Notes under the pieces: model-generated
Told to the model about the DNA's origin: nothing
Databases searched by the model: none
Seen by the model: the letters and a program-made list of their open reading frames with translations, nothing else
Source of the DNA: Pseudomonadales bacterium
GTDB taxonomy: Bacteria > Pseudomonadota > Gammaproteobacteria > Pseudomonadales > DT-91
Assembly (NCBI GenBank): GCA_013215055.1
Contig: JABSRQ010000019.1
Coordinates: 1 to 64,000, forward strand
Direction: 5' to 3'
DNA length: 64,000 bases
Program-made: the position numbers and the translations under genes
Shown here: piece after piece, positions 1-64,000 of the stretch
How the letters are laid out: every line of letters begins with the position of its first letter
Numbering within the stretch: the stretch's first letter is position 1

Positions 1-58
1 GCATTAGATGTTAGAGAGCAGAACAGGCTATGAAAAAATAACTATGCATGAATTGGCA
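1..58 (-). other. start of a further integron cassette (cut by window edge)
   Basis: These bases lie beyond the attC junction at 59-65, so on the minus strand they are the first bases of the next cassette. Only a 12-codon open frame is visible before a stop, so no gene can be named. The array probably continues leftwards outside the window. Confidence 0.5.
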
Positions 59-161
59 ACTTAACGCCAAGCTCAACTGCGTAGCAAGCTGGCGATTTTT
101 GTGCGGCCCTTTGCACAAAAAGTGACAGTTTTCGGAGTCAGATTGCAGCTTCTGGTTAAGC
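59..161 (-). other. attC recombination site 3
   Basis: The 103-bp site begins with ACTTAAC (59-65, fits RYYYAAC) and ends with GTTAAGC (155-161, fits GTTRRRY). The interior shares CAACTGCGTAGCAAGCTGGCG and CGGAGTCAGATTGCA with the two other sites. The 155-161 core is the exact complement of the GCTTAAC core at 619-625, as expected for the two ends of one cassette. The stop codon of the cassette gene lies inside this site. Confidence 0.9.
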
Positions 162-611
162 ACGAATACCTAAACCAGTTATTATTAATTTGTTGCCGAT
201 TTTAACGACATAGTAAACTTGTGTTTTATGAAAGCTGCTATCTACTGTCAATTGAATAGCTCCATTGCTAACGAGAGGGTTGAAGTGACTCTCGAAGCTT
301 TGGTCTAGTGCAGCTGCTCCATAATACTCTACGATATCCCAAGCCAATAACTTTAACTGATCCGGGTTTGTAATAGTTAGATTGGAGAAAATATACTTTT
401 CTAGTAATAACTCTACATCTGAAAAACTTATATCTCGAGTGCTTTTAATCAAAATTTGATCTTCAAATTGAGCTATATAATTTTGAATAGACTGATTCAC
501 ACTCTCCTTAACATCTATAACTTCAGCCCAGAAGTCGCAACTTTCTTTACATAACCTTCTAAGGGAGTGGAGGTAGCCATTAAGTTCACTGATTGTTGAT
601 TTCATGTGCAT
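156..611 (-). CDS. integron cassette gene, unknown function
   Basis: I do not recognise this 151-residue protein. It has no signal peptide or membrane segment. The N-terminal half is predicted-helical and polar, and the C-terminal part (about residues 110-151) looks like beta strands ending in a KIGNKLIITGLGI stretch. The gene fills its cassette almost completely: it starts just inside the 619-625 junction and its TAA (156-158) lies within attC, which is typical of cassette genes. ATG codons at 611 and 605 are both possible starts; neither has a convincing ribosome site. Transcription would come from the integron promoter to the right. Confidence 0.75.
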   Translation of the reverse strand: MHMKSTISELNGYLHSLRRLCKESCDFWAEVIDVKESVNQSIQNYIAQFEDQILIKSTRDISFSDVELLLEKYIFSNLTITNPDQLKLLAWDIVEYYGAAALDQSFESHFNPLVSNGAIQLTVDSSFHKTQVYYVVKIGNKLIITGLGIRA

Positions 612-618
612 ACCCGGT

Positions 619-719
619 GCTTAACGCCGCAATCAACTGCGTAGCAAGCTGGCGCGCCTTTATGCGGTACGCATAAAGCGTGACAGTTTGCGGAGTCAGA
701 TTGCATTGCCTTGTTAGGT
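619..719 (-). other. attC recombination site 2
   Basis: The 101-bp site is bounded by GCTTAAC (619-625) and GTTAGGT (713-719). The right core is the exact complement of ACCTAAC at 1302-1308, which defines one cassette of about 590 bp between them. Its interior is nearly identical to the site at 1302-1402, so the array has a homogeneous attC family, as in sedentary chromosomal integrons. Confidence 0.92.
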
Positions 720-1289
720 TTTTGCTGATTCATGCTCAAATATCCATCTTGGAACACTGCCCAAAAATGCACTGTCGGGTGTTGTATATTCACCCCAATA
801 CTTTGAGTTTGCCCAATGTAACATACCTACACATTCTACCTGTAGACCTAACTCTACTAGCTGCACAAATTCATCTGGCACCCATGCTAATAGTAAGAAA
901 TCAGAGTCACCACATTGAAATTGACCAATCCAGGTATCCCATGGGGGCATGTCATGATCATCGAGATATTCATTGGTATAATCACGCTAAAGACCATTGT
1001 GATTGCTCCAATCAGGAATACATAAAAGAAGTCTTCCAAGATTAGAATTAGTATTTTTTACGGAAATGTTCTCTAAAGCATCCTTTCTAATACTGAGAGT
1101 CTGATCAATCACTTCAGGTTCAGGCCAGAATGACATTGAATCAAAATCAGAACCTTCGCTTTTAGCAATATACTTCTCTAATAAAGGCGTCCTAAAACAT
1201 GATTGTGGATTCTTTATATCAATTAATGGAGTACACCAGAATTTGGCATCTTCAAGCGATTTAGTTAACTCTTCCTTATCTCGAATCAT
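714..1289 (-). pseudogene. integron cassette gene interrupted by an in-frame TAG
   Basis: Starting from ATG at 1287-1289 the frame runs 100 codons to a TAG at 987-989. It then continues in the same frame, without any other stop, to the stop at 714-716 inside attC. The downstream part begins RDYTNEYLDDHD and contains PPWDTWIG and LLAWVPDEF. I recall similar PPWDTWIG segments in uncharacterised bacterial proteins, but the family has no function I can name. Because both halves are in one frame and together fill the cassette, this is best read as one roughly 190-residue gene with an amber mutation. Alternatives are amber read-through or two separate short proteins (the second from ATG at 950). 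Confidence 0.7.
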
Positions 1290-1301
1290 GGTTCCTCCTA
1301 A

Positions 1302-1402
1302 ACCTAACGCCGCAATCAACTGCGTAGCAAGCTGGCGCGCCTTTATGCGGCACGCTTAAAGCGTGACAGGTTGCGGAGTCAGATTGCATTGCCTTGTTCA
1401 GC
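1302..1402 (-). other. attC recombination site 1 (attI-proximal)
   Basis: The 101-bp site is bounded by ACCTAAC (1302-1308) and GTTCAGC (1396-1402). The right core departs from GTTRRRY at one position, but it is the exact complement of GCTGAAC at 1923-1929, which marks the cassette start at the attI junction. That pairing shows the variant core belongs to this cassette. Confidence 0.9.
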
Positions 1403-1900
1403 TTATTTTGTGTAGATGTCTGCTTCAGCAACTTCTTTACCGTCAATATCAATACTGAAAGTCCATTTGCCTTTAACATTTTCCCAATCTTCGTCTATCG
1501 ACCAACTATAAACATTCCAAATATAATCTTCGCCTCCCTCACATTTCCCAATCGGAAAGCTTCTTTTATATTTAGTTCTTTTCTCTCCAGAAGGTAAAGT
1601 CATTTCTGGATGGAGGAGTCTGTAGGTCATTTCTTGGCATTCTTTGGCTTCATCTAACTTGAACTGATACTCAATACCAAAATTAACACCTTTTATTGTG
1701 TATACGGTGTTTGTTCTTTTAATTACAGATAAATTATCGCACTCTTTTCTTTCTATAAAATAATTATCAGCAATCCCCATTTTCTCACATCCACTTAATG
1801 CGATCACGCCATAAATGAAACCGGTTTCAACCTTTTCAGTTGCATGAGAAAAAGGAATTATAGTTAAGATTAATGTAATTAATGCTATGTGCTTACTCAA
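1403..1900 (-). CDS. exported protein in the first integron cassette
   Basis: The 165-residue protein opens with a clear Sec signal peptide (hydrophobic residues 5-18, probable cleavage after SHA at about residue 20). The mature part has four cysteines that could pair (around GCEKM, KECDN, KECQE, GKCEGG) and ends in a W-rich strand region with SWSIDEDWENVKGKWTF. That ending resembles DUF3859-type proteins, but this is a weak recollection and the function is unknown. It is the cassette next to attI, so it should be the most strongly expressed. The TAA lies directly beside attC. Confidence 0.8.
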   Translation of the reverse strand: MSKHIALITLILTIIPFSHATEKVETGFIYGVIALSGCEKMGIADNYFIERKECDNLSVIKRTNTVYTIKGVNFGIEYQFKLDEAKECQEMTYRLLHPEMTLPSGEKRTKYKRSFPIGKCEGGEDYIWNVYSWSIDEDWENVKGKWTFSIDIDGKEVAEADIYTK

Positions 1901-1922
1901 TTTAAATTCCTGATCTATCTAG

Positions 1923-1990
1923 GCTGAACAGCTCAACCTATGACTCATGGTCTTTAACCTCGAGTCACATTTATTTTTTATATAGTTATT
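1923..1990 (-). other. attI region and integrase/array junction
   Basis: GCTGAAC at 1923-1929 is the insertion point of the first cassette. The attI site should extend to the right of it; its outer limit is a guess. TGACTCATGG occurs at about 1941 and again at about 2110 and may be a pair of direct repeats of the kind seen near attI. The rest of 1991-2434 has no gene and should hold the cassette promoter Pc and the integrase promoter, neither of which I can place with confidence. Confidence 0.6.
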
Positions 1991-2434
1991 TGGATCATGC
2001 ATCATCTTATTTATCCCTATAAACAATTGATACTGAATAGTTTTTTATTCTAACAATTACACTTAATTGCTTCAAGTTCATGTACGTCCTTAAGTAATGG
2101 GTAGTTTTGTGACTCATGGCGGTTTACTGTTCAACGGTAGGTAAGCTTACATGTATATGATTTTTTATAGAGTAACTCCTTCCACCGGTCATCTTCACCC
2201 CAACTAACCCACTGTTAATAAATAACTTTCCACTAATCACAAAAAATCATACCAGCTCTTTCAAGGATTTCTCCCCATCAAAAGCCAGAGTAAAACCACC
2301 ACGAGTCGGAGATGAACCTATAAAACTTGACACAGTGCCTGAGTTAAAATACTGCCTGTCACATTATTCACAAGCGCATAGATGGATTATCTGAATTTTT
2401 ATATTGCTATATCAATTTAGGATACTATATTTTA

Positions 2435-2450
2435 CTGTATACATATCCAG
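2435..2450 (+). promoter_or_regulatory. LexA-like SOS box before the integrase gene
   Basis: CTGTATACATATCCAG matches the CTGT-N8-ACAG pattern at seven of eight conserved positions and has the AT-rich centre usual for LexA sites. It ends 14 bp before the integrase ATG. SOS control of integron integrases is established in other bacteria; here it is inferred from this one site. Confidence 0.6.
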
Positions 2451-2464
2451 CTCTCGAGGTTCGT

Positions 2465-3436
2465 ATGGCTGAGTTAAGGCTGCAACAACAGTTTGTAGAA
2501 ACGTGTATCACAATGCATTATGCGTATAAAACGCAGAAGTCTTATTGGTATTGGATCAGGCGTTTTATCCTCTTCCACGACATACGCCACCCAGATACGC
2601 TGCATGAACAAGACGTGGCCCGCTTCTTAACTTATTTGGCTGTTGATCAGCATGTAGCGCCAAGTACACAATCCAACGCGTTAAATTCTATTAACTTCCT
2701 CTATAAAAATGTCCTGCATAAACCATTGGGCGTTATTCCCAATTTTAGATATGCGGTGCCGAAAAAACGCTTGCCGATGGTTCTACGACGTGAAGAAGTT
2801 TCGGCTATATTGGCAGTTATGCCGCCAAAATTCAGGTTTATGGCGGCATTGATGTATGCCAGTGGCATGCGTGTATCTGAATGTATACGTTTGCGTATCA
2901 AAGATCTGGATATTGATAAACTCGCGCTAATTATTATTGATGGCAAAGGCAATATTGATAGGCAAACCGTATTCTCTCCAGATCTAGTTGAAGCACTGGA
3001 AAAGCGCATAGAACAGAGAGAGCTATTGCATCAGCTGGATTTATCAGCAGGTCAGGGTTCGGTATATTTACCGTATGCGTTAAAAAAGAAGTACCCCAAA
3101 TTCGTTACCAGTTTCCAATGGCAGTTTCTCTTTGCATCAAGCAACTACTCAAAGGATCCACGTAACAACGATTGGCATAGACACCATATCGTTGATCGAT
3201 GTTTGCAACGGGCAATCACACAGGCAGGCGTTCATGCGCGATTAAAAAAACATATTACCAGTCATGTGCTCAGGCATAGTTTTGCCACACATATGCTGGA
3301 AGATGGTAAGGGCATTCATCAGGTTCAAAAACTACTTGGGCATAAGGATCCTAAGACAACGATGATCTATTTACATGTTATGGAACGTAATGGCCATGCG
3401 ATTAGCTCGCCATTAAAATATTATACGGATGATTAG
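2465..3436 (+). CDS. intI: integron integrase (tyrosine recombinase)
   Basis: This 323-residue enzyme recombines attC with attI to capture and shuffle cassettes. The N-terminal SAM-like core-binding domain covers about residues 5-90 and the catalytic domain about 105-312. The catalytic residues are visible: R136 (ASGMRVSE), K161, H267-x-x-R270 (SHVLRHSFATH), H293 (LLGHKD) and Y302 (MIYLHV). An insertion around residues 198-223 (VYLPYALKKKYP...WQFLF) is the additional segment that distinguishes IntI from XerC/XerD and other recombinases. Length is close to the family norm, and the frame is intact. Cassette genes lie on the opposite strand beyond attI, the classical geometry. The stop codon abuts an IS remnant. 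Confidence 0.95.
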   Translation: MAELRLQQQFVETCITMHYAYKTQKSYWYWIRRFILFHDIRHPDTLHEQDVARFLTYLAVDQHVAPSTQSNALNSINFLYKNVLHKPLGVIPNFRYAVPKKRLPMVLRREEVSAILAVMPPKFRFMAALMYASGMRVSECIRLRIKDLDIDKLALIIIDGKGNIDRQTVFSPDLVEALEKRIEQRELLHQLDLSAGQGSVYLPYALKKKYPKFVTSFQWQFLFASSNYSKDPRNNDWHRHHIVDRCLQRAITQAGVHARLKKHITSHVLRHSFATHMLEDGKGIHQVQKLLGHKDPKTTMIYLHVMERNGHAISSPLKYYTDD

Positions 3437-3437
3437 G

Positions 3438-3720
3438 CATCAATTTACCAGGGCGTTTCTTAAGTTTATGAAAAGCTCTTTCCAACTTTGGCGCGTAGTG
3501 AACCACCCATCGATTCAGCGTGCTGTGATCAATTTTAACACCGAGTTCCGACATCATTTCCTCTATGTTTCGATAGCTAAGCGAATAGGCGCAGTACCAG
3601 CGCACACATTGAAGAATGACAGATTTTGGTAGATGCCTGCCTTTAAATGAAATCATATGCAGCTCAATTTAACTGATTCGGTTATCTCATTTTAGCAGGC
3701 ATCATATTTGGGACAGAACC
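3438..3720 (-). mobile_element. IS6-family insertion sequence remnant (5' end only)
   Basis: The frame from ATG at 3656 encodes FKGRHLPKSVILQCVRWYC, LSYRNIEEMM and VDHSTLNRW-type motifs (here IDHSTLNRWVVHYAP). These are the N-terminal zinc-finger/HTH part of IS6/IS26-type transposases. The match stops after KKRPGK near 3438, where the DDE domain should begin, and the frame then reads antisense into intI. The outer end at 3720 starts GGTTCTGTCCCAAATATG on the minus strand, which resembles IS6-family terminal repeats. The other end is missing, so the element cannot move by itself. Its truncated end sits one base from the intI stop. Confidence 0.85.
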
Positions 3721-3773
3721 TTAAAAAGCCCTAGAAAATTAGAAAAAGTGGACGATGCCGATAAGGCATGGGA

Positions 3774-3810
3774 AAGCGGCCATGAATCATTTTATGAGTC
3801 ATGGCCGCTT
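3774..3810. terminator. 12-bp perfect hairpin between IS remnant and DUF1566 gene
   Basis: AAGCGGCCATGA (3774-3785) pairs perfectly with TCATGGCCGCTT (3799-3810) across a 13-base loop. It lies downstream of the leftward surface-protein operon, but no U-tract follows on either strand. It may act as an mRNA 3'-end stabiliser or Rho-assisted end rather than a classical intrinsic terminator. Confidence 0.45.
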
Positions 3811-3872
3811 ATATTTAAACTTGGCAATTACATAGCGTTATTGACACCCTCACTCACTATAAAAGCGACAGA

Positions 3873-4433
3873 TTAAAAATCAGGGTTAACGCGCACCAAA
3901 CGCACCGGGTAAGCCGAATTTTTAGACGCATCAAAGACCATTCCAATGGAAAAATCTACGATCCAGGCAGTGTTAACTTGAAAAGGTGAGGAAGTCCAGG
4001 TCTCGCTAGACACAGTCGTAGGGAAAAACTTGTCATTTATGGCAGGTGTATGACAAGCACCTTCCACCAAAGATTCAAGCTCTTTGATATTAGGCAGATG
4101 CCAGTTTGTATAAACAAATTCATTGGCATTAACGCCAGTAATCGCTGCATGCCAAGTAAATGTGCTGGTGCCTGAATCGGTACACGAATCATCTGCAGGG
4201 CTATCGGCATTGCTTCCTGTATCCCAGGTATAACCCAAGGCGCACTTCTGCCACATCAGCCCCGTTTGAGTATCTGTCACCGTACCGTCTTTATGATCGG
4301 TATAGATGCTGTCTGGTTTAACCAGCAAAACTAAATTATTGCAGTTTGCCAATACTGATGGGCTTAATACTGCCACAGTAAGTAACGTTGCCATCGTCTT
4401 ATTTAGTTGCATGGAAAGACTCCTATTTTTCAT
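3873..4433 (-). CDS. exported DUF1566 (Lcl C-terminal-like) protein
   Basis: The 186-residue protein has an N-terminal signal peptide (residues about 8-29, cleavage after VLA). One DUF1566 domain follows: GTVTDTQTGLMWQK at about residues 49-62, TNWHLPNIKELESLV, and a C-terminal WTSSPF...WIVDF...YPVRLVR block. DUF1566 domains occur in many exported proteins of proteobacteria and their biochemical role is not settled. The gene is last in a leftward operon, 51 bp after another DUF1566 gene, and an AGGAG ribosome site precedes the ATG. Start at 4433 is therefore preferred over the internal ATG. Confidence 0.85.
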   Translation of the reverse strand: MKNRSLSMQLNKTMATLLTVAVLSPSVLANCNNLVLLVKPDSIYTDHKDGTVTDTQTGLMWQKCALGYTWDTGSNADSPADDSCTDSGTSTFTWHAAITGVNANEFVYTNWHLPNIKELESLVEGACHTPAINDKFFPTTVSSETWTSSPFQVNTAWIVDFSIGMVFDASKNSAYPVRLVRVNPDF

Positions 4434-4484
4434 TTTATATGCTCCTATTCATCACCGGGTACCTTAAAATCACCCGATGAAACA

Positions 4485-5327
4485 TTATGGGTTACGTACC
4501 AAACGAGCTTTTCGTGCACTGGCTTTTGAAGAAGGCTCCTCGACATAACCATAGGTGAAATCAACAGCCCAGGCTTTTTCACTTTCACCCGCACTGGGCG
4601 ACATTGACCAAAAATCGCCGGCTTCGGTATTAGCAAAGTAATCAACATCAATGGCTGGGCTAAAGCGGCTATAATTAATTAACGAGAGCAGTTCATTTTT
4701 GCTAGGCAATCGCCAATCGTTTTCACCACAGAGCCCTTGTACATTCACATCGGCTACAAATGTATCGGTATCACAAGCAGTGCCACCCGAGCAACTCCCC
4801 CCGTTCGAGGTTCCCGCTAAACCGCCGTTGTTAGCACTTGAGTAGCTATACCATGTATAGGTATGGTTTTTATTATGCAGACCAGACCCGGTTTTTACTT
4901 CCCAGATCAGGCCTGTCACATTATCTTTTACACATGACCAGCTACCGGCAGATGCGGCTAAATCGTTACCGCTGGCATCTAATTTGGTAAAACTGAAGCC
5001 CGCATGACCATCTGCATTATCATTGTGAGTGACATCACGCCCTTTATTGCCATCCTGCTCGGCAGGTACGGAATCACCATCGCCATCTCCATCCACGCCG
5101 CCGGCCAAACTACAGTCCACAGCATTATCATGTTCATTTGATGCACCGTAGGCGTAATCCCCACACAAAGTAATGCCGGTATCATTTAATGGAAGGGAAG
5201 CTTCGCTCTTGGTGGGTGTAGTAGAGCTGCCGCCTGCACCAGACGCTGGCACAGATCCTATACATCCGGCCAGAACTGCGGCACTGATAACCGTACCTGC
5301 AGCAATTAAAGGGAGATTTTTTTTCAT
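4485..5327 (-). CDS. DUF1566 lipoprotein
   Basis: The 280-residue protein begins with a lipoprotein signal ending in LAGC (Cys at residue 22), so it should be lipid-anchored. A low-complexity Gly/Ser and Asp/Gly-rich linker (about 25-105, including DGDGDGDS) precedes a DUF1566 domain: DNVTGLIWEVK, GENDWRLPSKNELLSLI, FWSMSPSAGESEKAWAVDF and a terminal KARLVR. The same domain occurs in the next gene, only 51 bp downstream, so the two are probably diverged duplicates. Position between the giant surface protein and that gene suggests a shared cell-envelope role. Confidence 0.85.
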   Translation of the reverse strand: MKKNLPLIAAGTVISAAVLAGCIGSVPASGAGGSSTTPTKSEASLPLNDTGITLCGDYAYGASNEHDNAVDCSLAGGVDGDGDGDSVPAEQDGNKGRDVTHNDNADGHAGFSFTKLDASGNDLAASAGSWSCVKDNVTGLIWEVKTGSGLHNKNHTYTWYSYSSANNGGLAGTSNGGSCSGGTACDTDTFVADVNVQGLCGENDWRLPSKNELLSLINYSRFSPAIDVDYFANTEAGDFWSMSPSAGESEKAWAVDFTYGYVEEPSSKASARKARLVRNP

Positions 5328-5415
5328 CGTGTTTATCCACAGCGTTATTGTTATTATTGAAATAGTTTATTTAATCGATTTATATCTACATATTTGATCA
5401 AGTCCCAACATGCAT

Positions 5416-8400
5416 TTATTCACTGAGCAGCAATAATTCTACCCTGCGATTTTTAGCACGCCCGTCTTTGGTCTTATTACTGGCAACAGGTTTTGTTTCA
5501 CCCATAGCTTGCACTTGCAACTGCTGAGCTAACACACCTTCTGCTATCAACACCTCAACCACGGCTTTAACCCGATGCTCAGATAAGCGCTGATTATCTT
5601 TTTTCCTGCCCACATTGTCGGTATGTGCGGAGATTAAGAATCTGCTGGAAGGTTTGATTTTTAATACCGCGGCTAATTCCACAAGCTGCTGCAAAAATGT
5701 ATCACTTAGCTCAAAGCCTTTACTGGGAAAGGTAATATCGTAGTACTGATCTTTAAAAACCGCGCAAGCAGGAATAACAGGTTCACCCTGGTCATTGAGT
5801 TTTATACAGTCAATTTCTTCGGGAGCTATGGTTGCGATGACTGTTTCTGAAATAGCATCTTCTACGACAGGATCTTCTACGATAGTTTTTTCGGCAATAG
5901 GCTCTTCTACAACAGGGTCTAACACCTCAACTTCTAATGTTACGGTTTTTTTCTTAGCACCAAAGAATCGTGAAATCGATAAACCCACATAACGTGCGTC
6001 TTGGCTATAGACATCAACATAGGCTCTGGCGAACCACCGCTCGGTTACGCGGTATTCTGCCCCGGCGCCAAAAGCCAACTGCATATTACTGCCAGTATCC
6101 GAGCTAATGAGATCATTACTCACACGGCTATTAACGCCAGCAAGGCCCGATTTCACAAAAACATTCCATTGATTATTTTGATTAAAAAAATAATAACCCA
6201 CCATCAACGATGGCACCGTATATTGAATATTTTCAGAACCACTGCCTAATAAGGGGTTTTTATTATGGATGCTGGCCTGGCCTAAATCAGCATATTGAAA
6301 CTCTGCAAACCAGTGCGGAAAAAAGCGGTAGCCTACATGTATTTGCAAGCTGATATCACTGTGGTCATCCACCAACCATGAGGATGAACTTTTGGCTTCT
6401 GGGTCCAGCACCGATAGGCCCATGCCGGCACCCACATACCAACAGGAGGGAAAACTAAAACGTTTATTGGCATCACAGACTGAAGCTTCATCACCGGCCG
6501 TCACACTGGTCGCCATCAAAGCAGTGCAGAAAAACATACAAGGTCTGAACGCCCTGCCACGCAGTAATCCTGCCAATATTAAAAAGAACATCACTATCGA
6601 CGTGCTGCCGCCGGCACCGTTATGAATAGAGGTTTCAAAACCACCATCACGCTGCAGATGATCTGAAATACCATCACCGCTATAATCTGCAAACTCCAGG
6701 CCATCGACAATGCCATCATTATCACTGTCACTATCTTGATGATTCCAAATACCATCGCCATCGGCATCAAAAATTTGCACCCGCGCGTCATCAACACCAT
6801 CATGGTCCACATCAAAACGCCCCTCATCAACCACACCATCACCGTCGACATCCGCATCTAACGCATCATCAATACCGTCTTTATCCGTATCCCTATGTAG
6901 CAATGCCACAGAGGAAACTTCATGCAGATCACTGACGCCATCCGCATCGCTATCGCTATCTAAATAATCAGGAATGCCGTCACCATCGGTATCCACAGGG
7001 TTGAAATCATCATCGATACCATCCTTATTAGCATCCAGACCACCGGTAAAAATAGCTTCTATTGCATCGTCAATGCCATTTTGATTAACATCAACACCAC
7101 TATAGGGATAACCGCCCATTTCCATCGCATCTTTAATGCCATCATTATCACTGTCACTATCGAGTTGATCGGGAACACCATCACCGTCGCTATCTATCAT
7201 GCCTTCAATCAAATCACTGATACCGTCGTTATCATCATCCCCATCATAGATATCATAAATACCATCGTTATCGGTATCCAACGGCAAAGGGTCGGATACC
7301 ACATCGATATAATCAGCCAACCCGTCAAAATCACTGTCCAGCGGCTCAGGTGTTAGGGCGCCCTGGTTATAAATGCCGTCGGCTTCAAATTCATCCAACA
7401 GGCCATCGGCATCGGAATCATCATCCATATAATCGGGAATATTATCGCCATCGGTATCTCTGGGTTTTGAGCTATCGGGGCCTAACTCTTCCTTATCCGA
7501 TAAACCATCCAAATCGGAATCGCCTGAGCCATCTTCGGTGCCCGCCGTATTTTCACTATCGGCATCTTTAAAGTCAGGAATAAAATCTGCGTCATGGTCA
7601 TCATTGAAAGGCTGCTGATTATCACTAATTTCATCCACATCCGATAAGCCATCATTATCATCATCTAAATCGGCATAATCGGGAATGCCATCACCGTCCG
7701 TATCCATCAAAGCATTACGTTCTTTATTATCTGTTATGGCGTTATTGTCACTGTCGACATCACTGTGATTGGGTACGCCATCCAGATCGGCATCCTCACA
7801 GGGGTTGGCTTGACGACACTCGATTTTATCAGCAATGCCATCACCGTCAGAATCCCCGCCAGCCGCAAACTCTACGCCAGCAAGTGCTTGCAATCTATCA
7901 CTGATGCCATCGGCAGGTTCAATATCAAAATTTTCATCGGCGTCTAACAGACCATCACCATCTGAATCCATATCGAGGTAATCCGGTATGCCATCGGCAT
8001 CGGTATCTAATGGGTGCAAAGCATCCAGGCCTACTTCAATACGTGTAGTAATACCATCGCCATCATCATCGTCATCCAAGGCATCGATACCTGCAGTATT
8101 GTCGTTATTTCTAGGGGCTGAAATAACAGGACCCACTTCAACAGCATCGTTAATGCCATCATCATCAGAATCGACATTTAAAGGATTTGTACCCAGTATC
8201 TGTTCTTCGGCATTGCTGAGACCATCCCCGTCGCTGTCATTATGCATATCATTATCAGCCGCATCGAACTGGTCGTTAACGCCGTCTCCATCGGCATCTA
8301 CAAGCAGCGATTCATGTTTATCCAGCTTGCCATCACCATCGCTATCGATATCACCTTCAATCACATTGGCTAAATTATCGTCATCACTGTCACAGACCAT

Positions 8401-11400
8401 CACCCATTCATCGGGAATACAGGGATCTTCAGGCGCTGGGTCTACAAAGTCTCTGAAGCCATCCATATCGGTATCGATAATGTCAGATAAAATAGTGATA
8501 CTGAACGTGGCCACCTGAGGGTCATTGATCACAAAATTGGATCTTGCATACACCGTGACAGTGACTGGGCCATCATTTGCATTTAATAAACCCGCAGCAG
8601 AGCGGGTAATTCTGCCGCTATCGGTATGAATCGTGAAAAAATCATTGGCGGTGACTTCCGCCGGCAGCGTGTATTTCACCGCATCACCATCGGCATCCAT
8701 CGCGTTGGCGGTAATGCCGGTATAAGATGTCACGATGGCATATTCTACCAGCTGATTAACGCTGCCATCCATATCCTGGATCGCCGCCAAGGCATTATCA
8801 TCCACATTCTGGATGGTAATTGTGATAGGCACCACGGCGGTATTCTTGTTTGCATCCGTGACGCGCAGGCTCACGTTATAGCTATTCTCGCTGTTGACAT
8901 CGACAGGTGTTTCATAATCCTGCGCCGCCAAGCTTATTTGCCCCTGTGGTGTAATTAAGAATAAGGCCTGATCCTCGCCCTCTTTTGACCAGATCAACTC
9001 ACCCAGATGGCCTTGCACATCAGGTATGTTAGAAAGATAGGCTGTGTTTTCATTAATTGTGTCACTGCTGATATTAGAGATCTGCAGCTGAGAAATCTCA
9101 TCGACGTTAAGAATGTTAATCACTATTTCAAGCACGGCGGTATTGCCTTCAACATCCGTTGCACGTAAACCCAGCTCATAGCCATTATCGTGGCCATCAT
9201 CCAGTGGGGATTCAAAGTTTTGTTCAGGCAAACTGAATTGGCCGTTATGCTCGATAACCAACAAGGGGGCATCAACACCCTCTATAGCCCACGTGACCAA
9301 ACCAATATTGCCGGCGATATGTGGTGCTGTTGAAGTAAACACCGTATTTTCATTAACGTTGGATACACCAGGCATATTACTGATAATCAGCGTCGCTGTT
9401 TCAAGCTTATTTTTAACAGTGACTGTAAACGCTTTAATCGCGGTATTTTCATCGGCATCCGTCGCCCGCAAAATAATGTTATAGCGATTATCGCTATTGG
9501 CATCCTTGGCCGCTTCAAAGTTTTGTGCCGCCAACTGCAGCACGCCACGATCACTTACCGAAAACAACGCAGCATCGGCGCCCTCTACTGTCCAGTTAAT
9601 GGCTCCGACATTACCCGCAACATCTGGGGTTGTAGAGTTATAAACTTCATTTTCATAGACACTGGCATCATCGATATTACTGATCAGCAGTGTCGAGACT
9701 TCACGTTTATCTATCACACTGACGGAGATATTTTTCACTGCCGTATTGCCATCGGCATCCGTAACACGCAAAGACATAGTATAAATATTGTCCCTGGATT
9801 TATCCTCGGGGGATTCGAAGTTTTTCTCAGCCAGGCTCAGAACACCCGTGGTGCTTAGCAAAAACAAAGCCGCATCTGTACCTTCTTTAGCCCAGATAAC
9901 ATCACCAATATGTCCTGCCACACTAGGCGTATTTGAGGTATAGACAGTATTTTCATCAACGCTGGCATCACCGATATTACTAATGCTCAAGATTGAGCTT
10001 TCAGTGACATCTTTAACCTTAATGTCTAGGGCTTTAACAGCTGTATTGGCATCGGCATCGGTTACACGCAAGCTGATGTGATAAATATTATCGAGGTTGG
10101 CATCCTGCGGGGATTCAAAGTTTTTTGCAGCTAAGGTCAAAACACCATTATCCAGAAGGGTAAACAAAGCGGCATCAATGCCTTCTTTTTCCCAGGTTAC
10201 GGCCCCGATATTGCCTTCAACCCTAGGCAGTAATGAGCTATAAAATTCGTTTTCATTGATCTGGGCATCAATGACATTGTTGATCACCAGTTCCGATATT
10301 TCTTGCATATCCAATACGGTTATCACGATCTGTTTAAGCGCCGTATTACCGTCTGCATCCGTCGCTCTTACGTCAACGTTATAATGATTATCGTTAGAAG
10401 CATCATTTGGCGCTTCAAAATTCTGAGCAGCTAAACTCAATACACCTTCAGCATTGATGGAAAACAGCAACGCATCATCCCCCTCCTTGCTCCATATCAC
10501 CGCACCAATATTGCCTTCTAGAACGGGAGTAGTGGAGGTATAGGCCTCATTTTCATTAAAATTAACACTAGATAGATTACTGATTATCATTGTCGATATC
10601 TCCGAGATATCGGCAACACTGATACTTAAAGTAATGGTTGCTGTGTTGGCATCGGCATCTGTGGCCCGCAAACTGACGCTATAAAAATTATCTTTATTAG
10701 CATCTATGGGCGATTCAAAATTTTGCGCAGCTAAACTCAGCAGACCTTTGTCGGTGATGGAAAACAATGCAGCATCATCACCTTCTTTGGCCCAGCTCAC
10801 GACACCCATATTGCCAGCTATGCTGGGTATTGCAGAGCTATACACACTATTTTCATTAATCTCACTATTGTTGATATTACCTATCACCAGCGTCGACACT
10901 TCACGGATATTTAAAACCCTAATACTTAGATGGGCTACTGCTGTGTTGTCGTCCGCATCCGTTGCCCGCAAGCTAACGCTATAGCTATTATCCTTATTGG
11001 CATCCAAAGGAGATTCGAAGTTTTGTTCAGCTAACGAGAGCACACCGTTCGAGCTGATTGAAAACAATGTCGCATCGTCACCTTCTTTAGACCAGATCAC
11101 AGCACCCATATTGCCAACGATGCTTGGTATTGCAGAGGTATAGGCTGTATTTTCCGGGGTATCGGCGTTACTGATATTAGCGATGTTTAGCACTGAGACT
11201 TCTGTCATATCAAGCACGGTAATCACGATCTGTTTAAGCACTGTATTACCGTCTGCATCCGTAGCCCTTAAGCCAACGTTATAACGATTATTCACAGAGG
11301 CATCATTTGGCGCTTCAAAATTCTGAGCAGATAAGCTCAATACACCCTCAGCATTTATTGAAAACAGCGCCGCATCGTCACCTTCTTTAGTCCAGGTCAC

Positions 11401-14400
11401 GACACCAATATTGCCCTCAATGCTCGGCATGGTAGAGCTATAGGCACTATTTTCGCTAATATCGCTATCGCGGAGATTAGCGATCGTCAGTGTTGCGGTT
11501 TCAATCACATCGTTAACGCTAATTTCTAACATGATATCTGTGAAATTTTCATCCGCATCCGTGGCTGTTAATGTCACGTCATAACGGTTATCACGGTCGT
11601 CATCTTGTGGCTCTTCAAAATCCTTAGCCGTTAGTGTTAATACCCCATATTGATCCATTGAAAATAAAGCGGCATCAACCCCACGTTTACTCCACACAAT
11701 GGAGCCAATATTGCCACTCACTAAAGGTGTAGCTGAAATAAAGACCTGATTTTCATCAATGCTTGAATGATTGATATGACTAATACTGAGAATGGCCGAT
11801 TCATTGATATCGACGACAGTTATCTGTAAAGATACTGCCGCCGTATTATCATCCGCATCGGTTACACGTAGTGTGACGTTGTAGTGATTATCCAAACCCG
11901 CATCTTTAGCGGCCTCAAAATTTTGTGCTGCCAGGGTTAATTGACCATTTTCAGATAACACAAACAATGCAGCATCGGCACCTTCTTTGCTCCAGGAAGC
12001 TGCGCCTATATTGCCTGTAATGGAGGGTATATTTGAGGTATAGATGCTGTTTTCATTGATGCTGCCACTGCCCATATTGCTAATGACGATGGTTGATGTT
12101 TCGTCAACATCCTCAACATTAACACGGATATTTTGGCTAGTTGTATAACCACCATCGGAGACCTCAACGTTAACGTCATATTGATTATCCCCAGCGCCCT
12201 CAAAATCGGCGGCTATTTTAAAAGCCAATACACCTGTTTTGGCATCCAGTTCAAACAAGTCTTTATCGACACCTGAAATAATTCGGTAGCTTAAAGCATT
12301 AAGATTATCTAAATCTGTAGCATCCAGTGTGGTTACGGTTCTATTGCCTTCTTCAACGTCAATACTGATAGCATCACCCGCCAAAAAAACAGGTGCGTTA
12401 TCGTTAACATTATTCAACTCTATCGTGATGGTGCTGTCCGCCCCTACATATAAACCATCATCGACACCAATAGACAGATTAAACGTTGCAGTGCCTTCAT
12501 CAAAATCCAAATTTGCACCAGCGGCTACACGAATAATGCCCGTATTAGCATCAATAGAAAATTGGCCTTCTTCATTACCAGCCGCAAAACTGTAGCGAAT
12601 AACATCGCCATCTAAGTCGACATCGGTACCGGTATCTGCATCGTTAATATCGAGAATAAGGCTATCTACGCCAATGTTTTCGTAAATAGGCACCGTTTGA
12701 TTAAACAGCCTAGGTATTTTGTTAGGCCCTATTAATGTATATAGGGAATAGCTGTAACTGAAATTATCTAAGGTATCTTTATACGTGCCTTTTAATCGAA
12801 CCCAATCACCGATAGTTAATGATGAGACCGTATAGTTAACGTCGTTTTCAGCATCAATATTTTGCCATATTGCACCTTCATCTTCGGATTTTTGCCATTG
12901 GTATTGCGTTGTTTCGGCATTGGCTGACAGGGTATCCTTGCTTAAAAATAACCGTGATTGCTCATGCGCAAAACGTAAGTTAATTTCAATACGTCGAATA
13001 ACAACATTAACCTTGGAAATAATATTCTTATTTTGATCAAAGATAGAAAAGACATAGGCATCACGTAAGGTAAAATCAATGACTGCGTCGCTGAGTAAAT
13101 TACCCGCTCGTGACAGCTTAAATAAGACCCCATCTTCACCGCCTAAAATCTTCCATTTTAGGATATATTCGTTGGATGAAAATAATGGACCTAATGCCGT
13201 ATCAGGCGCCAGATTTCCATCCACATAAAAAAATTGTTCGTCAATAACGGGGCTATCGGATTTGCCCAGGGCAAGCACATAGTCCTCTACCTCGCCATTA
13301 AGCACCAGCCCTTGGGCTGAAGCCGCATACAGGGTTTTATCACTGCTCAGACGAAAACGCACATAAACAGGATAGCCTTCAAAAAGCTCCGATAAACCGG
13401 GAGTACTGGACCACACAAGATCATCCGCAGGAGAGGCTTGATACAAGCCACTGACTACCGGAATCGCTGAGTATTCGTCTCTATCAAATTGGCCATTACC
13501 ATCAAAATCAATCCAGGCATGTAACGTCGCCGACTCGCCTAAGGTATTGGTTACGATAATATTGGCTGCAGGTATACGATATTGGCCGTCGGTAATACTC
13601 AATGGCAATAACGTGATACCGTCTTCATCATCACTGCCGATGATTGTTTCATCATCGGAATTGGCGCCTCCACCGGGAATACCGCCAGCTTCACCATCAA
13701 CACCCAGCCCCAGGTAGATTTTTTCAGCGGCGCCTATCACCCCGTCAAAATCATAATCGGCCTGTAAATGCCATGCACTCTTGTCTGTACCTGAGATCGT
13801 TCCAAAAGATTCGGGCGCATCACCAAAATCGGTATTTAAGGTTAAAAAAGCATGAATGCCTAGGTGAACAATACCATCGCCGCCAGGTTCACTGGGCACG
13901 GTATCAAAATTCATGCCTGCCCTACCGCCTTTAGCCGAGACGGAATACAAGGCCGCGATGTTAGATACAACATAACCGCCACCGCCGCCACCGCCACCAC
14001 CATGCTCAAAATCGGCCTGCCCACCGCGGCCGCCATCGGCTTTGATGCTTAAATTTTCAAGCTGAGTATTGACTACATCCGCAAAAAACAACACCACCGT
14101 ACCGGCTGCACCGCCGCCGCCTGCACCGTCATTTTCATAATGCCACTGAAACCAGGAATAATACGGGCCAACATCCGCTGTGCGGCCTATACTGCCTCGC
14201 ACATCGATGGAAGACGTATTATCGGCATGGGCAGATTTGGCGTAGATAAAAACAATGCCGCCACCGATGCCGCCATTATTTTTTGAATTATTATTGGCTT
14301 CTCCTGCACCGCCGCCGCCACCTAAATTCAGGCCGGCGAGTATCGACTGCCCACCATAACCGGCATAATTAGTCTCGGTAGCTTGCCAGCCTCTGGCACC

Positions 14401-15390
14401 TGTGCCTCCACGTCCGGCATTGGAGCCACCCCCGCCTCCGGCATTATGAGGACCGGCACCACCACCGGCATTACCTGGTGCACCACGGCCAAAATCGCCT
14501 GCGGCTAACGTCCCTGCAGCCACTATCGTGTTAAATTCCGAGGATAATTGTGCAGGATAAACACCGTCCTGCGGTGTATTAATATCTCCTGGGTAATCAA
14601 ACAGCGCATCACCATCCGCAGTATCAATACTTAATGAGGCCACTTGTGCCGGTGTACCGGCTATGCCTTCACCTTTGCCTCCAACATCGGCGGCTGAAAC
14701 AGCAACTTCGGCCTGATTATCGGTGGTCTGGGTTCTGTCAATTTCTACGCCGCCACGAAATCCTCTTGCGGCAGCAGTAATGGTATAAGTATTAAAATTA
14801 ATATGGGCATCGGGCGCGTTAAGAACCACAACACCACCGCTATCACCATCCCAGGATTCGGCCGTAACACCCCCTACAAGATTGATCTCATCAACCCCTG
14901 TATACGGTACGATAATAATCTGCCAGTTCGCCTCAGCCGTATCAAGATAGGCATGTTTCAGCATTTGAGTCAGGGTAATTTCAGAACCGTTTACACTTTC
15001 AACATGTACAAATTCAAACGTCCCGGCCGATTGGCTGATTAAACCACCCGCATAATTTTTTGTACCATGTAACGATGTAGCGATACTGGTCATGGTGGTG
15101 CCATCACCTACACCATCGCCGTAGAGGTTATTATTCTCAGTATTGATGGCTGCACCTTGAGATTGCAATAATAGCAATACATCACCGGCTTCAATCTGGG
15201 TTTCTGCCCCTCTGAAGTCACCTGAATACTGAATAACAGTGGCTCCCTCCAGCACATCACCCAGGCCTTTAACGTAGCTATTTACTACACCTGAAATATG
15301 CACAGCCGTGTCTGCCGTTAATGTGGGCAAAGAAAAAAGAGCAAAAAATAGTATAAAAACTACGCTACGCAGTTTTAAAAAGTTAGACAT
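5416..15390 (-). CDS. giant multidomain surface protein with C-terminal OmpA
   Basis: This 3324-residue protein is exported (signal peptide about 1-26, cleavage near TLTA). In order it carries an N-terminal region with a glycine-rich stretch (about 290-490), a GEVED-type domain (about 520-710, starting [10 protein letters not shown] and ending GEVEDYVL), two ordinary cadherin-like domains (about 900-1090), eleven 100-residue cadherin-like repeats (about 1100-2190), one more cadherin-like unit, and a long series of thrombospondin type 3 calcium-binding motifs such as DSDGDGIPD (about 2290-2910). At 2925-2945 there is a Gly-Gly, hydrophobic, Arg pattern like a GlyGly-CTERM sorting signal. It is followed without a stop by an OmpA-like barrel (about 2965-3150), an acidic Pro/Val/Glu linker and an OmpA peptidoglycan-binding domain (about 3210-3324, with HTDNVG and LSEHRVKAV). 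It probably acts as a calcium-dependent adhesin or biofilm protein at the outer membrane. Confidence 0.9.
6640..8500 (-). repeat. thrombospondin type 3 (calcium-binding) repeat coding region
   Basis: About 620 codons are dominated by DxDxDGxxD motifs (for example [19 protein letters not shown] and DSDNDGI). On the plus strand this shows as endless CCATCACCATC and ATCGGTATC variants. Such motifs bind calcium and make a stiff rod in known thrombospondins. The codon-level repetition makes this stretch prone to misassembly or copy change. Confidence 0.88.
8800..12100 (-). repeat. eleven tandem 300-bp cadherin-like repeat units
   Basis: A TTTTCAT-type element (encoding NEN) recurs at 9047, 9347, 9650, 9950, 10250, 10550, 10850, 11150, 11450, 11750 and 12049. 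The period is exactly 300 bp except for one 303-bp step. Each unit encodes NEN-x-YTS...GNIG-x-V-x-W-x-KEG-x-D-x-ALF...LAAQNFE...[10 protein letters not shown]. The uniform period and high similarity indicate expansion by recombination of one unit. Confidence 0.92.
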
Positions 15391-15755
15391 AACAAACCTA
15401 GAAATTGATAAGTCGGCTGTACATTTTATTATTATTAAATCACTGCATTATTGAATATAAGCCGTTTAAACCACCTCTTCCGTCGAGTGATTTGCAAATA
15501 TCCGTGAGCATAGAATTCGGCCTAGCCCGGCTTTAAAGATTCAGGCGGATAAAAGGCATTTCGAGCTGTTCTATCAGGCTTTTTTGTCTTATTTTTGTAT
15601 CGCCATAACTAAAGTTGAACCTGTTCACATAATGCCTTGCGACTGATATCGACAACAGGTTATATTTGGACAATACCTATGGTCATTTGCGGACACCTCA
15701 CAGCAATAAAGACAGTTCTCACTGACCATAAGACTAAAAACTATTGAGGCAAACA
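15391..15755. other. divergent intergenic region, surface operon / AraC regulator
   Basis: These 365 bp separate the leftward giant gene from the rightward AraC-type gene, so they should hold both promoters. I see no confident operator or terminator. A GAGG ribosome site lies six bases before the AraC ATG at 15756. Confidence 0.4.
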
Positions 15756-16868
15756 ATGGTCACAAACGGTTCAGAACAACAACGTTGGTTAGACAAGACC
15801 CGTGAAACTTTGTTGTCCAGCAGCCAAGCCGTTGAATTCCACGTATCGGTCAATTATGTGACGATTTTGATAGAGTTTTTACAGGGTGAAAATATCGATA
15901 CCACCGCGCTGTTAAAACTTGCCGCTATAGAGACCAGCCTGCTCAAAGACCCCAAGGCGTCAATCGACGGCAGTCAGTACGAAAATTTAATTCTCGCCAC
16001 GGTTAAGATCGGCGATAATCCAATACTTTGGGGCCTGGAATATGGCCGGCGCTTAACGGTATTCAGGCATGGCCTATTAGGTTATGCGATCATGAGTAGC
16101 GCCAATATAATAGATGCCCTGTCGTTGGCGGCAAAATATATTCAAGGGCGAAATTCACTGATCAGTTTCAATTTCTCGCTTATCGGCAAGACAGACGATA
16201 AGCCCGAGCGAGTGTCCATGGGGTTTGATGTAAATCTGGATAATATAGAGTCCTGCCGTTTTCAGATCGATGCTATTTTTAGTGCTTTAATTGGTGTCTG
16301 GAAAGAGATGCTGGGTAATAGTGACGGCATTGAGGCTTTTTATTGTAGCTTCCCAGAACCCAAAAATGCTGGGCTGTATAAGAAGTTTTTTGATGTACCC
16401 GTGTTGTTTGATCAGCCACGAAACTGCGTGGTGTTTGATCCTAAAGCGTTTGAAGCGATTGCGCGACAGTCAGATCCTATGCTGCACAGCATGGCCGAAC
16501 AGCAATGCAAAACCCTGCTGGAGGAAATTGACAAACAGCAACCCGAACGGGAACAAGGCCTGGAACTTGATATTCGCCAGTTACTGTTAAAGTCGCCGGG
16601 TAACTTTTTAACCCAGCACCAAGTTGCCCAAACCATGGGTATCACCGCCCGCACATTAACCCGTAGGCTGACCCGAAAAGACCTGAGTTTTAAAAATATT
16701 CTTGACGATGTACGTAAACAATTGGCCCTACAATGTTTACAAACAACCGAATGGAGTGTGGATGAGATCGCTGCGATGCTGAATTACAGTGATGCGTCTA
16801 ACTTTAGTCGGGCCGTCAAACGTTGGACCGGGAAAACGCCGGGGCAGTTTCGCCAAGACAAATCTTGA
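15756..16868 (+). CDS. AraC-family transcriptional regulator
   Basis: The protein of about 370 residues has the layout of the Arabinose_bd-type AraC subfamily: a large N-terminal sensing domain (about 20-200) and a C-terminal double helix-turn-helix (about 275-370). Visible in the latter are HQVAQTMGITARTLTRRL for the first HTH and WSVDEIAAMLNYSDASNFSRAVKRWTGKTPGQFR for the second. I prefer ATG at 15756, preceded by GAGG at six bases, to an upstream TTG in frame. It stands alone, divergent from the giant surface protein and facing the tail of the monooxygenase gene. Members of this subfamily often control lipid or hydrocarbon metabolism, but no target is shown here. Confidence 0.88.
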   Translation: MVTNGSEQQRWLDKTRETLLSSSQAVEFHVSVNYVTILIEFLQGENIDTTALLKLAAIETSLLKDPKASIDGSQYENLILATVKIGDNPILWGLEYGRRLTVFRHGLLGYAIMSSANIIDALSLAAKYIQGRNSLISFNFSLIGKTDDKPERVSMGFDVNLDNIESCRFQIDAIFSALIGVWKEMLGNSDGIEAFYCSFPEPKNAGLYKKFFDVPVLFDQPRNCVVFDPKAFEAIARQSDPMLHSMAEQQCKTLLEEIDKQQPEREQGLELDIRQLLLKSPGNFLTQHQVAQTMGITARTLTRRLTRKDLSFKNILDDVRKQLALQCLQTTEWSVDEIAAMLNYSDASNFSRAVKRWTGKTPGQFRQDKS

Positions 16869-17267
16869 TCATAAGGAATGTTTAATTGACGCCCTGTGGG
16901 CGAAGCTATCAGGAGATATAGTAATATCTTCCAAGCACTCGCGGTACTACGACGTAGCCCTGGGCCTGGTTTGTGGCACGCTACTGCCATCAAAATACCC
17001 GCAAGGTTAGCCACACGGTATCGTCGAAGGCTTTGAACTGTTTCTTTCTTATGTTAACAATACACCTGAAAGGCTCCCTAAAATATTTTCATTAAAGAGC
17101 CGCTTTTGTATGACTTTTTAAAAGTCCAATACAGATTCATAGGCACATTGCATAGGAAGTGAAATATTTAGGCTTTGCGGTAGGACTAGATACCAAACAC
17201 GTTGAAACCAAGATAGAAAAACCAGCGTAAATAAACCGCACTGGTTTTAAAAAAAACAAGATAAGAT
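16869..17267. other. intergenic region between convergent genes
   Basis: About 400 bp lie between the ends of the AraC gene and the monooxygenase gene. I see no gene. A weak hairpin, GGCTC near 17072 with GAGCC near 17096 followed by a short GCTTTT, could end AraC transcription. Confidence 0.35.
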
Positions 17268-18728
17268 TTATTTCAAATCGTAATCGGCAAGCTCAGGCTC
17301 TGCTAATTTATCTTTAAATACTTTTGGTGCCCAAGGCCAGGTTTGTGGTAACTCTGAGCCTTCTGTATACCAACCGGTACAACCACTAACCCAAGCCGTG
17401 CCATCAAACGAGCTAGCTAACTCTGCACCAAATTTCGTGGCAGCGGCTTGCTTAGGCGCCATGGTAGTGAACTCACCGGCTTCGATACGTTTCATGCTCT
17501 TAAGCACATAATCCACACCGATATCGGCAATATCGATTAACGACAGGTTGGTGATGGGGCTATTCGTGCCAATGAGTACAAAAAAGTTTGGCAAGCCAGG
17601 TACCGTTATTGAACGATAGTTACGGTTAGCTTCGTCTTTCCATATATCGCTTAGTTTAACGCCATTAGGGCCGGTAATATCCGCTACGCCCCACTGGTTA
17701 GGCAAAAATCCTGTAGCCAATACTAATAAATCCAGCTCGTGCAGTTGGCCATCTTTGGTTCTTATACCTTTTTCTTCAATGCGCTCAATACCCTGGCGTT
17801 CTACGTGTACGTTGTCACGTTGTAAAGCCGGGTAGTAGTTCTCTGATACGATCATGCGTCTGCACATAGGCTGAAAATCAGGGCGCATTTTCTCTCTAAG
17901 TTCAGGATCTTTGATGCCCTTAAGGTTGTTGTTTACTGCCCAAGTCACACCGCGACGTTGCCAGCCGTCGTACAAAGAAGCGCGGCCAAACATTTCGCCG
18001 ACCCAGTCATAAAATTTACGTGTAGCGGTGCCTATTAAAGGCACTTTTCTTTTTAGAAAACGCGCAAATTCGCCATAATATGGGTTAGGCGATGGCATGA
18101 TCCATTGCGGTGTACGTATAAACTTTGTTAAATGACCGGCTTTTTCGGCAATGGGCGCAGTAGCCTGCACACCTGATGAGCCAGAGCCCAATATGCCTAC
18201 TCGCTTGCCTGTGTAATCAAAATCGTCATCCCAATCTGCAGTGTGCATGACCTTACCCGCAAAGGTGTCAAAGCCTTCTATTTTTGGATACATCTTTTTA
18301 TTTAATGGGCCGGTGGCATCAACCAGAATATCAAAATGATGGCTCTCGCCCTTATCGGTGGTTAATAACCATTTGTTATCATCGGTAAACTTGGCAGAAG
18401 AGACGACAGTTTCAAATTCAACGTATTTATCTAATTCGTATTTTTTCGCTACGCCTTCGAAATATTCTTGTATTTCAGCGCCTTCAGAGAAGCGACGCGA
18501 CCAATCGGCTTTAGGCTCAAACTCATAACAATAGGCAAAAGAAGCCACATCACAAGCCACACCGGGGTAGCGATTTTCACGCCATACACCACCTACTTTC
18601 TTGGCCTTTTCAAAAACCTTGAAGTTGGTTTTTCCTTCACGCAACAACTTGATGGCCATCAACATGCCAGACATGCCAGCGCCTATGATGCCAACACTTG
18701 CCGTTGATTGGGTTTGTGCATTTTCCAT
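17268..18728 (-). CDS. flavin-containing / Baeyer-Villiger-type monooxygenase
   Basis: The 486-residue enzyme should use FAD and NADPH to insert one oxygen atom into a ketone or heteroatom substrate. An FAD Rossmann motif GAGMSG is at residues 16-21, followed by GGVWRENRYPGVACD (46-60). The class B fingerprint FxGxxxHxxxW is complete (F156-A-G158...H162...W166, FAGKVMHTADW), and a second, NADPH-binding motif GSGSSG is at 181-186. Length fits the group. It is transcribed away from a TetR gene and a GMC oxidoreductase gene, so the three probably form one catabolic or detoxification unit for an alcohol/ketone substrate under TetR control. The substrate cannot be named. Confidence 0.9.
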   Translation of the reverse strand: MENAQTQSTASVGIIGAGMSGMLMAIKLLREGKTNFKVFEKAKKVGGVWRENRYPGVACDVASFAYCYEFEPKADWSRRFSEGAEIQEYFEGVAKKYELDKYVEFETVVSSAKFTDDNKWLLTTDKGESHHFDILVDATGPLNKKMYPKIEGFDTFAGKVMHTADWDDDFDYTGKRVGILGSGSSGVQATAPIAEKAGHLTKFIRTPQWIMPSPNPYYGEFARFLKRKVPLIGTATRKFYDWVGEMFGRASLYDGWQRRGVTWAVNNNLKGIKDPELREKMRPDFQPMCRRMIVSENYYPALQRDNVHVERQGIERIEEKGIRTKDGQLHELDLLVLATGFLPNQWGVADITGPNGVKLSDIWKDEANRNYRSITVPGLPNFFVLIGTNSPITNLSLIDIADIGVDYVLKSMKRIEAGEFTTMAPKQAAATKFGAELASSFDGTAWVSGCTGWYTEGSELPQTWPWAPKVFKDKLAEPELADYDLK

Positions 18729-18778
18729 GATGATTCCAGCCCCGTTGTTATTACTTCTGTAATGATTACCAAGTCAAA

Positions 18779-18794
18779 CTGACAAGTCTGTCAG
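18779..18794. promoter_or_regulatory. candidate TetR operator
   Basis: CTGACAAGTCTGTCAG is a dyad with 6-bp arms around AGTC, located between the divergent monooxygenase and TetR genes. GTGTCAG recurs at about 18831. TetR regulators usually bind such sites in their own divergent promoter, so this is a natural candidate for control of both units. Confidence 0.5.
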
Positions 18795-18898
18795 CACTTC
18801 TAATGGTTGCCATTGTATGGACTAACATATGTGTCAGTCAATGATTATTTATGTTACTCTGCTGTCATCTTCAATTTTATAAACAAACGCAAACATTC

Positions 18899-19534
18899 AT
18901 GACGACAAACAATAAAGAATCCATGAAAGCCACTATTTTGCAGGCGGCAGAAAAAGCCTTCAGCAATCACGGCTTTGAAGGCACCAGCTTTCGGGCGATT
19001 ACTGAACTTTGTGGCGCCAAGCGTGCGTTGATATTGTATCACTTCAAGAGCAAAGATGAGCTGTGGAAAGCCGTCGCTCTGGAAGTTAAGGTGCGTTTTT
19101 TAACCCAGTTTAATGCCCATTACCAGGGGAATGAGCTGGAAACTGATCTGCAGAAATCGCGTCAGTTGAATATTGCATTTTTGAAAGCCGGTCGCGATGT
19201 GCCTGAATACGGCCGCATTATTCTGCACGAAGGCCTGAACCCCAATGAGCGTATTAAATGGATGACGCAGGAGCTGAAGCCAGAGCTGGTGACAGTGCCT
19301 AATCTGCAAGACCCTCATTTGATAGAAGCCTCACTGACAGGCCTGATACGCCATATGCAGGCCGGTGCGTTGTTATATCTCACTAGCATGGGCCCGCTGA
19401 TTGCAATGGATGAAGAGAATAGCCAGAATGCTGAGGATCATTTATCCGATGCTAATATCGAACAATTTGCCGACTACTTTCAGGCGATCACTCTGACGCG
19501 TATGGATGAATTAAAAGCTACTGCCGAAGGTTAA
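18899..19534 (+). CDS. TetR-family transcriptional regulator
   Basis: The protein of about 211 residues has a TetR N-terminal HTH: ILQAAEKAFSNHGFEGTSFRAITELCGAKRALILYHFKSKDELW. This matches the typical A-x-x-LF-x-x-x-G-F...YHF-x-x-K-x-x-L pattern. The C-terminal ligand domain is unspecific in sequence. I use ATG at 18899; the reading frame extends 16 codons upstream but that part is rich in Cys/Phe and unlike family N-termini. The gene is divergent from the monooxygenase and 22 bp upstream of the GMC oxidoreductase. It probably represses both and is relieved by their substrate. Confidence 0.9.
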   Translation: MTTNNKESMKATILQAAEKAFSNHGFEGTSFRAITELCGAKRALILYHFKSKDELWKAVALEVKVRFLTQFNAHYQGNELETDLQKSRQLNIAFLKAGRDVPEYGRIILHEGLNPNERIKWMTQELKPELVTVPNLQDPHLIEASLTGLIRHMQAGALLYLTSMGPLIAMDEENSQNAEDHLSDANIEQFADYFQAITLTRMDELKATAEG

Positions 19535-19556
19535 TAGCAACAAGGAATTTCAAGAA

Positions 19557-21167
19557 ATGACTAACGAAAATTATGACTACATTATTGTTGGCGCGGGCTC
19601 TGCAGGTTGTGTATTAGCCAACCGCCTGACGGCCAGCGGCGAGCACAGCGTATTACTGCTGGAAGCCGGTGCCAAAGACAACAACCCACTGGTATCCATG
19701 CCGCTGGGTTGGGCACAGTTGTTTTATCACAAGTCTCTGGATTGGGGTTATTACTCCCAGCCAGAGCCAGAAATGGACGGCTATCAGATGTATTCGCCGC
19801 GTGGAAAAATGCTAGGTGGCAGTAGCTCCACCAATGGCATGATCTATATCCGTGGTCAGGCGCAAGACTATGACGATCTTGCAGCGCTGGGTAATCGTGA
19901 TTGGGCCTATGACAATGTACTGCCCTACTTTAAAAAATCAGAAAACTGCAGCATTAATGATGTTGATACGAAGTTTCATGGTCAAGATGGCGAGCTGACG
20001 ACCTCACCGCTACGATTTACCCTGCCTCTGACCAAGACCTATATAGCTGCGGCAGTTGAAGCCGGTTACAAGGCTAACAACGATTTTAATGGTGCAGATC
20101 AAGAAGGCGTGGGCTATTACCATGTTACGCAAAAAGATGGCAAGCGTGCCAGCACCGCCGCCGCATTTTTAAAACCTGTGAAAAAACGGGAAAACCTGAC
20201 GATACGCACCCATGCTCTGGCAAAACGTATTGAATTTGACGGAAAAAAAGCCACCGGTATTTGTTACCTGAATAAAAAGGGGCAGGAGATTACCGTTACG
20301 GCTGAAAAGGAAATCATACTCAGCCTGGGTTCTTTTAATACACCACAGCTGCTAGAGCTTTCGGGCGTGGGCCAACAACAGATCCTGGATCAACATGGCA
20401 TAAAGCCCGTGCAGATATTAGAAGGTGTAGGCGAAAACCTGCAGGAGCATTTATCCGTGAAGGTGGTGCAGAGGGTGAAAGATGAAAACCCGACCATCAA
20501 CAGTGAAGCGGCACCGTTAAAAATAATAAAGCATGTCTTTAATTATATGTTGAATAAAAAAGGCCTGATGACCTTACCTGCTGCCGATGTAGGTGTTTTT
20601 TGTAAAGGTGAAGGAGATGACAGACCTTCATATCAGATTCATTTCTCTCCCGGTGGCGGTGAGCTAACCCCAGAAGGCCAGGTTGATCCGGAATTCCCTT
20701 CCGTTACATCCACCTGCTGTGTAGTACGCCCCAAAAGCCGCGGATTTGTACATATTCAATCCGCCGATGTAAAACAGGCACCGAAGATACAGTTCAATTT
20801 TATGCAGCATGAGGATGACAAGCGTCGCATGGTAGAGGCAGTAGCCATACAACGTAAAATCTACGCGAGCAAGTCCTTTGCCCCTTATCGCTTGGAAGAG
20901 CTGGCACCGGGTATTGAAGCGCAAAGTGATGCAGACATTCTAAAATATGTGAATGTCGGTTCACATTCTGTATACCACCCTGTAGGCACCTGCAAGATGG
21001 GCAACGATGAAAAGGCCGTAGTGGACGACAGGCTGCATGTACATGGATTAAAAAATCTGCGTATCGCTGATGCTTCCATTCTGCCCAATCTGATCTCAGG
21101 CAATACCAATGCCGCGACCATCATGATTGCCGAACGCTGTGCCGATTTTATTATCAACGGCGAATAA
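19557..21167 (+). CDS. GMC-family FAD oxidoreductase (choline/alcohol dehydrogenase-like)
   Basis: The 536-residue flavoenzyme should oxidise a primary or secondary alcohol to aldehyde or ketone. The N-terminal FAD motif is DYIIVGAGSAGCVLANRL (about 5-22), followed by LLLEAG. GMC signature 1 is RGKMLGGSSSTNGMIYIRG (about 82-100) and signature 2 is GSFNTPQLLELSG (about 262-274). The active-site histidine region near the C-terminus is HPVGTCKMG with a later NAATIMIAE. It resembles AlkJ/BetA-type dehydrogenases. It is co-transcribed with TetR upstream and followed by a strong hairpin. An alcohol dehydrogenase facing a Baeyer-Villiger-type enzyme suggests stepwise alcohol to ketone to ester oxidation. 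Confidence 0.9.
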   Translation: MTNENYDYIIVGAGSAGCVLANRLTASGEHSVLLLEAGAKDNNPLVSMPLGWAQLFYHKSLDWGYYSQPEPEMDGYQMYSPRGKMLGGSSSTNGMIYIRGQAQDYDDLAALGNRDWAYDNVLPYFKKSENCSINDVDTKFHGQDGELTTSPLRFTLPLTKTYIAAAVEAGYKANNDFNGADQEGVGYYHVTQKDGKRASTAAAFLKPVKKRENLTIRTHALAKRIEFDGKKATGICYLNKKGQEITVTAEKEIILSLGSFNTPQLLELSGVGQQQILDQHGIKPVQILEGVGENLQEHLSVKVVQRVKDENPTINSEAAPLKIIKHVFNYMLNKKGLMTLPAADVGVFCKGEGDDRPSYQIHFSPGGGELTPEGQVDPEFPSVTSTCCVVRPKSRGFVHIQSADVKQAPKIQFNFMQHEDDKRRMVEAVAIQRKIYASKSFAPYRLEELAPGIEAQSDADILKYVNVGSHSVYHPVGTCKMGNDEKAVVDDRLHVHGLKNLRIADASILPNLISGNTNAATIMIAERCADFIINGE

Positions 21168-21172
21168 AGCCT

Positions 21173-21212
21173 GCTGCTAGCTTGAGCTAAACCCTTAGCT
21201 CAAGCTAGCAGC
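21173..21212 (+). terminator. 18-bp perfect hairpin after the GMC gene
   Basis: The arm GCTGCTAGCTTGAGCTAA at 21173-21190 pairs perfectly with 21195-21212 around a four-base ACCC loop, five bases after the stop codon. No long T-run follows (GTCTTACT), so it is an unusually strong stem-loop without the classical tail. Confidence 0.7.
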
Positions 21213-21618
21213 GTCTTACTATCTAAATGAAGGCAGGGCTTTTAATTTCATGGCCAGCTACCATTTCGACTTCGACTTCGACTTTCTATCGCAGCCAAAC
21301 TTGTGACTGTTTAACCGTTCAACGGATGTATGGGTATTAGATAGCCAAAATACGGGCAAAGATCTGGGTGGAACACCTACTAATCATTTCTTTATTCTCT
21401 TATAAGCCATGTGCTCTAACTGTCAGTGCTGACAGTTACCTGTATACACTTCCTTATTTTTAGCGGGTAAGCAAACAACCATTATCGCGCCACATATTTT
21501 TCCGGCAATAAACCCGCACTTCATTTTTCTCTTAATAAAGGTATTATTTTGTGGTGGCATTAGCCGTCTTCTATCATTTTTGTGTTAAAGCTTGTTTGCA
21601 TTAACATGCCCTACAGCT
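21213..21618. other. intergenic region
   Basis: About 400 bp without a gene. A short TTCGAC hexamer repeat, three copies, lies at 21265-21282. Nothing else is recognised before the Fur-like box at 21619. Confidence 0.4.
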
Positions 21619-21637
21619 GAAAATGATTATCATGGCA
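21619..21637. promoter_or_regulatory. Fur-like box upstream of the zincin gene
   Basis: GAAAATGATTATCATGGCA matches about 14 of 19 positions of the GATAATGATAATCATTATC consensus, including the palindromic core ATGATTATCAT. It lies 53 bp upstream of the chosen start at 21691, a normal operator position. Confidence 0.5.
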
Positions 21638-21690
21638 ATGTTATGCATCACAAATTTGAACGATATATTTCCAACCTTGGTGAGTGGAGT

Positions 21691-22689
21691 ATGAAACCGC
21701 TAGTAATAGCTTTTGGTCTATATCTTTTAGCGGGCTTAAGCTTGGCTGCTGAGGCTGAAGAAATATTCAGTTGTAGCACTGCCGATGGAGGCTTTATACA
21801 AACAGAGAATCTGAGCCATTGTGTTTACAGCCTGCTGGAAATACAAACAGTAGATAGCTACCCCAAGTTACTAGCCGCGGCCCCCTCTATGCAGGAAATT
21901 AAGTTTAACCTGATCCCCATCTTTTCAGCGGCAGATAAGCTTGCAAGGCAAAGGCTTATTCAGGCAAATCTTATTGCTGCCGCTCAGCTATGGGGGCAGT
22001 TTTTAGAAAATAGTGCCAATATTGAGCTTATCATTCGCATGGTCGATAACCCCAGACATATGATGCAGGCATCAAGTAAAACCTCAATGCTATCGCATAA
22101 ACGTGCAGCTACCCGTTATTTTCATCAAGGGGCGAGCAGTGAGTTTCTAACCCAAACTGACCCTAACGGCTGGCAGTACGATGCTGAAATATTGATTGAT
22201 AAATCCTCCCTATCATCGGGTAATATCTGGCTGGACCCCCAGCCCTTTAAACGCAGGCACGTTTTTGATGTGAATCAATATGATGCGGTGTCCATGTTTG
22301 CTCATGAACTGGGGCATGTGTTATGCCATAACGGTTTTTACAATATCGAGAAGCAGCATAGTCGTTTGCCCAATGGAGATTTGTCGCGCTTCGATGATGA
22401 GATTAAGTTTATCGATGGCAGGCCATTTTTTACCGGGGCTTTATCCATATCGGTATACGGCAGCTATGTACCCCTGACCAAAAAACGAGGGGTTTACAGT
22501 CATTTAATGGCTTTTAACCCTTCCGGTGAGATTGCCATTATGGCGGAGGGAGCGATTAAAGCCGGTAAACGTTATGTTATTCGCCATATTGATTTGGCCA
22601 TGATGCACGATTGCGGGCTAATCTTGAAACCGGAAATTCTAAAGATTTTGCAGCAGTCAACTAACCCAATGGCCATAGCAAAACCCTAA
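21691..22689 (+). CDS. secreted zincin-type metalloprotease-like protein
   Basis: From ATG at 21691, which has GTGGAG just before it, the product has 332 residues. A signal peptide (about 1-20, ALA-like cleavage near SLAAEA) is followed by a domain with the zinc-binding and catalytic motif H205-E-L-G-H209 in FAHELGHVLCHNGF. The metzincin third ligand HExxHxxGxxH is not present; H213 or a later residue would have to serve. Two further His pairs near the C-terminus (RHIDLAMMHDCG) resemble the conserved tail of exported zincins that precede a late Met-turn. Substrate unknown. The frame extends further upstream but that part lacks a signal peptide. A Fur-like box suggests induction under iron limitation. 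Confidence 0.8.
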   Translation: MKPLVIAFGLYLLAGLSLAAEAEEIFSCSTADGGFIQTENLSHCVYSLLEIQTVDSYPKLLAAAPSMQEIKFNLIPIFSAADKLARQRLIQANLIAAAQLWGQFLENSANIELIIRMVDNPRHMMQASSKTSMLSHKRAATRYFHQGASSEFLTQTDPNGWQYDAEILIDKSSLSSGNIWLDPQPFKRRHVFDVNQYDAVSMFAHELGHVLCHNGFYNIEKQHSRLPNGDLSRFDDEIKFIDGRPFFTGALSISVYGSYVPLTKKRGVYSHLMAFNPSGEIAIMAEGAIKAGKRYVIRHIDLAMMHDCGLILKPEILKILQQSTNPMAIAKP

Positions 22690-22690
22690 A

Positions 22691-22733
22691 GGCCAATGCT
22701 GGTAATGACGTTAACGTCATGACTTAATTGGCC
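22691..22733. terminator. interrupted 43-bp palindrome after the zincin gene
   Basis: The outer arms GGCCAAT (22691-22697) and ATTGGCC (22727-22733) enclose the perfect palindrome ATGACGTTAACGTCAT (22705-22720), symmetrically spaced. It begins just after the stop codon. It could form a long stem-loop in RNA or a cruciform, and no T-run follows. Confidence 0.55.
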
Positions 22734-23008
22734 GTTCTATTAAGGATCTACTAGCCATTGGCAAAACCAGACATTAAAAGTTCTGATGGCTGTTGGACAA
22801 TGCTTTGGTACTTTTCATGATAGATCGAAATAAGGTTTATCCTTCTTATCCACTTGTGTGGAACAAGATTGAGCTGTAAAACGCGGATAAAACAATAGAG
22901 AGATTTTACTGAACGAGAACAAAGGCCAAAGGCCAAAGCAACTGATAACATAGGAGAAGAACGCAGTACAATGCGATTTTAATATGCTATTTAACCGGTA
23001 TAGATAAG

Positions 23009-23389
23009 ATGATTTACATAGGCGAAGCGGCAAAGATGACAGGTGCTTCGGTAAAGGCCATACGCCACTACGATGAACTTGGCTTATTGCCTGGGGTCAC
23101 TCGATCAGGTTCATATAGAGTCTTTGCCGATGCAGACATCAATTTGATTAAGCTGATTAAACAAGCCCAGAGTTTAGGTTTTAAGTTATCCGAATTTAAC
23201 CAGGCTATCTCTTCACAGCCAGAAGTACCGTCGTGGGTACAAATTGAAAAACTGCTTCATAGAAAACAGACAGACATCGCCGAAAAAATAGCGGCGTTAG
23301 AGGAAAAACAAAAGCGTCTACAAGTCTACCGCAAGGAGATCCGGGATTGTCTGAAAGACAATGCGGATTGCAGTAGCCCACTTTTATAG
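23009..23389 (+). CDS. MerR-family regulator with CueR-like C-terminal cysteines
   Basis: The 126-residue protein is a complete MerR-type activator: winged HTH at residues 1-65 (YIGEAAKMTGASVKAIRHY, GLLPG...YRVF), a dimerisation coiled coil at about 75-110, and a short tail with C114 and C121 (RDCLKDNADC). CueR-like metal sensors use two cysteines at almost this spacing (C-x7-C there, C-x6-C here), so a thiol-bound metal or reactive compound is a plausible signal. The next gene, a methyltransferase, lies behind a promoter of MerR type at 23398-23429. ATG at 23009 gives a family-standard N-terminus. Confidence 0.9.
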   Translation: MIYIGEAAKMTGASVKAIRHYDELGLLPGVTRSGSYRVFADADINLIKLIKQAQSLGFKLSEFNQAISSQPEVPSWVQIEKLLHRKQTDIAEKIAALEEKQKRLQVYRKEIRDCLKDNADCSSPLL

Positions 23390-23397
23390 AAAACCTA

Positions 23398-23429
23398 TTG
23401 ACTCTCCCCCTAGTGGGAGGGTTTACCCT
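23398..23429 (+). promoter_or_regulatory. MerR-type promoter/operator
   Basis: TTGACT (-35, 23398-23403) and TACCCT (-10, 23424-23429) are 20 bp apart. The over-long spacer is filled by the dyad CTCCCCCTAGTGGGAG (23404-23419). The arrangement closely resembles E. coli copA, where CueR twists a 19-20 bp spacer. It sits between the MerR gene and the methyltransferase gene. Confidence 0.75.
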
Positions 23430-23469
23430 GTTGATCGTTTATTAAAAAACAATCAACGAGGGAAATACA

Positions 23470-24171
23470 ATGCACTTATCATTTAAATGCTGCAACACAG
23501 ATCACCAACCTAAAGACATTACAGAGCTGGATGCCAGGGTTGATCAAAACCAGATCGCAGCCGTGTATAACAAAATTGCACCACTATACGATATTTGGGG
23601 AATGTTAACGGAATCACGTGCACGACGCCGTGCGATTGAACTGGCTGATATACAGGGAGGAGAAAACATTCTTGAAGTGGCTGCCGGCACCGGGTTGGCT
23701 TTTTACGAGCTGGTCAAACGTAATCCCACAGGTTCAAATAGTGGTATCGATCTATCCCCTGGCATGTTGGCCAAAGCAAAAAAACGTTTAGCAAGCCTGC
23801 CTGATACGACCTATACATTAGGCTTGGGTGATGCCTTCAAACTAGAGCAGGAATCCGAATCCATCGATATTCTGGTCAATAATTATATGTTTGATCTTAT
23901 CCCCCACAAGGATATGGATAAAATACTCAGCGAGTTTAAGCGTGTGCTAAAAAAAGATGGCAAGCTTGTTTTGGTCAATATGACCAAGGGCGAAAGTTTT
24001 GGCAGCAGCCTTTATGATTTCATCTATACACTGTCACCAAAAACGATGGGCGGATGCAGAGGTGTAGCGTTATCAAATAAACTGCAGCATGGCGGATTTC
24101 AAGTTAAAAAACGCGAGTACTATCAACAACTATTGTTTCCGTCAGAAGTCATCCTGGCGTCAAAACGGTAA
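23470..24171 (+). CDS. class I SAM-dependent methyltransferase
   Basis: The 233-residue protein has the SAM-binding motif I ILEVAAGTGLAFYEL at about residues 61-75, the acidic strand-2 end GIDLSPGMLAKAKKRL, and the later ILVNNYMFDLIPH / FKRVLKKDGKLVLVN segments. This is a UbiE/ArsM-like Rossmann methyltransferase. A Cys-Cys pair at residues 7-8 (FKCC) near the N-terminus is unusual for UbiE. Control by an adjacent MerR regulator with CueR-like cysteines suggests a role in detoxifying a metal, metalloid or thiol-reactive compound rather than ubiquinone synthesis. The substrate is not determined by the sequence. Confidence 0.85.
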   Translation: MHLSFKCCNTDHQPKDITELDARVDQNQIAAVYNKIAPLYDIWGMLTESRARRRAIELADIQGGENILEVAAGTGLAFYELVKRNPTGSNSGIDLSPGMLAKAKKRLASLPDTTYTLGLGDAFKLEQESESIDILVNNYMFDLIPHKDMDKILSEFKRVLKKDGKLVLVNMTKGESFGSSLYDFIYTLSPKTMGGCRGVALSNKLQHGGFQVKKREYYQQLLFPSEVILASKR

Positions 24172-24861
24172 CCCTAACAACGCCACTAAAGCTTACTACT
24201 CCCTAAATTATATCAGCCACTAAATGAATTGTGGCTGCTAAGGCTTAAAGTGGCCGTTGATAAGGCATGGCACGCAGCCATTCAACTTTCTGGCTCTCAT
24301 CAAATGACTGGCGATTATGAATAGCTAGCTGATCTTTACCCGCTAGCCCCTACTTGAATAACAGGTTTTATTGTTAGGCTTCAGCATTCAACTCGACTAT
24401 TTTCAGGCAGTTCGCTAATCATCATCAACACTATCTACTTCAACAATTAAGCGAATTGAGGCGACTATATCTTCTATACCCATCCGGCAGAAACGTAGCT
24501 TCGTAGCCATGAGTCAACATCATCCGTATGTCGACGTAAAAATATCATCTGGGTAAAAGTAGGCCTGTTATATAATGGAGTCTTTCTACTAAAATATTAT
24601 GCCTGGCTAGCAAGGCTATAAGCCCTAAGGTTCCATATAAGCATTCGTTATGATCATTTGTCGAACTGACGCATTCTATAACTTGCTTATTCGATGACGC
24701 CATAGAGGCTGGATTTATTGATGTATGAAGAAGAATAGCTGGCAGACATTTGAAACAGATCAATGCAATGGGCCAATCACCCACTCATTCCACACAGCAC
24801 GAGGCGTAGTCGCTGAATACAAATAGAGTCATGCCTACTGATGTGAAAAGGGGTTTTACGA
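24172..24861. other. intergenic region
   Basis: About 690 bp without a credible gene. A small hairpin, CAGCCAC (24214-24220) with GTGGCTG (24231-24237), follows the methyltransferase gene. Short open frames here have no ribosome sites or coding character. Confidence 0.4.
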
Positions 24862-24862
24862 G

Positions 24863-24890
24863 ATAAAAAATAAGGGCCTAGAGGCCCTTA
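24863..24890 (-). terminator. intrinsic terminator of the EF-hand protein gene
   Basis: On the minus strand TAAGGGCC and GGCCCTTA form an 8-bp stem with a four-base loop, followed directly by TTTTTTATC. It lies 26 bp after the stop of the gene at 24917-25930. Confidence 0.85.
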
Positions 24891-24916
24891 CTTAAGAGAA
24901 CTGATGTCTAGAGCTA

Positions 24917-25930
24917 TCAGTGTTCGCCGTGATTCATCATAAAGAACATCGGCACTTCTCTGCCATCATTGATGCTGCTCTCAGGAATCGCGTCAGGGTC
25001 TACATGTGGATGTGTACCCGCAAAAATACCTTCAGGGTTCAGGTTAAACATCCAAAGATGTCCCATCCACATATTAACCCACAGGTTACCCATGATTGGC
25101 TCACCTGTTTCAGGGTTTACGGCAATCGGGTCTGGCGCAATATTCTCATACTGCTGGCATTCCAGGAACGTAGTATGTTGATGTAAAGCCGGTGTACCAT
25201 CGGCTTCAGTAACCGCACATAAACCTGCATGAGTATGCCAAACTTCATCGACACTGTCGGTGAATTTTGGGCTATGACCATAGAACGCTTGCACACGCTC
25301 ATTCATCCATGCTGTGCCATAAGGCCAATCCAGTGTAGATAAACCACCTTCGGCGCTTGCATCAGCAAATAATGGCACTGCTGACTCACCCCAGAAAATA
25401 CCTACAGCCTTGCCATTTAAATCGATATTTAAACCTTGTAAGGAATTTTTATCGGAAATACCACCGGGTGATACCGCGGCAATGCCTTCCTGATTCATCC
25501 AGTGTGCGCCGTGGCCAGCAAGAGGAATAATCACGGGATTAAAACCGTTATCCTGAATATCTTCGATAGCCATATTCTCTACATAACCAAACTTGTTATA
25601 CCAGCTCACCATTTGCTGATCTACAGAAGTAGAGGTTTTGCCAAGATCTTTAGCGGCCAGAGCAATATCGTGACGATTTAAAACGCCATCGGCATTGTAA
25701 TCATAGAATGCAACATAGTTACCATGGGCACGCGCCTTGATATGACCACGGACTAATTTAGCAATATCACGGCGATTAACTTTTCCATCACCGGTGTAAT
25801 CGGCAACAGAAAGAATCGCGTGTGGCTCCATATGCGGCATTTCCATGCCTGGCATAGTTTCATTAGCGGTAGCGGTTTGAGTGAGCAATAGCGTAGAACT
25901 TGCTATTACCATCGATAGTAGTTTTTTCAT
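24917..25930 (-). CDS. exported protein with two EF-hand/dockerin-like motifs
   Basis: From ATG at 25930 the product has 337 residues with a signal peptide (MKKLLSM..., cleavage near ATA-NE). Two calcium-binding loops, DYTGDGKVNRRDI (about 44-56) and DYNADGVLNRHDI (about 73-85), form a dockerin or EF-hand pair. The remaining 240 residues are rich in His, Met and Trp (HGAHWMN, WHTHAG, HQHTT, NMWMGHLWMFN, THPHVD, MMNHGEH) and are not a family I recognise. The methionine/histidine density suggests metal binding. The frame extends upstream past 25930 but that part has no signal character. It is monocistronic, with its own terminator. Confidence 0.75.
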   Translation of the reverse strand: MKKLLSMVIASSTLLLTQTATANETMPGMEMPHMEPHAILSVADYTGDGKVNRRDIAKLVRGHIKARAHGNYVAFYDYNADGVLNRHDIALAAKDLGKTSTSVDQQMVSWYNKFGYVENMAIEDIQDNGFNPVIIPLAGHGAHWMNQEGIAAVSPGGISDKNSLQGLNIDLNGKAVGIFWGESAVPLFADASAEGGLSTLDWPYGTAWMNERVQAFYGHSPKFTDSVDEVWHTHAGLCAVTEADGTPALHQHTTFLECQQYENIAPDPIAVNPETGEPIMGNLWVNMWMGHLWMFNLNPEGIFAGTHPHVDPDAIPESSINDGREVPMFFMMNHGEH

Positions 25931-26137
25931 TGTATAAATCCCTATACAGCTTTTTATTTTAGGTATTAAAGCAGGGAGAACCCCGCTAGGCGCAAGGTTA
26001 TGCATTTTAGAAGCCGTAATCAAATGATTTATGCTTTTTAGTTATAAGTGTTGGCGGTGATATTGAACTCAAACGTTGAACGTTTATGCCTCTTTAATAC
26101 ATTTTCCTGCATGATAATGTTGAGGGAAATCTCGACG

Positions 26138-26326
26138 ATGAAAAATAATAAGCTTGTGTATCTATTAACATCCAAGCCATCCTTGATTAACCCTAAAGCG
26201 TTATTGGTGAGCTTTATAGTGCACACTTGTGTATTGATACATCGCTTTTTATTGTTTACAGGCGTATGTGTGTTTGCTGCCCTTGAGCGCTTAATAGATC
26301 TTATACCCCGCAGTGGTTTATTCTGA
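26138..26326 (+). CDS. possible small membrane protein
   Basis: The 62-codon frame begins ATG AAA AAT and contains one long hydrophobic stretch (about residues 22-48, ALLVSFIVHTCVLIHRFLLF). GAGGG lies about 15 bases upstream, which is far for a ribosome site. No homologue is recognised, and chance cannot be excluded. Confidence 0.3.
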   Translation: MKNNKLVYLLTSKPSLINPKALLVSFIVHTCVLIHRFLLFTGVCVFAALERLIDLIPRSGLF

Positions 26327-26390
26327 ATTGTTATTCATCTAACATTTCGCTAAAGTGGGCCCACTTGGATGTATAAAGAGGTGTCGACTT

Positions 26391-26926
26391 ATGGAAACTG
26401 GATATCGTAAAAGCACAGCGTTGATTCTATGTTGTGTCTCGTTGTTTTCCGGCAATTGGGCCTGCAAGATGATGAACATAAAACCGGGCTGACGCCAGCC
26501 TGGGGCTTCAATATTTCCACCAATATCCACGTTGCAGAAAATGACAAAATCTCAGCCTCCATCGTGGCAGGTAAAGGCATTGCCAGATATATCAACGATA
26601 CCAGCTTTGGTAACTATGATGCCCTTATCAATGCCGATGGCGAGCTTGAAGCCCTGCCTGTTGCCGGTGCGTTTGTTTTTTATGATCATGCATGGAATGA
26701 TAAAGCCCACAGCAACCTAGGTTACGGCTATCTGACGATGGACAACGATAAGCAACAGTCTGAAGATGCATTTGCACAAAGCCAATATTTTGTACTTAAT
26801 TATCTCTATCAATTAGCCAAACCGGTTCAAGTCGGTGCCTAGTTACAGTGGGGTAAGCTGGAAGATAAAGCCGGTAACAGAGCCGATAATTTACGCCTGC
26901 AAAGTTCATTAATTTTTCGTTTTTAA
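26391..26926 (+). pseudogene. decayed DcaP-like outer-membrane porin
   Basis: ATG at 26391 begins a signal-peptide-like stretch (METGYRKSTALILCCVSLFSGNWA). That frame stops about 33 codons in, while a different frame carries the last third of a porin: KTGLTPAWGFNISTNIHV, RYINDTSFGNYDA, AFVFYDHAWND and the final strand LQWGKLEDKAG. The C-terminus ends LIFRF, with the terminal Phe of outer-membrane barrels. A TAG at 26840-26842 interrupts the barrel frame before the last strand. Compared with DcaP-type porins of about 400 residues, most of the front barrel is deleted. So there are three lesions: an internal deletion, a frame change and a nonsense codon. Confidence 0.75.
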
Positions 26927-26974
26927 TATCTCAAACCGGGATCAAACTTTTCTCATTCCATTAAGGCATGACCT

Positions 26975-27973
26975 ATGAAAAAACTATTTTTACCTATGGC
27001 CAAAAATGTTCTGCTGCTGGCTTTTTTTATCATCGCTACCGCACAGGCCGAGGATATTGATCTGCAGAAATTGGTTAATGACGTACACCAACAATTTGCA
27101 GAGCATAAAGAAGGAAAAAATCCGGATTATATTCCTGCTCTTGCCGCCGTGAATCCGGACTTATTTGCCGTCAGTATCGTAACCGCCGACGGTAAGGTGT
27201 ATTCATCAGGTGATAGTCAGCATCTGTTTTCGATACAGTCTATCAGCAAGGCATTTAATCTTGCCGCATTAATGCAGCAACAAGGTGATGAGGCGGTAAT
27301 CAAGAATATTGGCGTCAACGCCACAGGCCTGCCTTTCAGCTCGGTGATGGCAATAGAATTAAATGAAGAACGCTCGGTAAATCCGCTGGTGAATGCCGGA
27401 GCCATGGCCACCGTTAGCCTGATAAAAGCAAAAAATAGCAAGCAAAAATGGCAACTTATCGCGTCAAATTTAGAGGCCTTTGCCGGGCGAGACTTAAGCG
27501 TCATCAACGGTATTTATGCTTCAGAAACCGCAACCAATGTGAAGAACCAGGCGATTGCCCGCCTGTTACATAACTATGGCCGTTTCTATGACGATATAGA
27601 TGAATCGGTAGATCTATATACCCGCATGTGCTCCGTGGGTATCAATACTCAGGATCTCGCGGTTATGGGCGCGACCTATGCCAATGGTGGTGTTAACCCG
27701 GTGAGTGGAAAAAAAGTGGTCGATAAAAAATATGTGCCCAAAATACTGGCGGTAATGACCACCGCAGGTTTGTATGACGATTCAGGATTATGGCTGTATA
27801 AGGTCGGGTTACCGGCTAAAAGTGGTGTAGGCGGCGGTATTGTTGCGGTTGTGCCGGGCAAATATGGCATTGCCGCTTTTTCTCCGCCGGTGGATGCGGC
27901 AGGCAATAGTGTGAGGGCGCAGCTGGCGATTGCAGCAATCGCCGAAAAACTGAATGTGAATATTTTTAAGTAG
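26975..27973 (+). CDS. glsA: glutaminase with signal peptide
   Basis: The 332-residue enzyme hydrolyses glutamine to glutamate and ammonia. It belongs to the serine-dependent beta-lactamase-fold glutaminases. The catalytic S89-x-x-K92 is visible in FSIQSISKAF, followed by the conserved NPLVNAGAMA segment (about 136-145), a TRMCSVG region and a Gly-rich KSGVGGGIVAVVPG near 275. Cytosolic GlsA proteins are about 305 residues; the extra N-terminus here is a signal peptide (hydrophobic 11-22, cleavage after AQA), so the enzyme should act in the periplasm. It follows a dead porin gene, and the gene pair may once have served uptake of amino acids. Confidence 0.93.
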   Translation: MKKLFLPMAKNVLLLAFFIIATAQAEDIDLQKLVNDVHQQFAEHKEGKNPDYIPALAAVNPDLFAVSIVTADGKVYSSGDSQHLFSIQSISKAFNLAALMQQQGDEAVIKNIGVNATGLPFSSVMAIELNEERSVNPLVNAGAMATVSLIKAKNSKQKWQLIASNLEAFAGRDLSVINGIYASETATNVKNQAIARLLHNYGRFYDDIDESVDLYTRMCSVGINTQDLAVMGATYANGGVNPVSGKKVVDKKYVPKILAVMTTAGLYDDSGLWLYKVGLPAKSGVGGGIVAVVPGKYGIAAFSPPVDAAGNSVRAQLAIAAIAEKLNVNIFK

Positions 27974-27981
27974 GCTATCAG

Positions 27982-28004
27982 GGGGAGGCAGATTAATCCT
28001 CCCC
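27982..28004 (+). terminator. probable terminator stem-loop after glsA
   Basis: GGGGAGG (27982-27988) pairs with CCTCCCC (27998-28004) eight bases after the stop codon. The stem is G+C-rich, but the following run is only CAGCGCATTT. Confidence 0.5.
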
Positions 28005-28215
28005 AGCGCATTTAAGCAATAACCAAACTCTGCCTAAGCTATAATTTTATGCGCGCAACAAGCATGAAAGCGATGTTTTAGCTTTCAATTCAAATACCCC
28101 TAACAAGCGGGATAAGTGTAGTAACCGCTCATTTTCTTCATCGAAAAAAATATAGCTGCTGCTATACCCCACCTATTATCCAGTAAGTGATAAAGCATAA
28201 GAAACACCGTTTGGA

Positions 28216-28995
28216 TTACTCTTTCGACATTTTACTTTTAAGCGATATACCGCCCTTACCGTTAACAATATTAAAGATTGTCCAGTGTAAAAACTGATCC
28301 ATCATACGGAAAATATTCGCTTCGAAGCCAATCCATATTTCAGATTTACCCTTCTCCAGGCCTTTAATCAGCCTTGTAGCGCAGGTCTTGGGCGTAATCA
28401 ACATGCCTGATGCACTTTGAATATCATCCACCATCTCGGTATCAACGGATGGAGGAAATACTTCAACCACTTTGAGCTTGCCCTGCAACTGAAAACGCAG
28501 GGAGCGGGTATATGAATCCAGCGCGGCCTTGGTCGCAGAATACAATGGTAACAAGGCCACTGGGCAACGTCCGGCAGGTGAGCAGATATTAATTACCATT
28601 CCAGCTTTGCTGACCAACAAATCAGGCAATAAAAGATTGGTCAGGGTGATGGGACCTAGCACATTAGCATTCAACACATTACTTACGTTAGATATATCAA
28701 GTCCGGGTTTATCCAGTTCTTCAAAGCTAATGATGGCAGCATTGTTAACGAGTATATCAATAGCTAAGCCCTTGGCTTTAATCGCTTCAAGCAGACGTTG
28801 GCATTGATCTGGTTCGGCTACATCACAGACAAATGTTATCAAGCCCGGTACCTGAGCGGCAGCCTCATCCAGTTTGCTCTGTCTTCTTCCACAAATCAGC
28901 AGTTGATTACCCTGTGCTGCCAGCTGACGTACTAACTCCAATCCTATACCGGTAGCGCCGCCTGTCACAAGAATGGTTTTATCACTTATTTTCAT
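28216..28995 (-). CDS. short-chain dehydrogenase/reductase
   Basis: The 259-residue protein is a classical SDR: cofactor motif TGGATGIG (about 11-18), NNAAI after strand 4, Ser in the INICSPAG strand and the catalytic Y-S-A-T-K (about 150-154). Arginines after the cofactor loop (GRRQSKL) favour NADP(H). It resembles the DltE-like branch, whose substrates are mostly unknown. The C-terminus carries an extra amphipathic or hydrophobic tail (MMDQFLHWTIFNIV) that may touch the membrane. It stands alone, facing the glutaminase gene. Confidence 0.88.
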   Translation of the reverse strand: MKISDKTILVTGGATGIGLELVRQLAAQGNQLLICGRRQSKLDEAAAQVPGLITFVCDVAEPDQCQRLLEAIKAKGLAIDILVNNAAIISFEELDKPGLDISNVSNVLNANVLGPITLTNLLLPDLLVSKAGMVINICSPAGRCPVALLPLYSATKAALDSYTRSLRFQLQGKLKVVEVFPPSVDTEMVDDIQSASGMLITPKTCATRLIKGLEKGKSEIWIGFEANIFRMMDQFLHWTIFNIVNGKGGISLKSKMSKE

Positions 28996-29206
28996 GTTAA
29001 TCCCTTAAAAAATTCGAGTTTATCATAGGGTGCAGTTTGGAGATAATTTTGGCTATATATTGAATCTATCTCTGCCGTCAGAGGCGTATTGAGTGAGGTA
29101 ATATTTTTTATTTCATAAATCAAAAGGCTAATGGAAGCAGATCGATATCAAGTGCAAGTTAGCGACTATAATTTATAAGACATGTATTAATTCAGGGGGA
29201 GTCATC

Positions 29207-29542
29207 ATGCAGGTTTTATCAAGAGGTCCCTTTCAGGAGTGGGAGTCTAGCGATGGGGCAAGGGCTAGATTTGAGTGTATCGAGCTTAACTATGGAGAAC
29301 AACACCCTATTTTCTTAGAACTTAATGATCATCATTCCGGGGTTGTCATTTTATCTAATGCACATTACGGGGAGGTAAAGGTCGATAAAGTGGAGGATCT
29401 GGAGCAAGAACTGCCTCGGCTAATCCGTGATTTTGGTGCGGCGCCCAAAATCTACTGGCGTTCGGAATATAATGACGAAAAGTGTAGCTCGTTATTTTCA
29501 ACCTTTAATAAAGGCAGCCCCGCATTTAAGGGTTTACATTAA
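29207..29542 (+). CDS. unknown 111-residue protein
   Basis: I do not recognise this protein. It is soluble, acidic and has no signal peptide. Start at ATG 29207 is supported by GGGGGAG seven bases upstream. The sequence alternates short strands (ARARFECIELNYG, GVVILSNAHYGEVKVDKV) with one helix (LEQELPRLIRDFG), suggesting a small alpha/beta fold. It is monocistronic between the SDR and the hybrid kinase. Confidence 0.65.
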   Translation: MQVLSRGPFQEWESSDGARARFECIELNYGEQHPIFLELNDHHSGVVILSNAHYGEVKVDKVEDLEQELPRLIRDFGAAPKIYWRSEYNDEKCSSLFSTFNKGSPAFKGLH

Positions 29543-29802
29543 TCCCATAAGTTTTAACAGGCTAACTCTAGGTTAGGAATAACCTACGGGTTAAACCTGA
29601 ATGGATAGACGTGACATTACCTAGAAAAAAACTCGGGAGAGGTGCCTGAGCCTCGGTAGCTGAAAAGCAGGCGGATAATATCGTCAGAGGATTAAGATCT
29701 TATTGGTCACCAGCGGATATTTTTTTATACAGACAAGCGATTCATTCTACGCAGTAATGCACTATGACTTTCAAGCCATAGAGCACTCGAGCGGGGAAAA
29801 AA

Positions 29803-32211
29803 TTAAACAGGTTTTGCCACTTCAATATAGCGGGCTAGGCTATCCTGCAAGAATTCCAGTTTCACGGGTTTCTTCAGGAAATCGTTCATGCCTGACTGAA
29901 TGCAATGCTCTTTATCTGCAGCCAGCAGGTTTGCCGTAACCGCGATAATTGGGATGTTTTTTTTCTCGTCATCGCGCTGACGTATCTTCTCTGTGCAGTG
30001 AAAACCGTCCATCACCGGCATTTGCAAATCCATGAGAATCAGTGAAAATATTTCCCTATCGATGATTTCAAGCGCTTCTACGCCATGCTTCGCGATCAAA
30101 CAGCGATAGCCCAGTTTTTCCAGCATTTTGGTCATGACCTTTTGGTTAACCCGATTGTCTTCCACCACCAGAATGTACAGTTCGGCAGGCGCCAGTTTTT
30201 TTATTCCAACCGCAACGGTTTTTCCTGCTGCAACCGGTAACGTCACGGAGAAACAGCTGCCTTCGCCAAGCCGTGATTGCAGTGTAAGTTCACCACCCAG
30301 AGCTTTGATGAACTTACGGCATATAGAAAGGCCAATACCCAAGCCACCGAAGCGGCGCTGAAAACCGCTTTCGGTTTGGGTGAATGCTTCAAATATATGT
30401 GCCTGTTCTGCTTCAGCAATACCGATGCCGCTATCCTGAACGGTAGCTTGTAAAGCCCAGGGTGAGCATTCTTGATCACAATCAAGGGTAAAACGCACTA
30501 GCCCCCGATCGGTAAATTTAACCGCGTTATCTAGCAGTTTGGCGAGTATGGCGGTCAGTTTCCCTTCATCGCTGTATAGCCACTGCGGCACCGACTCGCT
30601 AATCTGCCATTCAAGTTTCAGGCCCTTCTCGTCGCAGCGGATCTGGTAACATTCATGCAAAGATGCCAGCAACGGTTTAAGCGCAAAATGATCAGTCTTG
30701 ACGCTTATATTTCCCGACTGAATTTCAGATTGTGTGAGTATGTCATTAACCAGATGCATCATGTCAGCAGCCCCTGATTGAACGATATCGAGAGGCGACT
30801 TTAAGTGTTCCAGTGGTTTGGATTGCATGATTTGCAAACCTCCCAGAATGGCGTTCATGGGTGTACGTAATTCATGGTTTATAGCTATTAGAAAATCGTT
30901 TTTCAGCTTTAAATTGGATTCAAAGGCTTTAATTATTTCCTGTTGGGCATTAACCAGTGCATGTTCGGCTTCTGCTCGTTGGCGCAGAGCCCGTACCTTG
31001 GCTTTGCGCTCATCCAGCATTTCAACGGCCAGCCCATAGGCTAAAACCAGAAACATAACCAATAAAGCCACTTGCCCCGAATTTCTGCTTAGATCATTGT
31101 AGGGAATAAAACCAAGGATCGACATCATGCTGGTGGCAATTCCTAGCGCTACGCATAGCAGGCTAATCGTATAAAACCTTGCAGCCTTATCACCTTGACG
31201 CCATCGTTGAATGCCGGCCAGCAACCATATCAACCACATACACACATTGCTATATTGAGTTATAGGCACGAGTATGACCTTCGGGGCGAAAGCCAGGGCC
31301 AACAAAAAAATCATATAAATTGCTGCGCAACATAAAATAAAAATGCGCCAATAGCGGGCCTCTTTTTTAAGCGACAGAAAGTCGATGGTGAATAAGGCGA
31401 AAAAAATCTGATTTGACCAAGCCGATATTAAAACGCCGTTATCTTGCCACCAGATGGCTTGCGGGAAAAGATAGCAATAGGAATACCCCAATTGCTGCAT
31501 AAACATTAACAATCCATTAAAAACAACCAGGGTAAAATAAAAATAGGCCCGATTAGCCATAACCCCAAAAACCGTTAAACCATACAGGCCAATAATAAAC
31601 AGCACACCAAAAAACAGGCTTTCCAGCAACACGTTTTTTTGATCGTGGCTTGTATGGCTGTATTCCTTCCATAGCTTTATCGGTAGAAGTAATGCGCTGG
31701 TGGAGGCAACGCGAATATAGAGTTGGGCCTTTTGCTTGTAGGGTAATAGTAATGGAAATAGAAAATTTCGATGAAAGATAGGCCGTTGTGAAAACGGCAG
31801 ATCATCACCGCTGTGAAAGTGCTGCGGCTGTCGATTTTCGGCAATCAAATAAACATCAATTTGATCCAATAAAGGATAGGCGATTTCAAGCAACCACGGG
31901 GTCACTATATCGGCCTCCGATAACAGGTCCAGCCTCAGCCAGTATGCGGATTTTGAGTAGCCTAGACTCAACCTGTTTTTTTTATGATCTTGCCATTCAT
32001 TTGCATGGTTTTTTGAACTCACCGCAGTTAGCGTCAACTCACCCGTTCGATCTTCCAGGTAGGAAATATGTGATACCAGATTGTATTCCGATTGTTCCGG
32101 GCTGAGTATCAACGCAGGTCGGGCATAAACCAGGTTTGGGAGCAGGATACAGAGGCTTAACGCCAATCCATGAATGTAAAACTTAAGATTCATAAAGTTA
32201 GGCAGCAACAT
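29803..32211 (-). CDS. hybrid sensor histidine kinase, 7TMR-DISM type
   Basis: The 802-residue membrane protein has, in order, a signal peptide (about 1-30), a periplasmic 7TMR-DISMED2-like sensing domain (about 35-175), a seven-helix 7TMR-DISM membrane region (about 185-395), a short coiled coil and a HisKA domain with the phospho-acceptor in INHELRTPMNAI. HATPase boxes follow (LLDNAVKFTD, DSGIGIAEAE, GGLGIGLSI), and a C-terminal receiver domain contains VEDNRVNQ, LMDLQMPVMDG with the phospho-Asp and a conserved Lys in FLKKPV. There is no HPt domain or partner regulator next to it, so a phosphorelay partner must lie elsewhere. DISM receptors are thought to sense carbohydrates or small metabolites. 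Confidence 0.92.
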   Translation of the reverse strand: MLLPNFMNLKFYIHGLALSLCILLPNLVYARPALILSPEQSEYNLVSHISYLEDRTGELTLTAVSSKNHANEWQDHKKNRLSLGYSKSAYWLRLDLLSEADIVTPWLLEIAYPLLDQIDVYLIAENRQPQHFHSGDDLPFSQRPIFHRNFLFPLLLPYKQKAQLYIRVASTSALLLPIKLWKEYSHTSHDQKNVLLESLFFGVLFIIGLYGLTVFGVMANRAYFYFTLVVFNGLLMFMQQLGYSYCYLFPQAIWWQDNGVLISAWSNQIFFALFTIDFLSLKKEARYWRIFILCCAAIYMIFLLALAFAPKVILVPITQYSNVCMWLIWLLAGIQRWRQGDKAARFYTISLLCVALGIATSMMSILGFIPYNDLSRNSGQVALLVMFLVLAYGLAVEMLDERKAKVRALRQRAEAEHALVNAQQEIIKAFESNLKLKNDFLIAINHELRTPMNAILGGLQIMQSKPLEHLKSPLDIVQSGAADMMHLVNDILTQSEIQSGNISVKTDHFALKPLLASLHECYQIRCDEKGLKLEWQISESVPQWLYSDEGKLTAILAKLLDNAVKFTDRGLVRFTLDCDQECSPWALQATVQDSGIGIAEAEQAHIFEAFTQTESGFQRRFGGLGIGLSICRKFIKALGGELTLQSRLGEGSCFSVTLPVAAGKTVAVGIKKLAPAELYILVVEDNRVNQKVMTKMLEKLGYRCLIAKHGVEALEIIDREIFSLILMDLQMPVMDGFHCTEKIRQRDDEKKNIPIIAVTANLLAADKEHCIQSGMNDFLKKPVKLEFLQDSLARYIEVAKPV

Positions 32212-32477
32212 GGGATAATCGATAAAGTATAGCTACTGTTTGAAAATTCGATGGCAGCAATATGCCACTGAACGCAGCAAAACTGGCCTGCAATCGGCAA
32301 GGTAAAACAATGGCTTTAGCGCCTGTAAGAAAGGGGGGGATCGACTGAAAATACACTGAAATAATGAGGTATAAGAAGTATTAATGCCCAATAATTTCAA
32401 CTTTTATGGTCAGTCTACCGTTTCCGTATTTAAAAACTTTGGGGAGAAGTGAGCACTTCCCTAATCAAAAAAAGTGT

Positions 32478-33146
32478 TTACCCTGACAAACCTTCAGCCA
32501 TAACAGCCTGACTATCGTTGATTAATAAGCTACGGGGTAAGTCCTTGAGCTGTTTTTTTACATCTATGTATTGGAATACAGAGCCAACAAAGATAAAGAG
32601 GTAACCAAAAAGTTCCAGACCTTCCTGAATGACGGTTTTATACAGGTGTTGATAGTTATCGCCCATGATTTCTTTCCACAGACTGCTTGAGCCAAACAGT
32701 CGGCTTAATATCAACAAGATAACCAGCCCCACTAACAGGTTGGTGTAGGCTTTGGTATCTTTGAATAGCAATGTGGAATCCGTCAACGTGGCTCTGTTTT
32801 TTAGACTGTAGCCAATGCTCAGTGCCGCAACAAAAAGGGTGGGATAGAGCCAGAAACCATGCGCGATTATATCGAAGTAATAGTCCATTTCACGCAAATA
32901 CATACAAGCAAAAAAGCCTGCGACTAAAACAAATAATGATCGTGAAGTTTCGATTGTTTTGGCTGACCAGGCAAATATCATGAAGCTACACAGCAATAAT
33001 AACTGCTGGAAGTGTTCTGTAAGCGATTGCTCTGTGAGGCCATTTTTTAAAACTAAAACATCGATCTTAATACATAACACGACGATAACGGCGAGTAATG
33101 CAATCAAGATGAAAGGCAAGACCAGGCTTTTAAAGAGTTGAACCAT
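32478..33146 (-). CDS. unknown integral membrane protein
   Basis: The 222-residue protein has about six hydrophobic segments (around 9-28, 48-65, 70-85, 97-113, 136-152 and 175-192). The N-terminus is FKSLVLPFILIALLAVIVVLCIKID. Charged and aromatic residues at the helix ends (REMDYYFDIIAHGFW) are the only notable feature. No family recognised. It lies 266 bp behind the hybrid kinase start and on the same strand; co-function is not shown. Confidence 0.7.
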   Translation of the reverse strand: MVQLFKSLVLPFILIALLAVIVVLCIKIDVLVLKNGLTEQSLTEHFQQLLLLCSFMIFAWSAKTIETSRSLFVLVAGFFACMYLREMDYYFDIIAHGFWLYPTLFVAALSIGYSLKNRATLTDSTLLFKDTKAYTNLLVGLVILLILSRLFGSSSLWKEIMGDNYQHLYKTVIQEGLELFGYLFIFVGSVFQYIDVKKQLKDLPRSLLINDSQAVMAEGLSG

Positions 33147-34042
33147 GATAAATTCACATCATTGAAAGGGAGAATGTGTATAAAGCCGCCATTTTATGAA
33201 TATACGGGAATAATACAAGTCACGTTACGGGGAATGAGAATCTTTATTGCATTGTCTGAGCTGGAAAAAACAGAGATTCACAGCCTGTGTTCTGACTCTC
33301 GGTATGAATGTTGCCGTGCACAGTCCTATCAATAACGGCGAGATATCATACTGACAGTTTCGTGATGTGCTTCTAGTATTACGTCGGCAATAAGTGGGTT
33401 GACGTAAAGAACTGCGGTTGGCAGGGCTTTATGACTTCATTATGCAACGCACAGTGAAGATTACTCTCTCTGCTTTTTGCATAATGCAATCTTTACAGTT
33501 ACCAGCTGCGTCGTAGATGGTTTGTGAGCCCTACATTAGGATAAAACAGATGTTGGTATAGGCATTGCTATATGTATAACAGCCATAGCAGCAATGCAGA
33601 TATTGAATAACCTAACCCGTGCGTGAAAATGCACCCAGTTCAATCATCGCTTATTACTCACTGGCTTCCCCTTAACTAAGCCTAATAAAGCTTATTTGAT
33701 GTCGTAACTCTTAATTCAGAGAGTTACAACATCCTTCCCCCCCAATTACCCCCCTTATAAACACCTTTAACCGCAAACTAAATAGTTTTAGTTTAAGCCT
33801 AGCCCGTGTTAAGTGTGCATTCATTACTTATCTGAAGGCTAAGTGAAAAATAACTTTCCTCCTCAAATACTCTTGCTATACCTTCCTATTTCATCTTTAT
33901 AGGTTCACAAATAAATCGTTAATGCAGAGCGCTTTGTTTGAGATTCATGAGCACTGACATTGGCATTTAACTTGCTGAAAGTATTATGGTGCAGGCATGT
34001 CACACATGAACGCTGTCGTTTATCATGCATGAGGAATTACCC
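33147..34042. other. intergenic region
   Basis: About 900 bp without a credible gene between divergent genes. AATGAGAATC near 33232 resembles half of a Fur box but its other half does not fit. I see no repeat or hairpin of note; promoters for both neighbours must lie here. Confidence 0.4.
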
Positions 34043-35599
34043 ATGCCTAAAAAATTGTCCCAGCCATCGTATAATCAAGACTGGAATACTCGTTTGTTAC
34101 AAGCAGTGGTAGAGATTCAGCGGGCATTTATTGAAGAGAGCGATGTGCGTGAATCGTTTGATCGCATGCTCGCGTGTTTTTTATCACTCACCGACAGTGG
34201 TTTTGGTTTTATTGGTGAGGTGAAACAAAGCGATCAACAACAGCCCTATTTGTTAGCCCATGCGATCACGAATATTGCATGGGATGAAGCCACCAACGTA
34301 CTGTACCAACAAAGTGTGGCTAATGGCTTCGAGTTCCACAATCTCAATACCTTGTTTGGTGCCACCTTGGCAACCGGTGAAACCATTATTGCCAATGACC
34401 CCATGCAAGACCCTAGAGCCGGTGGATTACCACCAGGCCACCCACCACTGCAAAGCTATATGGGCATTGCCATTAAACATAAAGCCTGCTTGATCGGTAT
34501 GGTCGGTATCGCTAATCGAGACAATGGTTATGACACACAACAGCTGGTGCACCTTGAACCTTTGTTAATGACGGCGGGGGCGTTAATTCAAGCGGTGAAG
34601 GTGCGCAATCAAACACTGGTCACTAGTGATCAGTTACAACAAAACATTCAGAAGCTGGATGCCGTTCTTAATAGCATGAGTGACGCACTGTTAATTACGG
34701 ATTATCAAGGCATTGTGCAGGAAGCGAATCAGACAGCGCAAGATCAATTTGGGTTTACGATGTCTGAACTGATGGGTCGCCATATCGATATATTGCTTGA
34801 TACAGATAGCGCTCAACGGTTTCGTCATTATTTGCAGCAATGGATAGTAAAGGCCGAATATGAACATCAAAATAAAGTCTTACAGCTTCATATTCAACCT
34901 AAAAATAAGCCACCGATTGCGGTCGATTTTCAAATGTCAGAGGTTAAATTGGGGGTGCGTAAGCTGTTTGTGATTACGCTCAATGACATCACTGAGCGTA
35001 TGCGTAATGAAGAGCAGTTAATACTCGCCAACCAGCGCTTGCAAGCCCTCTCTATTACCGATGAGTTAACCCGTTTAGACAATCGTCGTTCGTTTGATCA
35101 ACGTTTACAACAAGCGTTTAATCAAATTCGTCAGATCCCTTGTCCACTGTGTTTATGTATTATTGATATCGATTATTTTAAAGACTACAACGACAGCTAC
35201 GGGCACCAACAAGGTGATGTCTGTTTGCAACAACTGGGGCGTTTACTGAAGAAATATTTTCGCCGCGATTGTGAATTTACCGCCCGTATTGGTGGTGAAG
35301 AATTTGCCGTTGTCATGACCCATATGCCTCTGGCCGAGTGTGAAGTTTCCATGCAAGGGTTTATGCAGGCATTAAGAGATTTAAGCATTGAACATAAAGC
35401 CTCGACGGTCAGCGACAGTGTGACTATCAGTGCTGGCCTAGCTGGTGTAACTGGGCCACAGAGCAATGCAACGAACTTGTTCGATTCTGCCGATAAGGCC
35501 TTATATCAGGCCAAAAAAGCTGGCCGTAATCAGCTATGGGTTGATAAAGCTAATAATAAAAAGGTCAAGCTAGAAGCTGTCATCACGCCGTCTAAATAG
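34043..35599 (+). CDS. GAF-PAS-GGDEF diguanylate cyclase
   Basis: Start ATG 34043 is preceded by GAGGAA at six bases, giving 518 residues. A GAF domain (about 10-190, with GFGFIGEV and MGIAIKHKACLIGMVGIANR) is followed by a PAS domain (about 205-330, DAVLNSMSDALLITDYQGIVQEANQ) and a GGDEF domain (about 345-500). The active-site motif GGEEF (about 415-419, RIGGEEFAV) is intact, with DIDYFKDYND upstream. It should therefore make cyclic di-GMP from GTP. I see no clear RxxD inhibitory site just before GGEEF (the segment is RRDCEFTARI). No membrane segment, so it is cytosolic. It converges on the TonB receptor gene. Confidence 0.92.
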   Translation: MPKKLSQPSYNQDWNTRLLQAVVEIQRAFIEESDVRESFDRMLACFLSLTDSGFGFIGEVKQSDQQQPYLLAHAITNIAWDEATNVLYQQSVANGFEFHNLNTLFGATLATGETIIANDPMQDPRAGGLPPGHPPLQSYMGIAIKHKACLIGMVGIANRDNGYDTQQLVHLEPLLMTAGALIQAVKVRNQTLVTSDQLQQNIQKLDAVLNSMSDALLITDYQGIVQEANQTAQDQFGFTMSELMGRHIDILLDTDSAQRFRHYLQQWIVKAEYEHQNKVLQLHIQPKNKPPIAVDFQMSEVKLGVRKLFVITLNDITERMRNEEQLILANQRLQALSITDELTRLDNRRSFDQRLQQAFNQIRQIPCPLCLCIIDIDYFKDYNDSYGHQQGDVCLQQLGRLLKKYFRRDCEFTARIGGEEFAVVMTHMPLAECEVSMQGFMQALRDLSIEHKASTVSDSVTISAGLAGVTGPQSNATNLFDSADKALYQAKKAGRNQLWVDKANNKKVKLEAVITPSK

Positions 35600-35700
35600 G
35601 CTCAAACTAGCACTGAACACAGTGTTAACGGTGCGAACAAAAGCGTTCAATTTGAGTATGATTTCGCCAAACCTTCAGCTGTAAAAAATATAAAGGCTGA

Positions 35701-37740
35701 TTAAGGCATACTCAGCTCTACCCCCACTTTCAGATAACGCCCAGGGGTGGCATTGCCACGCTCAATTTCCATCAAAGATGATTTAGTATCTTGTCGATCA
35801 AAGATATCTAACACGATAAAATACACGGAGGTGTTATAGCGCTGAGCTTGGAATAACCAAGCCAGGTGTACATCGGTGCGTGAGAGCAAACTGAGATCTT
35901 CATTCTTAAAACTGACCACGTGCCCATCATCGGTTTGTCGGCCTTTTTGTAAAACCTGGTTGGCACTGAGCATAACCGTAGGGCTTACTGCATAATTAAG
36001 ACCCGCGTTGATGATGTGATCGGGAAAAGCTGGATAAGCGTCTTCAATTTTTACCGGCGTATTCAGTTGAGATTGGTTGTAACCGTAATTGCCATATACA
36101 TCCCACTTCCCCAGTTGATAACGCCCTGCTATCTCAAGCCCATACGATTCTGCCTCACCCTGATTAATATAGCGTGCTGCAAAACCTGGGTCTGCATCCG
36201 GGGTAAAACTAATAAGTTCTGCCGTTTGTGAATAATAGATATTCACACTGACATTATATTTCTGGGTTTCTTGCATCCAGATAAGCTCATAGGTATCCAC
36301 TTCTTCTGGCTGTAGGTCATCACCGCCGCCCTGTACGAGGCCATTGTTAACCTGCTCGTTCACAGAAGGTGCTCTAAAGGCATTGCCATACAGTAGCTTG
36401 ATGGCAGATTGGGACTGCGGATGATAGATAACCCCCAACCTAGGGCTAACGTAGTGTCCAAAGTCACTGTAATTATCGTAGCGCCCACCGATAATAATTT
36501 GTAAGGCCTCGTCGAATAAACGCCAATCAACTTGCCCGATCAGCGCAGCCGTTTCACGGCTTTTATTGTTAACGTCTAAGGGGCTGCCAGTAAATACCGC
36601 GCCAAAATGATCAACCACCGATTTATCCACACTGAAGCCAAACACGCCCTGCCATTGCTCATCATTTAGGTGCTTCTTGAACATAACACTGGCACCGGTT
36701 TTGCTATCTTTGCTATCCCAGGTTAATCCCGGCTCAGTGGGAATTTCTCCGGGGGTTAATAAACCGTATAACCCCACCTGCTGATCTTGGCTGTAAAACA
36801 GTTGCGATTCTAAAGACCATCGCGGTGTCAGGTTTAATTCATGAGAAAGCTTTAGCGCCTGAAAGCTTGCATCACCATTACTGTGGGTGCCATTAGGCAC
36901 GGCACTAAACTCTGACAAGCCAAAGCTATCCTCCACTTCATGGCTGGAATAGTAATACGCTAATTGGGCATCATAAATCTGGAGTTTATGGGTGGTGGTG
37001 ATGTTTTTATAATCATGCTGCAATTCATCTTCCATGATGATGCCATTGCCGCCGGTTTGATGAAAATCATGAAACAGTTTTTCATCATCCGTACGCGCAA
37101 TATAGACTTGGCTGCTTAAGCCCACATGCTCTGAAAAATTATAATGGGCTCTAATATTGGCATTTTTATGGCCAAACGAGCCAAGCTCTGCCCACGTTTG
37201 CAGTGTATTCTTCTGCGCCTGCCATGTATTTAATGAGACAACCCCATAAAACGCATCAGCACCGTAAAGGGCTGAGCCTGGACCACGGATAACTTCTATC
37301 GATGAAAGGTTGCCTAAGGCATAATTAGGCACGCCATAATTTGCCGATGAACTGCTGTAATTGTTCAGCGGGATGCCATCAAGCAAAACCAAAAAACTGT
37401 TTACATGCTCTACCCCACCATAACCTCGAAACACAGGTACGGTTTGACCATGCACAAATTCAGCGGTATACACTCCGGGCACATGTTCAATGGCATCGTA
37501 GGTTTTCTCAGCCCCTTGCCGGCGCCATTCTTCTTCGCTGACTTTGGATGCCGATGAGGCAACAAACAAGGCACTATCTTCAAATAAGGAAGCCACAGTA
37601 ATTTTAACATTGAGCAGCTGTTCTAAGGATAAATCATAAATCCCCTCAAGTTCATCGTCAGCCAGAGATGGGCAGGAGAATACTAAGAACACAGCCATAA
37701 ATTGCAGCTTGATATTATGTACCCTGTTTTTGATCGCCAT
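35701..37740 (-). CDS. TonB-dependent outer-membrane receptor
   Basis: The 679-residue receptor has a signal peptide (about 1-28, LADDE), an LSLEQLLNVKITVAS N-terminal segment and a plug domain (about 65-175) with VPGVYTAEF, VPVFRGYGG, LVLLDGIPLNNY and IEVIRGPGSALYGADAFYGVV. A 22-strand barrel follows. The C-terminus ends GVELSMP rather than in Phe. No linked siderophore or transport genes are present, and no Fur box was found upstream, so the ligand is open. The LSLEQLL-type leader is common in receptors of marine gammaproteobacteria with uncertain ligands. Confidence 0.9.
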   Translation of the reverse strand: MAIKNRVHNIKLQFMAVFLVFSCPSLADDELEGIYDLSLEQLLNVKITVASLFEDSALFVASSASKVSEEEWRRQGAEKTYDAIEHVPGVYTAEFVHGQTVPVFRGYGGVEHVNSFLVLLDGIPLNNYSSSSANYGVPNYALGNLSSIEVIRGPGSALYGADAFYGVVSLNTWQAQKNTLQTWAELGSFGHKNANIRAHYNFSEHVGLSSQVYIARTDDEKLFHDFHQTGGNGIIMEDELQHDYKNITTTHKLQIYDAQLAYYYSSHEVEDSFGLSEFSAVPNGTHSNGDASFQALKLSHELNLTPRWSLESQLFYSQDQQVGLYGLLTPGEIPTEPGLTWDSKDSKTGASVMFKKHLNDEQWQGVFGFSVDKSVVDHFGAVFTGSPLDVNNKSRETAALIGQVDWRLFDEALQIIIGGRYDNYSDFGHYVSPRLGVIYHPQSQSAIKLLYGNAFRAPSVNEQVNNGLVQGGGDDLQPEEVDTYELIWMQETQKYNVSVNIYYSQTAELISFTPDADPGFAARYINQGEAESYGLEIAGRYQLGKWDVYGNYGYNQSQLNTPVKIEDAYPAFPDHIINAGLNYAVSPTVMLSANQVLQKGRQTDDGHVVSFKNEDLSLLSRTDVHLAWLFQAQRYNTSVYFIVLDIFDRQDTKSSLMEIERGNATPGRYLKVGVELSMP

Positions 37741-38968
37741 CTAATAACTGCCCCGTTAACGAATTATAAACATTAATTAGCCATCGTCGTGCATTGCTAA
37801 ACCACCATCTTCAATCACGCCTGCAACGATAATTTGCTATTTCACAGCGTGAAATAACGCACGGCGGGTGGCGTGTTAGGGCTTAAATCCTAAGTTTAAA
37901 TGAAAAATGATCAACTTAGCTAAGGTTTTTAAGAGATAGAGCTAATACTAGGCCAAGTCTTACACATTCTCTACAGGCCCCATTTTTACTGAGGATCAAA
38001 TATGATTAACAGCCATCAACTTTACATTAGCCTATAAAATAAAAATGACTTTTGCAAAATGAATGCCGAATTGATAATAAAAAAACTCAATTTCAATCCG
38101 ATAAAAAAGTGCTAAAGACCGTTTTTTTATTGGGCAGTTCCCCACTTAAAGAAGATATTAACTTCATCATTATGAAAAAATCCGCTGTTAATAAGGCTAA
38201 AAAAGGCAGCCTAGATATCTTCTATCTTTCATTAAAACTACGATCAAATAAATGCCGATTTTATGTTAGCTTAGCCAGCCCACAACAAGCCTGCGTTCAT
38301 GGTGACTAACTTCCTAGATGTTGGTGATTGTCTTCGGTTATTTTATAGCAGGCTTTGCTCAGGTTTATGCCTTTGATAGTTGCTAATGGTTTGAGACTTC
38401 GATGGTAAAATCATGACTGTACAAATACACATATCAATTTATACCGGCTAGCAAGGAGAGACAGTTTGCAATTTCTTCAGCAAAGGCTCTGTGTGATATC
38501 AAGACAGAGATGGAAGTTTGGCTAGAATGGCTGGTTTAGCCTCACTGCAGGCTAATTATCTTCTTATGCATCGGAAATGGAAGCAGCCGGTTTTAACACG
38601 AAAGAGGATTTGGTTGCCACCCTAACATTAATCCAATAAAGCATTCCGATTATTCATCGACCGAGCATGAGAGGCAATTCAATCCAAAATCGATTATGTG
38701 ACCAGGATGATTTAACACTCGAAAAAGAATATTTTGAATGAAATTTTTCCGACAAAAATGCGCCTTAGATTAAATACCGCCTGAGTTAACTCTGAAAATA
38801 CCTACGGTACTCACTTAGAGCTGCGTTCTGAAATTACCCAGCGAAGTTTTCACATAGCCGGTGTCAATTCCGGCTGCGGTTGCATTTCAGAAATGCAGAC
38901 GTCTAACACTCGCACAAAGGCTAAAGCGGCCAGTATGATAACCATACAAAAGATCAACTTCTTGGGGT
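37741..38968. other. 1.2-kb intergenic region
   Basis: This is the longest gene-free stretch in the window. An 85-codon frame at 38052-38309 is AT-rich, lacks a ribosome site and shows no recognisable motif. Nothing resembling a repeat, terminator or decayed known gene could be assigned by eye; decayed sequence is possible. Confidence 0.4.
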
Positions 38969-40180
38969 TTACCCAAAACGCTTAAAAGCCAAGACGGCAT
39001 TTAAACCACCAAACGCAAATGAATTGCTTAAGGCGGCCTCTATCTTCTGCGGTCGGGATTGCCCAAATACATAATCCAGATCACAGGCCGGATCGGTTTC
39101 TATGAAACCCATGGTGGGTGGTGCACATTGCTGTGTGATCGCTGCGATGGTGGCGATGGCTTCAACCGCGGAGGATGCACCCAGAATATGGCCATGCATG
39201 GATTTACTCGATGAGACCAACAAGTTATCGGCATGGTCTTCAAAAACGGCGCGTATGGCTGCCGTTTCCACCGGATCATTTTGTGGTGTGCCGGTGCCAT
39301 GGGCATTGATGTAGGCGATATCTGTGGGGGCCAGATTGGCATCTTTCAGCGCCAGTTTCATGGCTCTGGCCATGCCATCTTCTAAGGGCTGAACCAGGTT
39401 ATGGGCATCCGAACACATGCCAAAACCTGCCAGCTCGGCATAGATTTTTGCACCGCGTTGCTGCGCATGTTCCAGGGTTTCCAGAATCAGTGTGCCAGCA
39501 CCTTCACCTAATACCAGGCCACCACGTTTAGCAGAAAAAGGGCTGCAGCCGTCTTTTGAAAGTACACGCAAGCCTTCCCAGGCCAGGAATGAACTGGCGG
39601 TAATGGGCGCTTCGGCCCCACCGGTAATGGCAACATCCACCATGCCCGAGCGTAACATCATCATCGCTACCCCCATGGAATGGGCCGATGAGGCACAAGC
39701 GGTGGTGGTCGTTAATGATGGCCCGGTGATGCCGAACGCCATGCTGATATGGCTGGCTGCCGCACTGGGCATCAATTTAGGCACGGGGTAAGGGTGTAGA
39801 CGTTTTGCATCCTCGGCATAGAGCCGATAATAACCCTCATCTTGGGTGTTTTGTCCGCCTATGCCGGTACCGTAGGAAATAGCCGTACGCTCTGCCAGAG
39901 AAGGGCTGAATTCAATGCCTGCATCGGCCACGGCTTCTCGGGTGGCCATGATGGCAAATAGGGAATGTCTGTCCATCTGCGAAATCTGAGTGGCCGTAAA
40001 ATGCTCTGCGGCATCGAAGTTTTTAACTTCGGCGGCGATTTTAGTGCGCGCCTTAAAAACTTTCACACGCTCTACGGCGGCAATGCCACTCACACCGTTA
40101 AAGAGTTTGTCGGTAAATTCTGACGTTTTGTTACCCAAGGCTGAGATACAACCTACACCGGTGATGACGATACGTTTCAT
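38969..40180 (-). CDS. beta-ketoacyl-ACP synthase (FabF-like)
   Basis: The 403-residue condensing enzyme joins an acyl primer to a malonyl-ACP-type extender. The Cys-His-His triad is complete: Cys in TTTACASSAHS (about 163), His in NAHGTGTPQNDPVE (about 294) and His in KSMHGHILGASSAVEA (about 332). FabF-like thiolase-fold landmarks VITGVGCISALG at the N-terminus and NSFAFGGLNAVLAFKR at the C-terminus are present. It is last in a six-gene operon, 27 bp after an ACP gene. The cluster has no ketoreductase, dehydratase or acyltransferase, so it must borrow these from housekeeping fatty-acid synthesis or use the unreduced product. Confidence 0.92.
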   Translation of the reverse strand: MKRIVITGVGCISALGNKTSEFTDKLFNGVSGIAAVERVKVFKARTKIAAEVKNFDAAEHFTATQISQMDRHSLFAIMATREAVADAGIEFSPSLAERTAISYGTGIGGQNTQDEGYYRLYAEDAKRLHPYPVPKLMPSAAASHISMAFGITGPSLTTTTACASSAHSMGVAMMMLRSGMVDVAITGGAEAPITASSFLAWEGLRVLSKDGCSPFSAKRGGLVLGEGAGTLILETLEHAQQRGAKIYAELAGFGMCSDAHNLVQPLEDGMARAMKLALKDANLAPTDIAYINAHGTGTPQNDPVETAAIRAVFEDHADNLLVSSSKSMHGHILGASSAVEAIATIAAITQQCAPPTMGFIETDPACDLDYVFGQSRPQKIEAALSNSFAFGGLNAVLAFKRFG

Positions 40181-40207
40181 TGCTAGCCCCCTTATCTTTT
40201 GTGGCGT

Positions 40208-40468
40208 TTAAGTCTCTAGTTCAATCAATATTTTGACCGCGGAAACCACATCCCCCACGTTCCTAAAATTGGTATTGATCTCGTCAGATTCACCGGGATT
40301 GGGAATGGTAATATCAAACTTTTCCTCCAAGTCAAATACGGTTTCTACCACCTCTAAAGAGCCCAGGCCTATGGAGGATAACTCGGTGTCATCATCGATT
40401 TTACCGGGTGGTTTGGGGGCATTTTCACAGAGAATGCTGTAAATTTGTTGTGTGATTTCATCAGACAT
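40208..40468 (-). CDS. acyl carrier protein
   Basis: From ATG 40468 (MSDEITQQIY) the protein has 86 residues. The phosphopantetheine serine is S37 in IGLGSLEVVE. The usual D-S-L motif reads G-S-L here, a departure from housekeeping ACPs. Helix 2 (LEVVETVFDLEEKFDITIP) is typical. Placed 27 bp ahead of a ketosynthase gene and behind a methyltransferase gene, it is the likely carrier of the intermediates in this pathway. A longer frame to 40507 lacks ACP character. Confidence 0.88.
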   Translation of the reverse strand: MSDEITQQIYSILCENAPKPPGKIDDDTELSSIGLGSLEVVETVFDLEEKFDITIPNPGESDEINTNFRNVGDVVSAVKILIELET

Positions 40469-40551
40469 AAAGCTTATTCCTTCAATTTTACTAAAATTAT
40501 TATGCAATCGTGATTTCTTTTATATGCAATCGTGATGGCTCAGCGTGCTAT

Positions 40552-41220
40552 TTAAGCCGTTTTTTCCGCAATCAGCACTCTATACCACCGTGGCCCTTTG
40601 CCAAATAAACCGAAGTCTTCGACGTTTTTAGTTTGCAGGCATAATGCTTCAAACTGGGTTTGATAATCATAGATTTGATGTAAGGGGTTTTTTGCGATTA
40701 ATGCAAAGGTCAAAAGTGCCGCGCCGTAATAACCCTGTTGTAACAGACGCATCAACGCATTACCGCGGCGCGGGCCAAAATCGGCAATCATAAATAGACC
40801 ACCGTCTCGTAACAGGCCGCTTAAGTGTTTTGCCATGACAGGCATGGTCTGGGTATCAAATACATTAAGAAAGAAGTTAGCCGCAACCACATCGTATTGT
40901 CTATCCGTATGTTGAAAGACATCACCATGAATCAGGGTGATCTTATCCGCCACCCCGGCTTTTTCGATTTTCTTTTTCGACTTATTCAGCATATTGATGG
41001 ATAGCTCAACAACGGTTACCTCCGCGCCTTTCTTCGCGGCCAGGATGGCATCATCCCCGCCACCAGCACCGGCATATAACACCGTATCACCCGCTTTTAT
41101 ATGATTGATCTGATAAGCCTTGCAGGCCAGAATTTGAAAACCACTGTACAGATGTGACAAGCTGTCATAAAAATACGCGGCCAGATCATAATTATTGTTA
41201 TCGGTTTTTTTCATTTCCAT
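40552..41220 (-). CDS. class I SAM-dependent methyltransferase
   Basis: The 222-residue enzyme has motif I VLYAGAGGGDDAIL (about 47-60), VTVVELSINMLNKSKKKI for strand 2, HGDVFQ and a DVVAANFFLNVF strand-4 segment. The frame is intact. A C-terminal FALIAKNPLHQIYDY stretch is hydrophobic and may form a substrate lid. In this operon it could methylate an acyl chain, a hydroxyl or the released product. It lies between the DUF2156 gene (42 bp upstream) and the ACP gene (83 bp downstream). Confidence 0.88.
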   Translation of the reverse strand: MEMKKTDNNNYDLAAYFYDSLSHLYSGFQILACKAYQINHIKAGDTVLYAGAGGGDDAILAAKKGAEVTVVELSINMLNKSKKKIEKAGVADKITLIHGDVFQHTDRQYDVVAANFFLNVFDTQTMPVMAKHLSGLLRDGGLFMIADFGPRRGNALMRLLQQGYYGAALLTFALIAKNPLHQIYDYQTQFEALCLQTKNVEDFGLFGKGPRWYRVLIAEKTA

Positions 41221-41262
41221 CCCTGTTTTATCCCAGTTTTAGCCCGGTTTTATGCCAGCGCT

Positions 41263-42261
41263 TTAAAAGACATTGAGTGCGATGATACTGATCAGCACCA
41301 GTCTTGGCACAGAGATATCTTTAATGCAGGCATACCAGCCCGTTGTCTGACCCTTGTAACGGGTTTTATGAAATGCCAGTTGTTTGAAGGCATAGATAAC
41401 ATTCCCGTATTTATAAAACATCTGCATAACATGGCGAATAGGCTTGTTTTCATCGTCATGCTTTTGGATATCATAAAACGGGCTCAAACCAAGAGACAAC
41501 GTTTGAACCCCCTCTTGCTTAAATATTTTCATGGCCTCCAGGATAGTAAAATCCAGAAAGTCACTGGGGTGAATGGCAGGGTCTGAACGTAAAATATTGG
41601 CGCAGTAACCAATCACCTTTCCGTCTTTAAAATAAGGGTCAAAGAATACATAACCGACTATTTTGTCATCTTTATAACAATAAAACCGTCTTACTCCCCA
41701 GGCATCTCTAAACTCAGGGGGCCTGGTTAATAGGCGTAACTCCTGATGTTTGGTTTTTTTAGTCTTGCGCCACTGCTCACTGATGGCTTTTACCGCGACC
41801 TGATCAACCTCCCCCCAGCTCTGTTCTTTGACGCTAAACCCTTTATCACCCAAGTTTCTGGCATGGCGCAGGTTGCGCATCTTGCGCCCACTGACTTTAT
41901 ACTCCTGAATAGGCATCCAGAATTCAGGCCCAATATGATTAATCGAATAACCAAACTGCTTTAATACCTTGGCCACTTTTATATCCAGCCCCATAAACAG
42001 GGTCTTAACCGAACATTGCTCAAAATAGGCGGTAAATAACTGTGGCAAATTTTCTTCTGCACAGATGGGATTGCAAAACACAATATTAACATTGGTTAAC
42101 AAACCCTTTTGATGGAAATAACTGATATAACCGATATCCCGTAACAAAAAACACTGCACATCTTCCTGAAAATGAAAATATGAATTTGATTGTTCACCGT
42201 ATAACATCATCAGCTGCTGTTTGTGATGCAGCTCTTCATCGACCTGAAATTCAACGCCCAT
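41263..42261 (-). CDS. DUF2156 / lysyltransferase-C-like GNAT-fold protein
   Basis: The 332-residue protein resembles the C-terminal domain of phosphatidylglycerol lysyltransferases (DUF2156): QCFLLRDIGYISYFHQKG, VSGRKMRNLRHARNLGDKGF, REEFRDAWG-like EFRDAWGVRRFYCYKDDKIVGYVFFDP and a late LSLGLSPFYD block. These correspond to the tandem acyltransferase-like folds that use aminoacyl-tRNA or acyl donors. No membrane domain is fused, apart from a short hydrophobic C-terminus (LVLISIIALNVF). Its ATG overlaps the end of the FAD gene by 11 bp, implying translational coupling. In this context it may transfer an acyl or amino-acyl group. Confidence 0.8.
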   Translation of the reverse strand: MGVEFQVDEELHHKQQLMMLYGEQSNSYFHFQEDVQCFLLRDIGYISYFHQKGLLTNVNIVFCNPICAEENLPQLFTAYFEQCSVKTLFMGLDIKVAKVLKQFGYSINHIGPEFWMPIQEYKVSGRKMRNLRHARNLGDKGFSVKEQSWGEVDQVAVKAISEQWRKTKKTKHQELRLLTRPPEFRDAWGVRRFYCYKDDKIVGYVFFDPYFKDGKVIGYCANILRSDPAIHPSDFLDFTILEAMKIFKQEGVQTLSLGLSPFYDIQKHDDENKPIRHVMQMFYKYGNVIYAFKQLAFHKTRYKGQTTGWYACIKDISVPRLVLISIIALNVF

Positions 42262-43624
42262 AATTATTCTCGTTATTAGTCACTGCAATCATCTTTTTAA
42301 GGCATTGAATCAGTAAATAGGGGTGCACAATATGCTGTACACCTATAGTCATATTGGCAATTTCAACACACCTTTTTGCCACGCTGTCATTTTCCAGCGA
42401 GACGGCCAATACCGTATCCAGGTATTTAAAAAACAGCTTTTCATACCAGCGCAGTTTTAAACCCTCGGTGGTTGGCCAACGTGCATCTTCGAAGGTGGCC
42501 ATGGTCCAGCCCACCCACTGATAGCGGAAACTCTTGCGGTAATAGCTTTTACGCAATTTATCCAGCTGCTGTGGTGTTAATGGCTCTGTAGCTGAGGACT
42601 TTTTAAGATTATCGGCCAACAATTTTGCCGTGATGGCGACGATCGTCATACCCTGACCGTAATAGGGATTAAAGCAACAATGGGCATCACCACAGACCAA
42701 TAAACCACTGGGCAGGTTGTTCATTTTTTCATAGTGATACCACTGATTATCGGTACCCCTGTTAGTACGTATGGCCGATATAGGTTCTAAATCTGCTATC
42801 GCATCATAAATCACAGGTGTACTGAGCTGCTTGGCAAAATCCAGAAACTCCTCGGGTTTATTACCGGGGAAGTTTTTGGCGGTACCTATCAGGGTTAATA
42901 ACCATTGATTGTTTTCCACTTCCCACAAGCCGGCGGCCCGTGGGTTATCAGGGGCATGACAGGCCACCTCCACGCCCTTCCAGGCACTATGGGATGGCGG
43001 TTTTTGATACAGGCAAGAGGCATAACCCAGATGAGGCACCACCTTGCTGAGTTTCGGTGCAGCTATACCACACTCTTCCAGCCATTTTGGCATCTTCGAT
43101 TGCCTACCGCTGCAATCAAGCACCAGATCTGCGCCTATGATTTCCTCAGTCTCAGATTTAGCCCCGCTGACTTTAACGCCTTTAACGGTGGCGTTTACAA
43201 TGTCCAGGACTTTAACCCGGGTATTTTCACGCAGCTCAACATTCTCCAGCCCGATAACATGCTGAGTAATGACCCAATCCAGCGTAGGCCGCAAACAGGG
43301 GCGAATTTTTACTCTTGACGGGAAACGCGGTAATTTTCCGCCATGGGTAAATAACAGGCAGTCGTCTATGTAATCGGTCTCTGGCACATTCAGTTCATCC
43401 AGCCGGGCTTCAAAATCCGGAATTAACTGCTGCAAGATCTGCCGGCCTTTTAATAACAGCGTATGTTGATGCCTGTCCTGAGGAACACCTGCGCGGTACT
43501 GCGGCGTATCAAATACCAGAACACCCGCGTCCAATACGGTGATTTTCTGACAATAGGGTGCGATGGCTGCGGTATATACCATGCCGGAAAAGCCGCCCCC
43601 TATCACAACAACGTGGTTTAACAT
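42251..43624 (-). CDS. FAD-dependent monooxygenase-like oxidoreductase
   Basis: The 457-residue flavoprotein starts with VVVIGGGFSGMVYTAAIAP (GxGxxG at about 8-13) and DAGVLVFD. GVPQDRHQHTLLLKGRQILQQL follows at about 49-70, a pattern seen in epoxidase and hydroxylase relatives of tryptophan-halogenase/PHBH-type enzymes. A second FAD motif is GDAHCCFNPYYGQGMTI (about 324-340). The halogenase WxWxIP motif was not seen. It should hydroxylate or epoxidise an intermediate of the cluster. A hydrophobic or amphipathic C-terminal part suggests membrane contact. It is second in the operon and overlaps the next gene. Confidence 0.85.
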   Translation of the reverse strand: MLNHVVVIGGGFSGMVYTAAIAPYCQKITVLDAGVLVFDTPQYRAGVPQDRHQHTLLLKGRQILQQLIPDFEARLDELNVPETDYIDDCLLFTHGGKLPRFPSRVKIRPCLRPTLDWVITQHVIGLENVELRENTRVKVLDIVNATVKGVKVSGAKSETEEIIGADLVLDCSGRQSKMPKWLEECGIAAPKLSKVVPHLGYASCLYQKPPSHSAWKGVEVACHAPDNPRAAGLWEVENNQWLLTLIGTAKNFPGNKPEEFLDFAKQLSTPVIYDAIADLEPISAIRTNRGTDNQWYHYEKMNNLPSGLLVCGDAHCCFNPYYGQGMTIVAITAKLLADNLKKSSATEPLTPQQLDKLRKSYYRKSFRYQWVGWTMATFEDARWPTTEGLKLRWYEKLFFKYLDTVLAVSLENDSVAKRCVEIANMTIGVQHIVHPYLLIQCLKKMIAVTNNENNYGR

Positions 43625-43712
43625 GTTTGGACCTATTATTTTTATACTGCCTTGATGAATCTACACAATTTTTCTGATGGATCCCATCGTTGGTTTAAGC
43701 GCTGCGGCCAAA

Positions 43713-44819
43713 TTAAGTGCTGCCGCCAAAATTCGACTCTACCGCATAGCCGACCATCTTTTGAATATAATCCCGCACATCGGGCACCTCTATATCCGCA
43801 TCGCTTAATAGCTCTCTGACCTTGGCATCGCAGTAAAGTGGGTTTTCCTTGGTATAAGGCAGATAGGTCTGTAATACGGCAACCACGGGTTTAAGTTTGC
43901 GCAGCGGTACCAGCGCCAATAAGGGCACTACAATTTTCTGCCACAGTGCAACAGGCTGGTAAATCACTTGTTTATGCTCAGGGAAAAATGACTCAACGAT
44001 GGCGACTAATTCTGCAACCCGTAAAACATTATCCGGGCCAGCGGTGACATGAAAACATTGCCCCAGCGATTCGGGTCTGGCCTGTAAGGCCAAAATAACA
44101 TCACGCACATAATCCACCGGTATCAGGTCTATAGGCGTCTGCTTATTGGCGGGTAACACACGCCATAAACCCCGTGCATACACCTGTATCAACGTATAAA
44201 TCGTATTAAAACTGCTGGTACGTCCACTATTGGCCTCACCGACGACGATGCTGGGCCTGTGAATACAGATGGGCATATTTTCCATCGCCTTCCAGGCCAG
44301 GGCCTCGGCTTCATGTTTGCTCTGCTCGTAGGTATTTTTAAAAGCATAGTCCTCAACATGTTGCTGTTCTTTAACCAGGCCCTGCTGTTTTCCGGCCACA
44401 TAGGCGGTGCTGACAATATCCACCCGCTGTAAAATACCACATGCCTGACTAACTTCAGCCAGGGCTAATATGCCTTGGGTTCCGCCAACATTAATGGCCC
44501 TGGCCTTATCCAATTGAAGGTCAAAGCGTACACTGGCAGCACAGTGTAAATAGCGCTGGCATGTTGTGGTGACTAGCTGTTGATCGGCGGCGCAAAGCCC
44601 TAAAAAAGGTTTTTGCACATCTCCGGGAATGATCTCAACCAGGTCATCGATCAGCCTATTGAAGTCGCCCAGATTTTTTAAGGATGCCTTGATGCGTCTA
44701 AGGCCATCGGTCTTGCTGTTACAGCGCACAAGTAAAAACAACGATTGCTGCTGCTGTAATAAGGCGGCAATAAGATAACGGCCTAAAAACCCCGTACCGC
44801 CGGTGATAAATGTTGCCAT
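43713..44819 (-). CDS. thioester-reductase-like NAD(P)-dependent extended SDR
   Basis: The 368-residue protein is an extended SDR of the NAD_binding_4 / thioester-reductase group: cofactor motif TGGTGFLGRYL (about 7-17), LLVRC, HCAASVRFD, NVGGTQGILALA and the catalytic Y-E-Q-S-K at about 165-169. Relatives release chains from carrier proteins as aldehydes or alcohols, or reduce acyl-CoA. As first gene of an operon with an ACP and ketosynthase, reductive release of an acyl-ACP product is the simplest reading. A sterol or sugar SDR role is possible. Confidence 0.85.
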   Translation of the reverse strand: MATFITGGTGFLGRYLIAALLQQQQSLFLLVRCNSKTDGLRRIKASLKNLGDFNRLIDDLVEIIPGDVQKPFLGLCAADQQLVTTTCQRYLHCAASVRFDLQLDKARAINVGGTQGILALAEVSQACGILQRVDIVSTAYVAGKQQGLVKEQQHVEDYAFKNTYEQSKHEAEALAWKAMENMPICIHRPSIVVGEANSGRTSSFNTIYTLIQVYARGLWRVLPANKQTPIDLIPVDYVRDVILALQARPESLGQCFHVTAGPDNVLRVAELVAIVESFFPEHKQVIYQPVALWQKIVVPLLALVPLRKLKPVVAVLQTYLPYTKENPLYCDAKVRELLSDADIEVPDVRDYIQKMVGYAVESNFGGST

Positions 44820-45176
44820 GATGAATTCCTGTAAACGCGGATTTTTCCAGCTGCGCGAATAATGCTTAGGGCTGTGGTCAAATTAAGCTGAGCTTGGCTG
44901 GCGAAAAAAGGGTTTCTGCTGCCGAGAATAGCTTTATCGATGTAGCATTCTCTAGGCCGGGAAGGAAACTGTATTGTAATGCCATGCTTTTATTTTTATT
45001 TAAATGACACTATGATTCATTTCATGGTTATTTTCAATCATTTCAGCGATGCACCTAAGTTCAGTTGTCGTTCCTGAGCCCACTGCATTTGGCCGTGACC
45101 TCCATGGATGGTGGAAATACAGTTTGTGCAGAGCGTTAGCGCCGTGAGGCGGTACAAAAAACTGTTATTGATCAGG
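44820..45176. other. upstream region of the ketosynthase operon
   Basis: No gene is seen. The promoter for the six-gene operon should lie here. No operator was recognised. Confidence 0.35.
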
Positions 45177-45357
45177 TATTAACGCATTTGAATTTTCTTG
45201 ATGACGTTATCCCGCTCGCTTTTAAGCTACTAGGAAGCGCAAGGACCGCCACCAGAGTTTTTTTCTAAACTAACTATCGTACAGGTATAACCCTGTAGGG
45301 AATGCTTTACGTGGCATTTACCTGTTAGAACCCTCTGAATTAACAGGCTCTGCTGTT
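45177..45357. repeat. dispersed non-coding repeat, copy 1
   Basis: The first 32 bases, starting TATTAACGCATTTGAA, are identical to 51296-51327. Similarity then continues in blocks (GCAAGG-CC-CCACCA, TTTTTTCTAAACTA, ATTTACC-GTTAGA, ATTAACAGGCTCTG-TGTTA) to about 45357. No gene lies in either copy. The copies are in the same orientation and enclose the block 45358-51295. Confidence 0.8.
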
Positions 45358-45803
45358 AAATTTATTACCATTTTATTCCACTGAATTCTGTTTTATCACT
45401 TAACCACATCGCCATTTTATATTTCAAGGTTTAATCGAATGGGTGGTAAGCCCCCCCCTACCCCTTATACTCAAGTACCTAATATTCAGCCTTGAACCGC
45501 GAATAACAACTGTGCCGATAGTACAAACACTTCGCGAATAAACCCATGCTGTGATTTTCGTCAAATCCAATGCTACTGACATTTTATAAGCTTATCAATA
45601 AGAGGTCTTGGGGTAGCCAACTTCTATCTGGCCTTTTACATCGCCTTAGTATTGTATGGGTAATGTAGTTGCCAATAGTGCCATATTTGATTAAATTATC
45701 ATCATGAAATGTGCGTTGTTGTGGCTAATATATGGGAGTTTACCCTTGTTAAACCTGCAGTAATGACGGCAAAGGCAGCCTAAAAAAACAGTTCGAAAAG
45801 AAC

Positions 45804-45839
<36 letters not shown>

Positions 45840-45849
45840 GCTTTGATAA

Positions 45850-47460
45850 ATGCAGAGTATATTTTTCAAAATATATACAGGCTTGTTACTGGCCGCCATG
45901 GTTGTCGGTTTGGGGATGTATAATCTATCAACAGTGGTTAATACATATCGCCTGGAATCCTATGTGGAAAAACTATCCGACGGCATATTTGTGCTGGTGG
46001 CAAATAATATTGCCGATAAACCGCGACTTGAGCAGCGCGAATGGTTGGCATCGGTCGAGCACTTAACCGGCCTAAGCATTGTTTTTACTCAGCGGCAGAA
46101 TATTGAATTTAGCAGCCTTGAACTACTGGCCTTGGACAGGCAGGAAACCGTAGTGCATGCCAATGTTGACCAGCGGATGGCTCAGGTTTTTTACGCCCTG
46201 CCGAATGACTCCAATTCACTGTTAACCCTGCAGGTACGGGATATCAGTGAACAATTAGCAAGGGTAGCCTCCTTATTGGTTTTAAATGAATTGCAACGCC
46301 ATGACTATGATGGCGATGAGCGTCAGAGCATCTTCAAGCTGTTACAGCGCCAATTTCATTTTAAGATGGATTTACTGGAACAACAGCAACTGAAACTGGA
46401 TTTTGCGCAGCAACGCTTATTAGATCGACGTGAGGTAGTGGTCAGCTTCGATGAAAAAGCTTTAGCTACACCCGCTTTAATGGTGTATGCACCAACTCTG
46501 ATCAAAGAAGAGCTATTAGTGTTGGGGCCTATTTCGGTTTTTGATTGGGCTCCACGCAGTTTTATCTATGCACATGTGCTATTGGGTTTTATCTTACTCG
46601 GCTTCAGTTTATATCTTTTACTGCGGCCTCTGCAGCAGCGCATACAGCGCATGGGAGCAGAAATAGAAGATATTGACCTGACCCGAGTAAGTGAACCTAT
46701 GACGGTTGAGGGGCGGGATATGTTAAGCCTGCTATCGATTAAAGTGAATGTGATGGCTAAACGTATTCACTCGCTGATGAAGGTTCAGCGTGAATTAACT
46801 CAGGCTGTGTCCCATGAGTTGCGCACGCCCATTGCCCGCATGAAATTTCACCTGGTATTAATGGATAAATTATTAGGGGAAACGGAAAAGAAACACCTAA
46901 AAGGTCTGCAGTCTGATACACAAATATTGGAACGTCTGGTAGATGAAATATTAACCTATGCCAACCTGGAGCAAGAACGGCCGCATTTAACCATTAATGA
47001 ATTTGATTTGACGGAAGAATTGAAAACGTTGATCGATGAAACGACGGCTATACGCCCTGAAATCACTATTCACCTGGAGAATTCGCAGCTAATAAGCCAT
47101 GTGTCGGCCGATAAACATTATATGTTAAGGGCCTGTCAGAACTTACTGGTGAACGCTCAGCGTCATGCTCATTCTCAAGTTAGAGTCGTTATTACGCAGA
47201 ATAAAAATGCCTTTCAAGTGTCGGTTCATGATGACGGTGAAGGTATCAGCGAAGAAGAAAAGCAAACTGTTTTTGAGCCGTTTAAACGCCTGGATAGCAG
47301 TCGTAATCGAAAATCGGGCGGTTATGGTTTAGGCTTGGCCATTGTCTATCAGGTCATGCGCTGGCATCAGGGCGAGGTGGAGATTTATGACTCCCACCTG
47401 GGAGGCTGCGAGTTTCGCCTGTGCTGGAAAAAAGGCTTGTTAAAAAGTCATAAATCTTAG
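45850..47460 (+). CDS. sensor histidine kinase (RstB-like)
   Basis: The 536-residue kinase has a first membrane helix (about 7-25), a large periplasmic region (about 26-235), a second helix (about 237-257), a HAMP linker, a HisKA domain with the phospho-acceptor in VSHELRTPIARM (about 327) and an HATPase domain (NLLVNAQRHA, DDGEGIS, GGYGLGLAIV). It resembles RstB-type proteobacterial kinases. A cognate OmpR-type regulator follows 151 bp downstream. The ligand is not shown. Its start is preceded by a TAA microsatellite, which could make expression variable. Confidence 0.92.
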   Translation: MQSIFFKIYTGLLLAAMVVGLGMYNLSTVVNTYRLESYVEKLSDGIFVLVANNIADKPRLEQREWLASVEHLTGLSIVFTQRQNIEFSSLELLALDRQETVVHANVDQRMAQVFYALPNDSNSLLTLQVRDISEQLARVASLLVLNELQRHDYDGDERQSIFKLLQRQFHFKMDLLEQQQLKLDFAQQRLLDRREVVVSFDEKALATPALMVYAPTLIKEELLVLGPISVFDWAPRSFIYAHVLLGFILLGFSLYLLLRPLQQRIQRMGAEIEDIDLTRVSEPMTVEGRDMLSLLSIKVNVMAKRIHSLMKVQRELTQAVSHELRTPIARMKFHLVLMDKLLGETEKKHLKGLQSDTQILERLVDEILTYANLEQERPHLTINEFDLTEELKTLIDETTAIRPEITIHLENSQLISHVSADKHYMLRACQNLLVNAQRHAHSQVRVVITQNKNAFQVSVHDDGEGISEEEKQTVFEPFKRLDSSRNRKSGGYGLGLAIVYQVMRWHQGEVEIYDSHLGGCEFRLCWKKGLLKSHKS

Positions 47461-47552
47461 ATAAACGAAGGCAGGGTTCCCTGAGTGCCAGCGAGCATAA
47501 GATTGATCAGAAAATGCTTTTTGATAGGTGAAACCTCGGGACTGTCATGGCC

Positions 47553-47600
47553 AAAATAAAAATAAAAATAAAAATAAAAATAAAAATAAAAATAAAAATA
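47553..47600 (+). repeat. TAAAAA hexanucleotide microsatellite before the regulator gene
   Basis: T recurs every six bases at 47557, 47563 and so on to 47599, in an otherwise pure A run: seven full TAAAAA units and partial ends. It ends 11 bases before the ATG at 47612. Read as protein from an upstream GTG (47528) it gives an Asn-Lys dipeptide run. Confidence 0.95.
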
Positions 47601-47611
47601 GGAATGTGGTT

Positions 47612-48358
47612 ATGAATAACGAAGCATGCGCTGAAGCTGGTATGGGCAAATTAGCTCAAATTTTATTGGTGGAAGACGATCAGGATTTAGCCGAGTTAAC
47701 TGCCGATTATTTATCCGGATTTGGTTTTTGCGTCAATATAGAAAGTGATGGTGCCAAAGCCGTCGAGCGGGCATTACTTGAAAAGCCGAGTTTATTGATT
47801 CTCGATGTGATGTTGCCCGGTAAAGATGGCATCGATATCTGTCGTGAAGTCAGGGAGAAATCTTCATTACCCATATTGATGTTGACCGCAAGAGGGGAAC
47901 AAATCGATCAAATTCTCGGCCTGGAGATGGGAGCCGATGATTATGTCTGTAAACCGGTAGAGCCGCGGTTATTGCTGGCCAGGGTTAAGGCTTTATTGCG
48001 GCGGGCACCCGTTGAAAAAGATAATCAACAAGGTGAGGAAAAGATTACAAAACAATTTTATCAATTTGACAATATTGAGCTGGATAACAGTGCCAGGCGG
48101 GTTAAGGTGGATGATGTTGAAGTTGATTTAACGATGCCTGAATATGAGCTTTTGTGGTTATTGGCGACCCACGCCGGGCATATATTATCGCGGGCAATGA
48201 TATTCAAGAGCATTCGTGGCATCGAATACGATGGCAGCAACCGTTTTGTGGATTTAACCGTCTCCCATATTCGCATGAAAATAGGTGATGATGGCGATAA
48301 ACCCACACGCATAAAAACGGTAAGAGGCAAGGGCTATTTATTTGTACCCAGTTGTTAA
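47612..48358 (+). CDS. OmpR-family response regulator (RstA-like)
   Basis: From ATG 47612 the product has 248 residues: a receiver domain (about 14-130; VEDDQDLAE, phospho-Asp in LLILDVMLPGKDG, Lys in CKPVEP) and an OmpR/PhoB winged-helix domain (about 148-245; DLTMPEYELLWLLATHAG, RFVDLTVSHIRMKIGDDG, RIKTVRGKGYLF). The frame extends upstream through the Asn-Lys microsatellite to a GTG, but AGGA just before 47612 and the normal family N-terminus favour the short form. Partner of the kinase upstream. Confidence 0.93.
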   Translation: MNNEACAEAGMGKLAQILLVEDDQDLAELTADYLSGFGFCVNIESDGAKAVERALLEKPSLLILDVMLPGKDGIDICREVREKSSLPILMLTARGEQIDQILGLEMGADDYVCKPVEPRLLLARVKALLRRAPVEKDNQQGEEKITKQFYQFDNIELDNSARRVKVDDVEVDLTMPEYELLWLLATHAGHILSRAMIFKSIRGIEYDGSNRFVDLTVSHIRMKIGDDGDKPTRIKTVRGKGYLFVPSC

Positions 48359-48392
48359 TGGCTGGAGATATAATCATCACGAGCTCTCAGAC

Positions 48393-48418
48393 GATGTAAA
48401 GCCATCATTATTTACATC
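48393..48418. terminator. hairpin after the response regulator
   Basis: GATGTAAA (48393-48400) pairs with TTTACATC (48411-48418) around a ten-base loop, 34 bp after the stop. No T-run follows. A similar TCATTATTTACATC string occurs at about 51196. Confidence 0.4.
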
Positions 48419-48778
48419 ATCTGAACCAGCCCCTCTCTCATTAATAAATACCCGCCTATGTTTTCTTTTCCATTCAGGAAAAGAATATCAAAAACTTTTT
48501 AATTTCTTGATGTTATAACCACAAGAAAAAATTTCTCTCTTCTTCATTTTTGTACATTCCTCAGCAACAACTTTACAAAAAGCACACAGATTTTTGACAT
48601 CTATTTAGAAATTACAGACACATACTGTTAACGCTTAAAAGTATAAGACGCAGTGATTGTGGTTGTACTTTAAAAAGCTAAGGGAAGCGTTGTTTTAAAC
48701 TGATTCATCTTTGGCAGTTAAAACAGCATTAATGGCAAAAGACAAATAACAATAAATCCACTTGACGGAGTAATACAT
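48419..48778. other. upstream region of the TSP3 lipoprotein gene
   Basis: No gene is seen. The stretch is AT-rich and should contain the lipoprotein promoter. GACGGAGTAATACAT provides a GGAG ribosome site at the end. Confidence 0.4.
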
Positions 48779-50572
48779 ATGAAACCCACTTCCAAACTCA
48801 TTAAAAGTATAAAACAGGAGGTACTGCCAGCAAGTTTAAACCTGCTGTCGGTAGCCCTGCTTGCCACCATGATGTCAGGGTGTTTTCCAGATAAGGCTAT
48901 TTCAGTTCCACAAGATACAGACAACGATGGTGTAGTTGATTCTGTAGACAACTGTGTAACAGTCGCCAATGGTGCGACCGAAGACAATCAGGCCGATGCT
49001 GATGCTGATGGTCGTGGTGATGCTTGTGATGGTGCGGCATTCCCGGATGCAGGTAGTGAGTTTTCTAACGATTTCGACAATGATGGTTTTGATGACGGTA
49101 ATGACAATTGTCCAACCGTAGCCAATGCTGATCAAGCAGCCATTGTTGGCAGTAATCTAACGGCTGGTGATGCTTGTGACAATGAAGATGGAGACAGCGT
49201 TGTTGATGCCAACGACACCTGCCCAGAATATCCAAATGATAACCAGATTGATTTGTCCGGCTGTACTGACACCGATATTGATGGCGTAGTGGATTCCGAT
49301 GATGTCTGTCCTAATGATGCAAGAACATCAACGGATGCTGAGTACTGTACAGATAATGAGCCTGATGGTGTGATGAATATTGATGACAATTGTCCCAATA
49401 TTGCCAACGCTGGACAGCAAGATTATGACACCGATATGTTAGCAGCCCCGTTCGATGGTGGTAATGCTTGTGACAATGACGATGACAATGACGGCATTAA
49501 TGATGCGGCCGACCTGGGTCCTGCCCCTGAATTCATCGATTGTTCACAAAACGAAGCTGCAGATTGTGGCGTAGTTGATCAAGATTCCGATCTTGATGGT
49601 GTAATGGACAGCGTTGATAACTGTATCAATGTACAAAACGGTCCACTTGCTTCACTTTACGGTACTAACCAATTAGACACATATGGGTCTAACGGTATTG
49701 GCGATGCTTGTGATGATGCAGGTGATGGTGATGGAGTTGTTGATGCCAATGATAATTGCCCTACAACAGTTAACGGAGGTCAGGCCAATAACTGGGGGAC
49801 TTCGGCGGGTGATGCTTGTGAAGATACCGATAGTGACTTGGTAATGGATGATGTTGATACATGTCCTGCAGTTGCGAATGGAAATGCATCTGGTGCTGAT
49901 TCTCAGGCGGACGTTTCAGGATGTAGCTGTAACTATGTAGAGATTGAATATAATCTTAATGCAACACAATACACTATCTCTGATACTACTGGTGGATTTG
50001 GTGATGGGGACTTTGCCTTATCCGGTGCTCCAGGCAGTACAATGTACGTGACTTATCAAGATGACGGTAGCGGCAAACCTCTGCCTTATGGTGATGTGAT
50101 TTTGAGTGAGGCCTATCAGTATCTTGATTTTACCATCTCGTCATGGGCTGCAACGGTCGTAAATGATTTGGAGGCGCAAACGACGCTTGATACGCGTTGG
50201 AATGGAACTGACGATGCCGAAGTTTTTATTACAAATCTATATACAGATCCTACGGTAATGTCTGCTTATGGTGTCTTGAGTGCTGATGGTTTGACTGCCA
50301 GCATGAATGGAGGGGATGCTGACCTTGATGCATGGAACAGTGCAGGTACCGTTACATGTATCAAAGGTTCTTTTTGTGGATCGGTTCCTCAGGGGCCTCG
50401 ATCTACAGATTTTGATAATTTAAATTTATCAACAATAACCATTAGTGGTGAGAACATTTCAACTAACATCGTTAATATTCCAGATGCTGATGCGACTGTT
50501 AAGATGCAGTTGAAAGGTGTTGCTACGGGCATTACGCGTCAGATTATTGATGCCGATGGTGTTTGCTGGTAA
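48779..50572 (+). CDS. lipoprotein with thrombospondin type 3 calcium-binding repeats
   Basis: The 597-residue protein has a long lipoprotein signal with lipobox M-M-S-G-C (Cys about 35). It then carries a rod of about 330 residues made of TSP3-like motifs (DTDNDGVVDSVDNCVTVAN, DGDGVVDANDNCPT). These pair DxDxDGxxD loops with NC dipeptides, so calcium and disulfides probably hold the rod. The last 220 residues form a different, unrecognised domain that is rich in beta-prone and aromatic residues. It follows the two-component system in the same direction, 420 bp away, and may be one of its targets. It resembles the rod of the giant surface protein at 5416-15390. Confidence 0.88.
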   Translation: MKPTSKLIKSIKQEVLPASLNLLSVALLATMMSGCFPDKAISVPQDTDNDGVVDSVDNCVTVANGATEDNQADADADGRGDACDGAAFPDAGSEFSNDFDNDGFDDGNDNCPTVANADQAAIVGSNLTAGDACDNEDGDSVVDANDTCPEYPNDNQIDLSGCTDTDIDGVVDSDDVCPNDARTSTDAEYCTDNEPDGVMNIDDNCPNIANAGQQDYDTDMLAAPFDGGNACDNDDDNDGINDAADLGPAPEFIDCSQNEAADCGVVDQDSDLDGVMDSVDNCINVQNGPLASLYGTNQLDTYGSNGIGDACDDAGDGDGVVDANDNCPTTVNGGQANNWGTSAGDACEDTDSDLVMDDVDTCPAVANGNASGADSQADVSGCSCNYVEIEYNLNATQYTISDTTGGFGDGDFALSGAPGSTMYVTYQDDGSGKPLPYGDVILSEAYQYLDFTISSWAATVVNDLEAQTTLDTRWNGTDDAEVFITNLYTDPTVMSAYGVLSADGLTASMNGGDADLDAWNSAGTVTCIKGSFCGSVPQGPRSTDFDNLNLSTITISGENISTNIVNIPDADATVKMQLKGVATGITRQIIDADGVCW

Positions 50573-50598
50573 ACAATAAATCTGTAATATTATAGGAT

Positions 50599-50627
50599 AA
50601 GGCCCTATTTTTAGGGCCTTTTTTTAT
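50599..50627 (+). terminator. intrinsic terminator of the TSP3 lipoprotein gene
   Basis: AAGGCCCTA (50599-50607) pairs with TAGGGCCTT (50612-50620) around TTTT, followed by TTTTT. A textbook Rho-independent terminator 26 bp after the stop. Confidence 0.93.
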
Positions 50628-51295
50628 GACTTAATCGATGGCTGTATAAATATTAAAGCGGTATGTTTCAGGTGGATTAAAACCAGAAGAGCATAACTTA
50701 TCGTATTCAAACTTCTATAGCCTCGTTCTAGGCTTTTGGCTGACTAAATCAGGCTGATCATTCAATCAAGATCGGCGATAAATAAATAATATCAGACTAG
50801 TTGCACTGAAAAAGTATTGGCAACCTTGCCCATTGCATCCATATATTATATGACGCCCCGTTGTAGTATCCGTTTATAAATGCTTTATCGGCGTTATTTG
50901 AAGAGTCGCTGTAATAAATGCTTGTAGAGACATTCTTTCATCTTTAGTTTGGTTTTAAAAACACCTGTTCTTTTTTGTGTTTTAGTCATTTATTGTCTAA
51001 TCATAAGGGGCTTATATTCGCCTGAAAACATAATTTTTATTGTTACTTGGGCAAAACCATAAACCTTTTAAGGCATCGCATTTTTTTATTTAAACCCCTG
51101 CCGGAAGTGTATTATTGCTATTTATCAGCATAGGTTTTTTATCCTTTTAAAGGTAAAAAAACATGGTTTCAAAGCATTGCGAAAAGTTGATGCCTTCATT
51201 ATTTACATCGTGAAATAAATAATAAAATAGACATAACTGTGGGTGACAGCGCCATGTCTAGCACCTTTTCGATATAAACTTGATAGGCCCTGGGC
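50628..51295. other. intergenic region
   Basis: About 670 AT-rich bases without a credible gene. TCATTATTTACATC at about 51196 repeats part of the hairpin at 48403-48416. Confidence 0.4.
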
Positions 51296-51485
51296 TATTA
51301 ACGCATTTGAATTTTCTTGATGACGTTTTCCCACCCGTTTATCTTCGACCATAGGCGCAAGGGCCACCACCAAAGTTTTTTCTAAACTAAGCAAGCTAAC
51401 TTTCGTACTAATATATTCCAATAGGGCGTACGTTAGCTGGAATTTACCCGTTAGAGCCTACGGGATTAACAGGCTCTGGTGTTAG
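51296..51485. repeat. dispersed non-coding repeat, copy 2
   Basis: Same element as 45177-45357, with 32 identical starting bases and block similarity to about 51485. A 72-codon minus-strand frame in it lacks coding character and is not conserved in copy 1. Confidence 0.8.
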
Positions 51486-51565
51486 ACCATTTGGCTTTAA
51501 TCTCACTTATGCCCTGATTCAAACGGGATTTAGACAGTAGCTAAATCCGTTTGAATCAACACGCG

Positions 51566-53698
51566 CTAGAACATAACCCTGGCACCCAGCTCCAGAGAAC
51601 GCCCCGCTTCCGGCGCAACATCCCTGAGGAATGACGTGGAATTTCTGATTTCCGCATTGGTCAGATTTTTAACCCTGAGGAACAACAGCGTATCCGTGTT
51701 AGCCGAGGCTATGGAGTAATTAACGGCCACATCCACGCGGGTATAACTATCGGTGGGATCTTCATTTAAACCAGGGTTATCTTGCGCAGCCGCATAGGTG
51801 GTACGCAGGTAACTGCCCCAGTTATTTTTATGCAAGTTTAACGTCGCGCCTAGTCGATAAGGCGGCAGGCGTGGCACATAACTGCCATCGGCATTTTTAC
51901 CTTCTATCGCGTCGGCAAACACATCCAGATCCCAATCAGCCCAGCTGCCTGGATTGCTAAGCAGAATATTACTGCTCACTTCAACACCTTTAAACGTCGC
52001 ATCCTGCTGGTTATAGGTATAAACATCGATGTGATCATCATTATGATCCGTCTTCATCAAATAGATGTAATCGGAGAAGTCATTATAAAAGAGCGTGATA
52101 TCCCCTTTCACTTTATCGAAACTCCAGCGCAGTGAAAAATCGATATTATTGGAGATCTCGGTATTCAGATCCTGATTACCCAATTGAATGGTGCCAGTGG
52201 CTCCATGGATAATATCGTGGCCTTCGACATTGGAATATAACTCATCGATACTCGGTGCACGTTCCGAACGGGACAACGCCACCGACGTACTCCAGTTATT
52301 ATGGAACTGCCAGATTGACGAGGCTGAGAAACTGAGGCTGGTAAAATCCCGGTCTTCGGCGCCATGGCCATCCGTGGTGAATTGATCCACATCGACACGC
52401 CCGCCAAATTCATGAATCCAGTTACCGGTCTGATAACTTTCCACCCAGAATAAACCATTGGATAGATGTTGCGTCTCGGGTATCAAGGCATCGGCATCAT
52501 GATCTTCACCTTCGAATGCGGCATGTTCACCTTCGTGATCATGATCGTGGTGACCGGCCAAGGCCTGAAACACACGTCGCTGATTTTGCATGCCAATAAC
52601 ACCCGTCCAATTCTCGGCAAATGAATGGCTGGCTTCCAGGCGGTTTTCCCAGCTATTGCTGGTATACGTCGTTGCCACTTCATGGCCTTCATATTCGAGG
52701 TGTTTGTAGTCGGTATAGGTCAAATTCCATTTGATGTTTTCGGCCCAAGCCAGACCCAGTTCATAGCCACCTGCTATGTCATAGCGGTTTTGTTTGAGGT
52801 CTATCCATACCTCTTCTTCTTCATGTTCCTCGTGATCCTCGCCTTCGGAATGGCCACCGTGATCATGGCCGCCCTCGGGGATGCCATATTTATTATCCAG
52901 ATGGCTGACAGAGAATCCTAGATAACCGTCATCAAAGATACGCGAAAAACCCGCAGTGATATTCTTGGTCTTGCCGCCACTATTATGAATCCTGTTATGG
53001 CTGTCGCCATGATCGTCGTGTTCACCAGCGATAGGATCAACAGGCACTTTAACATCCTCCCATCCTCGATACAGGCCATCCAAATGCCAGGCCCAATCCT
53101 CTGATCCACCGTCGAGTTTTAATAGGCTGGTTTTGCCTTCGGAAGCAGAGTCGATGCGCTGCTCAAACGCTCCACTAACCCCGTCAGCCCCGGTTTTGGG
53201 AATACGGTTATCGATAACGTTGATGACACCACCGATGGCACCACCGCCATAAAGAAGCGTGGAGGGGCCTTTAAGCACCTCAATCGATTCGGCCAATAGA
53301 GGCTCGATAGTCACAGCATGATCGGGGCCGGAACTGGACGCATCGATATTGCCGGTGCTGTTTTGTAATATGCGTACACGGTTACCTTGCTGGCCACGGA
53401 TAACCGGCTGGCCTACGCTGGGACCAAAACTGGCGTTGGCAATGCCTGGGGTGGCACTGAGTGTTTCCCCCAGTGTATTGCTGGCTTTATGGTGTAACTC
53501 CTCCCCACTGATCACCGTGACCGGCAATGCGGTCTCGGCTTTTTTTCTGTTTAACGCAGATGAGGTGATGATCACCTCCTCCATAGGCAGTTCTTCTTTG
53601 TTTTCTTTTTTATTTTCTGCAAAAGCCAAAGGCATAAATACAGGTGTGGCCGCGGTAATGGCAATCGCAATCGCAATCGCAATGATAGATTTTTTCAT
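51566..53698 (-). CDS. histidine-rich TonB-dependent receptor (ZnuD-like)
   Basis: ATG at 53698 is preferred over an in-frame GTG six bases upstream, giving 710 residues. A signal peptide (about 1-27, containing an Ile-Ala run) leads to a plug domain with VTVISGEELHHKAS, GQPVIRGQQGNRVRILQNS and IEVLKGPSTLLYGGGAIGGVINVID. The barrel ends GRSLELGARVMF with a terminal Phe. Three putative outer loops are packed with His, Asp and Glu (HDDHGDSHNRIH, GGHDHGGHSEGEDHEEHEEEE, HHDHDHEGEHAAFEGEDHD). Such loops are known in the zinc receptor ZnuD, so zinc is the likely ligand. A His/Cys-rich small protein gene lies upstream. Confidence 0.9.
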   Translation of the reverse strand: MKKSIIAIAIAIAITAATPVFMPLAFAENKKENKEELPMEEVIITSSALNRKKAETALPVTVISGEELHHKASNTLGETLSATPGIANASFGPSVGQPVIRGQQGNRVRILQNSTGNIDASSSGPDHAVTIEPLLAESIEVLKGPSTLLYGGGAIGGVINVIDNRIPKTGADGVSGAFEQRIDSASEGKTSLLKLDGGSEDWAWHLDGLYRGWEDVKVPVDPIAGEHDDHGDSHNRIHNSGGKTKNITAGFSRIFDDGYLGFSVSHLDNKYGIPEGGHDHGGHSEGEDHEEHEEEEVWIDLKQNRYDIAGGYELGLAWAENIKWNLTYTDYKHLEYEGHEVATTYTSNSWENRLEASHSFAENWTGVIGMQNQRRVFQALAGHHDHDHEGEHAAFEGEDHDADALIPETQHLSNGLFWVESYQTGNWIHEFGGRVDVDQFTTDGHGAEDRDFTSLSFSASSIWQFHNNWSTSVALSRSERAPSIDELYSNVEGHDIIHGATGTIQLGNQDLNTEISNNIDFSLRWSFDKVKGDITLFYNDFSDYIYLMKTDHNDDHIDVYTYNQQDATFKGVEVSSNILLSNPGSWADWDLDVFADAIEGKNADGSYVPRLPPYRLGATLNLHKNNWGSYLRTTYAAAQDNPGLNEDPTDSYTRVDVAVNYSIASANTDTLLFLRVKNLTNAEIRNSTSFLRDVAPEAGRSLELGARVMF
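53661..53684. repeat. hexanucleotide repeat inside the receptor signal peptide
   Basis: Three full GCAATC units plus a partial one encode an Ile-Ala dipeptide run in the hydrophobic core of the signal peptide. Gain or loss of a unit keeps the frame and changes core length. Confidence 0.85.
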
Positions 53699-53892
53699 GA
53701 ACACAGTAACCTACGCCCCGGATAACAGGGACGCTCAAGCAATAGCAGTAAAAAGCTATTGCAGTAAAATTTTCTCACGCTAAAGCAACGTCTAAAAATA
53801 GGACGTAGAAACAACAAACATCAAAAAAATCAGGCATCAAAAAATGACAGCCAGCGTTGTGACGTTGCAGCGCAAATAACAAGTTTTAGGGA

Positions 53893-54189
53893 TTAGCTGT
53901 GGTAGGAAGGGGGAGCCCGGCTGTGATAACCCGTGATAACGGCGAGATCGGTGATGTAGTCAGTAACCGCAGCGGTTTGAATCGGCTGATGTGTATGAAT
54001 CACAAGACTCATCGGCGTGCTTAATATCGCGTGATCAGCAATACCGCGCTGTGAGCAGACCGTACACTCGATGTGCTGTTGCTTAAAGTCGGTAAGATCG
54101 TGAACATGGTGACTGATCATCCACTGACTGGCAATTAGCACGGTGGCTAATACAGCAAGTAAGTATCTGTTATGGATGGCGGTTATCAT
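53893..54189 (-). CDS. small exported His/Cys-rich protein next to the zinc receptor
   Basis: The 98-residue protein starts with one hydrophobic segment (about 9-24, LLAVLATVLIASQWMI), either a signal peptide or an anchor. It continues with HHVHDLTD, IECTVCSQRG and several later His residues (HAIL, VIHTHQP, YHSRAPPSYHS). Small proteins with a C-x-x-C and flanking His residues are common beside zinc receptor genes and are thought to bind or sense zinc. It is 188 bp upstream of the receptor on the same strand. An ATGTTATA half-site just upstream recalls a Zur box, but only one half matches. Confidence 0.7.
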   Translation of the reverse strand: MITAIHNRYLLAVLATVLIASQWMISHHVHDLTDFKQQHIECTVCSQRGIADHAILSTPMSLVIHTHQPIQTAAVTDYITDLAVITGYHSRAPPSYHS

Positions 54190-54383
54190 GAAAAGGTAAA
54201 ATAATTACACGTTTGAATGGAGGCCGAAATATAACATAAACACAGGTGTTTTTGTAGTGGGAACATCATTAATATGTGATGCAAGTATTACCTTCAGAAC
54301 AAGATACCTCATTGAAACCACAAAGGTATTTGGCGAGACAATTGTGAATGTCTGATTACCCCCCCAGGGGCTTTGAAACGTTT

Positions 54384-55124
54384 TTATGGCGATGGCGGCA
54401 TTCTTTTGAAGCGGCCGATTTTCAGGAAATGTTGCACCTGAAAAACTACCTTGTCATTACTCATCATAAACGTATGCGTCACAGGCATGATGATATGATC
54501 TTTCATGCCTTTGAGTCTTGTCGATGCGACCGAGACTTTGCCATCATTGGGTTTAGGTAACATCGTCGATAAAATCAAATTTACCGTATAGCTGCCGGCA
54601 ATGATGCCGACCTCAAAATTAGCAGGCCCCAGTTTATTAGGCACACTGGCTTTATCCGTACCCAGCTGATGGCCGGCCGGCCCATGAATCAACTCATAAC
54701 CCGGGAAATTATGTAACTTGTCTGCGACCTCACTACCATGATTGGGTGGTGCCAACATCACCACCCGCCCAAGCTTTTTAATCTTATGTTGACTCAAATA
54801 TTGGCGTAGCAAGATGCCGCCCATGGAGTGGGTAACAAAATGTATACGGTGATCAGCAGGACAAAAAGATAACGCATCGGGGATGGTGGTTTCTGCCAAG
54901 GTTTCGATAGTAAATGCGGTAGAGGGATAGTCGTAATTAACCACCTTATAGCCCTGATGTTCCAGGGAGTTCTGAATTTCCTGCATGGAGCCATGGCCTC
55001 GGGCCAGACCATGTAGCAGGATGACACAGTCACCAGCAACAACCTGCATCGACAACAAAAGACTCAATATCAATACTGAGCCCCTGCTGTGATATTTCAA
55101 CAGGAGTAAGAACTGTTTCATCAA
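54384..55124 (-). CDS. exported lipase-like alpha/beta hydrolase
   Basis: The 246-residue protein has a signal peptide (about 15-31, cleavage near VVAG). The oxyanion segment is VILLHGLARGHGSM. The nucleophile is S100 in VTHSMGGIL; the probable acid and His lie in the C-terminal part (NDGKVSV and VTHTFMM). LAPPNHGSEVADKL is typical of the triacylglycerol-lipase/esterase EstA-LipA-like group. No dedicated foldase is adjacent. Start at 55124 (MMKQF) or the next codon. Confidence 0.85.
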   Translation of the reverse strand: MMKQFLLLLKYHSRGSVLILSLLLSMQVVAGDCVILLHGLARGHGSMQEIQNSLEHQGYKVVNYDYPSTAFTIETLAETTIPDALSFCPADHRIHFVTHSMGGILLRQYLSQHKIKKLGRVVMLAPPNHGSEVADKLHNFPGYELIHGPAGHQLGTDKASVPNKLGPANFEVGIIAGSYTVNLILSTMLPKPNDGKVSVASTRLKGMKDHIIMPVTHTFMMSNDKVVFQVQHFLKIGRFKRMPPSP

Positions 55125-55229
55125 GCCTTCTTATTTACTTTCTCACGTAAACGCTGAACCTGAGTTTGAATACAGATAGCAGAATCGTGCCTATCAACGA
55201 GGCCGCCAATATGAACCGATAATGTCTAT

Positions 55230-55418
55230 TTATGGCGACTCAAAACGCCTGGCACAGGTGCTAAGGCATAAATTCCACAGGCGAGTTTTGGAGCCACTAT
55301 TAAGGCAGCGCAAATCGGCGGCACATAATTCGCCCTTATCCAATAAACTTTCCAGTTTATCCACGTCTATTTCCAACTGCAGTCGTTCCGTCTGTTTTGT
55401 ACATTGGTTTATGCGCAT
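55230..55418 (-). CDS. small Cys-rich protein, second gene of a Fur-boxed operon
   Basis: From ATG 55418 the product has 62 residues with five cysteines (C6, C32, C38, C51, C55). The pattern is LLDKGELCAADLRCL followed by LWNLCLSTCARR. It is probably a cytosolic helical protein, since there is no signal peptide. The spacing of C32, C38, C51 and C55 would suit metal or cluster binding. I vaguely recall similar short proteins in marine gammaproteobacteria but cannot name a family. Its ATG follows the stop of the preceding 52-residue gene by one base, so the two are coupled. Confidence 0.7.
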   Translation of the reverse strand: MRINQCTKQTERLQLEIDVDKLESLLDKGELCAADLRCLNSGSKTRLWNLCLSTCARRFESP

Positions 55419-55419
55419 A

Positions 55420-55578
55420 TTATTTCGCTCCTCTGTCAATCACTGCTTTTCCCAGCTGAGATTGAATGTCAATAACTTCACGGCTGCCAGGCCCTGCTGT
55501 TTTAAAAGGCTGGTTAAAATATTCTCTGCTGACCTGTAATACGGAACACCTTGGGTTTTCCTGTTTAACCTTCATCAT
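55420..55578 (-). CDS. very small protein, first gene of a Fur-boxed operon
   Basis: The 52-residue frame begins MMKVKQENPRCSVLQVSREY and ends IQSQLGKAVIDRGAK. A GGAGGTC ribosome site lies a few bases before the ATG at 55578, which is strong support for translation. No signal peptide and no recognised family; it lacks the HemP consensus. It is headed by a Fur-like box at 55616-55634 and coupled to the next small gene. Confidence 0.65.
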   Translation of the reverse strand: MMKVKQENPRCSVLQVSREYFNQPFKTAGPGSREVIDIQSQLGKAVIDRGAK

Positions 55579-55615
55579 CTTTTGACCTCCCTGTTAATGC
55601 TACAACTACAATCTA

Positions 55616-55634
55616 AATGAGAATCATTATCATT
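55616..55634 (-). promoter_or_regulatory. Fur box
   Basis: AATGAGAATCATTATCATT (plus strand) contains GATAATGATTCTCATT on the minus strand, a close match to the Fur consensus. It lies 38 bp upstream of the 52-residue gene and no gene on the other side could use it. Iron-limited expression of the two-gene operon is inferred. Confidence 0.75.
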
Positions 55635-55811
55635 GCAATAAATCACAGCAAATATTTCAAACAAGAAGGTCTTCATGAATGGGGTTAGTTCCCCCAGAGT
55701 TAATAAAATACCCCCCACTAAAAAACCACACAGGCAAAAACATATGCCGATACCTCTAGCGGCATCAAAATTAACGCCATGGCTTAGCCATGAACATTGA
55801 TATCATCGGCC

Positions 55812-56327
55812 TTAAATCGCGTAAAAATGCTCTGTCATCTTTTGCAGCCCAACCATGCCTGCAGTAAAATCGCCATGGCGAGAACATCCCACCAACTCGG
55901 CATAATTTTCCCTATCGAGCTTTAACAGGGTCTGATGATCGCCAGCCTCCAGATACACATGATCCGCCTGCAGCAGCTCATCATCTACCATCATTTCTAC
56001 TCCAAAGGCATCGCCGCATCCCGGAATTGCACCGGGTTTACAGCCGGAAAAAATCTGAGCTAATTCGACCTCCGCCATCAAATGATAATTTGAATCCGTC
56101 AGTTGATTAACCGCGGCAATGGATAGGTGTTTATTGGCAGGTACCGCAACCATCAGCTGAGTACCCTGCTCCTCATTTTGTAACATCACAGCCTTGGCCA
56201 ATTGAGCACTTTCCACATGCGCCGCAGAAGCCGTATTAAATGCGGTATCGGTAAGTTGATGATGGACTGACTCGTAGCTCAGCCCCTGATTAGACATATA
56301 GGTTCGTAAGTTGATTGCAATCGCCAT
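55812..56327 (-). CDS. YbaK/ProX-like aminoacyl-tRNA deacylase
   Basis: The 171-residue protein matches the YbaK/EbsC fold, which hydrolyses mischarged prolyl-type tRNAs. Visible features are HQLTDTAFNTASAAHVE (about 21-37), LAKAVMLQNEEQG, MVAVPANKHLS, the conserved Gly-rich FSGCKPGAIPGCGDAFG (about 95-110) and a late GDHQTLLKLDRENYAELV. The lysine of AKAV and the GCKPGA loop are the usual active-site region. The protein is stand-alone, not fused to ProRS. No operon partner is evident. Confidence 0.88.
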   Translation of the reverse strand: MAIAINLRTYMSNQGLSYESVHHQLTDTAFNTASAAHVESAQLAKAVMLQNEEQGTQLMVAVPANKHLSIAAVNQLTDSNYHLMAEVELAQIFSGCKPGAIPGCGDAFGVEMMVDDELLQADHVYLEAGDHQTLLKLDRENYAELVGCSRHGDFTAGMVGLQKMTEHFYAI

Positions 56328-56545
56328 GAGACACCTCTATCGATAAACCTTACTGACTCATTATACAAGCTCAGCAGCCACAAAAAGCCTGCGCCTTAGA
56401 CTCACTGGCACACAAAGCGTTTTATCTTATAGATTTAAAGAATAAGCACCGCTTACCCACATCGGGCAGGCAATCATAATCTGACTTTATGCTCTGCTCA
56501 GCAGCCGATTATGCTTAAATCTCATTACACATAAGAACAGCTCAA

Positions 56546-56842
56546 TCAGTGCAGCGTATCCAGTTGCTGGATAAATTTATCGACGCTGGCTTTAAAGCTT
56601 GCCTCAGAACCTTCAAAGTACAGGTGAATATCTTTCTCTTCGGCTATAAAACATGCAGGGGACTGTTTGATAGGAAGCGCTGTATTTTCAGCCAGACCAT
56701 CAAAGATTAAATGCAGATTAATGTCCGGTTTCTCTAGCAACCAACTGCCTGCGATATCATAACCATTGCCATCACTGGCAGTAATTTTCCACAAGCCCCC
56801 TTCAAGATGAGTTTGTAATTCATTGATATGGTAATTGCTCAT
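56546..56842 (-). CDS. unknown 98-residue protein
   Basis: I do not recognise this protein. It is soluble, without a signal peptide, and mixes short strands (GLWKITASDGNGYDIAGSWLL, INLHLIFDGL, DIHLYFEGSEASF) with a C-terminal helix (DKFIQQLDTL). GAGGTGTGAAG just before ATG 56842 provides a ribosome site. Lies between the deacylase gene and a dead regulator. Confidence 0.6.
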   Translation of the reverse strand: MSNYHINELQTHLEGGLWKITASDGNGYDIAGSWLLEKPDINLHLIFDGLAENTALPIKQSPACFIAEEKDIHLYFEGSEASFKASVDKFIQQLDTLH

Positions 56843-56993
56843 TCTTCACACCTCACTTTTTGTTTTGCATCAGAAAAAATCAGCAGATTAAGTTTAGCCC
56901 ATGAAAATGCTGGCTTGGAGATTCTTACCATAGACGCAGCAAGAACTTCGATAGAGCACATCATATAGGCCTAACTAGCTAAGACCTATGTGA

Positions 56994-57317
56994 TTGAATA
57001 GACTGAAATTAATTTTTGCACCTTCACTGTATTCAAAAGACGATACCCATATCAGCCAGGGTGTATTGCTACAGATATTCGAGCCCAATCAGATGCCACT
57101 GCCGGATGCTAAATCCATACGCGCTATTTTTCAAATAACGCAGAAAAAATCTGAAGTCTGTGAAATGTTAATTGCCGGTCATACCTTAAAATAAATTGCC
57201 CATAACCAAGAGATCAGCATCAATACAGTACGGGAACAACTGCGCATTATATTTCAGAAAAGCGGTTATAAACGTCAATCGGAACTGGTAGCGGCCATTT
57301 TACGGGCGGTAGCATAA
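56994..57317 (+). pseudogene. decayed LuxR-type HTH regulator, C-terminal part
   Basis: The frame from about 56994 runs to a TAA at 57192-57194 and continues in the same frame to 57317. The first part ends FQITQKKSEVCEMLIAGHTLK; the part after the stop reads IAHNQEISINTVREQLRIIFQKSGYKRQSELVAAIL. Together they make a LuxR DNA-binding domain, with the nonsense codon exactly before the recognition helix region. The N-terminal sensory domain is missing. One gene broken by both truncation and a stop. Confidence 0.8.
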
Positions 57318-57547
57318 ACCGACGCCTAGCAAGACATAACACAATGCGTCCGATGAGTACGGGTTTGGCTAACCCCAAGCGACGTATACATACGCGGTTT
57401 AAATGGGAGCTTTTCCTTATTTAAGCGAATTTCCATATATTTGATATTTTTCACAATAAATTGAAAAAGTTTTTTTGGCTATTGTAAGCCTTAGCTTGAA
57501 TAGATTATATTGGGTATAAATAACTCATGTTTTTATAGTATTAAGTT

Positions 57548-59761
57548 ATGAATGCACCCTTCAAAGCTCTGCCCGAAACCCTAGAACTGATTAAGCAGCA
57601 AAGCATTAATATGGCCTTTATTCTGCTGGATAAAGCCTGTAAACAATCAGATTTCTCTGCGAATAAAACCCTGCTTAAACAAATTGGCGATATCAAAAAA
57701 CGCTTTATTGAAAAACAGGATGCGATTTTTCTGCGGCTCATAAGCCTGGACCACAAAATAAACCGTAGGGGAGTCATTGGCGAAATTCAGCGTGAGATGC
57801 AAAAATTGGCCCTGGTTGATCAGGAGCAATTGGCTTTTCAGGTTTTCTCCGAGCATTTTATCGACAGCGCACAAAAACATATTGGCATTAATATGTCTCT
57901 GTTGCTGCTACGTTTTGAAGCGGTCAGTGATCAGGAACTTGAGTTTGAAGATTTACCCTTTAGCCCGCAGCAATTGGCGCAGAGTTTTGAATCTGCGCTA
58001 CGCCCCATAGAGTTGGATAGAGATGAAAAAGCCGAGTTTTTCAGAACCCTTTTATCTCTGACGAATCGCCATTATGTACAATGGCTTAACCATGCAAATA
58101 ACCAGTTTATCGATCTGGGCATTCTCGCCGATTTAAATGAGAGTGATGCCAATGCACAGTTAAAACGCAAACAACAGAAGCAGGTTTCCGCCCAAAAGCG
58201 CAAAGAGCTGATGAGCAGCATCAGCCCAAATATACAGCTGGATGATGAAGGTAATGCAATTGCACCGGACATGGATGAACTGCTAGAGCAGATTCATATT
58301 CCTGAAAGTTCATCTGAACATATTATTGATAACCACATCATGTGCCCGGACATCACTCAGTCTGAGTTGTTACAGGTCATTTCTGAACTACAGCCAATAT
58401 TGTTGGCGAACATGCAAAAAGTCGACGATAAGGGCTATCTGCAGCTGAGCAGTGATTTAACCTTGGTGCATCAACTGGAAAAACAGACTTCTTTGGGGAA
58501 TTTCTGTCTGGATAAGGTGAATACCAACAGCATTAGTCTGATGTCGATGTTATTTGCTGACTTGTTTAGTAATGACTATATCGCCATGCCAATAAAAGCC
58601 TTGCTGGAACAGCTGCAAGTTCCGTTATTAAAAACGGCACTATTGGAGAAAAACTTTTTTGCGGATTCGGGCAATCCGGCACAGCTATTATTAGATATCG
58701 TCAGCGAACAGAGTGTGGGCTGGTCACCGGATAAAAATGCCGAGAAAGATTTTCTCTATCAAAAAATGGCCTCCATGGTGCAGTTGGTCAATCAAGGCTT
58801 CGATAATAGTTATGCCATCTTTGATGACGCCATAATTGATTTTAAAGTTTTCCTGAAAAATCATCAGCTTCGTGTAGGCAAGATTGAAGCTAGAATTGTA
58901 TCGGCCGAAAAGTCCAAAGTCAGGTTTGAGCGTGCCAAAGATGAGGCGAAAAAACATAATGAGGCGGTTTTTTCTCCCTATGAATTGCCGGAACCATTAA
59001 CGGAATTTTTCAGCCAGCACTGGCAGCAGGTCTTGTTTAATATTCATAATAAATATGATGGTCAGGATAACAAGGAGTGGAAGCAGGCTGTATCCACGGA
59101 GACACTTTTACGCCTGAATTTTGAAGGACATTCGCAGGCGGACAATAAACGGGCGCTTTATGCCTTACAGAAGATGATGTTACATACGGGCCAGCATAAG
59201 GCCGATGTAAATGAGGCTTTGAAAAAGATTATCCCATTTATTAAAACAATGGTTAAAAAAAATAAAGATACAGAGTTAAAAGACGAAATAAACAACGCCG
59301 AGGATTCTTTAGATGGAAGTACTGAGTTAAGTGAGGCAAACGTTGTCACCGAGGCCCCTCAGTTAACAGCCAGTAATGAAACGGTTTTAGAATCAAGTAT
59401 GACTTTTGTTAACGATGACAACGATTCATTGATCGTTGATCAGGAGCAAGCCCTGCAAGATACAGCAGATCAGGCTGCCAATACTCAAGAAAATGCCATC
59501 AAACAATTACAGGATCAACTCAGCATAGGCAGCTGGTTAATCGATGAAACACCTGAAGAAAGTATCAAGGTTAAAATTGCCGCGTATATTAAACATACCG
59601 ATAGCTATATATTGGTGCAACGTAATGGCATTAAATACGCTAACTTAAACAGCCTTGAAATGTTATCTCGCCTGCAGGAAAAGCAGCTAATTTTACTGGA
59701 GAGCGGGCCAGTGTTTGACCGCGCTCTGGAATCGGTGATAAACAGCATCAGAACTGTATAA
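57548..59761 (+). CDS. DUF1631-family protein
   Basis: The 737-residue protein fits the DUF1631 family of gammaproteobacteria: N-terminal FILLDKACKQSDFSANKTLLKQIGDIKKRF, FEVLP-like segments, SLLLLRFEAVSD, the central PLLKTALLEKNFF and NPAQLLLDIVSE blocks, WKQAV and a C-terminal PilZ-like region with IDETPEESIKVKIAAYIKHTDSYILVQRNGIK. An acidic low-complexity linker lies at about 580-650. It is cytosolic. The PilZ-like tail suggests a link with cyclic di-GMP, which is interesting because a diguanylate cyclase is encoded at 34043-35599, but the GxxxR motif is not clear. Function unknown. Confidence 0.82.
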   Translation: MNAPFKALPETLELIKQQSINMAFILLDKACKQSDFSANKTLLKQIGDIKKRFIEKQDAIFLRLISLDHKINRRGVIGEIQREMQKLALVDQEQLAFQVFSEHFIDSAQKHIGINMSLLLLRFEAVSDQELEFEDLPFSPQQLAQSFESALRPIELDRDEKAEFFRTLLSLTNRHYVQWLNHANNQFIDLGILADLNESDANAQLKRKQQKQVSAQKRKELMSSISPNIQLDDEGNAIAPDMDELLEQIHIPESSSEHIIDNHIMCPDITQSELLQVISELQPILLANMQKVDDKGYLQLSSDLTLVHQLEKQTSLGNFCLDKVNTNSISLMSMLFADLFSNDYIAMPIKALLEQLQVPLLKTALLEKNFFADSGNPAQLLLDIVSEQSVGWSPDKNAEKDFLYQKMASMVQLVNQGFDNSYAIFDDAIIDFKVFLKNHQLRVGKIEARIVSAEKSKVRFERAKDEAKKHNEAVFSPYELPEPLTEFFSQHWQQVLFNIHNKYDGQDNKEWKQAVSTETLLRLNFEGHSQADNKRALYALQKMMLHTGQHKADVNEALKKIIPFIKTMVKKNKDTELKDEINNAEDSLDGSTELSEANVVTEAPQLTASNETVLESSMTFVNDDNDSLIVDQEQALQDTADQAANTQENAIKQLQDQLSIGSWLIDETPEESIKVKIAAYIKHTDSYILVQRNGIKYANLNSLEMLSRLQEKQLILLESGPVFDRALESVINSIRTV

Positions 59762-59909
59762 GGCACTCTTCCACTAACAGGTCCAGGCTTGGGTAAATAA
59801 GATAAGACAGCCTGACTACCTCCAACAATAAACCTGCCCCACTAAGATGGCAGGCAGGTACTAGACGTATATACGGCTTCTTGTTGAGGAAGCTATCCTC
59901 CTTTTCGCT

Positions 59910-60341
59910 TTAGCTACCCGCATCTTTGAAGATGGCATTCTTTGGCAGCCTAAAACTGGCGTTAGCGCGCACAACAGGACCGTTAGATCCCTTAATAATA
60001 CCGCCGACAAAGGCCATGGTTTTGGTCAGATGAAAAAAGTTAATTTCAGATTCCAGCCAGTCACCTTTAATGCCAGGGGATACAAAATCGGTATTCATGG
60101 TAATGGTCGGCAGTACATAAAACTCGGTCAACTTATTCATCACCACGCCACCAAAGGCGATATCTAAAAAGGTCATTAACGCACCGCCATGACAAATACC
60201 GGCCGGGTTGCAATGCTGTTCTTCAACACGAATACCAAAAATAGCATGTTCGCCGGTCATATTGACATAACAAGGTTGCACCGTATCGGTAAAGCCTAAA
60301 CCTTCTGGGATTTGAAAAAAATCTGCGGGTGTATTGCTCAT
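59910..60341 (-). CDS. PaaI-type hotdog-fold thioesterase
   Basis: The 143-residue protein has the hotdog active-site stretch CNPAGICHGGALMTFLDIAFGG (about 43-64), in which the conserved H-G-G follows the helix start, then TITMNTDFVSPGIKGDWLESE and FVGGIIKGSNGPVVRANASF. This is the PaaI/acyl-CoA thioesterase group, which splits acyl-CoA or aryl-CoA thioesters. Substrate not shown. The gene is monocistronic; a hairpin CCTGCC/GGCAGG at 59833-59854 lies just beyond its end. Confidence 0.88.
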   Translation of the reverse strand: MSNTPADFFQIPEGLGFTDTVQPCYVNMTGEHAIFGIRVEEQHCNPAGICHGGALMTFLDIAFGGVVMNKLTEFYVLPTITMNTDFVSPGIKGDWLESEINFFHLTKTMAFVGGIIKGSNGPVVRANASFRLPKNAIFKDAGS

Positions 60342-60558
60342 ATCATGACCTCTGGGGCAATTCTATTATTTATTCTGCAAGTGCTAAATGAATCTTAGCA
60401 GCAGTGTTATTCCTGCGCATTAGGCTTCTACGCTGTAGAAGCCTATTTGATGCCTAGTAGTCATGCACAGGTTGATTCTGATGATTTTTTAAGGCAGCTG
60501 TTTTGTGACATATATGTGAAGATTTTAAAAATGTGCAGGAAAAACTTGTTAAACACTA

Positions 60559-60582
60559 ATATTGGGAATATATTCCCAATAT
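60559..60582. promoter_or_regulatory. 24-bp perfect palindrome upstream of the DUF6174 lipoprotein gene
   Basis: ATATTGGGAATA (60559-60570) is followed by its exact reverse complement TATTCCCAATAT (60571-60582) with no spacer. It lies 75 bp before the ATG at 60657. Perfect spacerless dyads of this length in an AT-rich promoter usually mark a regulator site. No matching regulator can be named. Confidence 0.6.
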
Positions 60583-60656
60583 AGCCAATTGCAGTCAGTA
60601 TGTTTTTTTAATCATGTTTGACACCGAGGGTGCAGGCAAAAATCTAGGACGGAACG

Positions 60657-62180
60657 ATGAAACAATATACATTGTTATTATTAAGCGCATTGCTGGTGCC
60701 ACTCACTGGCTGTGAGGATGAGGATAAACTTTTCTTAACCGAGCATGAGAAGAATAAAGCGACCTGGCAGGCGGCCGCTATCGATGATTATCGTTATACC
60801 TTCAATCGTAGTTGTTTTTGCCCGCTGCTAGAAGATGTGGTGGTTACGGTGATTGATGGTGAAATTCGCGAGGCTTCTTACACGCCTAGTGGTGAAGTTT
60901 TAGATGCCACCGCAATAGCAGAGCAATACACGTTGGATAATTTATTTACCCTGGTTGAACAAGACATTCCCGAAGGTGAGAGCATTGAGGTGGTATATCA
61001 CAGCACGCTGGGTTTCCCTGAAGAAATTCATCAAAATTTAGACCAAGCGGCAGTTGATGGCAGCGTCTCTTTTTATGCCAAGGACTTTCAGACGATTACA
61101 GATAATACAGCGCAGTTTATCTGGGGCGCAGATAGCATCAAAATTACGATTCAGGAGACCGGTGGTTTAGCAGGCGTCTCTAACAGCTATAGCTATGAGG
61201 CAGGAGAAATTAACCTCGGCGCGTTATCGCTATTAAAAAGCATACAAGTGGATAATACAGACCCGGCTTGCTGGGAGGATGCCTTTAACTATGTTGTCAC
61301 CGTGATGGATAGCAGTGATGTGACACTAAGCTATTACGATAATGTTAATGTCTGTAATGGCAATACCGCAGATAAGAATTATATCGATGCTGAAGAAATT
61401 CTTTCTTTGATCACAGCATTAAAGCAGCCAGCCCTGGCCGGACAGTATTGGCAGTTAAAGTCCTATTCCCAGGCTATGGATGACAACGCCACGCAGGTGA
61501 TGGGCAATGTTGACTATGCTTTTGAATTTGACGGTAAAGACATGCGCGGCATGTTGGATTGCAATAATTTTTCAGCCGCAGTGACGGTGCTAGGCAATAG
61601 CATTAAAACGGCTGCACTAACGACTACGGAGATGTACTGCGCAGAAGCGGATAAAGCCTTTTATGGCCCGCAGCATACCTTGATTAAGAATGTATTAGAG
61701 GCGGCTTCTGAATATAAGATCAACGAGGGCGTATTAACGATCACAGCGCTGGATGGCGCTCAATTATATTTTCATACCGTAGCGCCCATTGAACTTAGCC
61801 TGATAGAACTGCATAAAGGCGACCAGTATTATGACGGCTCCATTGCTAAAACTTCCTATAAAACCTTTCGCAGTGCAACAGCCTATAACCAGGACTTAAG
61901 CATCTATAGTAATGAGACTGCCAAGCTTTTAGATTTTACCCAGGGGCAGGTCGTGCGTGTGGATAGGGGCATGGTACTCAATAGTGGTTTCTATATTCAA
62001 GTATCCAAGGTGATGGAATCGGCAAATGCATTGCTGGTCACGGTTGATTTAACCGATATGGGTGATGGCTGTATGGTGACTGAGGCTCTGAGAAACCCCT
62101 ATCAATACATCTGGGTAGAAAGCCTCAAGACCGTACATTTTAAAGAAGAAAAGCATGTAATGGACTGTGCTACTGAATGA
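60657..62180 (+). CDS. lipoprotein with DUF6174-like N-terminus
   Basis: The 507-residue protein has a lipoprotein signal (LLVPLTGC, Cys about 19). The first domain (about 25-150) reads NKATWQAAAIDDYRYTFNRSCFCPLLEDVVVTVIDGEI...LFTLVEQ, which fits DUF6174, a domain usually found in small exported lipoproteins. The remaining 350 residues are beta-rich, contain several cysteine pairs and are not recognised. An upstream palindrome (60559-60582) may control it. Confidence 0.8.
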   Translation: MKQYTLLLLSALLVPLTGCEDEDKLFLTEHEKNKATWQAAAIDDYRYTFNRSCFCPLLEDVVVTVIDGEIREASYTPSGEVLDATAIAEQYTLDNLFTLVEQDIPEGESIEVVYHSTLGFPEEIHQNLDQAAVDGSVSFYAKDFQTITDNTAQFIWGADSIKITIQETGGLAGVSNSYSYEAGEINLGALSLLKSIQVDNTDPACWEDAFNYVVTVMDSSDVTLSYYDNVNVCNGNTADKNYIDAEEILSLITALKQPALAGQYWQLKSYSQAMDDNATQVMGNVDYAFEFDGKDMRGMLDCNNFSAAVTVLGNSIKTAALTTTEMYCAEADKAFYGPQHTLIKNVLEAASEYKINEGVLTITALDGAQLYFHTVAPIELSLIELHKGDQYYDGSIAKTSYKTFRSATAYNQDLSIYSNETAKLLDFTQGQVVRVDRGMVLNSGFYIQVSKVMESANALLVTVDLTDMGDGCMVTEALRNPYQYIWVESLKTVHFKEEKHVMDCATE

Positions 62181-62396
62181 TAAGCTAAGCACAATAGCCG
62201 GTTTTATCTAATTTAGTCGTTCGCAGGGGAACCAGAACAAAGTAGACATGGGTTTAAAGATTTAACTACAAGTTAAATCAAACACGCCATGAGTCACAGC
62301 TGTTTTTAAGCTCTCTGGATCCCCCTTCATTGCCGCTAAGCTGCAACGCGACTAACGGCACAAGTTCTATGGCAGCGGAAGCTGCCTAAACAGTGC

Positions 62397-63263
62397 TTAT
62401 TTCTGAGCAGGCCATGGAATCAACATAGAAACCTTATCGATGGTCTGTTGATATTCGGGGCGGCGTTGCAGACTGCGAATTTCCATCATAGGAATGGATA
62501 CCGTGATAAACATTACGGCCATCATAATGAAACCCGCACATAACCAATACCAGCCAGCAGGGTAGGCAGCCAGGCCAAACAGATACAGGCCAAACCAGAA
62601 TCCAACCTCACCAAAATAGTTAGGGTGACGTGACCATGCCCACAGGCCTTTAGTCATCGTTTCACCTGGTTTTTTGTTATCAACAAAGTCACGTAGTTGC
62701 ATGTCAGCGATCATCTGAATGCTGATCGCCGTGGCCGTGACGGCAAAGGCGATAATATCCAGCCACGAAAACCCACCGTCGCCCAGATGAAAGATTGCAT
62801 ATATCGGTATTAACCCTGCAAATACCTGAACGGTAGGGAAAAAATGAATGCCGAAGAAATCGGTGAGTAGTGCAATTTTCGGGAATTTATCGCGGCACAT
62901 CGCATAGCGCCAGTCTTCTTGCTGCATACCTTGCCAGTATACCGCCCAGTTAAGGGTTAAGCGTGTGGCCCAATATAACACCACAAACATCAACAGCATC
63001 TGTCGCCAGATATTCACATCAACGCTTGCTGTTGCCATCCAATACAACATGATAAATGGCGGGATAACGGTCCAATAAGCATCGTAGAAACTAGAGTTTT
63101 TAAATGCGCGACTGAATAGCCAGATCACAACTGTGCCGATGATATCGGCGATAAATGCATTGATCAAAGGGTCATAATCGAGCAGGAATAAGCTGCAACC
63201 GGCAATATAGAGTGTGACGATATAGGCGATGCAGATCCATACCAGTGATGTTGATTTAGTCAT
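62397..63263 (-). CDS. DUF1295 / steroid 5-alpha-reductase-like membrane protein
   Basis: The 288-residue protein has about seven membrane segments and the C-terminal motif GLWAWSRHPNYFGEVGFWFGLYL (about 210-232), the signature of the DUF1295/ICMT-like superfamily of membrane reductases and methyltransferases. Members reduce double bonds of lipids or steroids with NADPH, but for this branch the reaction is unknown. Adjacent to the EthD-like gene on the same strand, 178 bp away. Confidence 0.88.
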   Translation of the reverse strand: MTKSTSLVWICIAYIVTLYIAGCSLFLLDYDPLINAFIADIIGTVVIWLFSRAFKNSSFYDAYWTVIPPFIMLYWMATASVDVNIWRQMLLMFVVLYWATRLTLNWAVYWQGMQQEDWRYAMCRDKFPKIALLTDFFGIHFFPTVQVFAGLIPIYAIFHLGDGGFSWLDIIAFAVTATAISIQMIADMQLRDFVDNKKPGETMTKGLWAWSRHPNYFGEVGFWFGLYLFGLAAYPAGWYWLCAGFIMMAVMFITVSIPMMEIRSLQRRPEYQQTIDKVSMLIPWPAQK

Positions 63264-63441
63264 GGTATTTCTAATTATTATTTTTATTTGTCCATCAGTT
63301 TAAAAAGGCTGGCGCTATAAACCTAATTAATTTTACTTAATGCGCTGCAAACACCCATTATCACCGCTCTTATAGAAAGCGCCATAGATCAGATAATGGG
63401 TATATATATGGGGCATCTAAAGTAACAACGGATTTATGTAT

Positions 63442-64000
63442 TTAACGAATATGGTATTCCGTTAATAAATAATTTTTCAGATTGGGTAAGTCCAGAAAGT
63501 GTTTAACATGCAAACCGATCTCTACGATATTTTTTAACCAGATCAGCCCGCCGCCAAACATCTTCACGGGATTATAGATATCGCTGACATCACGATAATA
63601 TTCTTCAACAAAACCTTCAAAGTCTGGCGATGATGCTAAAATTTTATCTTCACAAACATTGCGAATATAACCACACATAGGGTGTATTCGCATCGCCTTC
63701 GGAGAATGCAGATCATGCCACTGATGCATAAACTCCTGCTGTTCCATATTGGGATTCTTCTTTAAAGCCGTGAGTAAAACGACTCCGGGTGAGGCCTCAC
63801 CATCTTCCCAGGTTTTGTCATAAGTGAGGGGAGCCGATTCATTCACCGTATAAGCCCAAACTTCACCGTAAGCCTGCATATCGTCTAACAACTCTTCGCA
63901 GGGTTTTTCAGCCCACAGGGATATCATGACAAAACAACTTCTGTCGAAGGGTACCAGTGTAAAACGCGGCAGCTGGATTTCTGTGATGCCAAGCTTGATA
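63442..64000 (-). CDS. EthD-domain-like protein, 5' end outside window
   Basis: The frame is open through the right edge (reading IKLGITEIQLPRFTL from the edge), so the ATG at 63927 is probably internal. The visible 185 residues contain one EthD-like ferredoxin-type fold, VVLLTALKKNPNMEQQEFMHQWHDLHSPKAMRIHP, with the typical W-x-x-x-H-x-P. The residues before it (GEVWAYTVNESAP) may end a first copy of the domain, as in duplicated EthD proteins. EthD domains bind or modify small aromatic or ether compounds. Shares direction with the DUF1295 gene. Confidence 0.75.
   Translation of the reverse strand, partial: IKLGITEIQLPRFTLVPFDRSCFVMISLWAEKPCEELLDDMQAYGEVWAYTVNESAPLTYDKTWEDGEASPGVVLLTALKKNPNMEQQEFMHQWHDLHSPKAMRIHPMCGYIRNVCEDKILASSPDFEGFVEEYYRDVSDIYNPVKMFGGGLIWLKNIVEIGLHVKHFLDLPNLKNYLLTEYHIR

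Follow-up and report, generated by a model that had tools for sequence, protein, structure and literature searches.

Giant proteins with an OmpA domain at their end are common in general. In the cytochrome b/c1 polyprotein FbcH of Bradyrhizobium, signal peptidase cuts at an internal signal sequence; this bacterial polyprotein carries no sorting signal and gives inner-membrane products, and serves here as a lead only. Sorting signals of the GlyGly-CTERM kind have so far been described and modelled as C-terminal. In VesB from V. cholerae, rhombosortase cuts at the GlyGly motif; the protein receives a glycerophosphoethanolamine modification and is exported through the type II secretion system (T2SS) (PMC6219818). 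An internal sorting signal has been reported for MXAN_5598 from Myxococcus xanthus, where a MYXO-CTERM segment separates the large adhesin region from the barrel/OmpA part. In the passages on this protein, Guo, Haft and Wall (2025) call it atypical and suggest a fusion of two genes with processing of the N-terminal part (PMC11980579). Other passages of the same paper describe the JDVT-CTERM system as two neighbouring genes, those of MrtJ and of a single target, and TraA/TraB of Myxococcus as a sorted surface receptor and an OmpA-type partner encoded by overlapping open reading frames (PMC11980579).

Results

We examined a giant gene in a stretch of 64,000 nucleotides (the window) from a Pseudomonadales bacterium, the genome of which is a draft of 460 contigs with 84.7% completeness. 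The open frame on the minus strand (5416..15390) codes for 3324 amino acids and, according to the open reading frame listing and a check of the sequence, contains neither an internal stop nor an N. Its parts are arranged as follows.

5416..15390, minus strand: whole open frame, giant surface protein and OmpA precursor (open reading frame listing)
15313..15390, minus strand: N-terminal Sec signal peptide, residues ~1-26 (sequence; cleavage site predicted by the AxA rule)
8476..12411, minus strand: cadherin-like repeat region, residues ~994-2305 (PF00028, E 9.9e-28; boundaries from sequence)
6652..8475, minus strand: TSP3-type Asp-rich calcium-binding-like repeats, residues ~2306-2913 (PF18884 and sequence)
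6604..6618, minus strand: internal sorting-signal motif G-A-G-G-S, residues 2925-2929, proposed rhombosortase cleavage site (sequence; invariant Gly column in homologues)
6562..6603, minus strand: TM1 of the sorting signal, residues 2930-2943 (hydropathy; AF2 helix of low confidence)
6541..6561, minus strand: basic loop RGRAFRP, predicted to be cytoplasmic, residues 2944-2950 (net charge +3; Arg nearly invariant)
6496..6540, minus strand: TM2, the putative internal signal peptide, residues 2951-2965 (hydropathy and AxA; proposed signal peptidase I cut between A2965 and G2966)
5959..6444, minus strand: OmpA-type barrel of eight strands, residues ~2983-3144 (PF01389, AF2 strands, Foldseek)
5446..5730, minus strand: OmpA C-terminal peptidoglycan-binding domain, residues 3221-3315 (PF00691, E 7.5e-18)

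Apart from the repeats, the giant protein has a glycine-rich N-terminal region with an AgmC-like match to NF047640 that stays below the model cut-off, and a GEVED domain detected by profile search. The end of the protein belongs to the OmpA family, with an eight-stranded barrel (PF01389, residues 2984-3122) and an OmpA-like C-terminal domain (PF00691), both over cut-off. An AlphaFold model of the part from the hairpin to the OmpA end, based on an alignment of 3 sequences and with a mean pLDDT of 54, shows two helices of low confidence, eight strands at pLDDT ~65-85 and an OmpA-like C-terminal fold; the top PDB matches to this model in Foldseek are E. coli OmpA (9fzc, TMt 0.79).

Several neighbouring genes were recorded as well. 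An AraC-type regulator at 15744-16868 (plus strand) diverges from the giant gene and is a candidate regulator. Two Lcl_C genes (PF07603) lie directly downstream, at 3873-4433 and 4485-5327 (both minus strand), and the one nearer to the giant gene carries a lipoprotein-like signal. An integron integrase is encoded at 2465-3436 (plus strand; TIGR02249, 381.6 bits with a cut-off of 265), and the small open reading frames at 156-2400 may represent cassettes that belong to a chromosomal integron.

In the section that separates repeats and barrel (residues 2924-2967), a GlyGly-CTERM-like tail is followed immediately by a signal-peptide-like segment. The first-pass annotation of this DNA had pointed to a Gly-Gly-Ser, hydrophobic, Arg layout around residue 2925, to a second signal-like segment right behind it and to a full OmpA thereafter. 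All three observations stand: GAGGS is followed by TM1 and RGRAFR, TM2 ends in VTA/G, and the PF01389 and PF00691 domains come next. The segment combines the GlyGly-CTERM layout of a Gly/Ser-rich motif, a hydrophobic stretch and basic residues with the layout of a signal peptidase I signal, namely a basic n-region (RGRAFRP), a hydrophobic h-region and a VTA/G site. The position is a variant one, since ~380 residues come after the Gly motif, and hmmscan of the window segment gives no match to TIGR03501. The motif contains no Cys, and the segment does not match MYXO-CTERM models either. We also trained a tail HMM on genuine C-terminal tails alone, from 10 ordinary GlyGly-CTERM proteins of the source genome and 15 upstream genes of two-gene pairs. 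With this model, the junction was the top match in 59 of 60 fused proteins, the remaining one having a JDVT-type signal; the likeness to a sorting signal thus goes beyond chance. In the window protein the junction is the sole match, but a weak one (2.0 bits).

To place this junction among relatives, we ran profile searches on 391 genomes from the order and 369 from the class and inspected the junctions found; the profiles contained the hairpin, which biases ascertainment, yet they also retrieved barrels without it. A scan of genome contigs with the window protein as the only query found no relative. Of the 61 fused frames parsed, 60 contain Gly motif, TM1, basic loop and TM2 without interruption, at identities down to ~20%; some of these 60 are closely related to each other and cannot be treated as independent. 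Their loops have net charges of +2 to +8, and 59 of the 60 contain an AxA-type site. The frames are ~600 to 4600 amino acids long; ten families within the order are represented, as are many further families in the class. An alignment of 26 fused homologues, which share 19-40% identity with the first sequence, contains one invariant Gly and one Arg that is conserved almost throughout. The single exception in parsing (L086, genome G008) has both hydrophobic segments merged into one, GGGGAAGLGSLLGLLVLCLLAVSPASKASDK; a relative from the same genus (L084) retains two separate segments. About 13 more fused junctions were found by eye in a control set of long frames, several of which had been chosen because the hairpin failed to align; another frame of this set (L176, genome G700) has the barrel without a hairpin. 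One fused junction (L180, genome G550) has an unusually long loop of ~50 residues from TM1 to the second signal. Judged from the frame table, a phylum-wide sample contained no hairpin-bearing fused frame beyond the class.

The internal sites of seven relatives exceed the TIGR03501 cut-off of 15.5 bits (L006 21.9, L082 20.9, L095 19.0, L167 18.2, L169 17.4, L112 16.4 and L187 16.2). Purifying selection keeps both TM1 and TM2: dN/dS is 0.17 for Gly motif, TM1 and Arg and 0.38 for TM2; the barrel has 0.09 and the upstream repeats have 0.11. These values are pooled from 14 pairs in which some sequences occur more than once and sites are few.

The same two halves also exist as neighbouring genes. 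The source genome contains four such pairs (L011, L017, L027 and L030), along with two fused members, the window gene and L033 on contig C456; split pairs also occur elsewhere in the order and class. In these pairs the adhesin gene ends in a Gly/TM/Arg tail and the adjoining OmpA gene has its own signal peptide; in L011 the two genes overlap by ATGA. We built a quick tree of 60 fused and 24 split barrels, many nodes of which are weak. The fused/split label changes at least 9 times on this tree, compared to a mean of 21 for shuffled labels, and at least 2 changes are forced by well-supported branches. Fusion or fission seems to be recurrent, and fused and split forms seem interchangeable.

The source genome encodes one rhombosortase over cut-off (TIGR03902, 124.9 bits, cut-off 84, contig C418) and a T2SS, recognised by the secretin GspD (TIGR02517, 563.5 bits, cut-off 351). 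It also encodes ten ordinary GlyGly-CTERM proteins, the motif of which ends 0-7 residues before the stop. Within the order, rhombosortase occurs in 25 of 26 fused genomes compared to 116 of 365 others (Fisher 3.5e-11), and the sole fused genome without it is 65% complete. Within the class, the enzyme is present in 21 of 21 fused genomes with inspected junctions (28 of 28 once calls from the frame table are added), compared to 61 of 144 genomes in which such a barrel occurs and no fused junction was recognised (9.6e-8). Shared ancestry inflates the significance of both comparisons. In two genomes, G359 (L111) and G696 (L187), a rhombosortase gene lies directly 3' of the fused adhesin-OmpA gene, which suggests a dedicated operon.

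The first-pass annotation had proposed looking for two-gene versions in relatives and for a rhombosortase gene in the genome. Both exist, and the relatives, like the source genome, carry two adjacent genes as well as the fused form. The pattern it had named as evidence against itself, many homologues of the same architecture and no rhombosortase, does not describe these genomes: homologues are many, but rhombosortase is nearly always present. Its remark that either of its explanations would be unusual does not hold, since the uninterrupted architecture is frequent across the class.

Four genomes (G464, G534, G600 and G567) have an internal signal of the JDVT-CTERM type (31.8-35.3 bits, cut-off 27). 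MrtJ exceeds its cut-off in 4 of 4 JDVT-type fused genomes, a small number, compared to 2 of the 14 fused genomes of the GlyGly type that were tested (p 0.005). In G567, MrtJ is located on a contig that begins with the remainder of the OmpA half. The gene order JDVT-CTERM adhesin, OmpA, MrtJ was observed in five genomes, G600 (contig C79, L142), G700 (C54, L137), G466 (C115, L138), G694 (C34, L139) and G572 (C37, L133).

Proposed Mechanism and Alternatives

The window frame is most probably a polyprotein (we estimate a probability of about 0.8) with two cuts, one made by rhombosortase at the Gly motif and the other by signal peptidase I behind the second signal. This was the second option of the first-pass annotation, and at the level of sequence it is well supported by the presence of rhombosortase, the conserved junction and the two-gene equivalents. 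From the layout we infer the following course of export. The N-terminal giant repeat protein would be exported by Sec until the segment of Gly motif, TM1 and Arg stops transfer; the Arg loop and TM2 would then restart it. The resulting membrane hairpin would place the adhesin in the periplasm, TM1 running out-to-in, the basic loop in the cytoplasm, TM2 running in-to-out and the OmpA half again in the periplasm. Signal peptidase I would cut between A2965 and G2966 and free the OmpA half, which may reach the outer membrane via BAM and bind peptidoglycan. Rhombosortase would cut the GAGGS motif, probably adding a lipid to the new C-terminus, and the T2SS would carry the giant adhesin to the surface. 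By analogy with the processing of VesB (PMC6219818), the adhesin half would probably be located there with a lipid anchor. The two cuts together would leave a hairpin of 30-40 residues and give the same two proteins as the adjacent genes of relatives, in a fixed 1:1 ratio. Since GlyGly-CTERM signals are defined by their C-terminal position, processing in mid-chain is an extrapolation from the known pathway.

Other explanations have to be weighed against cleavage by both enzymes. Recent loss of a stop codon or an assembly error might have joined two genes and left the stranded signals as decaying leftovers, and the two-gene versions in the source genome would fit such an origin. However, the frame contains no N, the fused form occurs in dozens of genomes from many families, some of these genomes being assembled as a single contig, and both hydrophobic segments are under purifying selection. 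The hairpin is kept between closely related genomes, which refutes decay, and the explanation as a whole is already largely refuted; recurrence of the cutting region in dozens of related bacteria marks it as a conserved design and not as a sequencing accident. We consider this origin very improbable. Gene fusion by stop loss, the other option of the first-pass annotation, therefore holds in the evolutionary sense that fused and split forms interchange on the tree, but not as a recent accident. Production of the OmpA half by internal re-initiation, or by another translational event instead of a polyprotein, is scarcely credible. The window junction does contain an in-frame ATG immediately before MFFCTAL, but this codon has no SD-like sequence, and a start there would leave no basic n-region. 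A start codon together with an SD-like sequence occurs at only 7 of the 60 junctions, that of the window not among them, which makes independent initiation unlikely.

It is also quite unlikely that the hairpin stays uncut, either as a two-helix inner-membrane anchor or within a single outer-membrane protein that holds the adhesin on an OmpA anchor, even though the frame is continuous and giant proteins ending in OmpA are generally common. Behind an uncut inner-membrane hairpin, the usual route of assembly in the outer membrane would be closed to the OmpA barrel, and since both ends of an eight-stranded barrel are periplasmic, the adhesin of an uncut single protein would be trapped. The constant Gly motif, the AxA site and the matched proteases would be left without a role. 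Moreover, signal type and matching protease change together, which is hard to explain if the site stays uncut, and the interchangeability of fused and split forms is most easily understood if either form yields two proteins. Cleavage by signal peptidase I alone, with the Gly motif and TM1 acting as a plain membrane anchor that holds the giant protein in the inner membrane or allows its release by another protease, is unlikely as well. The weak Gly motif of the window would agree with it, and GlpG from V. cholerae is also able to cut a GlyGly-CTERM substrate (PMC6219818; see also the abstract of PMC11389362). Against this explanation, a Gly is invariant at the start of TM1, the fused form tracks rhombosortase, and the swap to JDVT-CTERM is accompanied by MrtJ.

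If the frame is indeed cut by rhombosortase and signal peptidase I, it offers a natural example of a bacterial polyprotein matured by an intramembrane protease together with signal peptidase. Giant adhesins annotated as "OmpA family" would then be two proteins with different locations, and the coexistence of fused and two-gene forms inside one genome would offer natural experiments. Beyond the window, we think it likely that Gammaproteobacteria make a whole class of surface-adhesin/OmpA pairs as polyproteins with back-to-back hairpin signals in mid-chain, and that these kept their architecture when the sorting half was swapped between rhombosortase and MrtJ, two intramembrane proteases unrelated to each other.

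Comparison with Known Systems

The window protein resembles substrates of the GlyGly-CTERM/rhombosortase/T2SS pathway in its Gly motif, hydrophobic stretch and basic residues, and rhombosortase and T2SS are present in the genome. It differs in that the signal of known substrates forms their very C-terminus (VesB, PMC6219818; Haft 2011, PMC3237569), whereas the window protein continues for ~380 residues. A search of Haft 2011 (PMC3237569) for the relevant terms found no OmpA, fusion or internal-signal case. Likewise, related split and fused forms share with the JDVT-CTERM/MrtJ system a JDVT-CTERM signal over cut-off and the presence of MrtJ. Compared to the pair described in passages of PMC11980579, here an OmpA gene or a fused OmpA half often intervenes.

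The idea of an internal signal has a published precedent in MXAN_5598, as described in passages of PMC11980579. That protein has the same succession of adhesin, internal sorting signal and OmpA part as the window protein, but its signal is a Cys-based MYXO-CTERM, its protease is MrtX of the CPBP family, and it comes from another phylum. The passages on MXAN_5598 mention no internal signal peptide (PMC11980579), unlike what we find in the window protein. Moreover, the signals described here are of the GlyGly-CTERM or JDVT-CTERM type, are widespread in the class and have split relatives. Our literature search, with Haft 2024 outside its scope, retrieved no internal-signal case besides MXAN_5598, and a search for bacterial polyproteins with internal signals, including the FbcH precedent, gave nothing usable. 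The GlyGly and JDVT versions, their class-wide breadth, the internal signal peptide and the alternation between fused and split forms look new within the literature that could be searched.

For a functional link between the adhesin and OmpA halves, TraA/TraB is the best analogue. According to passages of PMC11980579, this system consists of a sorted protein and an OmpA-type partner from overlapping open reading frames, much like the split pairs here, but it is made as two proteins and uses MYXO-CTERM. The TraB model matches the window protein in the OmpA domain alone (40.3 bits, below the cut-off of 700). In three sorting systems, those of rhombosortase and MrtJ in the genomes analysed here and that of myxosortase in the passages of PMC11980579, fused and split pairs tie a sorted surface protein to an OmpA partner of its own, so that the role of the OmpA partner for the sorted adhesin becomes testable.

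Follow-up and report, generated by a model that had tools for sequence, protein, structure and literature searches.

A family of small proteins behind Fur-like boxes, distantly related to PA4570

PA4570 of Pseudomonas aeruginosa, which two reports describe as an iron-starvation-induced gene with a Fur site (PMC13277308, PMC8534726), is among the closest described counterparts of the gene examined here. Its transcript is shared with RsmW, an RsmA-binding RNA cut from its 3' end (PMC4950607), and a likeness of PA4570 itself to RsmA was ruled out by its authors' own failed complementation, the protein having been unable to stand in for RsmA or for CsrA when tested; a transposon mutant in PA4570 still grew in airway mucus (index 1.58 versus 2.46 for PAO1). 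No functional account of PA4570 was found in the literature searched, which included PMC13277308, PMC4597187, PMC4950607, PMC8534726 and PMC10473638. A second point of comparison is HemP/HmuP/ChuP (PF10636), a small Fur-repressed protein of iron operons: ChuP is reported to act as a small regulator (PMC9131926), and in S. maltophilia lacking fur HemP reduces the expression of hemA (PMC9241770). FeoC (PF09012) and Bfd (PF04324), too, are small cysteine proteins linked to iron, with genes for Feo or bacterioferritin close by. Lastly, fagA-fumC-orfX-sodA is a Fur-box operon described for Pseudomonas (PMC3377617).

The gene examined here, ORF2, lies with a shorter frame, ORF1, in the window (the whole 64-kb stretch of Pseudomonadales DNA that was analysed), and it resembles each of these systems in part. 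Like members of the PA4570 family (NF050178), ORF2 is small, has a Fur-like box upstream and carries an alignable C-terminal domain; unlike them, it scores far below the family cut-off, lacks their N-terminal stretch and keeps four cysteines. The ORF2 family shares with HemP its small size, its place in iron operons and a Fur repression that for ORF2 is predicted, whereas neither ORF1 nor ORF2 has any sequence relation to PF10636. Some ORF2 relatives, like FeoC and Bfd, are small proteins with cysteines that are encoded close to genes for Feo or bacterioferritin, but ORF2 has no profile relation to either. The gene most often seen directly ahead of ORF2 relatives is distantly related to a gene that follows fumC, as orfX does in that operon; the window unit has no such OrfX-like gene, the same assembly carrying one on contig C7 (L151).

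A minus-strand unit behind a Fur-like box

The unit comprises the following features.

55747..55793, minus strand: a pair of terminator-like hairpins in the gap that separates the Fur box from the upstream gene at 55812-56327 (consensus scan)
55613..55637, minus strand: two overlapping Fur-like 19-mers (sequence scan, near-identical box at the C206 paralogue, boxes at relatives)
55584..55590, minus strand: GGAGGTC ribosome-binding site of ORF1 (sequence)
55420..55578, minus strand: ORF1, 52 codons plus TAA, an orphan frame, possibly a leader peptide (ORF list, no homologue)
55230..55418, minus strand: ORF2, 62 codons plus stop, a Fur-associated small protein with Cys5, Cys32, Cys38, Cys51 and Cys55 (ORF list, homologues)

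This anatomy had been set out in an initial annotation as a box, a GGAGGTC ribosome site and frames of 52 and 62 residues with a one-base gap, and it was confirmed from the sequence, all of it on the minus strand, which the annotation had not specified. ORF1 runs from the ATG at 55578 to a TAA ending at 55420, with GGAGGTC five bases before the ATG, and exactly one base separates its stop from the start of ORF2. ORF2 extends from the ATG at 55418 to its stop at 55230 (62 aa, or 69 aa if the in-frame TTG at 55439 is used) and has its own ribosome site, GAGGAG, nine bases ahead of its ATG. The consensus scan returned two terminator-like hairpins in 54900-55850, against a shuffle mean of 0.6, and none 3' of the unit; the predicted pair at 55793-55747 bounds the upstream gene and sets the unit apart from it. 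A promoter scan found no sigma-70-like promoter above threshold on the unit's strand, and the arrangement seen by eye around the Fur box (TTGCAA, 17 bases, TAGATT) matches at 8/12, below the scan threshold.

The main Fur-like 19-mer, GATAATGATTCTCATTTAG at 55613-55631 on the minus strand, agrees with the consensus GATAATGATWATCATTATC at 15/19 positions, and it is overlapped by a second match at 14/19 (55619-55637). The 64-kb window holds five sites of 15/19, for which the first-order Markov expectation per 64 kb, over both strands and with each palindromic site counted twice, is ~0.5 at exactly 15/19 and 0.1 at 16/19. The four others all lie inside ORFs.

8238, 10380 and 10576: three other 15/19 Fur-like matches, within a 3324-aa ORF
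41184: a further 15/19 Fur-like match, within ORF 40552-41220

Since these four lie inside ORFs, the score alone is not decisive and the comparative evidence is; the window box is suggestive by itself and becomes convincing only through comparison with the loci of relatives. The 3324-codon open frame (5416-15390, minus strand), with its three 15/19 matches, warns against score-only Fur calls, and a short (AAT)n repeat at 45806-45836 mimics Fur-box scores.

For the comparison, the best site from -250 to +20 relative to the start of the operon's first gene was scored at 59 best-match loci of ORF2 relatives, in whose choice the Fur box played no part. These 59 come from the strongest matches, of which no more than 30 were taken per search, and so lack the weaker matches of the order-level search; they leave out the pseudogene L138, duplicates with short flanks and the window itself, and they include one protein that is identical in two genomes (L048 and L128) and a paralogue from the window's own assembly (L137). 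As controls we used 300 other ORFs of at least 200 codons in the same loci, among which there may be genes sharing a divergent Fur region. A box of at least 14/19 was present at 35 of the 59 loci versus 18 of the 300 controls; the corresponding counts were 23/59 versus 4/300 at 15/19 or better, and 44/59 versus 41/300 at 13/19 or better, leaving 15 of the 59 without a box of at least 13/19. A paralogue of ORF2 on contig C206 of the window's assembly has a nearly identical box. The box thus stands at the promoter and, by sequence comparison, is kept at relatives, as in a Fur regulon, which supports the Fur control proposed in the initial annotation; an iron response of the window unit itself would be expected. 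The assembly (7.19 Mb in 460 contigs, 84.7% complete and 3.95% contaminated) is fragmented, so that its paralogues could derive from another organism.

The ORF2 family and its relation to PA4570

In a single-sequence search, relatives of ORF2 were found in 4 of 56 genomes, its own counted, the others being G034 (56% identity), G021 and G009. The window's assembly also holds an intact paralogue on C206 and a broken one on C124, and ORF2 is absent from the five other genomes of the window's own family. Profiles reached further: one of five rows found the family in 40 of 390 genomes of the order, one of 18 rows in 23 of 369 genomes of the class, and a profile search of the phylum in 10 of 299 genomes, all ten of them within the class. 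Seven ORF2-like loci came from named genome records, which are metagenome assemblies labelled in their titles as Gammaproteobacteria, Chromatiales, Syntrophobacteraceae and Desulfobacteraceae. The second frame had been offered as a conserved one, and the order and class counts bear this out. Judged by these searches, ORF2 is a member of a widespread, undescribed family of proteins of ~55-70 residues, and the interest lies in the family rather than in the pair of frames.

The family is without a Pfam match. Up to E 1, Pfam gave no family for either frame, a range within which ORF2 matched no CsrA/RsmA profile and neither frame matched BFD (PF04324) or FeoC (PF09012), and none of seven ORF2 relatives had a match above cut-off. 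For ORF2, NCBIfam returned the PA4570 family only (E 0.0012). In that model ORF2 scores 19.1 bits (18.9 bits in the genome scan), against a curated cut-off of 100, and so does not qualify as a member. Profile-to-profile comparison (hhalign) of the ORF2-family and PA4570-homologue alignments gave a probability of 91.7% over 54 columns, with a pairwise E of 8e-7. The alignment covers columns 21-74 of the PA4570 profile only, and ORF2 does not have the N-terminal IDAWL/P/LRI stretch of PA4570 homologues. A distant relation through a shared C-terminal domain is therefore supported by the profile comparison.

Fur-like boxes are also frequent at PA4570-family loci, at 14/19 or better in 11 of 20 and at 12/19 or better in all 20, as counted in 20 of 30 loci (the ten omitted are a truncated locus and nine weaker loci, including that of the window). 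At L163 in genome G057, a PA4570-like gene is flanked by a 16/19 Fur box on one side and an OrfX-like gene on the other. PA4570 has stood as an iron-starvation gene without a function, and a broad family with recurrent partners (OrfX-like, DUF2325 and hemP genes) and a subfamily bearing a candidate metal site offers more organisms and testable partners. The family also exposes a class of iron-linked genes missed by every Pfam model, of which the window pair is a modest example.

Genes next to ORF2 relatives

The most frequent gene directly upstream of the small gene (20 of the 59 best-match loci) encodes a protein of ~150-180 residues with a conserved FLCxxH start. It shows a distant relationship (E 1e-5 and 6e-4) to the gene that comes immediately after fumC in two genomes labelled Pseudomonas-like, in which PA4570 homologues also score above the cut-off of that family, the label of these f20 genomes resting on those matches. 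At L161, Fur-like boxes are followed by a 134-codon frame, then fumC (identified by Pfam as fumarase C) and then the FLCxxH-related gene, an order that fits fagA-fumC-orfX; we therefore call the FLCxxH protein OrfX-like, a name that rests on position, a weak profile match and the operon described in PMC3377617. DUF2325 takes the same place in 6 of the 59 loci (confirmed by Pfam in L070 and L071), and 33 of the 59 have no recognised partner; in the 22 loci measured, -23 to 50 bases mostly separate the partner from the small gene. The window's assembly holds an intact OrfX-like gene with a 16/19 Fur-like box on contig C7 (L151) and, on contig C20 (L158, ~4392-4716), a broken one with internal stops behind a 17/19 Fur-like box.

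HemP is the third neighbour. Across the window and all loci, the YxLRxTxxxKLILTK-like HemP motif was found only in L072, L101/L077 and L112/L088, and hemP adjoins ORF2 relatives in each of L101, L112 and L072: directly upstream in L101 (PF10636, 1e-21), 9 nt ahead in L112 (by motif), and preceding DUF2325 in L072 (by motif). The L112 locus (~5916-6000) has the look of a tight heme-type operon, in which the hemP-motif gene, nine bases, the ORF2 relative, 80 bases and a 690-codon, TonB-receptor-looking frame follow one another; a 70-residue fragment of that receptor had no Pfam match. The window has a TonB-dependent receptor of its own (51566-53704, minus strand), with long His/Asp/Glu loops and ZnuD as its best NCBIfam match (380.9 bits, cut-off 950), which is probably a zinc uptake receptor; a 98-codon His/Cys frame lies upstream of it (53893-54189, minus strand).

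Further Pfam-identified neighbours are FeoB (L070), FeoA (L073), Bfd (L109) and ferritin-like genes (L060, L102 and L110, with L104 just below cut-off). These iron genes differ from locus to locus and are not conserved.

Candidate role of ORF2 and standing of ORF1

We posit, tentatively and at less than even confidence, that ORF2 serves iron economy as a small helical adaptor or co-regulator under Fur repression, resembling HemP in what it does though not in sequence, and that its own branch of the family has a cysteine metal site. As iron falls, Fur would leave the box and the transcript would be made; translation of ORF1 may couple to that of ORF2, and the ORF2 protein would act on a protein or RNA partner in iron economy, as HemP/ChuP does for heme receptors. 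In the cysteine branch, Cys32, Cys51 and Cys55, possibly with Cys38, would bind iron, a cluster or zinc, making the action metal-dependent. We favour an adaptor because the family is tiny and accompanies varied iron operons and partners, and because the neighbouring HemP/ChuP is itself a reported small regulator; metal binding, partner and regulatory role are what we infer from this setting. Against an adaptor speak the 33 loci without a recognised partner, the 15 without a box, the five genomes of the window's own family that lack ORF2, and, in the published work on PA4570, the failed replacement of RsmA/CsrA and the mutant's continued growth in mucus.

A wider version, which we regard as rather doubtful, would make the whole family an undescribed, widespread group of Fur-repressed mini-proteins with PA4570 as a divergent branch: an interchangeable metal-sensing adaptor with varied partners (hemP, OrfX-like, DUF2325 and orphan genes), whose three- or four-cysteine iron- or cluster-sensing site was lost several times and which couples uptake to storage and iron-sparing metabolism.

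The cysteines bear on both. In an alignment of 59 distinct proteins (the duplicate dropped and the window protein added), Cys38 is present in 43, Cys32 in 24, Cys51 in 26 and Cys55 in 28; all four occur together in 13, the window protein included, Cys38 stands alone in 19, and seven have none of the four. Cys32, Cys51 and Cys55 tend to be found in the same proteins (Fisher p 1e-4, 5e-6 and 3e-7, kinship ignored), and Cys38 is independent of them. Kinship was taken into account on a tree that was built without the cysteine columns, from ~45 columns, and compared with a simple branch null, so that it lends weak support: joint changes fall on 7 of 11 branches for Cys32 with Cys55, a level that none of 2000 null draws attained, on 5 branches for Cys51 with Cys55 (p 0.027) and on 4 for Cys32 with Cys51 (p 0.08). 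The pattern fits a putative joint Cys32/51/55 site in one branch, gained or lost as a unit. Since members in many genomes lack the cysteines, metal binding cannot, on this alignment, be the function of the whole family. Of the metal or cluster binding first proposed for the second frame, what stands is the co-occurrence, weaker on the tree, together with further CxxC motifs in some relatives; what does not is its extension to the proteins that lack all four cysteines or have Cys38 only. Two relatives (L124 and L113) have an extra C-terminal tail, C-x2-C-x5-C, past the family domain, perhaps a second metal site in part of the family.

The same cysteines feed the best-placed alternative, which we consider somewhat unlikely: that ORF2 handles iron or Fe-S clusters directly, acting on storage or uptake as Bfd does on bacterioferritin and FeoC on FeoB. 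The ferritin-like, Bfd, FeoA and FeoB neighbours are in its favour, as are the co-occurring Cys32/51/55 and the C-x4-C-x2-C-x5-C ends of L112 and L139, which are spaced like the FeoC cysteines. The relation to FeoC that this spacing suggested was rejected, however, with a profile comparison (hhalign) probability of 0.3%; direct handling is further at odds with the lack of a Pfam match to BFD or FeoC, with the many members devoid of cysteines and with neighbours that change between loci. ORF2 in the window ends at residue 62, seven past Cys55, and does not have the C-terminal cysteine motif of FeoC, which occurs only in relatives such as L112 and L139.

Structure prediction bears on the other main alternative, nucleic acid binding. 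An AlphaFold2 model of ORF2, built from eight sequences, has helices at 19-27 and 41-60 (mean pLDDT 80, pTM 0.55), and the conserved positions are Leu39 (50/59 aligned proteins), Lys/Arg44 (45/59), Ser43 (43/59) and also Leu22/Leu25. Such a helix, short turn and long helix, together with a conserved block L-x-A-x-[DE]-L-x-x-L-[DN]-x-x-S-K-x-x-[IVL] that would form the two helices, could be read as a helix-turn-helix-like protein binding DNA or RNA polymerase; we hold this to be unlikely, the resemblance having been seen by eye and no helix-turn-helix family having matched in Pfam or NCBIfam. Foldseek of the model against the PDB returned four matches, all with E 4 or worse, a second fold comparison one row with Z 2.4, and a sequence search of solved structures one match with E 0.32. 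With no fold match, the regulatory role that the adaptor reading gives to ORF2 rests on context.

ORF1 might be a true small protein that works together with ORF2 and occupies the slot of the OrfX-like, DUF2325 or hemP genes, which we judge improbable. Its strong ribosome site and one-base gap to ORF2 argue for this, as do the 26 of 59 best-match loci in which OrfX-like or DUF2325 genes take that slot, mostly at short gaps, and L069, where a Fur box and a 53-codon frame precede the ORF2 homologue. ORF1 has, on the other hand, no match in Pfam, NCBIfam or PHROGs, no homologue beyond its own genome among 56 relatives and 274 class genomes, and no relative in IMG/VR or plasmids; the leaders of both ORF2 paralogues in the window's assembly align with that of the window and carry no ORF1. 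Its codon score is ambiguous, above 84% of 99 shadow ORFs but exceeded by 96% of the real 52-codon segments taken from long genes of the window, which puts it at their 4th percentile. Kinship with other occupants of the slot was rejected as well: Smith-Waterman comparison with six OrfX-like proteins gave shuffle p of 0.029 to 0.82 and no shared place, neither motif nor Pfam match pointed to a degenerate HemP, and the L069 frame gave p 0.70. Among the 13 frames compared with ORF1, where some low values are expected, those of L103 and L117 gave p 0.007 and 0.027.

That the Fur-controlled transcript is the working element and its short frames incidental, as with RsmW from the PA4570 transcript (PMC4950607), is very unlikely: the non-conservation of ORF1 would agree with it, but ORF2 is conserved at the protein level across the class and no Rfam family was found at 54300-56400 up to E 1.

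ORF1 is most likely not a conserved protein, and at most a leader peptide translationally coupled to ORF2, as judged from sequence. The two-gene unit of the initial annotation survives in its anatomy, its box and ORF2, and gives way on ORF1 as a gene. At L069 (2756-3219), the 53-codon frame between the Fur-like box and the ORF2 relative, itself without a Pfam match, carries CKNNCSNC, a CxxxCxxC arrangement.
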